Source: Opitutales bacterium (GTDB taxonomy: Bacteria; Verrucomicrobiota; Verrucomicrobiia; Opitutales; UBA953). Taken from it: a DNA stretch of 40,559 nucleotides. The stretch is taken from assembly GCA_017546455.1 (NCBI GenBank), contig JAFYWY010000028.1, forward strand, positions 1-40,559, read 5' to 3'. Below, one piece after another: positions 1 through 40,559 of this stretch (position 1 is the stretch's first letter; the number at the start of each line of letters is the position of its first letter). The position numbers and the translations under genes were made by a program. The notes beneath the pieces are model-generated. The model had not been told where the DNA came from. It saw nothing but the letters and a program-made list of their open reading frames with translations, and searched no databases.

Positions 1-1302
1 AGCTTCACGGCACCGAAGTCCAATTCGGAAGGCGAAGTCCACGAAGCGTCCCTGACATTTGAAGTAAACGAACGCGGAACGCTAGTCCTTTCGTTTGACG
101 CAGGCAGTTCCGGAACAAGCGGTCCGCTTGTCGGAAGTGTTGCGCTCCTCGAAGCCTTCGAAGTAATCAAAGTCGATTGGAATGCGGATATCGGCGGCCA
201 AGAATTTAAGGTGACACAGGACAGCGGTGCGGCGTTTACGGGAAGCGATTGGGAGAGTTCGCGGAACCGCCAAGCGAATCCGGTCGCATTTTCGAGCGGG
301 TCGAATCTCAAGCTGATTCCTACATTCAACGCGCCGGAGACAACTCCGCCGACGGCGATTCGGGCGCAAGTTACCTTAGGTAATTCGACAAAAACCTATA
401 CGCTTCCGTGGGCTGAACGCGGAAAAGGCTTTTCGATTCCCGCTCCGGTTCCTGCGGGAACAGTCGGCTACTTCGAAAATGTGCAAGTCACTTGGTCTGT
501 CCGCCACGATTCCGAAACCTGGGAAGACGCCGGCTCCAGCACTCACGAAATCTACTTCACGCGAGGCACACCGCAAACAGGGCTCGCCCAAGAAACGCTG
601 TTTTGGGTCGCCTGTTCCGCTTGTCACGGGAAAAGCGCGGACGAGGATATCGTTGCGGGCATCTGGAGCAAGTTTTCCACCGGCTCCGATCCCGCCAATC
701 TCTGCCGCCGCGACGGAACCCCAATGAAATATTGGGGAGATAAAGCACTCGTAAATGACCATGGCTACTTTACGACGAATGAATTGATTAAAGAGGCTGA
801 TGGGAAGTGCTACGCCTGGGCGCAGTTGCTGACATCCTCAATACGCCTCCAAAAGATAAGTGCTTCGATTGTTGATGTTGCTCCAAATGACAAGGACGAA
901 GAATTTATAATTAAGAACTACACACTTAAAAATGCTACGACTTCGGAGAAGAATTATCCTTACGCACTTTTTGAAAAAAAAGAAGATTACGAATCCTACA
1001 TGGGGAACCAAGCTTCGTTAGTGGATGCGACCGGAATCGTAGGGCAAAACGTTTCGAATCCTCATTCGAGATTTTCCAATCATTCACTTGTGAGCATCCC
1101 TACTTTCGATGGGACAGAATATTACGATCCGAGCTATGGGACAGGTCCTTTTCTGTCTATCGGAGAATGGGAAAAGTTGTCTGTTGACGGATATTCTTCT
1201 TGTCTAGCAAAAGATGCGTTCTCCCTTGGTCTCAAAGAATTGAATCGAGGCTGTCGCGTAAAAACGAAAACAACTGTCGAATGCAAAATTATAGGAAAAT
1301 GA
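1..1302 (+). CDS. Exported-type protein with transglutaminase-like Cys-His-Asp domain (5' end outside window)
   Basis: The frame is open from base 1, so this is the last 433 residues of a longer protein. Residues 1-190 (window numbering) are beta-rich and look like Ig-type extracellular modules. Residues about 195-400 look transglutaminase-like/papain-like: Cys270 in GKCYAWAQLL, His361 in SNHSLVSI and Asp376 in YYDPSYG match the order and local sequence of the Cys-His-Asp triad of that superfamily. A CSACH motif at 205-209 resembles a haem site but stands alone. Such domains act as proteases, cross-linking or deamidating enzymes; the substrate cannot be told. From about base 770 the gene becomes much more AT-rich than before, which suggests a chimeric or replaced C-terminal part. 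The stop TGA overlaps the ATG of the next gene (ATGA at 1299-1302), so the two are probably translated together. Fold assignment is inference from motifs. Confidence 0.6.
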   Translation, partial: SFTAPKSNSEGEVHEASLTFEVNERGTLVLSFDAGSSGTSGPLVGSVALLEAFEVIKVDWNADIGGQEFKVTQDSGAAFTGSDWESSRNRQANPVAFSSGSNLKLIPTFNAPETTPPTAIRAQVTLGNSTKTYTLPWAERGKGFSIPAPVPAGTVGYFENVQVTWSVRHDSETWEDAGSSTHEIYFTRGTPQTGLAQETLFWVACSACHGKSADEDIVAGIWSKFSTGSDPANLCRRDGTPMKYWGDKALVNDHGYFTTNELIKEADGKCYAWAQLLTSSIRLQKISASIVDVAPNDKDEEFIIKNYTLKNATTSEKNYPYALFEKKEDYESYMGNQASLVDATGIVGQNVSNPHSRFSNHSLVSIPTFDGTEYYDPSYGTGPFLSIGEWEKLSVDGYSSCLAKDAFSLGLKELNRGCRVKTKTTVECKIIGK

Positions 1303-2111
1303 AAATACTATTTGCTTTGTTGTCGGGACTCTCTTTGACGCTGTTGGCAATGGCCTCACAAGAACCCGCCGTCGTTCGAAAATTAGGAGAATTTTGCTAT
1401 TCCTTAGAAGAAATTGCATCCGACGCAGATCGGCATGTTGTCGTCGATAGCGCAACCAGTGGGAATATGCAAATCTCCATTATAGAAATTTACAAACAGG
1501 GACTGACCCCGGAAAATGAAACACAACGAATTCGAGGAGGATACGTTTACGCCGGATACTTTTATCTCGAAACGAAGAAAGACGGAATCGTTTCACGGAG
1601 CGATGCCATTTTAGGGGTAAAATTAGCAATCGTCTCAACGAGTGATAAAAAATGCTGGATTGCATTTAATTCGCTCAGACCTCGCCAGCCCGAAAAAATT
1701 TACGAAATTGATTTTCGGAAGGGATTGCCCCGAAATCCCCAATCTCTTCCGCAGGAACCGCTTCAGACGTTTCTTAGAAGGTGTGACCTCCGTTTTACAC
1801 ATCCGGACGACCGGCTTTCTTATTCGGTTTCGGACGACGGGGAAACGCTGATTCTCACGCCGCACAAGCCCGGAAAGAAACCGGAAGATTTCCCGATAAA
1901 GGAATTTGTTTACAAAGATTCGCCCGAACAAACGGAGAGCGAAGTGCGTTCAAACTCATCGAACAATCATGAAAGCGCGGATGTTCCCGCGTCCGAACCG
2001 GAATCAATCGCTTATAATGTTGCCGGAGGAGTTTTGGGGCTAATCGCAATCCTCGGCGCACTTTTTATCTGGAGACGATATTGCACCTGTAAGACCAAGA
2101 AAAAGAAATAG
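1299..2111 (+). CDS. Small exported protein with C-terminal membrane anchor, unknown function
   Basis: The 270-residue product begins with a typical signal peptide (MKILFALLSGLSLTLLAMAS). An ectodomain of about 210 residues follows, then a Ser/Asn/Glu-rich stretch and one membrane segment near the C-terminus (VLGLIAILGALFIW) ending in a Lys/Arg-rich tail. This predicts an anchor in the inner membrane with the ectodomain outside the cytoplasm. I chose ATG 1299 because it overlaps the upstream stop (ATGA) and puts the basic residue right before the hydrophobic core; an in-frame ATG at 1281 would add six residues. I do not recognise the ectodomain. Its coupling to the transglutaminase-like gene suggests a partner, cofactor or immunity role, which is inference. 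Base use is AT-richer than in the housekeeping genes of this window. Confidence 0.6.
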   Translation: MKILFALLSGLSLTLLAMASQEPAVVRKLGEFCYSLEEIASDADRHVVVDSATSGNMQISIIEIYKQGLTPENETQRIRGGYVYAGYFYLETKKDGIVSRSDAILGVKLAIVSTSDKKCWIAFNSLRPRQPEKIYEIDFRKGLPRNPQSLPQEPLQTFLRRCDLRFTHPDDRLSYSVSDDGETLILTPHKPGKKPEDFPIKEFVYKDSPEQTESEVRSNSSNNHESADVPASEPESIAYNVAGGVLGLIAILGALFIWRRYCTCKTKKKK

Positions 2112-2270
2112 GAGGCCTACACGGATTACAAGTATGTGGTCTGCGACGTGAAACCTGTACTCTCCCACTACTTCATTAGCCGGATTCGCCTTAACCCCGC
2201 CAATAGGGCTTGGGCTTGTAGAGATTTCGTGCAGGCAAAAACCTCATCAAGAAAGACAAACTTCTTTTGA
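2112..2270 (+). pseudogene. Possible gene remnant: 52 open codons in frame after a stop
   Basis: Directly after the TAG stop at 2109-2111 the same frame stays open for 52 codons to TGA at 2268-2270. The translation contains DYKYVVCDVKPVLSHYF and looks protein-like (Cys, Trp and aromatic residues, no low complexity), but it has no start codon of its own near its beginning. It could be the 3' remnant of a displaced gene, as often left behind in modular toxin loci, or an extension of the upstream protein cut off by a recent stop. It does not obviously resemble the neighbouring proteins. Chance is a real alternative for so short a stretch. Confidence 0.25.
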
Positions 2271-2278
2271 ATATACGA

Positions 2279-2917
2279 ATGAATACTGAAAAAATCATTG
2301 CAGTACTTGCACTCTGCGCACTCGCGACAAGTCTAAGCGGAAGCGTAACGGATATTTTCCGGGACTCTCGCATGTTCGACCAGGCCTATTTTAGCGTATC
2401 AACGAATCCCGAAGGGAATTTATCCGTAAAAATTGCTCCTCACTGGGCTTTTAGACGTACCCCTGGGACGAAGGTTCTACTTTTCGATTTTGAGCATGAT
2501 TCCAAATCCGGAAAGTGGTTTCTCGTTTCGGACGGACTCCGGGAGGAATTTGTAAAGCCCGTCTCCCCCGGATATTACGAAAACTGGTTCGCGGAAGCGA
2601 TTAGCAAACGTAACGAAGTCCGTGCTGCGCGCGGAGAGAGCTTAATTGACGGTAAACTCAAGATACGTTCAAGCGAAGAAATCGAGCGAAGAGAAGCTGA
2701 GCTTGCCCTAAAACGGAAATCGCTCTTAGAAGCACAACAAAAGGAAAAGGAACTAGGGTTGGACTCCCCGACGAATACCGGGAAACAGAAATCTTCGCCC
2801 CAATCGATTTCTTCGCAATCGCTCTGCCGGCACGTTACTTGGGTTCTCCCGCTTGCAGTGATTTTTGCCTGCTCCGCCGGAATTTTCCTGTGGCTAAAGC
2901 GCCGTCGCCAAGAGTAA
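2279..2917 (+). CDS. Small exported protein with C-terminal membrane anchor, unknown function
   Basis: The 212-residue product has the same plan as the protein encoded at 1299-2111: signal peptide (MNTEKIIAVLALCALATSLSG), an ectodomain of about 120 residues, a charged Glu/Lys-rich helix that may be coiled coil (about 120-155), a Ser/Gln-rich linker, one membrane segment (WVLPLAVIFACSAGIFLWL) and a short KRRRQE tail. ATG 2279 is preferred over the in-frame TTG at 2267 because it places the basic N-region directly before the hydrophobic core. I do not recognise the ectodomain. The shared topology with the gene before it and the common direction suggest one functional set with the transglutaminase-like gene at the left edge; this is inference. 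Confidence 0.6.
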   Translation: MNTEKIIAVLALCALATSLSGSVTDIFRDSRMFDQAYFSVSTNPEGNLSVKIAPHWAFRRTPGTKVLLFDFEHDSKSGKWFLVSDGLREEFVKPVSPGYYENWFAEAISKRNEVRAARGESLIDGKLKIRSSEEIERREAELALKRKSLLEAQQKEKELGLDSPTNTGKQKSSPQSISSQSLCRHVTWVLPLAVIFACSAGIFLWLKRRRQE

Positions 2918-2956
2918 AAACAAAGTAGAAAGCGAAGATATTTTCAAAATCTTTAT

Positions 2957-2972
2957 AAGGAGAGTTGCGATG
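2957..2972 (+). promoter_or_regulatory. Strong ribosome-binding site and ATG in the alternative frame
   Basis: AAGGAG (2957-2962) lies 7 bases before ATG 2970. It is one of the few clear Shine-Dalgarno sites in this window, and it points to a start that is out of frame with the long reading frame to 3457. It is the main evidence for a frameshift in that gene. Confidence 0.5.
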
Positions 2973-2980
2973 TTTGGTAC

Positions 2981-3457
2981 ATGGAAGACTTATCTTATTG
3001 TGAGTGGATTTGTCTGTTGTTTCTCGCACTTTACGCATTGTTTTTCGGAAAATCTTCCGAAGAGACTCAAGAAAACAACGACGGAGCCTTTACCAACGTT
3101 TTCACGACAAAAACAGAGTCCACGAAGGACAATTGGATTTTAGCTCCCGGTGAGACCGAAAAAGAGTTCGTTCTAAGGCAAATCAGCCCTTTGATTGCGA
3201 ATTTTTTAGGAAAGACGCCCGGCGTAAAATTGAAAAACCTCCACCAAGGAGCTACGGGAGCTGATTTTCTTCGCGCGGTGCGCCGACAGATTGCCTTTCA
3301 TCGTCCTCCCAATGTTTACATAGAAGACGAGAAGTATATTTACGTATGGGCCAAAGGTTATGCTTGGCAAGGAGAGATTCTCGATAAAAACACGTATGAG
3401 TGTTCCAGCTGGGTGTTGGGGAAAGGAGCTTCCTCTCCGAAACTTCTTTTTGAGTAG
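2981..3457 (+). CDS. Small probable exported protein, unknown function; start region likely frameshifted
   Basis: The open frame gives 158 residues with a hydrophobic start (about residues 8-22) but no usual basic N-region and no ribosome-binding site before ATG 2981. An excellent AAGGAG at 2957-2962 stands 7 bases before another ATG at 2970, in a different frame. That frame starts MFGTWKTYLIVSGFVCCF, a good signal peptide, and then runs out of frame, ending at 3143. Adding one T to the TTTTT run near 3040 would join this signal peptide to the long frame just before KSSEETQEN. The gene is therefore either frameshifted, subject to slippage, or carries a sequencing error. The mature part ends in a soluble-looking domain without a C-terminal anchor. 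Function unknown; context ties it to the two anchored proteins upstream. Confidence 0.45.
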   Translation: MEDLSYCEWICLLFLALYALFFGKSSEETQENNDGAFTNVFTTKTESTKDNWILAPGETEKEFVLRQISPLIANFLGKTPGVKLKNLHQGATGADFLRAVRRQIAFHRPPNVYIEDEKYIYVWAKGYAWQGEILDKNTYECSSWVLGKGASSPKLLFE

Positions 3458-3506
3458 GGTGAAAATGGATCCGAGAAAAAGTCTACGCCGTGCGGAGATT
3501 TACGAG

Positions 3507-4592
3507 CTAAATCGCCGTGATGCCGGACTTCATGACGAGCGTCCGCAATTGCGGGTTGTACATGAAAGGATTTTTCAAAATCTTCGTCAGAAGCTTGAGA
3601 CGGATTTTACGTGTTCCCGCGCGGTATTGCCCGAACAGGCTCGCGACGTCGCAATCTTTTCCGCCGGCATTGAAAATCGCAGCCAATTTTTCTGCGGAAT
3701 CCAAGGCATAGCTCATGCCTTCGAGCGAGCTCGGCGAAATGAAACCGGCGGCTTCCCCAAGCAGGAAAGCTCCTTCCGGAGTTCCAACGCGAAAATCGCG
3801 GGCACGTTCCGGACGCAGAACCTGGCAGGCTTCCGTGCGCAACGGATCTTTCAAAACGAAGCCGAATTGTCCGGCACGTTCCCGCAAAAGCTCGTAAGCG
3901 CGCGAAGCATTTTCACGGGGGAATGCCGCACCAAATACGAGTTCGCCGTCTTTCGACACCGCCCAGCCGTAGCAGTCGGTGAGGCGTTCGTCAAAGAAGC
4001 AAGCGTAGAGCGGTGCGGCTTGTTCGTCCTTGAACCACTGTTGGACGGCGGTATAGCTGCGAATTTTGTGCTTCGGGAAAAGCGTTTTTCGGACAAGCGA
4101 GGCTGCGCCGTCGGCCCCCGCGATTGTGCGTGCACGGACGGATTTTTCTTCTCCGTTTTCGAAATAGCGAATCCGCCAAAGGCTGTCGGCTTCCCGCGAA
4201 AATGCCCGCACGGAGGCGTCATGATGCACTTCAACGCCTGCCGGAATAAGCGATTTCAACCACAAATCGAATTTGTGGCGGTCCATATTGATATAGAAAC
4301 GCCGATAAGTCCGTTCAAGCTTGCGGCAAAGATCGATGGTACGAACGGAAAAAAGCTGCGGATCGGCAAGCACCTCGTTCGGAAGCGCCAACCCCTGACG
4401 CGAAAGCGCCAGCTGGGCATCTTCCGCGAGCAGGCCGCCGCAAGGCTTACGAAATCCCGGTGCCGCAGGATCGGAAGCCTTACGGTCAAACGCGATAACG
4501 CGGAAACGCGGGTCAAGCAGGCGGCAAAGCGTCGCGCCCGCCGGCCCGAGTCCGACAACGGCAATATCGTAAACGGCGTCGTTTGCGTCCAT
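3507..4592 (-). CDS. FAD-dependent oxidoreductase, geranylgeranyl-reductase/FixC-like family
   Basis: The 361-residue protein has an N-terminal dinucleotide-binding fold with VVGLGPAGATLCRLL (about residues 12-26), a conserved KPCGGLL segment near residue 50, and a second FAD motif GEAAGFISPSSLEGMSYAL near 285-305. This order is typical of the geranylgeranyl reductase branch of flavoprotein monooxygenase-like enzymes, which reduce prenyl chains or act as electron-transfer flavoproteins. The substrate cannot be told. Its ATG shares one base with the stop of the upstream gene (TAATG at 4590-4594), so it is probably translationally coupled to the exported protein encoded at 4592-5707. It converges on the gene ending at 3457, and I see no clear terminator in the 49 bases between them. 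Confidence 0.8.
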   Translation of the reverse strand: MDANDAVYDIAVVGLGPAGATLCRLLDPRFRVIAFDRKASDPAAPGFRKPCGGLLAEDAQLALSRQGLALPNEVLADPQLFSVRTIDLCRKLERTYRRFYINMDRHKFDLWLKSLIPAGVEVHHDASVRAFSREADSLWRIRYFENGEEKSVRARTIAGADGAASLVRKTLFPKHKIRSYTAVQQWFKDEQAAPLYACFFDERLTDCYGWAVSKDGELVFGAAFPRENASRAYELLRERAGQFGFVLKDPLRTEACQVLRPERARDFRVGTPEGAFLLGEAAGFISPSSLEGMSYALDSAEKLAAIFNAGGKDCDVASLFGQYRAGTRKIRLKLLTKILKNPFMYNPQLRTLVMKSGITAI

Positions 4593-5707
4593 TATTCTGC
4601 GCTCGCTTCTTCGAGTTCCCGCACTTCGCTCTTGGTTTCGTGCAGGATTTTGCGTGTTGTGTTATTGGAAACCTTCATCCCCGAATTTTCCCAAAACTTC
4701 GCAATCGCGCGAATACGGCTCACTTCCGCGGCATTGAGCTTTTGCTTGGCGACAATCCCCGAAAGCTCCTCCAAGTCCTTCATCCACCGTTCCCGGGCGA
4801 CCTTGGAAAGCGTGAGCGGAAGGACGATTTTTTCACCGGCTTTTTCGATTTTAATCGTGCGGTTGAGCGGCTCGATATCGCGGTGCGAAGCGGAAACAAA
4901 GAGCATGCGGCCGAGCGGCAACTTAAGCTTAGTCGGAGTCCCGTCCTTCGCCAGCGTGTAATCAAGCCCGCCGATTTTGAGCGTCACGCCGGGGAAGCTC
5001 ACCGTGGCCTGCGTTTCCGCGACGGAGAACGTCCCGTCCTTGTTTTCGATTACCTGCGGGAAAAACATCGACTCGACAAGGGCGACAATTTCGGTTTCTC
5101 CGACTTGTGCCGCCGGCGTCTTTTTCAAAACGACCTTGCGCTCGGCAATCTTCTTTTCGAGCTCGGCAACGGCCAGCTCTGCAACTTCCCCGGCACGGAT
5201 TCCGCGCAAAGCGGCATCAACGACAGGAGCGTCGAAAAGCTTCGAGATGCGTCCGGAGTCAACGGCCTTTCCTTCGGCGGAAAAGAGCGTATAGAACACG
5301 TTTTGGCGCGCGTAAATCGTCCCGCCGCGGGCGGTTTCAATCGGCGCGGCAAGTTGCAGCACGAGCGCATAATCGGCACTGGTGAGTTCCATGGCTTCGG
5401 CAGGCGAGAGGGCCGCCAGGCGGGCTTCCCGCGTTCCGGCCGCGGCGGGTTCGGCAGTCTTTAAGAAATCGAGCGATTGCGCTTGGGCTCCGGTCGCGGC
5501 CAGCAAGCCGAGCGCCGTCGAAGCGATGCTTTCCCGAACGTCGCGGAAAAGATTTTTCCCGGAAGCATCGCGCACCAATACGATGACGGAAATGTTCTCG
5601 GCGACGGAAGCCTCCGCGCGGTCCTGCCCGTCTGCGAGTCGGACGCCTGCCTCGGCGGGCAATGCCGCGAAACAGGCGATTGCGAGAGCAACAAGGAGCT
5701 TTTTCAT
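4592..5707 (-). CDS. Exported protein of unknown function
   Basis: The 371-residue product begins with a signal peptide (MKKLLVALAIACFAALPAEA). The rest alternates beta-rich and helical stretches and ends in a charged helical region rich in Lys and Glu. A segment near residues 225-300 (FFPQVIENKDGTFSVAETQA and the following IGGLDYTLAKDG) resembles PEGA- or carboxypeptidase-like beta modules in rhythm, but I do not recognise a family. It is the middle gene of a minus-strand unit: PH-domain protein upstream (18-base gap), flavoprotein downstream (one-base overlap). It is expected in the periplasm. Function unknown. Confidence 0.65.
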   Translation of the reverse strand: MKKLLVALAIACFAALPAEAGVRLADGQDRAEASVAENISVIVLVRDASGKNLFRDVRESIASTALGLLAATGAQAQSLDFLKTAEPAAAGTREARLAALSPAEAMELTSADYALVLQLAAPIETARGGTIYARQNVFYTLFSAEGKAVDSGRISKLFDAPVVDAALRGIRAGEVAELAVAELEKKIAERKVVLKKTPAAQVGETEIVALVESMFFPQVIENKDGTFSVAETQATVSFPGVTLKIGGLDYTLAKDGTPTKLKLPLGRMLFVSASHRDIEPLNRTIKIEKAGEKIVLPLTLSKVARERWMKDLEELSGIVAKQKLNAAEVSRIRAIAKFWENSGMKVSNNTTRKILHETKSEVRELEEASAE

Positions 5708-5725
5708 AAAAGGGTGAGTCTGGTC

Positions 5726-6109
5726 TTAGTTCAAAACGTGGCGGGCGAGCACCTTTTGCACTTCATAAATGTTGACGTCTTTGCTGAAACGCTTGCTGAT
5801 GGTCGGGATATCTTCACCGGAGATCCAAACCTTAAGCTCGGCGTCGAGGTCAAAGTGCCCCGCCGTTTCCAAACTGAATCGGGCAATGCTCTTGTAGAGA
5901 ACGGAGCGGTATTCGATTTTGTGTCCGGTCAGCCCTTGGCGATCCACGAGAATCAGGCGCTTGTTAGTAAACATGTAAACGTCGCGGAAAAGTTTGAACC
6001 CGAGTTCGATAACTTCTCCCTCGATGAGGAGTTTTTCACCGTATTCGGCGGTCAGCTGTTCGACGGAAACCTGAGAGGCGTTCCCGAGTAATGCATTGAA
6101 GAGTCCCAT
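5726..6109 (-). CDS. PH-domain-containing protein (bacterial PH domain, YvbH/DUF1696 type)
   Basis: The 127-residue protein starts MGLFNALLGNASQV and carries the pattern EKLLIEGEVIELGFKLFRD, MFTNKRLILVD, GHKIEYRSVLYKSIARFSLE, then an acidic and hydrophobic tail. This matches the single-domain bacterial PH-like family, in which the recurring phrase T(N/D)KRLI is diagnostic. Members are small cytoplasmic proteins of poorly defined role, often linked to the cell envelope. No signal peptide is seen. It is the first gene of the minus-strand unit 6109-3507 and faces nuoG across a 197-base divergent spacer. Confidence 0.8.
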   Translation of the reverse strand: MGLFNALLGNASQVSVEQLTAEYGEKLLIEGEVIELGFKLFRDVYMFTNKRLILVDRQGLTGHKIEYRSVLYKSIARFSLETAGHFDLDAELKVWISGEDIPTISKRFSKDVNIYEVQKVLARHVLN

Positions 6110-6306
6110 TTTTATTTAAGTCGGAAGGTTAAAACAAGTTTCTCCGATTGTGCCACTCCCGGCGCAAAAAGAAAAGCAACTTCCGCCGAAAAAGCCCGGA
6201 AGAGAAGTCCGCCCGGCGACGATTTTCGCTTTTCCCGGCGCTTACTTCTTTCCTTGCAAGAAACGGCTCGGAGGAATATGCTTGCGAAAGCATTTTTGAA
6301 TTTTCC

Positions 6307-7977
6307 ATGTCCGAAGAACAGCCGAATTTAGTCACCATCAATATTGACGGCAAAGACTACCAAGTCGCCGCCAAGCAGAATCTCGTCGAAGCCGCCAAGA
6401 GCGTCGGAATCGAAATTCCGCATTATTGTTACCACCCCAAATTGGAAATGGCGGGAACCTGCCGCATGTGCCTCGTCGAAATCGGGATGCCGATGCGCGA
6501 CCGCGCCATGGGAGCTCCGGTGCTGAACGAAGACGGCTCGCCGAAAATCGGTTGGATGCCCAAGCCCGCAATCGCCTGCGGCACCTCGGTTTCGCCGAAT
6601 CTTCACATGAAGACGAAATCGCCGATGGTACAAACGAGCCGCGCCAGCGTCACGGAATTCCTTTTGGCAAACCACCCGCTCGACTGCCCGATTTGCGACC
6701 AGGCCGGCGAATGCACGCTTCAGGCGTTCTCGGCGGACTACGGAAACGGCAAATCGCGCTACCGCGACGCCAAAAACGTCAAGCCGCGCAACAAAAGCGT
6801 CGGCCCGCGCGTCCTCATCAACAACGAGCGTTGCATTCTCTGCCGCCGTTGCGTCCGCTTCTGCCGCGAAATTCTCAAACGCCCGATTCTCGGACCGATC
6901 CAACGCGGTTCGATGACCCAAATCGACTGCTACCCGGGACAGGAACTCGACGGCAATTACTCGATGAACGTCGTGGACATCTGCCCGGTCGGCGCCCTCA
7001 CGAGCAAGGACTTCCGCTTCAAAATGCGCGTGTGGTTCCTCAAACAAACCAAGAGCATCTGCACGGAATCCAGCGTCGGCGTCAACACGACCGTCTGGTC
7101 CCGCGAAGGGAAAATTTACCGCATCACGCCGCGCCGCAACGACAGCGTCAACGACACCTGGATGAGCGACTCCGGCCGCATGATTTACAAGACCGTTGAC
7201 GACGAAAACCGCCTCACGGGAACGCGCCGCGGGGAAAGCTCCGTCGACTTTGACGAAGCCATCGACGCCGCCCGCGCCCTGCTCTCCGCCGGCAAACCCG
7301 CTTTCGTCGCTTCCGGCAAAATGAGCCTCGAAGAACAGTGGGCGCTGAAAACGCTCGCCGCTTCCTTCGGCGGAGACGTTTATCTGACGCAAACGCTCGC
7401 GGAAAACGACGGTTTCCTGATTTCGGAAGACCGCACGCCCAACCGCCGCGGCGCGCTCGTTTCCGGCCTCGTTAAAGATTTTGAATCCGCCTCCGTGGCA
7501 AAGCTCGGTGCCGCCATTGACGCCGGGGAAGTCAAAACCGTGTTCGTCTGCGGCGAAGACCTCCTCGAACAGGGCCTGGACGCCAAGCAGCTCAAGAAGG
7601 TTGATATCATCTACCTCGGCACGCACAAAAACGCCACCTCGGAAGAAGCGACGGTCGTCCTCTCCGGACGCACGGTCTTCGAAAAGTCCGGCTCTTTCGT
7701 CAACCAGCAATTCCGCCTGCAGCGCTTCGACGCCGCAATCCCGGGCATTGCGGGAACGCACAACGAGCTCGATGTCATCGCAGCCCTCGCCGCACGTACG
7801 ATTACGGACGCTTCCGTGGAAACAATTTGGCTGAGCATGAACAAGGACTGCGCAGCGCTCGCGGGCTTGGAATTCGCTTCGATCCCCGCAGACGGCGTTC
7901 TCCTGGACGCTTCCCCGTGGGCAAAGCTCGCCTTCCCCGAAACCGGCTCGCTTCTCTACAAGCCGGCAGGAAAATAA
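6307..7977 (+). CDS. nuoG: NADH-quinone oxidoreductase subunit G (short form)
   Basis: The 556-residue protein carries the peripheral-arm iron-sulfur domains of complex I. An N-terminal [2Fe-2S] ferredoxin fold has Cys41, Cys52 and Cys55 (HYCYHPKLEMAGTCRMC) plus a Cys in AIACGT. The His-ligated cluster motif is HPLDCPICDQAGECTLQ, and two [4Fe-4S] motifs follow (CILCRRCVRFC and DICPVGAL). The molybdopterin-like domain starts at SICTESSVGVNTTVW, where the cysteines of the extra cluster N7 are absent, and it is shorter than in the roughly 900-residue enterobacterial form. ATG 6307 begins the ferredoxin domain correctly; no Shine-Dalgarno site precedes it. A GGAGGA at 6270-6275 leads only to an out-of-frame ATG at 6278. 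First gene of nuoGHI, on the cytoplasmic side of the membrane. Confidence 0.93.
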   Translation: MSEEQPNLVTINIDGKDYQVAAKQNLVEAAKSVGIEIPHYCYHPKLEMAGTCRMCLVEIGMPMRDRAMGAPVLNEDGSPKIGWMPKPAIACGTSVSPNLHMKTKSPMVQTSRASVTEFLLANHPLDCPICDQAGECTLQAFSADYGNGKSRYRDAKNVKPRNKSVGPRVLINNERCILCRRCVRFCREILKRPILGPIQRGSMTQIDCYPGQELDGNYSMNVVDICPVGALTSKDFRFKMRVWFLKQTKSICTESSVGVNTTVWSREGKIYRITPRRNDSVNDTWMSDSGRMIYKTVDDENRLTGTRRGESSVDFDEAIDAARALLSAGKPAFVASGKMSLEEQWALKTLAASFGGDVYLTQTLAENDGFLISEDRTPNRRGALVSGLVKDFESASVAKLGAAIDAGEVKTVFVCGEDLLEQGLDAKQLKKVDIIYLGTHKNATSEEATVVLSGRTVFEKSGSFVNQQFRLQRFDAAIPGIAGTHNELDVIAALAARTITDASVETIWLSMNKDCAALAGLEFASIPADGVLLDASPWAKLAFPETGSLLYKPAGK

Positions 7978-7996
7978 CCTCTGAAAAAGCTCTATC

Positions 7997-9202
7997 ATGA
8001 ACGAATTCGCAAAAGGTTTTATTGAGTGGTTTAACGGCTCGGACACGTCCCTGCAGGCTTGGCTCGGCATTCCGGACATCCCCGTAAGCGACGACGCCGT
8101 TTCCGTCACCGGCTCGATTTTCAAGGCCATTTTCGCCGTCGCACTCGTCCTCGGCATTATGGGCGGTTGCCTTTACACGGTTTTGCTCGAACGCAAGACC
8201 GCCGCTTGGGCACAGGGCCGCGTCGGCCCCTGCCGCACGACGATGCCGCTCATCGCCGCCATTCCGGTCGTCGGCAAAGTGCTGACTTACTGCGGCTTTA
8301 TCCAACCGCTCGCTGACGGCGGAAAGCTCTTCCTCCGCCAGGAACCGCTCCCGGAACACGTCAATAAGTTCTACTACTGCTTGGCGCCGTGCCTGGCACT
8401 CGCCCCCGCGATTATCACGCTCGTCATGATGCCGTTCACGTCTTATATCAGCCCGGAAACGGGAAAAGAGACGGCGCTCATGCTCTGCAATATGAACCCG
8501 GGCTTTGTGTTCATCATGGCGGTCAGCTCGCTCGGCGTTTACGGCGTCGTGCTCGGCGGCTGGGCCTCCAACTCCAAGTATCCCTTCCTCGGCTCCATCC
8601 GCGGAAGCGCCCAGCTCATTTCCTATGAGCTTTCGATGGTGCTCTCGCTCCTTCCGGTTGTTCTGCTCACCAGCGGCAATCCGGACGCCAATCCGCTTTC
8701 GCTTTTCTCGATCGTCCAGGAACAAAACAATCTTTGGAATATCATCCTCGCTCCGCTTTCGGCAATCATCTTCTTCGTCGCCCTGATGGCGGAAATGAAT
8801 CGTCAGCCGTTCGATATGCCGGAATCCGAAACGGACACGGTCGGCGGCTTCCACACGGAATACGGAACGTTTAAATTCGGTCTGTTCTTCACGGGCGAAT
8901 ACCTTCACATGATCCTCGGATCGACGCTCTTCACGCTCTTCTTCCTCGGCGGCTGGCACGCATTCCCGTTCCTCCCGACGCTCGGTCTCGACGGTGTTTG
9001 GGCAACGCTCCTCGGTATCGTCTGCATGCTCGTGAAGATCATCTTCCTGCTCTTCGTCATCATCTGGATCCGCTGGACCGTTCCGCGTTTCCGCTTCGAC
9101 CAAGTCATGCGCGTCGGATGGAAGCTCCTGCTCCCGTTTGCTATCGCGAACTTCATCGCCTACCTCATCGGCATCGGCGTTTACGACTCCCTGCTGAAAT
9201 AA
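7997..9202 (+). CDS. nuoH: NADH-quinone oxidoreductase subunit H
   Basis: The 401-residue polytopic membrane protein forms the quinone-site subunit at the junction of the two arms of complex I. Visible family signatures are VLLERKTAAWAQGRVGP after the first long membrane helix, QPLADGGKLF, and the acidic loop AEMNRQPFDMPESETD followed by GGFHTEYG. About eight membrane segments can be seen. The N-terminus has an extra segment of about 45 residues before the first helix. The gap to nuoG is 19 bases, so the two are cotranscribed. Confidence 0.96.
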   Translation: MNEFAKGFIEWFNGSDTSLQAWLGIPDIPVSDDAVSVTGSIFKAIFAVALVLGIMGGCLYTVLLERKTAAWAQGRVGPCRTTMPLIAAIPVVGKVLTYCGFIQPLADGGKLFLRQEPLPEHVNKFYYCLAPCLALAPAIITLVMMPFTSYISPETGKETALMLCNMNPGFVFIMAVSSLGVYGVVLGGWASNSKYPFLGSIRGSAQLISYELSMVLSLLPVVLLTSGNPDANPLSLFSIVQEQNNLWNIILAPLSAIIFFVALMAEMNRQPFDMPESETDTVGGFHTEYGTFKFGLFFTGEYLHMILGSTLFTLFFLGGWHAFPFLPTLGLDGVWATLLGIVCMLVKIIFLLFVIIWIRWTVPRFRFDQVMRVGWKLLLPFAIANFIAYLIGIGVYDSLLK

Positions 9203-9241
9203 GCAGCGGCAATACGATTCGAAAAACTAAATTTCAAGACA

Positions 9242-9793
9242 ATGGCTACTCAAAATTATAAAGTCATCCCGCGCAAACCGCTCCGCTGGTGGGAAAAGCT
9301 TTACATCCCGCAAGTCATCGCAGGGATGAAAATCACGCTCGGAATCATGCTACGCAAGCCGGTCACCCTCAAGTACCCGGAAGAACGCCCGACCATCCCG
9401 AAGGGCTATCGCGGCATCCCGACCCTCGTCAAAGACCAAAACGGACGCGAAAAATGCGTTTCCTGCCAGCTTTGCGAATTCGTTTGCCCGCCGAAAGCCA
9501 TCCGCGTGACGCCCGGCGAAATCGATCCCAACGCCCCGGACGCCGAGGTCATCGAAAAGGCTCCGAAGGCTTTCGAAATCAACATGCTCCGCTGTATCTA
9601 CTGCGGCATGTGCCAGGAAGTCTGCCCGGAAGAAGCCATCTGGCTCCAAAACGAATACTCGCTCAACGGCTATTCCCGCGACTCTCTGGTCCACGACAAG
9701 GAAAAGCTCTATGAATTGGGCGGTACGCTTCCGGATAAGCACCTGAAGTGGAAGAAAAAAGCCGAAGCTCAGGCCCACGGTCCCGCACACTAA
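9242..9793 (+). CDS. nuoI: NADH-quinone oxidoreductase subunit I
   Basis: The 183-residue protein has an amphipathic N-terminal helix and two tandem [4Fe-4S] ferredoxin motifs, CVSCQLCEFVCP and CIYCGMCQEVCP, that hold clusters N6a and N6b on the way to quinone. The C-terminal extension is rich in Lys, His and Ala. It follows nuoH by 39 bases and is closed by a strong terminator at 9811-9841. The genes nuoJ-N that usually follow are not here. Confidence 0.95.
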   Translation: MATQNYKVIPRKPLRWWEKLYIPQVIAGMKITLGIMLRKPVTLKYPEERPTIPKGYRGIPTLVKDQNGREKCVSCQLCEFVCPPKAIRVTPGEIDPNAPDAEVIEKAPKAFEINMLRCIYCGMCQEVCPEEAIWLQNEYSLNGYSRDSLVHDKEKLYELGGTLPDKHLKWKKKAEAQAHGPAH

Positions 9794-9810
9794 GCCCCGC
9801 TTCAAAAACA

Positions 9811-9841
9811 AATCCCGCGAGTCCGCTCGCGGGATTTTTTG
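9811..9841 (+). terminator. Intrinsic terminator after nuoI
   Basis: AATCCCGCGAG (9811-9821) pairs with CTCGCGGGATT (9826-9836) across the four-base loop tccg, followed by a T run. This ends the nuoGHI transcript. Confidence 0.9.
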
Positions 9842-9845
9842 TTGT

Positions 9846-9880
9846 AAAAAAGCATTCCCGAAAAATCTGCCTCGGGAACG
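9846..9880 (-). terminator. Intrinsic terminator of the lipoprotein gene
   Basis: On the minus strand CGTTCCCGA (right arm 9872-9880) pairs with TCGGGAATG (9852-9860), and a run of T follows (AAAAAA at 9846-9851 on the plus strand). It lies just downstream of the gene ending at 9904 and shares the TTCCCG stem core seen in other terminators of this window. Confidence 0.7.
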
Positions 9881-9903
9881 CATAAATTAAACTCCGGCGA
9901 AAA

Positions 9904-10311
9904 CTATTGCTTTCTTACGGTTCCGTATTCACGGGAATAAACACCTCCGTCAACATAAACGGTGCTACTGATATTCGCCCGCCCATAGTCGATAAAGCTC
10001 AAGTAGATAACGGCCTTCATCTGAGGATTAGATTTCATATAGGTGAAGGTCATAACCCCGCTCTTCCCGTCTGCGTCAGGAACATATTCCCAATTCGCGG
10101 GAATCCCGTCGTCATCAACACTTGTCGCGCTATTAAATTTTATCGTCGTCGTCTCGGCATTCTCCCAGACGCAAACCCAAGTTGAAGGCACCTGAATTGT
10201 ATTCATAGGTTCTTCGGAGGCGTCCCCGCTCCCGCCGCTTCCCCCTCCGCCGCAGGCAGCTAAAATCAATGAAAGGGTACAACCGATTAAGCAAATCAAT
10301 GTTTTTCTCAT
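9904..10311 (-). CDS. Small lipoprotein, unknown function
   Basis: The 135-residue product has a lipoprotein signal: basic MRKT, hydrophobic LICLIGCTLSLI, lipobox LAAC, then a flexible GGGGSGGSGD linker. ATG 10311 is chosen over the in-frame ATG at 10347 because it gives a normal signal peptide. The mature part of about 100 residues looks like a compact beta domain (TWVCVWENAETTTIKF, then GVMTFTYMKSNPQMKAVIYL). I do not recognise the family. It is monocistronic with its own terminator. Confidence 0.65.
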   Translation of the reverse strand: MRKTLICLIGCTLSLILAACGGGGSGGSGDASEEPMNTIQVPSTWVCVWENAETTTIKFNSATSVDDDGIPANWEYVPDADGKSGVMTFTYMKSNPQMKAVIYLSFIDYGRANISSTVYVDGGVYSREYGTVRKQ

Positions 10312-10498
10312 ACGCACCAGCCTACGCTTAGAAAAACCGTAGTGCAAGACAAAAGCTCCTTTTCTCCGGCAGGGGATTGTTGTTCTTACGGCATTTTTGT
10401 TCGAAAGGGAAATTCCCCTTTATCGCGTACGCAAGCGTGTCAAAGGCCGCGTCCCACGGTTTTTCTAACCGCCGGACTCAGAGCTCTCCGCAGAGCCG
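10312..10498. other. Intergenic spacer with a weak hairpin
   Basis: Between the lipoprotein gene and the repressor gene I see only one inverted repeat, AAAGGG (10404-10409) with CCCTTT (10416-10421), which has no T run and is not a convincing terminator. No gene is seen. Confidence 0.3.
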
Positions 10499-10813
10499 CT
10501 AACGCACGGAACTTTCGTATTTGCGGCGAAAACAATCGGCGACCACAAAGGCGATTTCGGTCGCAAGCCAGTAAACGACGCTACGGGATTCGCGGCGAGA
10601 AATCACGAGATGAGTCGCCCGCATCTTGGCCAAATGCTGGGAAACCACGGATTGCGGCAGCTTGGTGCGCCGAACGAGCTCCGTCACGCTCAACTCCCCT
10701 TGCTGCTTAAGCGCATCGAGAATACGCAAGCGCTGCGGATGCCCTAAAATCCTGAGATCCTCGGCAATTTCCTCGCTCAAATCCAAGTAGCGCAACTCGT
10801 CTTTCGTAATCAT
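10499..10813 (-). CDS. ArsR-family winged-helix transcriptional repressor
   Basis: The 104-residue protein is almost entirely an ArsR-type winged helix-turn-helix: DLRILGHPQRLRILDAL (helices 1-2), LSVTELVRRTKLPQSVVSQH as the recognition helix unit, and RRESRSVVYWL as the beta wing. The ELCVCDL-type metal site in the recognition region of arsenic or cadmium sensors is absent, so the signal is unknown; it may be redox or another ligand. A perfect 20-base AT palindrome lies 8 bases before the start codon and is the likely operator, suggesting autoregulation. nrdD starts 249 bases away in the opposite direction and could share this control, which is inference. Confidence 0.85.
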   Translation of the reverse strand: MITKDELRYLDLSEEIAEDLRILGHPQRLRILDALKQQGELSVTELVRRTKLPQSVVSQHLAKMRATHLVISRRESRSVVYWLATEIAFVVADCFRRKYESSVR

Positions 10814-10821
10814 ATATTTAG

Positions 10822-10841
10822 TTATTTATATATATAAATAA
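10822..10841. promoter_or_regulatory. Perfect 20-bp AT palindrome, likely ArsR-type operator
   Basis: TTATTTATATATATAAATAA is its own reverse complement and lies immediately upstream of the repressor start at 10813. ArsR/SmtB repressors typically bind AT-rich inverted repeats overlapping their own promoters, so this is the natural candidate site. A purely AT sequence is more often palindromic by chance than a mixed one. Confidence 0.5.
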
Positions 10842-10975
10842 ATATAGAATAGCATTTTTTATTCGAGAAAATCGTCAAGCGCAAAAAAAAGTTTTCCCGC
10901 CTACGCGCCATTTTATCGGGAAGAAAAATTAAGCTGAAATTCCGGCTTGCGGGAACGGATTTTCGCAACAGGCTT

Positions 10976-11004
10976 TTGACTTACTTTGCGTTTTTTTAGC
11001 AAAG
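10976..11004 (+). promoter_or_regulatory. Candidate nrdD control region (-35-like box and inverted repeat)
   Basis: TTGACT at 10976-10981 resembles a -35 box, though no good -10 follows at normal distance. Overlapping its downstream side, CTTTGC (10984-10989) and GCAAAG (10999-11004) form an inverted repeat around GTTTTTTTA. It could be an operator for nrdD. No NrdR-box pair is recognisable. Confidence 0.25.
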
Positions 11005-11062
11005 GCACCACCTATCCTTCCCCTCAAAAAACAGTTTTAACCTTACTAAAAATCCTCAGACA

Positions 11063-13270
11063 ATGATCCTCACAGTCATCAAGCGTGACGGCCGCAAGGT
11101 CGGCTTCCACACCGATAAAATTATCGGCGCAATCCAAAAGGCGATGCTCGCCACGGAACTCGGCGAAGACATCTCGCTCGCCCAGCAAATCGCCCAGCGT
11201 ATTGCCTTCCTCGGCGACGAAGCCATGTCCGTCGAAGCCATCCAGGACTTGGTGGAAAACGAATTGATGAAATCCGAGCGCAAGGACGTCGCCCGTAAGT
11301 ACATCGCTTACCGCGATATGCGCAACGTTGCCCGTAAGGCCAAGACGCGCGATATCTTCCTGGAAATCATCGAAGCCAAGGCCAACGACGTCACGCGCGA
11401 AAATGCCAACATGAACGCAGACACCCCGGCGGGCATGATGATGAAATTCGCCAGCGAAACGACGAAACCCTTCGTCGACGACTACCTACTCTCCCCGGAA
11501 GTCAAAGAAGCCGTCAAACGCGGCTACATTCACATCCACGACAAGGATTATTATCCGACGAAATCGCTGACCTGCGTCCAGCACCCGCTCGACAAGATTC
11601 TGAACGGCGGTTTCTTTGCCGGCCACGGCGAATCCCGCCCCGCCAAACGCATCGAGACGGCAAGCATCCTCGCCTGTATCTCCATGGAAACGGCGCAGAA
11701 CGAAATGCATGGCGGCCAAGCGATCCCCGCCTTTGACTTCTATTTGGCCCCCTTCGTCCGCAAGAGCTACATCGAAGAAGTCAAAGTCCTGGAAGCCTAC
11801 GAGGGCAAGGATTTCTCGCACCTCTACAACGCGGAAATCCAAGACTACCTGACGCGCCCGCTCAACGCTTTCGAAGGCGAAGCCAAGATCGTTCAACAAG
11901 CCATCAACCGCACGGTGGAACGCGTTCACCAAGCCATGGAAGCCTTCGTTCACAACATGAACACGATCCACTCCCGCGGCGGTAACCAAGTCGTTTTCAG
12001 CTCGATTAACTACGGAACGGACACCTCTGCGGAAGGACGCTGCATCATCCGCGAAATTCTCCTGACGACGGACCGCGGCGTCGGCAACGGCGCAACCGCT
12101 ATTTTCCCGATTCAGATCTGGAAGAAAAAACGCGGCGTCAGCTACCTCCCGACCGACCGCAACTACGACCTCTATACGCTCGCCTGCAAGGTTTCGTCGC
12201 ACCGCTTCTTCCCGAACTTCGTCAACCTCGACGCGACCTTCAACCAGCACGAGAAGTGGCGCGCCGACGACCCGCAGCGCTTTCTCTATGAAGTGGCCAC
12301 CATGGGCTGCCGCACCCGCGTCTTCGAAAACCGCTTCGGCGAAAAAACCTCCGTCGGCCGCGGCAATCTCTCCTTCACGACGGTCAACCTCGTACGCCTC
12401 GCACTCGAATGCCGCGAAATCGCCAACGAAGGCGAACGCATCACGCGCTTCTTCGAAAAATTGTCGAGCACGCTTGATGTCGCCGCCAAACAGCTCCACG
12501 AACGCTTTGAATTCCAAAAGACTGCGCTCGCCAAGCAGTTCCCGCTGCTCATGTCCTCGCTCTGGGTCGGCTGCAATGCGCTGAAGGCCGGCGACACCAT
12601 CGAGCCCGTCATCAACCAAGGGACGCTCGGCATCGGCTTCATCGGTCTGGCGGAATGCCTCGTCGCGCTGACAGGCAAACACCACGGCGAAGACCCGAAT
12701 GCCCAGGAACTCGGCTTGCGCATTGTCACGTGGATGCGCGACCGCGTCAACGGCTACAGCGAATTCTACAAGCACAACTTCTCCGTTTTGGCGACACCGG
12801 CAGAAGGGCTTTCCGGCAAGTTCACCCGCGTGGACCGCAAGGCTTTCGGTTCCATCCCCGGAGTCACCGATCGCGATTACTACACGAATTCAAACCACAT
12901 CCCGGTTTACTACAAATGCTCGGCTACCCATAAGGCCAAGATTGAAGCCCCCTACCACGCGCTCACCGGCGGCGGACACATCTTCTACGTCGAAATCGAC
13001 GGCGACGCCACGCACAATCCGGAAGCCGTTGCCAATGTGGTCGATCTCATGGACAAGTACAATATCGGTTACGCCTCCGTGAACCACTCCCGCAACCGTT
13101 GCATGGACTGCGGAGACGAAAACGCCGAAAAGCACTACAACAAGTGCCGCGTCTGCGGAAGCACGAACATCGACCGCATCCAACGCATCACCGGCTATCT
13201 GGTCGGCACGACGTCCCGTTGGAACTCCGGCAAGCTCGCCGAACTCCATGACCGCGTAACGCACGACTAA
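11063..13270 (+). CDS. nrdD: Anaerobic (class III) ribonucleoside-triphosphate reductase
   Basis: The 735-residue enzyme reduces ribonucleoside triphosphates to deoxynucleotides without oxygen, using a glycyl radical. An N-terminal ATP-cone (VIKRDGRKVGFHTDKIIGAI) provides allosteric control. The barrel domain carries SLTCVQHPLDKIL and, near residue 415, MGCRTRVFENRFG with the likely thiyl-radical Cys. The zinc ribbon near the C-terminus is CMDCG and CRVCG, and the glycyl-radical loop is RITGYLVGT followed by RWNSGKLAEL. Length fits the family. The activase gene nrdG follows after 10 bases. Its presence shows that the organism makes DNA precursors under anoxia. Confidence 0.97.
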   Translation: MILTVIKRDGRKVGFHTDKIIGAIQKAMLATELGEDISLAQQIAQRIAFLGDEAMSVEAIQDLVENELMKSERKDVARKYIAYRDMRNVARKAKTRDIFLEIIEAKANDVTRENANMNADTPAGMMMKFASETTKPFVDDYLLSPEVKEAVKRGYIHIHDKDYYPTKSLTCVQHPLDKILNGGFFAGHGESRPAKRIETASILACISMETAQNEMHGGQAIPAFDFYLAPFVRKSYIEEVKVLEAYEGKDFSHLYNAEIQDYLTRPLNAFEGEAKIVQQAINRTVERVHQAMEAFVHNMNTIHSRGGNQVVFSSINYGTDTSAEGRCIIREILLTTDRGVGNGATAIFPIQIWKKKRGVSYLPTDRNYDLYTLACKVSSHRFFPNFVNLDATFNQHEKWRADDPQRFLYEVATMGCRTRVFENRFGEKTSVGRGNLSFTTVNLVRLALECREIANEGERITRFFEKLSSTLDVAAKQLHERFEFQKTALAKQFPLLMSSLWVGCNALKAGDTIEPVINQGTLGIGFIGLAECLVALTGKHHGEDPNAQELGLRIVTWMRDRVNGYSEFYKHNFSVLATPAEGLSGKFTRVDRKAFGSIPGVTDRDYYTNSNHIPVYYKCSATHKAKIEAPYHALTGGGHIFYVEIDGDATHNPEAVANVVDLMDKYNIGYASVNHSRNRCMDCGDENAEKHYNKCRVCGSTNIDRIQRITGYLVGTTSRWNSGKLAELHDRVTHD

Positions 13271-13280
13271 ACGCACGACC

Positions 13281-13811
13281 ATGGAAGCTCCCGGCCCTCA
13301 GCAAATCTCGCTCATGCGCATCGTCCCCGACACGTCCGTTGACGGGCCGGGACTGCGCACCAGCGTGTATTGCGCCGGATGCCGTCACCGCTGCCCCGGA
13401 TGCCACAACCCGGCCACCTGGAGCTTTTCGGCGGGAACCGCAACCGCGCCGCGCGAAATCTGGGAAACCATCCTGCGGGAATCCCCCGATTCCAATATCA
13501 CGTTCTCCGGAGGCGATCCGCTCTATCAGGTGGAAGCCTTCACGGAGCTCGCACGCATCATCAAATCCGAAAGCGACAAAACGATTTGGTGCTACACGGG
13601 ATTCACCTTCGAAGAAATCGCAGCAGACGAGCGCCTTGCTCAAATTCTTCCTTGGATCGACGTGCTGGTAGACGGGCCTTTCATTGCCGCAGAACGCGAT
13701 GCCGCGCTCCTCTTCCGCGGCTCGCGCAATCAACGCCTTATCGACGTTCCCGCGACGCTAAAATCCGGATCCGTCACGCATTGGCGCTCCGCATTCGCCC
13801 TCGCCGCCTAA
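13281..13811 (+). CDS. nrdG: Anaerobic ribonucleotide reductase activating enzyme (radical SAM)
   Basis: The 176-residue radical-SAM protein generates the glycyl radical on NrdD from S-adenosylmethionine. The iron-sulfur motif CX3CX2C is seen as CRHRCPGC near residue 35, with VDGPGLRTSVY before it and the SAM-binding GGDPLYQ after it. The start could also be the second Met at 13314 (MRIVPD), since the first eleven residues are not typical. It forms an operon with nrdD and ends before a hairpin terminator. Confidence 0.95.
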   Translation: MEAPGPQQISLMRIVPDTSVDGPGLRTSVYCAGCRHRCPGCHNPATWSFSAGTATAPREIWETILRESPDSNITFSGGDPLYQVEAFTELARIIKSESDKTIWCYTGFTFEEIAADERLAQILPWIDVLVDGPFIAAERDAALLFRGSRNQRLIDVPATLKSGSVTHWRSAFALAA

Positions 13812-13837
13812 TCATTTCTTGAAAGTTGAGGTAAAAA

Positions 13838-13876
13838 AACGCGTTCCCGTAGCGAAAGTTGCGGGAACGCTTCTTT
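13838..13876 (+). terminator. Intrinsic terminator after nrdG
   Basis: GCGTTCCCG (13841-13849) pairs with CGGGAACGC (13862-13870), followed by TTCTTT and preceded by a run of A. The stem core recurs in other terminators of this window. Confidence 0.75.
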
Positions 13877-13992
13877 GTATACAAACTCTGGCTACATCGT
13901 GTAACACGCCTATTTCGCCTCGTTTTTCACCGGACGACTCCGCCTCCAAGCTTTTCGTCCGGCGCAGGTTTACTTACCCTTTCTATGCCTTC

Positions 13993-14009
13993 TTTGAAAT
14001 TATTACAAA
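13993..14009. promoter_or_regulatory. PerR/Fur-like operator box 1 upstream of ahpC
   Basis: TTTGAAATTATTACAAA is an inverted repeat with three unpaired positions (TTTGnAATnATTnCAAA). Its central 15 bases match the 7-1-7 PerR box TTATAATnATTATAA at 11 of 14 defined positions by my count. Peroxide-sensing PerR commonly controls ahpC, so position and sequence agree. Confidence 0.55.
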
Positions 14010-14015
14010 AATGTA

Positions 14016-14044
14016 TTGACTTTATTTTCAATTATTATCAGATT
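14016..14044 (+). promoter_or_regulatory. Candidate ahpC promoter
   Basis: TTGACT (14016-14021) is a good -35 box. A weak -10 candidate, CAGATT (14039-14044), lies 17 bases further. The two operator-like boxes flank and overlap it, as expected for a repressed promoter. Confidence 0.35.
14026..14040. promoter_or_regulatory. PerR/Fur-like operator box 2 upstream of ahpC
   Basis: TTTCAATTATTATCA matches the Fur-type 7-1-7 pattern TGATAATnATTATCA at 11 of 14 defined positions, with a perfect right half (ATTATCA). Its centre lies 32 bases from that of box 1, close to three helical turns, so two dimers could bind on one face. Confidence 0.45.
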
Positions 14045-14120
14045 AGTGGGCATAACGATTCGCCGCCCAAGCGACGGATTTAAAACTTCACCAAATAACA
14101 ACCAACAAAAGAAAAACAAC

Positions 14121-14684
14121 ATGTCACTGATCAACCAAGAAATCACGGACTTCACGGTCCAATCCTACCAGAATAACAGCTTCGCGCCCGTCTCCAAAAA
14201 AGACATCCTCGGCAAGTGGAGCGTGTTCTTCTTCTACCCGGCGGACTTCACCTTTGTTTGCCCGACCGAGCTCGAAGACCTCGCGAACAAATACGAAGAA
14301 TTCAAAAAAATCGGCTGCGAAATCTACTCGGTTTCCTGCGACACGCACTTCGTCCACAAAGCCTGGCATGATGCCTCCAAGACGATCCAGAAAATCCAAT
14401 ACCCGATGCTCGCCGACCCGGCCACGACGCTCGCCCGCGCATTTGACGTCCTGATCGAAGACGCAGGCATCACGGAACGCGGTACCTTCATCGTCAACCC
14501 GGAAGGCAAAATCGTTTCCTACGAAATCGTCGCCGGTAACATCGGCCGCAATGCCGACGAGCTCTTCCGCCGCGTCCAGGCTCTCCAGTTCGTCGCAGAA
14601 CACGGCGATGAAGTCTGCCCGGCCAAATGGCAACCGGGTGCCAAGACCCTGAAGCCGAGCCTCGACCTCGTCGGCGCCTTGTAA
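14121..14684 (+). CDS. ahpC: Peroxiredoxin, alkyl hydroperoxide reductase subunit C
   Basis: The 187-residue typical 2-Cys peroxiredoxin reduces hydrogen peroxide and organic peroxides in the cytoplasm. The peroxidatic Cys47 lies in FTFVCPTELEDLA and the resolving Cys166 in DEVCPAKW, at family-standard spacing. ATG 14121 (MSLINQEI) is the conserved start, although the frame is open upstream. It is followed by hairpins and then by a thioredoxin-reductase-like gene that should recycle it. Candidate PerR/Fur boxes lie upstream. Confidence 0.96.
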   Translation: MSLINQEITDFTVQSYQNNSFAPVSKKDILGKWSVFFFYPADFTFVCPTELEDLANKYEEFKKIGCEIYSVSCDTHFVHKAWHDASKTIQKIQYPMLADPATTLARAFDVLIEDAGITERGTFIVNPEGKIVSYEIVAGNIGRNADELFRRVQALQFVAEHGDEVCPAKWQPGAKTLKPSLDLVGAL

Positions 14685-14692
14685 TTAACCCG

Positions 14693-14727
14693 AAAGAAGC
14701 GCCGGGTTTCCGATGCGCTTCTTTGTA
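14693..14727 (+). terminator. Hairpin after ahpC, possible partial terminator
   Basis: AAAGAAGCGC (14693-14702) pairs perfectly with GCGCTTCTTT (14715-14724) across a 12-base loop. The T run is short, so it may attenuate rather than stop transcription into the reductase gene, giving more AhpC than reductase. Confidence 0.55.
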
Positions 14728-14729
14728 AC

Positions 14730-14774
14730 CGCAAAGAACGCAAAGGACCTAAAAAGTTCTTTGCGTTCTTCGCG
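14730..14774. repeat. Long inverted repeat of GCAAAGAAC type between ahpC and its reductase
   Basis: CGCAAAGAACGCAAAG (14730-14745) pairs with CTTTGCGTTCTTCGCG (14759-14774) at 15 of 16 positions. The left arm is itself a near-tandem repeat with a 9-base period. It looks like a dispersed intergenic repeat rather than a terminator, as no T run follows. Confidence 0.6.
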
Positions 14775-14802
14775 TAAAACCCAACGCACTTTCTTATCTA
14801 AG

Positions 14803-16482
14803 ATGAGCCACCAAAACAACGAAACCGTTTACGACACCGTCATCATCGGCGCCGGCCCTGCCGGACTCTCCGCCGCCATCTACCTGTCCCGCGCACGCTT
14901 CAGCGTCCTCGTCCTCGAGCGAGAAAACATCGGCGGACAAATCACCATTACGGACGAAGTCGTCAACTATCCCGGTATCCTCCGCACCTCCGGTAAAGCC
15001 CTCACGGAAACGATGCGCCGCCAGGCTGAAAACTTCGGAGCGGAATTCCTTGTCGCCGAGGCACGTGAACTCGACCTCGCCGGCCCGATCAAAACGATTA
15101 AGACCACACGCGGCGACATCCGGGCACTCGGCGTCGTCATTGCTGCGGGAGCACGCCCGCGCGCAGTCGGGTTCAAAGGAGAAAATGAGTTTCGCGGGCG
15201 CGGCGTCGCCTACTGTGCAACTTGCGACGGTGAGTTTTTCACGGGGAAAGAACTTCTCGTGATCGGCGGCGGATTTGCGGCCTGCGAAGAAGCAATCTTC
15301 CTTACGCGTTATGCGAAAAAAGTCACTATGCTCGTACGCCGCAACGAATTTTCCTGCGCACAGAGCGTCGCCGAAGAAGTCCTGGCAAACCCGAAGATTT
15401 CCGTTCGCTTCAATACGGAACTGCTCGAAGTCCGCGGAGATGCCTCTATCGAATCTGCCATTTTAAAGAATAACAAAAACGGCGAGACGGAAGAATACCG
15501 CGCCGAAAACAACGAAAGCTTCGGTGTGTTCGTCTTTGTCGGCTATGCTCCCGCAAGCGACTTGGTCAAAGGCAAACTTGCAATCGACGAAGACGGGTAT
15601 GCCGTTGCCGACGCGGAAGGTAAAACCGATATCGACGGCGTTTACATCGCCGGCGACTTGCGTCGGAAACGTCTCCGCCAGGTCGTTACCGCCGTCGCAG
15701 ACGGTGCTACCTCTGCCACGGCACTCGAAAAGTATCTGCCTGAAGCCCGAAAAGCCGCCGGTGTCACCACCCGCGCCTCCCGCGAAATCCGCAAAGCGGC
15801 GCCGGCCGAAAGCGAAACCGCTTCGCCTCAAGCAGAAGCCGCAGACGCAAGCGAAAGCAACGGCGACGGAAAGTTTTTTGATGACGCCGCACGCGCCCAG
15901 CTTCAGGGCGTCTTCTCACGCTTTGAGAACAGCATTGTCCTCGCGGCAGAGCTTGATCCCGCAAATGCGGTTTCGACGGAACTCAAAAACTTCCTCGAAG
16001 AAATTGCCTCGCTTTCGGAGAAAATCACGCTGCGCTTCGATGCACCCGTAGATGCGTCCCCCTCGGAACTCCGTCCCTGCGTCACGCTCTGCGACGCCGA
16101 AGGAAAATCCCGCGGAGCGACCTTCCACGGCGTCCCCGGCGGACACGAAATCAATTCGTTCATCATCGCGCTTTACAATGCCGCCGGCCCGGGTCAAGCC
16201 CTCGACGACGCGACGCGTGAACGCATCCGCGCACTGGCACCGCGAAAACTCGAAGTCTTGGTTTCGCTCTCCTGCACGCAGTGCCCGGAAGTCGTCACCG
16301 CTTCCCAACGTATCGCTTTGGAAAATTCCGGCATTACGACGGACGTCTTTGATATCGCCCACTTCCCGACGATTCGCGAACGCTATAACGTCATGAGCGT
16401 TCCTGCCATCGCCGTGAACGGAAAAATCGTGGCCTTCGGAAAGAAGTCCCTCCCGCAAATTCTGGAAATTTTGGAAAAGTAA
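14803..16482 (+). CDS. Thioredoxin reductase with C-terminal AhpF-like thioredoxin-fold domains (AhpF homologue)
   Basis: The 559-residue flavoprotein has a thioredoxin reductase core (residues about 10-315): FAD motif VIIGAGPAGLSAAIYLSRA, redox pair CATC at 138-141, NAD(P)H-binding LLVIGGGFAACEEAI, and GVYIAGDLRRKRLRQ. A Glu/Ala-rich linker follows (about 325-360), then two thioredoxin folds with redox pair CTQC at 491-494, as in the N-terminal part of classical AhpF. The domain order is thus the reverse of enterobacterial AhpF. I know a family of such proteins (TIGR03143) next to ahpC in genomes without classical AhpF. It should pass electrons from NAD(P)H to AhpC. ATG 14803 is the start that fits the fold; the frame upstream runs through the repeat hairpin. 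Confidence 0.88.
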   Translation: MSHQNNETVYDTVIIGAGPAGLSAAIYLSRARFSVLVLERENIGGQITITDEVVNYPGILRTSGKALTETMRRQAENFGAEFLVAEARELDLAGPIKTIKTTRGDIRALGVVIAAGARPRAVGFKGENEFRGRGVAYCATCDGEFFTGKELLVIGGGFAACEEAIFLTRYAKKVTMLVRRNEFSCAQSVAEEVLANPKISVRFNTELLEVRGDASIESAILKNNKNGETEEYRAENNESFGVFVFVGYAPASDLVKGKLAIDEDGYAVADAEGKTDIDGVYIAGDLRRKRLRQVVTAVADGATSATALEKYLPEARKAAGVTTRASREIRKAAPAESETASPQAEAADASESNGDGKFFDDAARAQLQGVFSRFENSIVLAAELDPANAVSTELKNFLEEIASLSEKITLRFDAPVDASPSELRPCVTLCDAEGKSRGATFHGVPGGHEINSFIIALYNAAGPGQALDDATRERIRALAPRKLEVLVSLSCTQCPEVVTASQRIALENSGITTDVFDIAHFPTIRERYNVMSVPAIAVNGKIVAFGKKSLPQILEILEK

Positions 16483-16516
16483 TTCTTTTCCGAAGTAACC
16501 ACCATAGCAAACGCAA

Positions 16517-16551
16517 CGTTCCCGTGGAGAGATCCACGGGAACGCTTTTTT
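16517..16551 (+). terminator. Intrinsic terminator of the ahpC operon
   Basis: CGTTCCCGTGGA (16517-16528) pairs perfectly with TCCACGGGAACG (16533-16544) across a GAGA loop, followed by TTTTTT. It may also serve the convergent PEP-CTERM gene, though the other side lacks a strong T run. Confidence 0.92.
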
Positions 16552-16601
16552 ACGCCTATTTCTATTTCGAGAGCCGCCCGAAAACGACTCTCGGAAAGAG
16601 C

Positions 16602-17366
16602 TTACAAGCGCCGGCGACGCGTGCCGACCAAGCACAGCACGCCCAACCCGGCAAGCAAGCCGAATGCCGAAGGCTCTGGAATGGCCACAAGAGCACTTAA
16701 CGATCTTATTTCTCCAACACTTGCAATCCCAGAAACAACCGAAATCCCAGTAACATAATCATTGTTCAAGTAGATTGTATCATATACCGCCGTCGAAGCT
16801 AGACCGCTGAAACCGTAATTCGAAGATCCCGCATTGGTCTTGAACGCGGCCCCGTCTTTGTCATAAACAAATGTTCCTTTTGTTTGAGCAGAAAGTGCCG
16901 CCGAAGCCTGCAGGGTCAATGCTACATAAGTATGACCATCTACCACATAAGCTTTGTCAAGTAGTGACGACCACCTGATTGCATAATTTCCCTGATACAC
17001 ACCTCCCTGCCACGTAAATTGAATCCCAGACGAAACCGCCGAAAGACCGATCGCCCCACTGTTCGAGTCTGGGGCGACGCAGAATTTCAGTAACTCCGTC
17101 GAACCCGAAAACACAGAATCTCCAGAAGAAATTCCAAGTGTAGTCAAATCAAGATTAATGGTCGCAGAAGCAACATAGCGCCTAGTTGCTCCATCCAATA
17201 CAGTTGAGAAGAGTGATGCCCCTTCCAAACATCCGTTGGACTCCATATACACAACATCTCCTCCGGTAATATCTTGACTCAAATCTGTGAGGGTAATCAC
17301 AGGATCGGCATTAACAAAAGCGCTTCCCGCAACGAGAGAAGCCGCAATCATGAGGTATTTTTTCAT
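16602..17366 (-). CDS. PEP-CTERM sorting-domain protein
   Basis: The 254-residue protein has a signal peptide (MKKYLMIAASLVAGSAFVNA), a beta-rich, Ser/Gly/Thr-rich body, and a C-terminal sorting signal: the motif IPEPSAFG, a hydrophobic helix (LLAGLGVLCLVG) and the basic tail TRRRRL. This is the classic substrate signal for exosortase, which cuts and transfers exported proteins, often linked to exopolysaccharide or biofilm. No exosortase gene is in the window. The body shows no recognised enzyme domain. The next gene upstream on the same strand is a family 2 glycosyltransferase, but a terminator separates them. Confidence 0.88.
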   Translation of the reverse strand: MKKYLMIAASLVAGSAFVNADPVITLTDLSQDITGGDVVYMESNGCLEGASLFSTVLDGATRRYVASATINLDLTTLGISSGDSVFSGSTELLKFCVAPDSNSGAIGLSAVSSGIQFTWQGGVYQGNYAIRWSSLLDKAYVVDGHTYVALTLQASAALSAQTKGTFVYDKDGAAFKTNAGSSNYGFSGLASTAVYDTIYLNNDYVTGISVVSGIASVGEIRSLSALVAIPEPSAFGLLAGLGVLCLVGTRRRRL

Positions 17367-17406
17367 ATCTTTTTCTTTTGATTGTTATTTTTAAGGTTAA
17401 ACGAAC

Positions 17407-17420
17407 TAAACACATGTTTA
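17407..17420. promoter_or_regulatory. Short inverted repeat upstream of the PEP-CTERM gene
   Basis: TAAACACATGTTTA consists of six-base arms around two bases and lies about 45 bases before the start codon at 17366. It may be a regulator site; nothing further supports this. Confidence 0.2.
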
Positions 17421-17530
17421 ATTCATAGGCAAAAGATATGTTTTAAAGCGTCTATTACAAGAACTTTTCACCCGGTCGGCCTGCAAGCCGCCAAAACAAA
17501 AGAAGAAAAGTTTAATTCACCCACAGGCAC

Positions 17531-17563
17531 AAAAAAGGAGCGCCTTACTCGAAGCGCTCCTTT
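17531..17563 (-). terminator. Intrinsic terminator of the glycosyltransferase gene
   Basis: On the minus strand AAAGGAGCGC (17554-17563) pairs with GCGCTCCTTT (17534-17543) across ten bases, running into TTTTTT. It lies 13 bases past the stop codon region at 17576. Confidence 0.9.
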
Positions 17564-17575
17564 GAACGGAAAAGA

Positions 17576-18862
17576 TTAATTCGGGCCGGTGATTTCCGAA
17601 AGCGTTTTCGCCCGATTGTGAGCAATCGGCGTCCACTCCACCTTCTTGAACAGCGCCGTAATTGCAATCGGCAGATAGGTCAGCATAAACAGCGGGAAGG
17701 TGAAGACGTAGAAAATCTTCTTAAAGGCGCCGCAGTGGATCTTGCGCCATTGGGTGACGGTCGTGATTGCACCGATTACCCAAAGCGTACCGTACATGCC
17801 GCTAAACGTTCCCAAAATGCTCAGACCGATGCTGCTGACGTCCCATCCGAGGGCAATCCCCGTAATCACGCCGATAATGCAGTTCAAGAGCGTAAGAATG
17901 CTGATAACGAGCGCCGGCATGATGGTCATCGTCATATCGTAGCAGGACGTAAACTTCGACGTGAACATGTTTTTGAGCAGACTCCCGCCAAATTTACCCC
18001 AAACCTGAATATAGCCCTTAGCCCAACGCAGGCGTTGCTTCCAGGATTGAGCAAAGGTAACGGGTTGTTCGTCGTAAAGCTCGGCATAACGCGCGTAACC
18101 GATTTTCCGGCCGTTGACGATATTGTAAACCGTAAATTCGATATCTTCCGTGAGCAGGAAGAACTTCCAACCGCCGGCCTCGCGAATCACCTTCGACGAG
18201 AACATAAATCCGGTCCCCGAAACGGCACAGCTCGTATTCAGCAGCATACGCGCGTGGTTCAAATACTCGCTCTCGCGCAGGAACCAAAGCGCATAGCCGG
18301 CACTAATCCAATTATCTCCGAAATTCTTCGAATTCCGATAGCTCGTAACCACTTCGTAGCCGTCGGAAAATGTCTTGTTCATTTCTTCCAGATAATGCGG
18401 ATCCAGCACGTTGTCGGCATCAAAAACGACATAGGCGTCAAAATGAGTTTCGCCGTAATCGCGCACGATGTTCGAATAAAGCATGTCGAGCGCATAGCCC
18501 TTTCCGACCAGCTCCTTATTGAAGCGCTCGTAAACAACCGCACCGCATTCGCGGGCAATTTCCGCCGTCCGGTCGGTACAATTATCCGCAATTACGAAGA
18601 CGGTAAAAAGCGAGCGGTCATAAGTCTGCTTGTTCAGGCTCTCCAAAAGGAGCGGAAGGACACAAGCCTCATTGCGCGCGGAAATCAGGACGGCAATCCG
18701 GTTCGGAAGGGCCGGTTTGTGCGGGCGATCGCGCAAGACAAAGGGCACCGCAATGTAAAAAAACTGATACAGGTAGCAGACAAGAAACGTCATGCTGAGT
18801 ATCGCATTAACGGCGACAAACAAAAAGTCTCCCGAAAAATCTATAGATTGAGTGTTCAACAT
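17576..18862 (-). CDS. Family 2 glycosyltransferase, polytopic membrane type
   Basis: The 428-residue protein has one or two N-terminal membrane segments (about 13-43), a GT-A catalytic domain (about 55-290) and three or four C-terminal membrane segments. Catalytic features of processive-type GT2 enzymes are visible: IAVLISARNEACVLPLLLES, the metal-binding VVFDADN, TGFMFSS, LTEDIEF with the likely base Asp, and QRLRWAKG (the Q/RXXRW product-site motif). Such enzymes build polysaccharide from nucleotide sugars on the cytoplasmic face. The polymer is not known. A good promoter with perfect TATAAT precedes it. Confidence 0.88.
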   Translation of the reverse strand: MLNTQSIDFSGDFLFVAVNAILSMTFLVCYLYQFFYIAVPFVLRDRPHKPALPNRIAVLISARNEACVLPLLLESLNKQTYDRSLFTVFVIADNCTDRTAEIARECGAVVYERFNKELVGKGYALDMLYSNIVRDYGETHFDAYVVFDADNVLDPHYLEEMNKTFSDGYEVVTSYRNSKNFGDNWISAGYALWFLRESEYLNHARMLLNTSCAVSGTGFMFSSKVIREAGGWKFFLLTEDIEFTVYNIVNGRKIGYARYAELYDEQPVTFAQSWKQRLRWAKGYIQVWGKFGGSLLKNMFTSKFTSCYDMTMTIMPALVISILTLLNCIIGVITGIALGWDVSSIGLSILGTFSGMYGTLWVIGAITTVTQWRKIHCGAFKKIFYVFTFPLFMLTYLPIAITALFKKVEWTPIAHNRAKTLSEITGPN

Positions 18863-18916
18863 CGTATTGGAAAAAGTAGCCTCGCAGCCAAGAGGACATG
18901 ACCATCCTTGCGGAGT

Positions 18917-18946
18917 ATTATATGCGCGTTCTTTAAAAAACTACAA
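18917..18946 (-). promoter_or_regulatory. Promoter of the glycosyltransferase gene
   Basis: On the minus strand TTGTAG (18941-18946) and a perfect TATAAT (18917-18922) stand 18 bases apart, giving a leader of roughly 50 bases to the start at 18862. This is the best sigma-70-like promoter I see in the window. Confidence 0.55.
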
Positions 18947-18997
18947 TTCCAATATTGTACACGCACAAGGTCTCCCGATAGGAAGGCATATACGCTC

Positions 18998-19033
18998 CAA
19001 AAAACAAAATGCCGCCCCCGGAGGAACGGCATT
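18998..19033 (-). terminator. Intrinsic terminator of purB
   Basis: On the minus strand AATGCCG (19027-19033) pairs with CGGCATT (19008-19014), followed by TTGTTTTTT. It lies 21 bases after the purB stop. Confidence 0.75.
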
Positions 19034-19054
19034 CGGCTTGAAGCATTATCCCTT

Positions 19055-20491
19055 TTAGAGGATCGCTCCCGGCTTGATTGCGGCTGCTTCCGGGAATTTT
19101 TCCAAAAGCGCTTGGGCTGTCGCGACGAAGTTATCGACCTGCATGCCTGCCGTTCCCGTTTCGGCGGAAGCAACCTTGGCGATTGCATCGAACTCTTCGC
19201 GGGAAAGCTTCAGGCGGCCATCCTCCGCAAGGCGGTCGAAGAGATTGTTGTCAGCAATCTTGCCCTGGCGAATATCACGTGCCGTAGCGACTGCATGTTC
19301 TTTAATCACTTCGTGAGCGGTTTCGCGTCCGACTCCGCGCTTAACGGCTTCCATCATAATCGTCGTGGTCAGCAGGAACGGCAAATAGTAATTCTTTTCG
19401 CGTTCGACAACCGGAACATTGATTTCCATCTGGTTCAGAATGACGAGGAAGGTTTCGAGGAGCGCGTCGATGGCGAAGAACGAATCCGGAAGCGCAACAC
19501 GGCGCACAACCGAGCAGGAGACGTCGCCTTCGTTCCACTGATCGCCGGCAAGATCCGCCGCCATCGCGAGATAACCCTTCAGAATGACATGGAGACCGTT
19601 GAGGCGTTCGCAACTGCGGGAGTTCATCTTGTGCGGCATCGCGGATGAACCGACCTGGCCCGGCAGGAAGCCTTCGCTGGCCAACTCGTGACCGGCCATG
19701 AGGCGCAGCGTCTTCGCAAAACTGGAAGCCCCGGAGCCGATGTGAACGAGCGTAGAAATCGTCGCAAAGTCCAAAGAGCGCGGGTAAACCTGTCCCGTTG
19801 CATTGAATGCATGCGGAATGCCGAGGTGTTTGCGAACGCGGGAGTCAAATTCCATCGCCTTTTCGACATCGTGTTCAAAGAGCGTAAGCAGGTCGAGCTG
19901 CGTACCGACCGCTCCCTTGACACCGCGCGCCGGATAGTTAGCGATGAGTGCGTCGAGTTCGCGCAGAGCAACGAGCATATCTTCGCCGAACATCGCGAAG
20001 CGCTTGCCGAAAGTCGTAAGCTGCGCCGCCACATTGTGCGTGCGGGAAGTCATCGCGATATCACGCGTTTCCGCAGCGCGCTCGGCAAGGCGCTTGATAG
20101 CGGCTACCGTTTTGAGACGAATGTACTCAAGCGAGCGAAAAACCTGGAGCTGTTCAACGGATTCCGTGAGGTCGCGGGAAGTCATCCCTTTGTGAATGTG
20201 CTCAAAACCGGCAAGATCGCAGAATTCTTCAATGCGTGCCTTGACGTCGTGGCGCGTAATGCGTTCACGGGCGTTAATCGAGTCGAGATTGACGTTGTTT
20301 TTGACGCGCTCATAGGCCTCGATCGCTTCGGCGGGAATGTCGAGTCCGAGATCGCGCTGAGCGCGCATGACCGCAATCCAAAATTCGCGTTCGAGAATAA
20401 TGCGCCCCGTTGCCGACCAGATTTTACGAATCGGTTCCGTAGCGTAGCGTTGAGCAAGAACGTCTGCAATAGTTTCCATAGCTGTATCCAT
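19055..20491 (-). CDS. purB: Adenylosuccinate lyase
   Basis: The 478-residue enzyme of the fumarase/aspartase superfamily acts twice in purine synthesis, splitting SAICAR and adenylosuccinate to release fumarate. Visible signatures are HKGMTSRDLTESVEQLQ, TSRTHNVAAQ with the catalytic His, and the flexible-loop signature GSSAMPHKMNSRSCE. ATG 20491 (MDTAMETIAD) or ATG 20479 are plausible starts. The frame is open upstream to 20632, but that part translates intergenic repeat-like sequence and is rejected. It is expressed on its own, with a terminator downstream. Confidence 0.95.
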   Translation of the reverse strand: MDTAMETIADVLAQRYATEPIRKIWSATGRIILEREFWIAVMRAQRDLGLDIPAEAIEAYERVKNNVNLDSINARERITRHDVKARIEEFCDLAGFEHIHKGMTSRDLTESVEQLQVFRSLEYIRLKTVAAIKRLAERAAETRDIAMTSRTHNVAAQLTTFGKRFAMFGEDMLVALRELDALIANYPARGVKGAVGTQLDLLTLFEHDVEKAMEFDSRVRKHLGIPHAFNATGQVYPRSLDFATISTLVHIGSGASSFAKTLRLMAGHELASEGFLPGQVGSSAMPHKMNSRSCERLNGLHVILKGYLAMAADLAGDQWNEGDVSCSVVRRVALPDSFFAIDALLETFLVILNQMEINVPVVEREKNYYLPFLLTTTIMMEAVKRGVGRETAHEVIKEHAVATARDIRQGKIADNNLFDRLAEDGRLKLSREEFDAIAKVASAETGTAGMQVDNFVATAQALLEKFPEAAAIKPGAIL

Positions 20492-20616
20492 TAAAATCGT
20501 TTTATTCCCGGCCTTCTGTCTGCCGATGATTTTTGCAATTATTACGAAGAAACGGGATAGGTCAAAGATTAAAGGCTGAAGATTAAAGATTCGAGCCCGA
20601 GGCGCCTCTCGGGAAA

Positions 20617-20650
20617 TAAAAAAATCCCGCACCTTGCGATGCGGGATTTT
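20617..20650 (-). terminator. Intrinsic terminator after the FecR-domain gene
   Basis: On the minus strand AAAATCCCGCA (20640-20650) pairs with TGCGGGATTTT (20621-20631) across eight bases, with further T after it. It stands 16 bases after the gene ending at 20666. Confidence 0.88.
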
Positions 20651-20665
20651 AATTCTCGAGGCCGA

Positions 20666-21376
20666 TTAGAGCGCCGGGGAGTTGACGTGCGTCTTGATGT
20701 CAACGCCGTCGATTTCGAAGTCGGCGAAAGGATCCTGAGTGAGTACCGGAGCTGCATCGGCAACCGCAGGCTTGCTTGCATCCTTGCCGAGCAGCGTTGC
20801 CACCTGAGCCTTTTCGCTGCGCGTTGCCGGACGCGGAGCGGCATTCGGATTGTCCTTAGTCAGGTACACCGTTTGGCCTGCAGCGAGAACAGCGGTCTTG
20901 CCGTTCGTTCCCACAACGCGCCAGCGGCCTTCCGTCGAAACGACCGTCGCCGAAGAGGCCGTCGTCGAAACGGAGAACGTTCCCTTCGTGCCGGAAATCG
21001 TGCCTGCAACCGTCTTGATTGCAATCGAAGAACCTTTTTTCAGATTCGCCTGAACCGAAATTGCCCCGCCGGAGAGCGAAGCAACCGTCGCCGTGGCACC
21101 GTCGCCTTCCGCTGCGCTGTCGAGCGCGAACGTTGCACCTTCTCCGAGGCCGACAACCGTACCGTCCGGGAGCGTAACACGGGCGGAAGCGCCCTTGGCA
21201 ACTTTAATCGTGGCACCAACGGGAATCGTGGCGCCGGCTTTCAAGGCAGTAGCCTTCCCGTTGACAACAACGGTGACATTATCGCTGGCTGCAGAGACTG
21301 TCATCGGCGCCGCAAATGCGACGCATGCGAGAAACAGGGGAGCCAACAGCAGTGTAGCCAATTTCGCTAGTTTCAT
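20666..21376 (-). CDS. Exported FecR-domain protein
   Basis: The 236-residue protein has a signal peptide (MKLAKLATLLLAPLFLACVAFA) and a FecR-type beta domain: KAGATIPVGATIKVAKGASARVTLPDG style repeats, then SIAIKTVAGTISGTKGTFSV and VVSTEGRWRV. In classical systems FecR is an anti-sigma regulator with a cytoplasmic N-terminus, but here the protein is wholly exported and no sigma-factor gene lies nearby. It is therefore likely a stand-alone envelope protein, a form common in this phylum to my knowledge. An AAAGGA stands ten bases before the start. It follows the phosphofructokinase gene by 78 bases on the same strand. Confidence 0.8.
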   Translation of the reverse strand: MKLAKLATLLLAPLFLACVAFAAPMTVSAASDNVTVVVNGKATALKAGATIPVGATIKVAKGASARVTLPDGTVVGLGEGATFALDSAAEGDGATATVASLSGGAISVQANLKKGSSIAIKTVAGTISGTKGTFSVSTTASSATVVSTEGRWRVVGTNGKTAVLAAGQTVYLTKDNPNAAPRPATRSEKAQVATLLGKDASKPAVADAAPVLTQDPFADFEIDGVDIKTHVNSPAL

Positions 21377-21454
21377 AAGTAAATATCCTTTGGGGAAGTT
21401 GATTGAAAATGTAGTTGCGTATTTTTAAGTAATATTGGTGAAACGCAATACTTT

Positions 21455-22723
21455 TTATTTTTTTAATTCATGCGGTTCACATCTTTTTTCGACGGGGATA
21501 CAGTCAAGAATCGCCATCTTCGGAATCCCTGCTTCATCCGTGAGTTGCGGAATCCCCTGAATAAGCGGCGCCGCATACTTCGCAAACTGAAATCCGATCG
21601 TCATCCCGTTTTCGCCGATCCAGTTTTTCGGGAAGGTCTTGACCCCATTGGCGATGTCTTCGAGGGGCGCCAATTCGGCCTTAATCTGGTAGCGATCCTT
21701 TTCTTCGCGCACGAGGATAACCATCTTTCCGCTTTCGCCGGCAACCGCAGCCTTGACAGCCGTCGCGCCCGCCATGAAAGCTTCGTCGATGTCGGTCTTG
21801 GAAGCAAAGTGCGAAGCCGTGCGCTGAATGTGCCCCTGACGACAGGTGCGCGTCTTCACGCCGGCAAATGCTTCTTCAACAACGCTCTTCAGATATTCGC
21901 AAACGCCGCCGAGACGCGGGTGACCGAAAGCATCGAGCACAGCCATGTTGGCTCCGAGATAGTTGCCGTCAACATCGACCAGGCCTTCCGCCGCGACAAC
22001 CACGCAGTGTTTGTTCGTCGTAAGCACGTTGCGGACCGCTTCCACGAAAGCCTCGCGGTTGAACGGCACTTCGGGGAGCAGAACGAGGTGCGGTGCGTCT
22101 TCCGGGCATCCGCGACGTTTTGCCAGAGAAGCTCCTGCAGCGATCCAGCCGGCGCTGCGTCCCATGACTTCGATAATCGAAACGAGGTCGTTGCGTCCGA
22201 GCGATTCACAGTCGCAAGCGAGTTCGCGCACGGAAGTTGCGATGTACTTAATCGTCGATCCGTAACCCGGGCAGTGGTCGGTGAGCACCAAGTCGTTGTC
22301 GATCGTCTTCGGCACGCCGATAACGCGGATTTCATAACCTTGAGCCGCGCAATAATCGGCAATCTGCTTGGACGAGTCCTGCGAGTCGTTGCCGCCAATG
22401 TAGTGGAAATAGCGAATGTTGTGCGCCTTAAAAACTTCAAGAATGCGCGCCATGTCCTGCTCTTTCTTCAATTTATAACGGCAGGAACCGAGCGCGGCGC
22501 CCGGCGTAGTCTTGAGCAAGCGAACCGTCTGCTGCGATTCGGCGGCGAGATCGATGAAGTTCTCCGTCAGAATCCCTTCGACTCCGTTGACGGCGCCGTA
22601 AATTTCTTCGATTTCGTCTTCGAACTGAAGAGCCGTCGTGAGAACACCTGCCAAGCTGGCGTTAATTACCGGGGTAGGACCGCCGCTTTGAGCGACCAAC
22701 AAATTTCCTTTAAGCGTTTCCAT
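21455..22723 (-). CDS. 6-phosphofructokinase, pyrophosphate-dependent type
   Basis: The 422-residue enzyme phosphorylates fructose 6-phosphate in glycolysis. The phosphodonor can be read from two sites. GGNDSQDSS has Asp where ATP enzymes have Gly (GGDGS), and PKTIDNDL has Lys where ATP enzymes have Gly (PGTIDND). Both are marks of the pyrophosphate-dependent class, which is reversible and saves ATP. Other signatures are VAQSGGPTPVINASL at the N-terminus and EVMGRSAGWIA. The start METLKGNLLVAQSGG fits the family. It faces rpsP across a 174-base divergent spacer. Confidence 0.92.
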   Translation of the reverse strand: METLKGNLLVAQSGGPTPVINASLAGVLTTALQFEDEIEEIYGAVNGVEGILTENFIDLAAESQQTVRLLKTTPGAALGSCRYKLKKEQDMARILEVFKAHNIRYFHYIGGNDSQDSSKQIADYCAAQGYEIRVIGVPKTIDNDLVLTDHCPGYGSTIKYIATSVRELACDCESLGRNDLVSIIEVMGRSAGWIAAGASLAKRRGCPEDAPHLVLLPEVPFNREAFVEAVRNVLTTNKHCVVVAAEGLVDVDGNYLGANMAVLDAFGHPRLGGVCEYLKSVVEEAFAGVKTRTCRQGHIQRTASHFASKTDIDEAFMAGATAVKAAVAGESGKMVILVREEKDRYQIKAELAPLEDIANGVKTFPKNWIGENGMTIGFQFAKYAAPLIQGIPQLTDEAGIPKMAILDCIPVEKRCEPHELKK

Positions 22724-22825
22724 GATTCTTTTAAAAAAACTGCCCTTAATTCATTCTCTCCCGCGTAGTTTGGCAAACAAAAAGCGCAGAATGCCCTTTT
22801 CACGGAAAAGAGTAAATAAAACCGC

Positions 22826-22857
22826 TTGACACTTTCCGGAAACTAAGGCTTCATAAA
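22826..22857 (+). promoter_or_regulatory. Candidate rpsP promoter
   Basis: A perfect TTGACA (22826-22831) is followed by CATAAA (22852-22857), but the spacer of 20 bases is longer than usual. The position, 40 bases before the rpsP start, is plausible. Confidence 0.35.
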
Positions 22858-22897
22858 GCACTTTCAATTTCAAAACATCAACTAAAACAGAAACACA

Positions 22898-23164
22898 ATG
22901 CTTCGAATCAGATTGCAACGTCATGGGGCTGCTCACGCTCCGAACTATCGCCTCGTTGTTTGCGAGAGCACGGCTCGTCGCGACGGTCGCTTTGTCGAAA
23001 TCGTCGGTTCCTACAATCCTGCCGCTAAGGGCAAGACCGAACCGCTGAAAGTCGCCCTCGACCGCGTCGACTACTGGCTGAAATGCGGTGCGCAGCCCTC
23101 CGAAACGGTTGCTTCGCTCATCAAGCGTGCCCGCAAGGAAGTCGCAGCCGCTCCGGCAGCGTAA
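22898..23164 (+). CDS. rpsP: 30S ribosomal protein S16
   Basis: The 88-residue protein is a standard S16: MLRIRLQRHGAAHAPNYRLVV, then FVEIVGSYNP and the helix DRVDYWLKCGAQPSETV. It assembles early into the 30S subunit. It leads an rpsP-trmD-rplS unit in which rimM, normally between rpsP and trmD, is missing. A terminator-like hairpin follows it and probably reduces readthrough into trmD. Confidence 0.97.
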   Translation: MLRIRLQRHGAAHAPNYRLVVCESTARRDGRFVEIVGSYNPAAKGKTEPLKVALDRVDYWLKCGAQPSETVASLIKRARKEVAAAPAA

Positions 23165-23208
23165 TGCGGGAACCTCCCGCCATTCGGTCAATTTTATAGA
23201 ATAAGCAG

Positions 23209-23245
23209 AAAGGCGTTCCCGTACCAGACGAGAGCGCCTTTTTTG
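23209..23245 (+). terminator. Terminator or attenuator between rpsP and trmD
   Basis: AAAGGCG (23209-23215) pairs with CGCCTTT (23235-23241), followed by TTTTTT to 23244. The loop contains CGTTCCCGT, the left arm of the recurring terminator stem. It ends 12 bases before the trmD start, so it likely gives partial termination after rpsP. Confidence 0.75.
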
Positions 23246-23255
23246 TCGCCGCGCA

Positions 23256-23939
23256 ATGCAAGTTGATATTCTCACTCTGTTCCCGAAGATGGTTTCCGGA
23301 ATTTTCTCCGAAAGCATCTTGGGGCGCGCCGTCGAGAAATCACTCATCCGCGTAAACCTGCACGACATCCGCGATTGGTCCACGGACAAACACCGTCGCG
23401 TTGACGACCGCCCTTTCGGCGGCGGCGCAGGCATGCTGATGGCTCCGCAACCGGTCTTCGACGCCATCGAAGCCGTACGCGGAGACGACACCGTCGATGA
23501 GATCATCTACCTTTGCCCGGACGGAGAACCGCTGACGAACACCCTCGCCCGCGAGCTCTCTCAAAAAAAACGTATTATCCTGCTCAGCGGTCACTACGAA
23601 GGCATCGACCAACGCATCCGCGACACGCTGATCACGCGGGAAGTTTCCATCGGAGATTACGTATTAACCAACGGCACCATCGCCGCCGCAGTCCTCGTCG
23701 ATTGCATCGCCCGTCAAATCCCCGGAGTACTCGGTGAAGAAAATTCATTGACTAGCGACAGTTTTAATGCCAATCTCTTGTCCTTTCCTCAGTATACGCG
23801 TCCCGAGGTTTTCCGAGGCATGCCCGTTCCGCCGGTCCTTCTTTCCGGCAACCACGCAGCAATCAAGCGTTGGCGCCACGAACAGCAACTCAAGAAAACG
23901 CAGGAACGCAGACCTGATTTACTTTCAAAAGATATATAA
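23256..23939 (+). CDS. trmD: tRNA (guanine37-N1)-methyltransferase
   Basis: The 227-residue SPOUT-class enzyme methylates G37 of tRNAs using S-adenosylmethionine, which prevents frameshifting. Signatures are MQVDILTLFPKM at the N-terminus, DDRPFGGGAGMLM, the knot sequence LLSGHYEGIDQRI, SIGDYVLTNG and QYTRPEVFRGMPVPPVLLSG. The position after SIGDYVLTNG reads TIAAAVLVD, where many homologues have ELPA. It lies two bases upstream of rplS and is cotranscribed with it. Confidence 0.96.
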   Translation: MQVDILTLFPKMVSGIFSESILGRAVEKSLIRVNLHDIRDWSTDKHRRVDDRPFGGGAGMLMAPQPVFDAIEAVRGDDTVDEIIYLCPDGEPLTNTLARELSQKKRIILLSGHYEGIDQRIRDTLITREVSIGDYVLTNGTIAAAVLVDCIARQIPGVLGEENSLTSDSFNANLLSFPQYTRPEVFRGMPVPPVLLSGNHAAIKRWRHEQQLKKTQERRPDLLSKDI

Positions 23940-23941
23940 CA

Positions 23942-24307
23942 ATGAGCCAGCAAATCCTTAATTCGCTTACACAAGCCCAGCTCAAAGCTGAACGCAACAA
24001 CTTCCGCGTCGGCGACGGCGTTCGCGTCCACACCAAGGTTCGCGAAGGAGACAAAGAACGTATCCAGATCTTCTCCGGAATCGTCATCAGCCACAAGGGC
24101 ACGGGCATCCAGGAAGCCTTCACGGTTCGCCGCATCGCCTCGGGCGAAGGCGTTGAACGCGTCTTCCCGGTTCACAGCCCGAACGTCGTCAAAATCGAAG
24201 TCGAACGCAAGTCGGTTCCGATGAAGGCACGCCTCCACTACCTGCGCAAACGCTTGGGCAAGGCAGCAACGAAGGTCAAAGAAAAAGCATTCTCCGCAGA
24301 AGCTTAA
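23942..24307 (+). CDS. rplS: 50S ribosomal protein L19
   Basis: The 121-residue protein is a standard L19, with FRVGDGVRVHTKVREG, RIQIFSGIVISHKG, FTVRRIASGEGVERVFP and the C-terminal KARLHYLRKRLGKAA. It lies at the 30S-50S interface. It is the last gene of rpsP-trmD-rplS and ends before a strong terminator. Confidence 0.97.
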   Translation: MSQQILNSLTQAQLKAERNNFRVGDGVRVHTKVREGDKERIQIFSGIVISHKGTGIQEAFTVRRIASGEGVERVFPVHSPNVVKIEVERKSVPMKARLHYLRKRLGKAATKVKEKAFSAEA

Positions 24308-24323
24308 TTCCGTTCGACCTTTT

Positions 24324-24358
24324 AAAAAGGCACATTCCTCAGGGAATGTGCCTTTTTT
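24324..24358. terminator. Bidirectional terminator between rplS and xseA
   Basis: AAAAAGGCACATTCC (24324-24338) pairs perfectly with GGAATGTGCCTTTTT (24343-24357) across the loop TCAG. The T run serves rplS, and the A run on the other side gives T on the minus strand for convergent xseA. Confidence 0.93.
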
Positions 24359-24401
24359 CGTAAGCCGCAGCTTTAACGACTGCAGAAATTTGATCCGCCT
24401 G

Positions 24402-25712
24402 CTACGCGACGAGATCGCGACCTTCGACGTGCGTCGTCCCGTCGTGGAATTGCAGAATCACCTTTTGCCCGAGAGAGATACTCGCAGCAGAATCCAAAGG
24501 CACCCCTGTCGCTTCGTCGCGCGCCAAAGCAAATCCGCGCTTGAGCGTTGCGTCCAATCCCGAGGCGGCAAGGCGCGCCTCCAACTGGCTCAGATGAAGC
24601 CGGGCCAATTCGGTCCGCCTTGCGGGAAACTGTTTTTCCAAACGAAAATTCAATCGGCCGAGACGATCCCGCATCGCATTCAGCGAGGGCGTCAACGCGC
24701 CGGCAAGGCGGTGGGAGAGTAAGCCCAGTCGCGACCGCATCAACGCCAATTGGGCATGAGGCGACCGACTCTCAAGACGGCTCTCCAACAAATCCAGGCG
24801 TTGGGCGTGGTCTTCAAGAGCCGAAGCAACGGCAGATTCCAAAGCGCCCCCCGCATTCTCGACGCGCTCAACAATCTCCATGCGCCCGCTTGAAATATAT
24901 TCCGCCGCCGCACTCGGCGTCTCAGCGCGCAAGTCCGAAGCAAAGTCCGACAGCGTAAAGTCGATTTCGTGTCCCACGGCGGAGATTACGGGGACGCGCG
25001 ATGCACGCACGGCTCGGGCAACGGCCTCTTCATTGAAACACCACAAATCCTCCAAGGAACCGCCGCCGCGGCCGACTACGAGGACGTCCAAATCGCGCAG
25101 TTGCCCCGCAAGACGAATCCCGCGAACGATTTCGTCCGCGGCCCCGACGCCCTGCACTTTCGCGGGAATCACATAAAGTTTTCCCACCCAGTCGCGGCGC
25201 CGCAGAATGCTGATAAAATCGCGAATTGCGGCCCCCGTCGGCGACGTTACGAACGCAACCGTGCGCGCCAGTCGCGGAATCGGGCGCTTCTTTTCCTTGG
25301 CAAAAAGGCCTTCCGCTTCCAGCTTACGAAGCAATTTTTCATACTCCGCCTGCAGACGCCCGACCCCTTCTTCCTGGAGGATGCGAACGACAATCTGATA
25401 ATTCCCGCGCGGCGCATAGACGGACACATCGCCGAAAACGACGAGTTGCATGCCTTCCCGCAATTGCACCTGTGAACGCGAAAGCATGCCCCGAAACGCG
25501 ACTGCGGAAATCTGGCTTCCGGCATCTTTCAGCGTAAAATAGGCGTGCCCGCTACTTTGGATACGCAGATTGGAAATCTCTCCGCGCAGCCACACGCCGG
25601 CAAACGACGATTCCAGCTGCGACTTGATTTGCGCCGTCAGCTCCGAGACACTCAGAGGCTCTTCCCGCACATGCTCGCGGGAGGGCAAGCCGGATTCGTC
25701 ATCAAAAAGCAT
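24402..25712 (-). CDS. xseA: Exodeoxyribonuclease VII large subunit
   Basis: The 436-residue protein is the catalytic subunit of exonuclease VII, which degrades single-stranded DNA from both ends. The N-terminal OB fold shows VWLRGEISNLRIQSSGHAYF and LKDAGSQISAVAF. The catalytic part has VAFVTSPTGAAIRDFISILRRR, VVGRGGGSLEDLWCFNEE and AVGHEIDFTLSDFASDLRA, followed by the long helical region. The small subunit gene xseB is not in the window. The gene follows the PVC-restricted gene by 9 bases, so they are probably one unit. Confidence 0.95.
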   Translation of the reverse strand: MLFDDESGLPSREHVREEPLSVSELTAQIKSQLESSFAGVWLRGEISNLRIQSSGHAYFTLKDAGSQISAVAFRGMLSRSQVQLREGMQLVVFGDVSVYAPRGNYQIVVRILQEEGVGRLQAEYEKLLRKLEAEGLFAKEKKRPIPRLARTVAFVTSPTGAAIRDFISILRRRDWVGKLYVIPAKVQGVGAADEIVRGIRLAGQLRDLDVLVVGRGGGSLEDLWCFNEEAVARAVRASRVPVISAVGHEIDFTLSDFASDLRAETPSAAAEYISSGRMEIVERVENAGGALESAVASALEDHAQRLDLLESRLESRSPHAQLALMRSRLGLLSHRLAGALTPSLNAMRDRLGRLNFRLEKQFPARRTELARLHLSQLEARLAASGLDATLKRGFALARDEATGVPLDSAASISLGQKVILQFHDGTTHVEGRDLVA

Positions 25713-25721
25713 GCGGACGGA

Positions 25722-26105
25722 TTATCGGGTTTCCCAGGGCACGAGGAAGCGCGTACGGAAATCGTAAACGTCGTCAAAATCCTCGATGGAATCGCTTTCG
25801 GATTTCGAAAAAACTTTTTCGTCGATGAGCGTGTAAACGATGTCACCGATGTCGCGCGTCTTGCCCAAGCCCCAGGTTTTCAAAACCTGAAACGTCATCG
25901 GCCCGAAGCGATCCAGGGCAAAATCCGCCATACCTTCGGCAAGTTCCTGCCCCGAGACATGGCGTTTTCCGACGGGCGCTTTCTGGCGTCCCAAGCGGCG
26001 CACCGTTTCTCCGAGCGCCTCGGACACAAAGAGATAAGCCTCGTTCGCAAATCGCGAATCGCGGCCCTGAATCTTTTCAAGCACTTCTTCAATCGTCTGG
26101 CTCAT
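25722..26105 (-). CDS. PVC-restricted conserved protein (Minf_1886/TIGR04138-like), unknown function
   Basis: The 127-residue protein contains ANEAYLFVSEALGETV, then RHVSGQELAEGMADFAL, FGPMTFQVLKTWG and DDVYDFRTRF. From memory, this order matches a family described only from Planctomycetes and Verrucomicrobia (named for Minf_1886, TIGR04138), whose function is unknown. It has no signal peptide or membrane segment and looks helical and cytoplasmic. It is cotranscribed with xseA. It is the best marker of the phylum in this window. Confidence 0.75.
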   Translation of the reverse strand: MSQTIEEVLEKIQGRDSRFANEAYLFVSEALGETVRRLGRQKAPVGKRHVSGQELAEGMADFALDRFGPMTFQVLKTWGLGKTRDIGDIVYTLIDEKVFSKSESDSIEDFDDVYDFRTRFLVPWETR

Positions 26106-26120
26106 AAACCGCGTTTATCA

Positions 26121-26387
26121 TCACGCAAATCCGCCGTTCGGCGCAAGCGGAAAGGTAAAACGGGCGCGCCGATCCAGCCCCATTACGAATGCCGAAACGT
26201 ATTTGAGATATTCACACGGCACAGGGGCAAATCTTTTCCCGAAAACAGAGAGGGTTTCCGCGTGGTCGTTTCGGACAAACGACATCAACGGCAACGTCCC
26301 GACAAGTAGCTCCTTTACATTACCGAAGTAGCCGCCGGAAAGCACTTTCACCCGGGGAACATGCAAGCGCGATTTAGTATCCTCCAA
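26121..26387 (-). CDS. Possible small protein of unknown function
   Basis: An 88-codon frame with a TTG start (26387), or a GTG further in (VKVLSGGYFGNV), ends 15 bases before the PVC-restricted gene on the same strand. Its composition is protein-like, with a mixed C-terminal part (VSAFVMGLDRRARFTF), but there is no good start, no ribosome-binding site and no family I recognise. The 368-base stretch 26106-26473 holds nothing else that I can support, apart from the region before recB. Confidence 0.3.
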   Translation of the reverse strand: MEDTKSRLHVPRVKVLSGGYFGNVKELLVGTLPLMSFVRNDHAETLSVFGKRFAPVPCEYLKYVSAFVMGLDRRARFTFPLAPNGGFA

Positions 26388-26473
26388 GACATATTAGCCC
26401 GGATAAAGGAAATGTAAACCCGCCAAAATGCGTTGCGGAAAAATGCTTCGGAGCGTAGTCTTTCCCGCGTCTC

Positions 26474-29400
26474 ATGAACGACGAAGTTGCACAAGCGAAT
26501 TCCGCCATTTTAGATCTCACCCGCCCCGGCATCATCGAAGCCTCCGCGGGGACGGGGAAAACGTATTCGATTGCGGCAATCTACCTTGCTCTGCTCTGCG
26601 GGCATAAGCGCTATACACCCCAAGCGTCCGCAGATTTCGAGCCCGGAAACAACCCCAATCCGCCCTCCGTAAAAGAAATCCTCGTCGTCACCTTCACCGA
26701 AGCCGCCACCAACGAGTTGAGCGAGCGCCTCCAAAAACGCATCCGGGAAGCCCTCAGACAAGAACTGCCGCCCGATGCCGACGAAGAGGCAAAGGCCGCA
26801 CGCCAACGCCTGCGCCTCGCCGATGCCGAGTTTGACGAAGCGGCAATTTCCACCATCCACGGATTTTGCATGCGCATTCTCCGCGACTTCAGCTTCGAAT
26901 GCGGACTGCCGCCGAACCTGCTTCCCGCCGAAAGCACCTTCGAAGAAATAAAGCGCTTTGCCGCACGCTTCCGCACCCGGGAGATCTTGGCCGGCAACAA
27001 GCGCATCGAAGTCCTCAAAAACGAAGACATTCAAAAGATTCTCGAAAAGCTGGCCAAAAATCCGGATCTCCCCGTCCGCCCGGACAACGGCAACGAAGAC
27101 GACCCGCGCTTCTACGTCGCCACCCGCGGCCTTCAGGCTTGGACCGAAGAGCGCAAAAAAAACGAACAGCTCTCATTCGACGAGGTGCTGCTGCGCCTCC
27201 GCGATGCCCTCCGCCAAAATCCGCAGCTCGCCGACAAAATCGCCGCACGCTACCGCGTCGCACTCGTCGATGAATTTCAGGATACCGACCCCGTTCAATG
27301 GGAAATCTTCAAACTCATTTTCATCAAAAAAAATCGCCCGCTCTTCTGTGTCGGCGACCCCAAGCAGGCGATTTACGCATTCCGCGGCGGCGACATCCGA
27401 ACCTACAATCAAGCCCGCAACGAAATCCTCCGGATCAGCGGAAACAATTGCCTCTCTCTGACAACCAACTGGCGCTCGACGCCGGAGATGATTGAAGCCT
27501 TCAACGAGCTTTTCCGATTCGACGCCAAAATCGGAGACTTCAACGGCGCAAACGTGGGCAAGCATCTGCACTACCGCGATGCGGAACCCGCACCGACCAA
27601 CGTCCCTTCGGCCGACGGCGCCGCGATTTTCCTGCGAACCGGATTCGAAGGAAACAAAGAAGCCGTCACGCAAAAAACCGTCGAAGACATCCGCACGCTC
27701 GTCACGAAGCACGGCATTCCTCCGGAAGCCATCGCCGTACTCGTGCGACGCAATGAAGAAGCCGCTCATTTTTTAAACGAGCTCACCAAAATCGGCATTC
27801 CCGCTGCCATGAGCGCCACGGGCTCCGTCCTCGAAACCGATGAAGCCAAGAGCCTGCAAAGCCTGCTCGAAGCCGTCATCGATCCGCGCAACGCCGCGAC
27901 CGTTACCCGCGCCGCCCTTTGCGAGTATTTCGGGACGTCGTTCTTCGGCGCAATCAACCAAACGGACGCCGACGCGGAGGAAAAGCTCAACGCACTGCGC
28001 GAAAAACTCGTCGAATCCCAAAAAATCTGGGAACGGAAAGGGCTTCCGGCGGCATTCGCATTTCTCGACCGCAACTACGGTCTCCGCGCCCGCCTCGCCG
28101 AACTTAGCCAAGCCTCCAAGCGCCTCGTCAACACCGCCCACCTTTTAGAGCTGTTGCAAAACGAAGCCCATACACGGCGACTGTCTCCGCCGGCACTGCT
28201 CAAGCGCTTTTCGGAAATGATCGCCTCCCCGCGGGAAGACGCCGAAGCGGAAGCCCTGCGCATCAATACGGACCGCCCAGCCGTCACCCTCATGACGATG
28301 CACAAGAGCAAAGGGCTTCAGTTTGAAATCGTTTTTCTCCCGCACCTTTGGAGTAAAAGCTTGGAGTTCAACCCGAGAAACGCTATCGCCGTTCGCAAGG
28401 AAAACGAATCCGGAGAACTCGAAACGCTTTTACGAACCAACGAAAACGACAGCGCCTTCGCCCGCGAATCCGTCGAAGAAGATGCCAAAACGGAAGCCGG
28501 GCTCGTCTACGTTGCATTTACGCGAGCGAAAAAAGCCTGCATCGTTTACCATGCCGACAAGGTCGTCGTCGGAAAAAGCAAAGAGAAAAAGCCGATCGTA
28601 TCTTACCTTTCAAAGATTCTCGCCGCAGCCGGTATCTTCGGCGGAGACGCCGCCACCCCGCCCCCGCGCCGCTGGCAAACACTCGCCCTCGACGAAGCTC
28701 TCCCGCCGATTAAGTTTGAACTAAGCGAAGCCCCGTACACGCGCAACTCGCCGCAATTTCTGCCGGGGCCAAGCCTTCCCAAAGACGACTGGGGCATTTT
28801 CAGCTTCTCGAGAATCATCGGCGACCACACGGACGCCCTGCCCTCAACCCTCGAAAACGAGACCGAAAGCAGTGAAAAAGACATCGACGACGAAACGCCG
28901 CTATACGAAATTTTCCAAGCACCGGAATATTGCGATCTCCCCGCCGGCCGGCAATTCGGCACGCTCGTTCACGCCGTTTTCGAAGAGATCGATTTTCGCA
29001 CGCGCCACAATCTCGACGCATTGATCGAACATTACCGGGAACGCTTCCCGCGCTGGCTCGACGACGAAACCGCGCGCCGGAAATTCAAAAAAATGTTCGA
29101 AGACACCCTCGAACTTCCCATCGACGGCAAAAACGCCAAGCTCTCCCGAATCGACAGCGCCCGCGACACCCTGCGCGAACTCGAATTTCTGTTCAGCGCC
29201 AAAAAATCCGACAATTTGTACACAGAACTCAACGAGGTCTTCCGCGCCTGGGGCGGCATCTACAAACGCACGGCCGAATTTCACTGGGCCGACGGCGATG
29301 CCGGAACGCTCCCCGTCGATGGCCTCATGCACGGCTATATCGACTTGGTCGCACGCGCCGACGACCGCTATTACATCGCCGACTGGAAAACCAACCGCAT

Positions 29401-29668
29401 CGCATCGCCGGGCACGACGCAGATTTCCCGACAAAGCATCGAAGACGAAATCGTCGAAAGCGGCTACGCCCTCCAATGGTCCATTTACGCCGTCGCCCTG
29501 AGAAAGTACCTCCGATCCGTCATGGGAGACGCGTACTCAAGCGAAAAACACTTCGGCGGCATCGCCTATTTCTTTGTCCGCTGGAACGCCGCATTTTACG
29601 ACACGGCATGGACCGACGCCCGCTTGGACGCGCTCGAAAACGTTTTGACGAAAGGAACGGCACGATGA
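26474..29668 (+). CDS. recB: RecB-like UvrD-family helicase/nuclease (exodeoxyribonuclease V beta subunit)
   Basis: The 1064-residue protein has a superfamily 1A helicase core and a C-terminal RecB nuclease domain. Helicase motifs are EASAGTGKT (Walker A, residues 23-30), ALVDEFQDTDPVQW (Walker B), GDPKQAIYAFRGGD, NWRSTPEMI, MTMHKSKGLQFEIVFLP and VYVAFTRAKKA. Nuclease motifs are GTLVHAVFEEID with the metal-binding His and GYIDLVARADDRYYIADWKTN with the catalytic Asp and Lys. It should unwind and cut DNA ends as part of RecBCD. It overlaps recD by ATGA. No recC lies next to it, which is unusual but possible if recC is elsewhere. Confidence 0.93.
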   Translation: MNDEVAQANSAILDLTRPGIIEASAGTGKTYSIAAIYLALLCGHKRYTPQASADFEPGNNPNPPSVKEILVVTFTEAATNELSERLQKRIREALRQELPPDADEEAKAARQRLRLADAEFDEAAISTIHGFCMRILRDFSFECGLPPNLLPAESTFEEIKRFAARFRTREILAGNKRIEVLKNEDIQKILEKLAKNPDLPVRPDNGNEDDPRFYVATRGLQAWTEERKKNEQLSFDEVLLRLRDALRQNPQLADKIAARYRVALVDEFQDTDPVQWEIFKLIFIKKNRPLFCVGDPKQAIYAFRGGDIRTYNQARNEILRISGNNCLSLTTNWRSTPEMIEAFNELFRFDAKIGDFNGANVGKHLHYRDAEPAPTNVPSADGAAIFLRTGFEGNKEAVTQKTVEDIRTLVTKHGIPPEAIAVLVRRNEEAAHFLNELTKIGIPAAMSATGSVLETDEAKSLQSLLEAVIDPRNAATVTRAALCEYFGTSFFGAINQTDADAEEKLNALREKLVESQKIWERKGLPAAFAFLDRNYGLRARLAELSQASKRLVNTAHLLELLQNEAHTRRLSPPALLKRFSEMIASPREDAEAEALRINTDRPAVTLMTMHKSKGLQFEIVFLPHLWSKSLEFNPRNAIAVRKENESGELETLLRTNENDSAFARESVEEDAKTEAGLVYVAFTRAKKACIVYHADKVVVGKSKEKKPIVSYLSKILAAAGIFGGDAATPPPRRWQTLALDEALPPIKFELSEAPYTRNSPQFLPGPSLPKDDWGIFSFSRIIGDHTDALPSTLENETESSEKDIDDETPLYEIFQAPEYCDLPAGRQFGTLVHAVFEEIDFRTRHNLDALIEHYRERFPRWLDDETARRKFKKMFEDTLELPIDGKNAKLSRIDSARDTLRELEFLFSAKKSDNLYTELNEVFRAWGGIYKRTAEFHWADGDAGTLPVDGLMHGYIDLVARADDRYYIADWKTNRIASPGTTQISRQSIEDEIVESGYALQWSIYAVALRKYLRSVMGDAYSSEKHFGGIAYFFVRWNAAFYDTAWTDARLDALENVLTKGTAR

Positions 29669-31401
29669 AATTTTCCGACGACAGCCCGATTTGCGATGAA
29701 GCCCGCTGGCTCGGCAACGAAATCTTCCTGCTCGCCGCCGACGCCGGATTCTCTCCGGAAGACGCCGAAAAAATCCGTAAAGCCGCGGAAGCTCTCGGCA
29801 ACGCCGTGTTCTCCCGCAAGGAAACCTGCCTGCCCGTAAGCGACACGGAAGATGCCGCATGGCTCCGCTCGCTTTGCGGGAAAGAAAACCCGCTCATTTC
29901 GGACGGCAGCTCCGGCAGAACGCCGCTCGTCTTCGATTTCATCTGCAACCCGGAAACGCCGACGCTGTATTTCAAAAAGCATTTCGAAGAAGAAAACGCC
30001 ATCGCCCGATTTGTCCTTGCCGCCGTCCGCACGCCGGACACGCCCCTTTCTCCGCGCCAGAAAAAAATCATCGAAGCCGGCACGGAAAACGGTTTCGGAT
30101 TCGCTCTCGCCGACGAACAGCAAGCCGCCGTTAAAACCGTTCGCGAACGCCAAATCGCGGTCATCTCCGGCGGCCCCGGCACCGGGAAAACCAGTCTCCT
30201 GCTCCGCGCCCTCATCGCCCTGCTCGCGGAAACGCCCGATGCAATCATTAAAATCGCCGCCCCCACAGGGAAAGCCGCCGCACGTATCCGCGAATCCGTC
30301 ACCCGCCAAATCGCCGCCATTGACGTCGAAGCCCTGAGCCCGCTCGCCGACCCAGGCGTTTTAGAAAAAATCTTAAAAATCACCCCGACGACACTCCACC
30401 GCCTGCTGGGACTCTCCGCCGAAAAACACCGGGCCTCCGCACTCGACGCCGATGTCGTCATCGTGGACGAAGCCGCGATGATGTCCCAAAGCCTGACGGC
30501 GCAACTGATTTCCGCCCTACCGCCAAACGCCAAGCTTGTTTTGCTCGGCGACAAAAACCAGCTCGACTCCGTCCAACCCGGCCACGTCTTCGGCGATTTC
30601 TATGCATCCGAAGCCCTGAAGCATTCCCGCACCGCGCTCGTAAACAGCCACCGCTTCAGCCGGGAAAAGTTTATCGGGAAATTCGCAGCCGCCATCTTGG
30701 AAGGCGCAAGCGACGACTGCCTAAAACTGCTCTCGGAACCGCCCCCGCCCGAAATCCGCATCGAGACCTGCGACGAAAATGCCTCCCGCAAGCAGATCGA
30801 ATGCATCCTCGAAGCCACACTCCCGGACATCCTGAAAAATCCGCCGCCGGATGCCGGCCCCGAGGCCCTGCTCCAAGCTCTGGACGCCGCACGCATCCTC
30901 ACGCCGACCGCCGAAGGCCCCTTCGGGAAAAACATGATCAACGCCGTCGCCCGAAAAATTTTCGCCCCGAACGCTCCCGGCGAGCACTTTCACGGCCGCC
31001 CGATTCTGATTACGCGAAACGCCCCGGAACACGCGCTCAACAACGGCGACGTCGGCATCGTCCTGCGCAGCGAAGATACCCGCAGCTTCTTTGCCTATTT
31101 CCCGGACGAAAACGGCAAAGCCCGGAGAATTTCGGCCGCCCTCCTTCCGGAACACGAAAGCGCTTACGCGATGACAATTCATAAGACGCAGGGATCGGAA
31201 TTCTCCCGCCTGAGCATCTTCTTTCCGAAAAACACGCACGACGGCTTTTACACGCGCCAGCTGCTCTACACGGCCGTCACCCGTCTCAAGGAAACCCCGC
31301 AAAGCCGATTCTGCTTCTGCTTCGATGCCGAATCCGTCGCCAAGGCCGTCCGCCACTCCGCCCTCCCGCATTCCCTGCTCCCCGCCCGCCTGAAGGCCTA
31401 A
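29665..31401 (+). CDS. recD: RecD-like helicase (exodeoxyribonuclease V alpha subunit)
   Basis: The 578-residue superfamily 1B helicase runs 5' to 3' in the RecBCD enzyme. Motifs are VISGGPGTGKTSLLLRAL (Walker A, residues 169-176), IAAPTGKAAARI, VVIVDEAAMMSQ (Walker B), LLGDKNQLDSVQPG, HRFSREKF, and near the end AMTIHKTQGSEFSRL and LLYTAVTRLKE. The length fits the RecBCD-type RecD rather than the longer RecD2. ATG 29665 overlaps the recB stop and lies behind AAAGGAA. The frame is open far upstream within recB, which is a shadow. Confidence 0.93.
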   Translation: MKFSDDSPICDEARWLGNEIFLLAADAGFSPEDAEKIRKAAEALGNAVFSRKETCLPVSDTEDAAWLRSLCGKENPLISDGSSGRTPLVFDFICNPETPTLYFKKHFEEENAIARFVLAAVRTPDTPLSPRQKKIIEAGTENGFGFALADEQQAAVKTVRERQIAVISGGPGTGKTSLLLRALIALLAETPDAIIKIAAPTGKAAARIRESVTRQIAAIDVEALSPLADPGVLEKILKITPTTLHRLLGLSAEKHRASALDADVVIVDEAAMMSQSLTAQLISALPPNAKLVLLGDKNQLDSVQPGHVFGDFYASEALKHSRTALVNSHRFSREKFIGKFAAAILEGASDDCLKLLSEPPPPEIRIETCDENASRKQIECILEATLPDILKNPPPDAGPEALLQALDAARILTPTAEGPFGKNMINAVARKIFAPNAPGEHFHGRPILITRNAPEHALNNGDVGIVLRSEDTRSFFAYFPDENGKARRISAALLPEHESAYAMTIHKTQGSEFSRLSIFFPKNTHDGFYTRQLLYTAVTRLKETPQSRFCFCFDAESVAKAVRHSALPHSLLPARLKA

Positions 31402-31469
31402 ATGTGCGGCCGGCAATCCGCAGCGACGGAAGCGGGCGGAGTTCGGCAATCAAAGTGCTACTTTTGGGG

Positions 31470-31498
31470 TTGCACATCGAAAAAAGTTCCCGTAGATT
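31470..31498 (+). promoter_or_regulatory. Candidate promoter of rplY
   Basis: TTGCAC (31470-31475) and TAGATT (31493-31498) stand 17 bases apart, about 85 bases before the rplY start. Both boxes match the consensus only partly. Confidence 0.35.
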
Positions 31499-31510
31499 GG
31501 GCAGTTCATT

Positions 31511-31531
31511 CTCGACTTGTCTTCGGTCGAG
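31511..31531 (+). promoter_or_regulatory. Leader hairpin upstream of rplY
   Basis: CTCGAC (31511-31516) pairs with GTCGAG (31526-31531) across nine bases inside the presumed rplY leader. It may act in autoregulation of the ribosomal protein, but no known motif is recognised. Confidence 0.25.
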
Positions 31532-31581
31532 GCGCGGCCGCAATCGTGCGGGACCGTGACTACACGAAGACACATCAAAAC

Positions 31582-32181
31582 ATGAAACAATACAAACTGA
31601 ATGTTAAGACGCGCGACGGAATCGGTCGTGGACCGGCACGTCGCCTCCGCGCTGCGGGAGCTATCCCGGGCGTAATCTACGGTAAGAACGAATCGAAACC
31701 GGTCACGATTGACGCGGTTGAGTTCCGCATGATGATGCGTGCCAAGGGCACGAGCGCTGCGCTCGTCGAAATCACGATCGACGAAACGAACACGATTCTC
31801 TCGGTCATTAAGGACTTCCAACGCAATGCGGTCTCCCAGAAGATCGTTCACGTGGACATCCTCGAAGTCGATCCGAACGCCCAAATGACGGCGACGATCC
31901 CGGTTCGCATCAAGGGCGACTGCGTCGGTGTTCTCACGGAAAACGGCATCCTCGAAGCGGCTCACGAAATCGTCGTTCGTTGCCTCCCGAAGGATCTCCC
32001 GGAATGCATCGAAGTCGACGTCTCGAACCTCCACGCCGGTCACACGATCCACATTGACGCTCTTCCGGCGATTGCGGGCGTTACGTTCCCGTCGAACCAG
32101 AACTCTGTCGTTGCCTCCTGCATCGCTCCTGAAGTCCAGGAAGAAGCAAGCGACGCTGCGGAAGGAAAGAAGAAGAAATAA
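31582..32181 (+). CDS. rplY: 50S ribosomal protein L25/general stress protein Ctc
   Basis: The 199-residue protein is the long (CTC) form of L25. The N-terminal 5S-rRNA-binding domain shows GIGRGPARRLRAAGAIPGVIYGKN and QRNAVSQKIVHVDILEVD. The C-terminal beta domain shows IPVRIKGDCVGV and DVSNLHAGHTIHIDAL, and a Lys tail ends it. ATG 31582 (MKQYKLNVKTRDGIG) is the family start; the frame upstream is only open by chance. It precedes pth, a common neighbour. Confidence 0.95.
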   Translation: MKQYKLNVKTRDGIGRGPARRLRAAGAIPGVIYGKNESKPVTIDAVEFRMMMRAKGTSAALVEITIDETNTILSVIKDFQRNAVSQKIVHVDILEVDPNAQMTATIPVRIKGDCVGVLTENGILEAAHEIVVRCLPKDLPECIEVDVSNLHAGHTIHIDALPAIAGVTFPSNQNSVVASCIAPEVQEEASDAAEGKKKK

Positions 32182-32240
32182 ATTCGGCTTCCCGCCTGAG
32201 TTTCACAATCGCGCCTCGGCGCCTGTTCTTTTAAATTAGT

Positions 32241-32822
32241 ATGCCCGTCTCAGTTATTTACGGTTTGGGCAATCCCGGCAGGGAGTACGAAACGACACGC
32301 CACAATGCGGGCTTTCGCGTCGTATCCGCCTTCGCGAAGAAGCTGAATGTCGACTTCCGCAAGGAAGCCGCTCTCCACGGCGAATTCGCAAAAGCCAAGA
32401 GTTCCTCCGGAACGCTTTGGCTCGGCAAGCCTCAAACCTACATGAATAACAGCGGCGAATGTGTCGGCGCTCACATGCGCTACCACAAACTCCTCCCCTC
32501 CGGCATTGTCGTTGTTTACGACGACATCACCTTAGCGCCCGGAGTCGTGAAAATCTCACAGGGAGGCGGCGACGGCGGTCACAACGGAATCAAAAGCATC
32601 ATCCGTCACTGCGGGAACGAATTCATTCGTTTTCGTGTCGGGATCGGAGCGAAGCCTTTCCGTGAACAACCGCTCTCGGATTTCGTCCTGGGCAAACTAA
32701 ACGAAGAAGAGACCAAGATTTTTGAAGCTCGTCAGGAACATTTCCTATATGGCTTGGACCTCCTTGTTAATCAGGGACTTCCCGCCGCACAAAACCTTAT
32801 AAACAGAAAAGAAAACAAATGA
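32241..32822 (+). CDS. pth: Peptidyl-tRNA hydrolase
   Basis: The 193-residue enzyme frees tRNA from stalled peptidyl-tRNA. All active-site motifs are present: YGLGNPGREYETTRHNAGF with catalytic His21, KPQTYMNNSG, VYDDITLAPG with the conserved Asp, and GGDGGHNGIKSII. Length is typical. It overlaps rpsF by ATGA (32819-32822), so they are translationally coupled. Confidence 0.97.
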   Translation: MPVSVIYGLGNPGREYETTRHNAGFRVVSAFAKKLNVDFRKEAALHGEFAKAKSSSGTLWLGKPQTYMNNSGECVGAHMRYHKLLPSGIVVVYDDITLAPGVVKISQGGGDGGHNGIKSIIRHCGNEFIRFRVGIGAKPFREQPLSDFVLGKLNEEETKIFEARQEHFLYGLDLLVNQGLPAAQNLINRKENK

Positions 32823-33106
32823 ACGACCTTAACAAATATCGTGTGAACATGATTTTTGATGTCCGCAGCGTCACCGCTGAAGCGCAGATCGAGAAAGTTA
32901 AAACGCTCCTCGGCACGCTCGGTGCGACCATCGAAGATGTGAAAGACCTCGGAGTCAAAGACTTTGTTCGCGTCACCAATCGCCGCATGCCGAGCGCACA
33001 CTACGTGCAGTTCGACGTTGCCGCCGCCACGACCCTCCCGGTTGTGTTCCGCGAAAAACTTCGTCTCGATCGCTCCATCAAGCGCATCCTGATCCAATCC
33101 CGCTAA
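32819..33106 (+). CDS. rpsF: 30S ribosomal protein S6
   Basis: The 95-residue protein is a short but complete S6: YRVNMIFDVRSV, then KDLGVKDFVRVTNRRMPSAHYVQFDV and the C-terminal LRLDRSIKRILIQ. It binds the central domain of 16S rRNA, usually with S18. It is followed by ssb in the order known from many bacteria, but the S18 gene that normally completes the set is absent here. Confidence 0.93.
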   Translation: MNDLNKYRVNMIFDVRSVTAEAQIEKVKTLLGTLGATIEDVKDLGVKDFVRVTNRRMPSAHYVQFDVAAATTLPVVFREKLRLDRSIKRILIQSR

Positions 33107-33140
33107 TTGCAGAATCCGAATCGGAAAGGAATCCGTCCCA

Positions 33141-33599
33141 ATGGCATCTTTCAATAAAGTGATTCTCATGGGCAATCTGACGCGCGACCCCGAGTTGCGC
33201 ACGCTCCCGAGCGGTCTCTCCGTCGCGCGCATCTCTATTGCCATCAATCGCACCTATCAATCCAAAGAAGGCGAAAAGAAAGAAGAAGTCACCTACGTCG
33301 ATGTCGATGCTTTCGGAAAGCAGGCGGAAACGATTTCCAAATGGTGCACGAAGGGCTCCGGCATCCACATTGAAGGACGCCTTCGCCTCGACCAGTGGGA
33401 CGACAAGAACACGGGCGAAAAACGCTCGAAGCTCGGCATCGTCCTGGAAAACTTCACCTTCGTCGGCGGTCGCGCCAATGCGACACCCGGCCAGGATTAC
33501 GAAGAATCCGCACCGGCTCCGCGTCGCGCCGCTCCGTCGGCCCCGCGTCCTTCGGCTCCGCCGCCGTCCGACATGGATGATGCGGACGTTCCGTTCTAA
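33141..33599 (+). CDS. ssb: Single-stranded DNA-binding protein
   Basis: The 152-residue protein has the OB fold of SSB (FNKVILMGNLTRDPELRTL, then VTYVDVDAFGKQAETISKW and IEGRLRLDQWDD), a Pro/Ala-rich linker and the acidic C-terminal tip DMDDADVPF that recruits repair and replication proteins. It lies between rpsF and rplI in a ribosomal-protein operon. Confidence 0.97.
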   Translation: MASFNKVILMGNLTRDPELRTLPSGLSVARISIAINRTYQSKEGEKKEEVTYVDVDAFGKQAETISKWCTKGSGIHIEGRLRLDQWDDKNTGEKRSKLGIVLENFTFVGGRANATPGQDYEESAPAPRRAAPSAPRPSAPPPSDMDDADVPF

Positions 33600-33647
33600 T
33601 TCCCATTCGCTTTAGCAAACATCATTAATATTTAAACAAGAAAAACT

Positions 33648-34196
33648 ATGGCACTCGCAGAAGTCCTCCTCAAAAAACCCGTCGCCGGCCTCGGCGCTGA
33701 AGGCGACCAAGTCAAGGTTCGCGCAGGGTTCGCACGCAACTTCCTCTTCCCGCAAGGCATTGCGGTTCCGATGACTGTGGCTAACCGCAAGCAGATTGAA
33801 GCGCTCAAGAAAGCGCGCGCTGCCCGCGAAGCACAGGAACTCGCAGACGCAAAGTCCGCCGCTGAAAAGCTCACGGGCCTCGCGCTCACCTTCGCAGTTA
33901 AGACCGGTGATGCCGGCAAGCTCTTCGGCTCGATCTCCACGACCGACATCGCGAAGAAGCTCGCGGAACAAGGTTTCGAAATCGAAAAGAAGGCAATCCA
34001 CCTCGAACACGGTGCGATCAAGCAGCTCGGCAAGACGACCGCTTCGGTTAAATTCCACGCGGAAGTTTCCGTCGAAATCGCAATCGAAGTCGTCTCCGAA
34101 AACCCGGTTGAAGAAGCCGCCGACGAAGCTCCGAAAGGCAAAAAGGGCGCCCGCAAGCCGCGCGCTCCGAAGGCTGAAGAAGCTGCCGCCGAATAA
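33648..34196 (+). CDS. rplI: 50S ribosomal protein L9
   Basis: The 182-residue protein has the N-terminal L9 domain (EVLLKKPVAGLGAEGDQVKV, AGFARNFLFPQGIAV), the long connecting helix (about 45-75) and the C-terminal domain (GKLFGSISTTDIAKKL). An extra tail of about 30 residues rich in Lys, Ala, Glu and Pro goes beyond the usual length of about 150. It closes the rpsF-ssb-rplI unit. Confidence 0.95.
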   Translation: MALAEVLLKKPVAGLGAEGDQVKVRAGFARNFLFPQGIAVPMTVANRKQIEALKKARAAREAQELADAKSAAEKLTGLALTFAVKTGDAGKLFGSISTTDIAKKLAEQGFEIEKKAIHLEHGAIKQLGKTTASVKFHAEVSVEIAIEVVSENPVEEAADEAPKGKKGARKPRAPKAEEAAAE

Positions 34197-34233
34197 GCTC
34201 CGAAAACTGAGTAACTCAGATTTCGTTTTAAAC

Positions 34234-34270
34234 AAAAGCGTTCCCGTTAATTTGACGGGAACGCTTTTTT
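34234..34270 (+). terminator. Intrinsic terminator after rplI
   Basis: AAAAGCGTTCCCGT (34234-34247) pairs perfectly with ACGGGAACGCTTTT (34255-34268) across seven bases, followed by further T. It has the GCGTTCCCG stem shared with other terminators here. Confidence 0.93.
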
Positions 34271-34474
34271 ATTACCGGAATTATCCGAACGATCGAAGCG
34301 CCTGCGGCGGAGCTTAATAGCTGAAAAGTTTAGTCGGCAGAGCCGAGGAGAAGTTTCTCTAATTCGCAATACTAGAAATTCGCGGCGCCGTGTTACCTAT
34401 GTCTGATTGCGCCGTGGAAATTCGCTATTCACCGGTTTCTATTCACCCAAAAACACCAGTTATCCCTTTTCAGA
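34271..34474. other. Intergenic region with a small rearranged repeat
   Basis: The 204 bases between the rplI terminator and the giant gene hold no gene that I can support. GAAATTCGC-GGCGCCGT (about 34376-34392) and GCGCCGTG-GAAATTCGC (about 34409-34425) carry the same two words in swapped order. No clear terminator for the convergent giant gene is visible. Confidence 0.3.
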
Positions 34475-37400
34475 TTAGGCGTTTATCTTCCTACGGCGCA
34501 AGAGCAATGCGACGAGCACGCGCAGCAAGACCACGAGGGCGAGCGCGCTGAAGGCCCATTTATCGTCAAGACGCTCGGGGCCGACGGGCGGCGGCGTATC
34601 GCGGAAGAAAACGAGGCTCGCGTCGGCATCCACATACGGATAGCGCTCCGTTTCAAAGGCGCAGCAGGGGATGAAATCGCCGAAACACTTCGGTACTACC
34701 GAGGAATTTTTCCCGATTGCGACCTTATCGGCGGGCAAACCGAAAATGCGGGAAACGGCACAGGTTCCGCCCGAAAGATTTTCGGAAAAATACCATTCGG
34801 CACGTGCCGGATGCGCGCTGGTGCGTAGCGCCTCGACCTTGGGCGCATTGCCCTCGGCAAAATTGCCGCGGTAAACGAATTCCACCCGAGTCGAACCGAC
34901 AGTCGCTTTCTTTCTCAAAAGCAAATAATACTCGTCGTCTCCGGCATCAAAGAGTTCGGCAGGACGCCCGTCCGTACGCAACTCCAGCATTTCCAGACCG
35001 GCAGCATCGATACGCAGCAAATCAGTCTGAGCCACATTCAATTCGAGCGTTTCCGCCGTAACGAATCCGTTGCGGGAGATTTCGGTAAAGCGTCGGATAC
35101 TCGGCGCCGAGAAGGAACCTTCCCGCACGTCGCTTGCCAGTTTCCGCCAATCACCGAGCGTCTTGTCGCTCATGTTGAGGATGAGCGTTTTCCCGACAAA
35201 ATCGGCCTCAAGCGCCGATGAACATTCCGGAGCGACGGAGAACACCGCGTTTTCCTCGAGATCAACCCGACCGCGCTGATCGCTCGCGTCCAAGGCATTG
35301 AGCGCGACAATTTCCGTTTTTCGGGAAAGGCGTTCGAAATACTCGATCTTGAACACGATGTCTCCGCGCATCGGTTTGGCAAAGCGGACCTCCCAGACAT
35401 TCCCGACAGGAACCGGCTTACCGTCGGCAGGACGGAAATGCTTAAGCGGAGCGGCATTGACGATATCCTCGCCCGAGAAGCGCGGCGCCAAAGCCGTTTC
35501 CGGCAAACAGACACGCACGACCTGACGAACTGCGTTTTCGACATTGTAAACGCAATCAACATCAACGCGGGCGTAACGTCCGAAGTTGAGCGGCGTAATA
35601 CGCTGCGTCCAATTTGCGGAAACGCGGGTTTCAAAAGAGCCGACGGAGAACGTCGCACTCCACTTATTGCCGAAATAACGGAACGCGAAATCAGCATCGG
35701 CTTCACCGACGGAAGCGTCGGTCGCCTGGGCTTCGCTCGTCTCCGCGGAGACCGTGCCGGGCTCCTCTTCCTCGGGAACGACTTCGACGATATTATTGCG
35801 TGCGCGCAGGCTCAGCTGCAGGCCTTCTTCCGTGTGAATGTAAAGTTCGCCGAGCTGACGCTGTGCGCCGTTGAAAACGATACGCGGAGCCGTCCAGGTC
35901 GGAGCGCCGACCGGAAACGCTCCCGCGAGCGCGATGCGGAAATTCTCTTCGCCAACCAAAGACTTTTTCAAATGAAGAGTCACTGTCCGCGAGTCATCCG
36001 CATCCTGGGATTCCGACCAGTAAGCCAACGCTTCGCCGGAGACGGATTCCACTTCCAACCCTTCCGGCAATGCGAACGAGAGACTGAAAACGTCCGCTCG
36101 GGAAACTTCCGCCGTCAAATCCATGACGAGCGCAACCTTGTCCTGATTGAGGACAATGCGGTCTTTCGAGCTGATGCGCAGGTTCGGTTTGACCTCGGAA
36201 AATGCGACATAGACGAGCGCATCGTCAACGACGGAACGGAAGGCGCGACGCAACGAAACGGTTTTGCCGTCGGCTGCCGCCCGGCCGAGCAACACCAGAG
36301 AAAACTCTTTTTCATCGACGACGACCAGCTTCGGCGCCAGCACTTCATCGACCTGCAATTCGTCTCCCGTTGCAATCCCGACGGTCTTGATGCCGTCTTC
36401 GCAGTCCAAAACATCCGGCGAGGCAAAGGCCAGCATTTTCCCGAGTTCGAGCGGAGCCTGGGAATAAATCGAAATTTCGACGGGCTCGGACTTTTTGGAA
36501 TCGAAGAGCACGGTCAACACCTTGTCGCGGCCGAAATTCCAACGGCGGATAGAATTGCCTTCGACGCGGGAAACTGAGAACGGCTCGGGGATGCGAATCT
36601 TAACTTCGTCAAATTCGCCCTGAATCGGAATCAGCTTGAGCAGATGAAACCCCTCGATGGTGCCGGCGGCGGGGACATAAAGATTGGAGTCTTCGGCAAA
36701 AAGCTCGAGGCTTTCCCGGCTTCGATCGCGCTCCCGCGGTTTCCAGAGAATACGTCGCTTTTCCTGCGGTTTGAAAACGATTTGCCCGGTTTGCAAAGTC
36801 CCGTCGGGCGAATCAACCGCAAGCGTGACTTCGCCTTCGGCGCCCAAACGGCTGTCCGGACGGGCGATGGAAACGGAAACGACATCGGCAGCGGCATTCC
36901 CCGTCGGCAAAGTCATTCCGCGGGCATCACGGCGCAGTCCCAATTCATACGCGAAGCGGGCGGAGAAAGTTCCCGGGCGATCCAAAACAATTTGATAAAC
37001 GATTCCGTCTTTGCCGCGGCGGCGCTCAAGGCGCATCGGAGCATCCGGAGAAATTTTGCGAAAGTCCGTAAGTACCGCCGGGGACGCGAGTAAGTCAAAG
37101 CGTTCCCCCGCCTTTCCTTTCACGCGGATTTCCCCGGAAGCCAGTACACGATCCGTCAAAATACTCATGTCCTGAACAATGCGCTCGGCGATTTCCTGCG
37201 GGCGGGCGAGCTCGCTTTCCAAGTCGCTGTCGTCGGCCCGCAACTCCGAATTTCCTGTCGCAAGCCCGAAGGCCAGCAAGCCGACAAGCAACGGTAGGGT
37301 TGCCGAAGCGGATTGCACCATCTTTTTGGGAAAAGCTTTCTTAAGTGCAAACCCGCAATCGATAATCAGCAGCACGAGTTCCGTAGCGACAAAGGCGGCA

Positions 37401-40400
37401 ATCAACGCGGGGATGCGATGTTCGATATCACTCGTTCCGCATACGAAAGCGCCGTAAAAACCGCAACGCCCCGCAAAACGCAGAATCGCGCTCCGGCGCC
37501 AAACGGCTCCGACGGCGAGCAGGAACGCCCCGGCAATCCAGATGAAAATTCCCGTGTTCAGATCCATATTAAAAAGCCGTTCTCCGAACGTTGCCCACGG
37601 AGCAAAGCGAGCGGCAACCGGCTCCCCGGCTCCGAATGCGGCAACGGAAAATTCGTAGCTCGGGCTGACGCAATCGCGCAGAATAGAGCTTCCGATCATA
37701 ATCACCGCGCCCAAGGCCATCGCGCAAACAAAGCCGAGGACAAAACGCCAGAAGCGTAGGCGGGTCGTAAGCAAAATAACGAGCGTGCCCGCGAAAACGC
37801 AGAATGCGGGGAACAAAACATTGTTCTGCGAGACCCTTTCCCCGATGGCCCGGAAGATATCTTCCCAAGAACCGCGGTTGCGGCGACCGTTCTCAAAATC
37901 GATGCCGGAAAAAGTCCCCGCGCCTTCCAAGCGAGCCGAAAGCACCGGGACATCAGCTCGCGGCAATGCGAGTTCCAAGCTCGGTTTGCCTGCGGCATAC
38001 GCTTCGCCGCAAAGCTCCAACTCGAAATACCCGCGTCCGCTCTTGACCAACAGCGGCACCGTGCAACGACGTCCGTCCGGCGCGAGAATACCGGTGTTTT
38101 CATCGACTTCTCCGAGCGGCGCCAGGCGATACAAATCCGCCCCTTCCGGCAAATTCAGAGTCAGCGCCTCCTCTCCGGAATTCAGGTATTCAAAGCGGCA
38201 CGCAAGCATTCGGGACCCGTCCGCCCTGCGTTCAAGGTGGCCCGTTGCAGAAGTAATCACACAATGCGCAAACTGCTTCTCCGGCAACATCGCAAAATCG
38301 AGTGTCAGCTCAAACGGGCGCTGAACATACTGGAATGCACTCAGCAAAACGTTTCCGCCGCGCGAAGCAAAATCCTCTCCGGGAACATTCGCCCGCGGAA
38401 CTTTCAGAAATGCGGATTTCTCGGAACTTTCTTCCGGCGAAGCAATCGCAACGGCCTCATCGCTCGTAATGAAAATTTCGCCCTGCTCGCCCGAGACGTC
38501 AACCAAGCGAACTCCGGAAAAATCGGCCGAACAAACCGTTGTTCCCGCAGCGTTTACCGGAATCTCAAAACGGACAGTCAAAGAAAACGCCCCCTGAGTC
38601 GGCGTCCGAAGCGGAACCGTCAGCAAGCCGTCTTTTTCGCTTGGCGGCAAAAACAAATCGGTGTTTTCAATCTGAAGAAGCTTGGCACCCTTCGGCAACG
38701 CGAGACGCAATTCGTCAACGGCTTCCGCCCCTGAATCGCAACGGACGACGGCATTTCCGCGAACGGCTTCCCGCCCGATTCGGTAAACGGTCGATACATT
38801 CCCATGGAGCGCCGAGATCATCTTTTCGACGCGAACCTCTGCCGCCCAAACGCCGCCGCGCATACGGAAAACCTGCTGCGGCAGAGCGCCTCGGGACTGC
38901 GGATAAAACTCCGCCGGCACCTCGGAAAGTCCATCCAGCTTAGAAGGAATCAGGCGCATATTTTTTGCGCCCGCAAAGCCGACGAAGCCGCGAACAAAGC
39001 GTGCACCCGGGAAACGCAGGCTCCGAAGAAGGCAATCGGCGTCCGAAGATGTCGTTTCCTTGCTGACGGCCACACGGATTTCCTGCTCGCCGGACAACGG
39101 TTCGGTGAAAACGATTTTCAGGTCTCTGAACCCGTCCACAGCCTCTTCCGAGAGTTCGTAGCCTGCCAGCAAAGCAGTCTCAACGGATTCGACCTTATAG
39201 TCGTCTGGCACGCGAACATGCCATTCGTAGAGCGGTGCGGCGCGGATCTTAAGCTCCTGACGGGAAACCGCGACGATGCGGTGCGAATCGAAATAGCAAC
39301 GCGTCGTCTGTGCGACGGAGACGTCGGGACGAATCGCATCGACAAAGAATTCCAAGCTCTCGGCGCTGTTGGAAATGCGGTAAACGGTCTGCTCGGCAGA
39401 CTCGGCGACGGGCGCAAAAAAATCGTCCTCGCGCGGGAACGTTGATACTGCGACCTGCGTTAACCCGTTCTGCGGAAGCAATTCGCTGCGAAGGACACCC
39501 TCGTTGAGTAAGCGTAAAAACTCGTTGAACCGCACGCAAACGGCTGCGTCCGGTTGGTTTGCAAGCGGAACGATTCGCAGCGGGCGGAAAGTCGCCGGCA
39601 AGGCGTCAAAAACGCTGCGGGCCTCAATACGCAGCGTATACGCCCCGCGTTTTTGACGGCTCAGCACAACGTTGAGGCGGCGCTTGTCTCCGACCTTTTC
39701 CACGTTCCAGGAAAGGAGATCGACGCCGGTCACATTCAGAATTTCTCCCTCTCCGTGCAAATCGAAAACAAGATTGGAGAGTGCCCCTTGGGAAATCATC
39801 AATGCGACTTCTTCCCGCTGGCGCAGCATTCCCGTCACGATTCGCCATTCGCTACAGGCATCGGCGGAGAATACACAGGCGGAAAATTCCGGCGGAGTTC
39901 CGGAAACTTCCTGCCAACGCAAATCAAAGGCCCCGCTGGCCGGCAAAAATCCCTCGTAGGCGTCTCCGTTCTTCTGAGGAACCGAAACGCTCGACGGCGC
40001 AAAGAGGATTTCCCCGTTCAATCCTTTCAGGGCAAACGGCGCGACCTGAATCGCAGGAACGGCAAAGTTCAGGCGCTGCCAACCGTCCTCCGCGCTGATG
40101 CGGGCATCGAACTCAAGATTCACCTCGAAATCACCGCGATGCGGGAATTTGAGGTAGTAAATCGGCAGATTGGTCTCGGGATTAATTGCCGCGCGCACCG
40201 AGAAATCGGAAGAGGCTTCGAAATTTTTCAGGGCCGCGTCACCGGAAAGAACGGCAATTTCCGCACCGACTTCGCGGACGCTCGCAACGGCACGCATACG
40301 GAAATGCGCTGCCCCGCGCTCGATCGCACCGCGCAGCGAAAAGGATTCCAGCGCAACCGGCGCAAGCAATTCGTTGCCGCGCGCAATATCCAAGCGCAGA

Positions 40401-40559
40401 GAAGGCGTCCCGTTGATGCTGAACGCCAATTCGTTACGCTCGCTCGTCCCGATCGGCAAAAGCCCGCGCGACTGTTTTCCGTAAAGGCGAATGTCCGGCA
40501 TCGAGACGATACGCACCATCCCGGAAAAAGCGGTTGCATCCGTCCCGGTGAACATCATC
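34475..40559 (-). CDS. Giant membrane-anchored, beta-rich exported protein (5' end outside window)
   Basis: At least 2027 residues are in the window, and the frame is open to the right edge, so the start is missing. Numbering from the edge, residues 1-900 form a first ectodomain, about 915-1105 hold four or five membrane segments (FCVFAGTLVILLTTRL, IFIWIAGAFLLAVGAVW, FVATELVLLIIDCGFAL, LPLLVGLLAFGLATG), about 1110-2000 form a second ectodomain, and a last membrane helix ends in RRRKINA. Met1080 followed by VQSASATLPLLVGLLAF looks like an internal signal peptide, so the gene may be a fusion of two ancestral exported proteins. A beta module of about 55 residues recurs, with the rhythm LRLALPKGAKLLQIENTD, SLSFALPEGLEVESVSGE and VKIRIPEPFSVSRVEGN, then a strand ending in a hydrophobic xVxL run. 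I recognise no enzyme domain. Its role is unknown, perhaps structural or adhesive in the envelope. Confidence 0.65.
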   Translation of the reverse strand, partial: MMFTGTDATAFSGMVRIVSMPDIRLYGKQSRGLLPIGTSERNELAFSINGTPSLRLDIARGNELLAPVALESFSLRGAIERGAAHFRMRAVASVREVGAEIAVLSGDAALKNFEASSDFSVRAAINPETNLPIYYLKFPHRGDFEVNLEFDARISAEDGWQRLNFAVPAIQVAPFALKGLNGEILFAPSSVSVPQKNGDAYEGFLPASGAFDLRWQEVSGTPPEFSACVFSADACSEWRIVTGMLRQREEVALMISQGALSNLVFDLHGEGEILNVTGVDLLSWNVEKVGDKRRLNVVLSRQKRGAYTLRIEARSVFDALPATFRPLRIVPLANQPDAAVCVRFNEFLRLLNEGVLRSELLPQNGLTQVAVSTFPREDDFFAPVAESAEQTVYRISNSAESLEFFVDAIRPDVSVAQTTRCYFDSHRIVAVSRQELKIRAAPLYEWHVRVPDDYKVESVETALLAGYELSEEAVDGFRDLKIVFTEPLSGEQEIRVAVSKETTSSDADCLLRSLRFPGARFVRGFVGFAGAKNMRLIPSKLDGLSEVPAEFYPQSRGALPQQVFRMRGGVWAAEVRVEKMISALHGNVSTVYRIGREAVRGNAVVRCDSGAEAVDELRLALPKGAKLLQIENTDLFLPPSEKDGLLTVPLRTPTQGAFSLTVRFEIPVNAAGTTVCSADFSGVRLVDVSGEQGEIFITSDEAVAIASPEESSEKSAFLKVPRANVPGEDFASRGGNVLLSAFQYVQRPFELTLDFAMLPEKQFAHCVITSATGHLERRADGSRMLACRFEYLNSGEEALTLNLPEGADLYRLAPLGEVDENTGILAPDGRRCTVPLLVKSGRGYFELELCGEAYAAGKPSLELALPRADVPVLSARLEGAGTFSGIDFENGRRNRGSWEDIFRAIGERVSQNNVLFPAFCVFAGTLVILLTTRLRFWRFVLGFVCAMALGAVIMIGSSILRDCVSPSYEFSVAAFGAGEPVAARFAPWATFGERLFNMDLNTGIFIWIAGAFLLAVGAVWRRSAILRFAGRCGFYGAFVCGTSDIEHRIPALIAAFVATELVLLIIDCGFALKKAFPKKMVQSASATLPLLVGLLAFGLATGNSELRADDSDLESELARPQEIAERIVQDMSILTDRVLASGEIRVKGKAGERFDLLASPAVLTDFRKISPDAPMRLERRRGKDGIVYQIVLDRPGTFSARFAYELGLRRDARGMTLPTGNAAADVVSVSIARPDSRLGAEGEVTLAVDSPDGTLQTGQIVFKPQEKRRILWKPRERDRSRESLELFAEDSNLYVPAAGTIEGFHLLKLIPIQGEFDEVKIRIPEPFSVSRVEGNSIRRWNFGRDKVLTVLFDSKKSEPVEISIYSQAPLELGKMLAFASPDVLDCEDGIKTVGIATGDELQVDEVLAPKLVVVDEKEFSLVLLGRAAADGKTVSLRRAFRSVVDDALVYVAFSEVKPNLRISSKDRIVLNQDKVALVMDLTAEVSRADVFSLSFALPEGLEVESVSGEALAYWSESQDADDSRTVTLHLKKSLVGEENFRIALAGAFPVGAPTWTAPRIVFNGAQRQLGELYIHTEEGLQLSLRARNNIVEVVPEEEEPGTVSAETSEAQATDASVGEADADFAFRYFGNKWSATFSVGSFETRVSANWTQRITPLNFGRYARVDVDCVYNVENAVRQVVRVCLPETALAPRFSGEDIVNAAPLKHFRPADGKPVPVGNVWEVRFAKPMRGDIVFKIEYFERLSRKTEIVALNALDASDQRGRVDLEENAVFSVAPECSSALEADFVGKTLILNMSDKTLGDWRKLASDVREGSFSAPSIRRFTEISRNGFVTAETLELNVAQTDLLRIDAAGLEMLELRTDGRPAELFDAGDDEYYLLLRKKATVGSTRVEFVYRGNFAEGNAPKVEALRTSAHPARAEWYFSENLSGGTCAVSRIFGLPADKVAIGKNSSVVPKCFGDFIPCCAFETERYPYVDADASLVFFRDTPPPVGPERLDDKWAFSALALVVLLRVLVALLLRRRKINA

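Follow-up and report, generated by a model that had tools for sequence, protein, structure and literature searches.

The window analyzed here is a stretch of 40,559 nucleotides from an Opitutales bacterium and constitutes the entire contig C13 of a source genome of 2.15 Mb in 105 contigs. It contains a minus-strand open reading frame of 2027 codons, at positions 34475-40558, that is truncated at the end of the contig. Another contig of the genome, C96, opens with 450 bases that correspond to window positions 40110-40559 with 4 mismatches, and the reading frame carries on across this overlap to a start on C96, 145 codons upstream of the part in the window (L003:3-884). The extension to the gene start that the initial annotation had called for thus added 145 residues, among them an N-terminal signal peptide, MYRTLFVLLTVFQLFILSAAG, which is encoded on C96. 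The complete product, referred to below as the giant protein, would be 2172 amino acids long, with the join of C13 and C96 based on contig overlap rather than on reads. Residues are given in window numbering unless stated otherwise; full-length numbering is the window residue plus 145.

A gene for a LOG/PF03641 protein (L003:930-1877) lies on C96 on the same strand and ends approximately 46 bases before the start of the giant gene; it was not seen beside the giant gene at the other loci that we looked at. The terminus of C96 (L003:9975-12805) encodes fragments of YD/Rhs-type proteins in which the motif RDPIEEQGG(T/L)NLYAFVGN occurs twice. On the other side, plus-strand open reading frames at window positions 31402-34196 adjoin the giant gene and read by eye as bL25, Pth, SSB and bL9, with no functional tie to the giant protein evident.

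Domain plan and the internal signal-like segment

The giant protein consists of a first ectodomain, six predicted membrane helices, the sixth of which is signal-like, a second ectodomain and a C-terminal anchor. This plan, which had been proposed from the window alone, was borne out and is also found in the relatives. All features lie on the minus strand. The part of ectodomain 1 in the window (37844-40558) is predicted from profile repeats, structural models and fold comparison to be a series of beta domains. It is followed by TM1 (residues 914-932; 37763-37819), TM2 (model helix 935-964; 37667-37756) and TM3 (1000-1019; 37502-37561), each supported by membrane-helix prediction and by the model, and by a weak helix, TM3b (1024-1041; 37436-37489), which makes the helix count even and forms a separate peak in some relatives. 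TM4 (1048-1075; 37334-37417), placed by alignment and model, is followed by the positive stretch KKAFPKK and then by the internal signal-peptide-like segment, MVQSASATLPLLVGLLAFGLATGNSELRA (residues 1080-1108; 37235-37321), with a possible signal peptidase site after A1108. Ectodomain 2 (34574-37234) leads to the predicted anchor helix with its positive tail RRRKINA (34481-34564; prediction and model). In the AlphaFold model, the central cluster likewise contains six helices, including the weak one between TM3 and TM4.

These features fit a topology in which ectodomain 1 lies outside, TM1 leads in, TM2 out, TM3 in, TM3b out, TM4 in and the signal-like segment out, so that ectodomain 2 is again outside and the anchor leads in. 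Net-charge differences across the segments alternate as expected for this arrangement. Given the internal signal-like helix and the C-terminal anchor, both arms would be on the periplasmic side.

Residue 1080 is a methionine that opens the segment MVQSASATLPLLVGLLAFGLATG, and this residue with its hydrophobic run had been read as a former signal peptide. The signal-like character of the segment stands, since its basic stretch, hydrophobic run and small residues are kept across the phylum in the alignment, but the methionine itself is not conserved. At the column of A1108, 57 of the 64 non-gap rows have A, G, S or T. It is possible that signal peptidase cleaves at this internal signal. The gene would then encode a polyprotein that signal peptidase I cuts into two separate anchored periplasmic proteins, as in the Bradyrhizobium cytochrome b/c1 precursor, where one precursor is cut by signal peptidase I. 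Consistent with this explanation, the segment has a positively charged n-region, a run of hydrophobic residues and a small amino acid in the A1108 column throughout the phylum, and in one genome, G028, the second half stands alone behind a signal peptide of its own. Against it, the uncharged run of the segment is no shorter than those of the TM helices, and a single chain could keep the two arms together on purpose. We also considered the frequency of AxA after the segment as proof of cleavage. It is higher than after other TM segments but failed composition-matched shuffles: AxA was present in 32 of 66 members, not above shuffles of their own Ala-rich stretches (mean 26.5, maximum 38). On balance, the polyprotein is a tentative explanation to which we give less than an even chance. 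An internal translation start at Met1080, yielding a second, shorter product, is very improbable and was ruled out, for although an ATG stands before the signal-like stretch, nearly all relatives, including the nearest, lack a methionine at this position, and the upstream sequence TTTTCCCAAAAAG lacks a suitably spaced purine run resembling a ribosome-binding site.

Repeated units, ancient duplication and predicted fold

The initial annotation had described a module with the rhythm LPxGxxVxxVxGxxL recurring at about 38700, 38140, 36590, 36060 and 35500. Repeats were detected by profile at these places and elsewhere, whereas the literal motif occurs at close to chance frequency: four sites in the giant protein have 6 of its 7 positions, compared with a mean of 1.9 and a maximum of 6 in shuffled sequences, a count that is barely above chance and not significant alone for a single protein. 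Self-comparison of a profile of 66 members, in contrast, revealed strong repeats. In full-length numbering, residues 34-135 match residues 361-460 (98.6%, E 1e-15), a unit of roughly 175-190 amino acids (175-187 in the self-comparison) is repeated within each half with an extra unit at 34-180, and residues 219-1008 are collinear with residues 1271-2061.

The two halves are also related to each other by direct comparison. The best blastp match across halves joined residues 61-866 of one relative (L037) to residues 80-860 of another (L041; 22%, E 1.9e-31). In a tree of halves, the N-terminal and C-terminal halves formed two clades with support of 1.0 and branched alike within both, which places the duplication before the spread of the family. 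On this sequence evidence, ectodomains 1 and 2 are copies of one ancestral ectodomain that arose by a single ancient tandem duplication. The suggestion that two exported proteins had fused was therefore not upheld, and a fusion of unrelated proteins is ruled out by the blastp match, the profile collinearity and the tree.

Every one of the 65 relatives that reach 1900 amino acids carries both halves in one open reading frame, and this one-frame form is the old state. The split versions that had been proposed for a search are represented by one case, the stand-alone second half in G028 (L042:5843-9268), which lies behind an unrelated PEP-CTERM gene and is known from a single metagenome-assembled genome of 79% completeness. 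This half nests inside the C-terminal halves in the tree, which indicates a derived state due to later split or loss. A distant tandem subtype was also observed, in which a 1123-amino-acid single-ectodomain gene overlaps a 2527-amino-acid gene, both related to the giant gene (L038:5531-16482); similar pairs, of about 1160-1244 plus 2360-2630 amino acids, are found in other genomes of the phylum.

Neither the giant protein nor sampled diverse members gave any match above cut-off in Pfam, NCBIfam or PDB sequences. The earlier view that no known family is evident therefore holds at the level of sequence, but the fold itself is not new. The structure prediction that had been recommended yielded repeated beta modules in AlphaFold models of both halves, one of ectodomain 2 (mean pLDDT 80.8, pTM 0.51) and one of ectodomain 1 with the membrane cluster (mean pLDDT 80.7, pTM 0.46); with pTM at only 0.46-0.51, the models can be relied on more for the single units than for the way these are placed along the arm. 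The two independent models led to the same fold neighbors. Single units in both matched the N-terminal beta domain of M1 aminopeptidases (Z about 11-12, rmsd 3.3-4.3 Å, approximately 150-165 residues), and pairs of units matched ribophorin I/Ost1 (VIA Z 12.4-14.8, about 300 residues), where the high rmsd is probably due to hinge differences.

In ectodomain 1, the predicted unit at residues 221-409 (39332-39898) matched LTA4H with Z 11.9 and rmsd 4.1 over 164 residues. An Ost1-like pair follows, formed by residues 410-580 (38819-39331; LTA4H N-domain, Z 11.9, rmsd 3.9, 160 residues) and residues 581-769 (38252-38818; profile repeats and fold), the latter containing the copy previously placed at 38700. 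In ectodomain 2, unit 1 (residues 1115-1275; 36734-37216) matched the LTA4H N-domain with Z 11.6 and rmsd 3.5-4 over 149-157 residues, and units 2 and 3 (residues 1284-1643; 35630-36709) formed a ribophorin I/Ost1-like tandem with Z 14.8 over 313 residues. The modeled units thus resemble the beta domain of the M1-aminopeptidase N-domain/Ost1 type, and membership in either family is not claimed. That the giant protein is an M1-family peptidase, or a degenerate one, is extremely improbable even though N-domain matches with Z 11-12 to LTA4H, ERAP1 and PepN were obtained for several of the units: the active-site motifs HExxH and G(A/G)MEN were found in 0 of 66 members, on which ground an M1-family enzyme was rejected, no catalytic-domain match was obtained, Pfam M1 was negative, and M1 proteins have one N-domain where the giant protein has several in series.

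Near the end of ectodomain 2, members outside the genus of the window have a TPR-like insert (positions ~870-930 of the profile of alignment A2). The genus of the window lacks this insert, and the weak TPR matches of other members fall within it.

Distribution and the conserved sigma-VWA operon

A scan of 84,980 species genomes identified 88 relatives, and we retained 80. Their titles nearly all name Verrucomicrobiota (Opitutales, Pedosphaera, Chthoniobacter, Limisphaerales and others), the exceptions being two titled only 'bacterium' and one Rudaea; this restriction to the phylum rests on a contig scan that is sensitive only to fairly close relatives. The titles of four loci, L096 (Rudaea sp., a metagenome-assembled genome), L079, L090 and L107 (Akkermansia muciniphila), fit the gene poorly, and a binning or naming error is likely in these cases, as Rudaea is a proteobacterium. 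Within a 288-genome sample of the phylum, matches were found in 67, including weak ones from the distant tandem subtype. Full-length relatives are 2000-2660 amino acids long, and 66 full-length members have the same plan. The proposal of an envelope protein of this phylum thus gained support. Of seven further genomes in the window's genus, six had homologues with approximately 40% identity, bringing the gene to 7 of 8, and more distant homologues occur in its family and order. Among named organisms, Candidatus Spyradosoma merdigallinarum (L048) is the closest relative, along with other gut Opitutales. The gene is also present in Chthoniobacter flavus (L080), and a partial copy occurs in Geminisphaera colitermitum TAV2 (L067; draft genome), which makes the family open to testing. 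No match was found in the plasmid collection.

Outside the genus of the window, 41 of the 42 loci that extend 6 kb or more upstream have the order ECF sigma factor, YfbK-type VWA protein, giant protein on one strand, with a gap between the latter two genes that is mostly less than 200 bases. Pfam searches of sampled cases identified sigma-70 regions 2 and 4 only in the sigma factor and VWA, vWF_A and YfbK_C in its neighbor. The VWA partners are 743-1717 amino acids long and mostly consist of an N-terminus of approximately 100 residues, one TM segment, a very variable linker and a VWA domain with MIDAS; both MIDAS motifs that we sought were present in 43 of 46, and the TM segment lies approximately 100-190 residues from the called start in nearly all. 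Judged by its position, length and operon, the N-terminus is reminiscent of an anti-sigma factor, and it gave no Pfam anti-sigma match. The linker between TM segment and VWA domain is hypervariable and in places mosaic-like (L119:1089-6242, L080:5295-9932). Its contents include TPR and PATR repeats (Pfam PATR 1.4e-11 in L119), as well as a stretch in L080 that looks secretin-like by eye and a weak secretin match in L088.

At the window's own locus, the upstream gene is the LOG/PF03641 gene on C96, and no sigma-YfbK operon is present. YfbK is absent from all eight genomes of the genus, which on this evidence has lost it while keeping the giant gene. As a consequence, the operon is invisible from the window sequence alone. 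No published description of the operon or the giant protein was found in the open-access papers searched.

Proposed role and comparison with known systems

We propose, with a probability of roughly 0.5, that the giant protein is an undescribed inner-membrane-anchored periplasmic protein with two paralogous arms, which acts as partner or output of an ECF/VWA envelope-signaling circuit. Each arm would consist of about four to five beta units of the M1-aminopeptidase N-domain/Ost1 fold, without the enzyme part, and the arms would be joined by the six-helix cluster, in which the final helix resembles a signal peptide belonging to the duplicated copy. The ancestral operon would have supplied an ECF sigma factor, a bitopic protein with a cytoplasmic anti-sigma-like N-terminus, a TM segment and a periplasmic MIDAS-type VWA/YfbK domain, and the giant protein itself. 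A role in envelope signaling or maintenance, with the giant protein as the component that meets the periplasm, is favored by the conserved gene linkage, by a VWA partner that is bitopic and by two arms in the periplasm. Furthermore, the retention of the giant gene in a gut genus that lost YfbK implies that the protein works without the circuit and has an envelope job of its own, with the sigma/VWA pair as its regulator and not the sole reason for its existence.

In the most likely mode of action, the arms would make contact within the periplasm with the cell wall, the outer membrane or an envelope ligand, and the VWA protein would watch the giant protein or the ligand through its MIDAS while holding the sigma factor. 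A change in contact would free the sigma factor, leading to more giant protein and to expression of other envelope genes. A more specific form of this proposal, which we put forward only tentatively, is a three-part envelope-sensing system of sigma factor, VWA switch and twin-armed giant protein, possibly cut at the internal signal, in which the giant protein would sense the state of the cell wall or the outer membrane and pass this on by way of the VWA protein. The analysis shows the gene family with its duplication and repeats, a predicted fold, topology signals, the operon and the loss of YfbK; contact between the VWA and giant proteins, sigma binding by the YfbK N-terminus, sensing, the ligand, the function and any cleavage at the internal signal are what we infer. 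As counterweights, operon partners can be co-regulated without contact, and the window's own genus has no sigma/VWA circuit.

It is alternatively possible, although rather unlikely in our judgment, that the arms are purely structural or adhesive, as a periplasm-spanning scaffold or a surface adhesin, and that the sigma and VWA genes set only their amount. The giant gene is kept without YfbK in the window's genus, no enzyme motif was found, and Foldseek also lists integrin alpha chains among the matches to the models (E 1e-8). The integrin matches, considered for a propeller head with thigh and calf domains in register, have TM-scores of only 0.10-0.14 with rmsd of 20-48 Å, whole-chain scores that are meaningless here and reflect only serial beta domains. 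The near-constant linkage to one sigma/VWA pair fits a tighter tie than mere dosage. We favor the two-armed protein as partner or output of an ECF/VWA circuit.

What began as a lone odd open reading frame is a phylum-wide uncharacterized gene family with a near-constant regulatory operon, and this linkage outside the gut genus suggests that a system for sensing or building the envelope awaits description. In the giant protein, bacteria would have a protein that strings together M1N/Ost1-type units, whose fold was otherwise encountered in this analysis in enzymes and in the oligosaccharyltransferase of eukaryotes. It would also represent a natural case of an exported protein that duplicated and whose second signal peptide turned internal.

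Ribophorin I/Ost1 is an oligosaccharyltransferase subunit in the ER lumen with two units and one TM segment. Like the giant protein, it combines tandem luminal beta units of the same predicted fold (Z 12-15) with a membrane anchor. The giant protein differs in having two arms of several units each and a cluster of six helices; the conserved operon contains no known oligosaccharyltransferase partner and no glycosylation gene, and no sequence match to Ost1 or M1 was found for the giant or sampled members in Pfam or PDB sequences. With the M1 aminopeptidases LTA4H, ERAP1 and PepN, its units have the N-domain fold in common at the fold level only, and the giant protein has N-domain-like units in series in place of a catalytic domain with HExxH. 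E. coli YfbK shares the Pfam domains YfbK_C, VWA and vWF_A with the giant's neighbor, which is longer and bitopic and has an anti-sigma-like N-terminus and a hypervariable linker. Inner-membrane-tethered YfbK-like VWA proteins of Verrucomicrobia, encoded with tolQ/tolR-like genes, are described as motor-driven force transducers of the PVC group in the accessible portion of PMC12204202, which does not mention the giant protein; in contrast, no tolQ/tolR-like gene was seen in the conserved operon of the giant. Finally, as in pairs of ECF sigma and membrane anti-sigma factors, an ECF sigma gene lies beside that of a bitopic protein whose N-terminal stretch of approximately 100 residues is predicted to be cytoplasmic, and to this pair the giant operon adds a VWA sensor half and the giant protein as a third gene.
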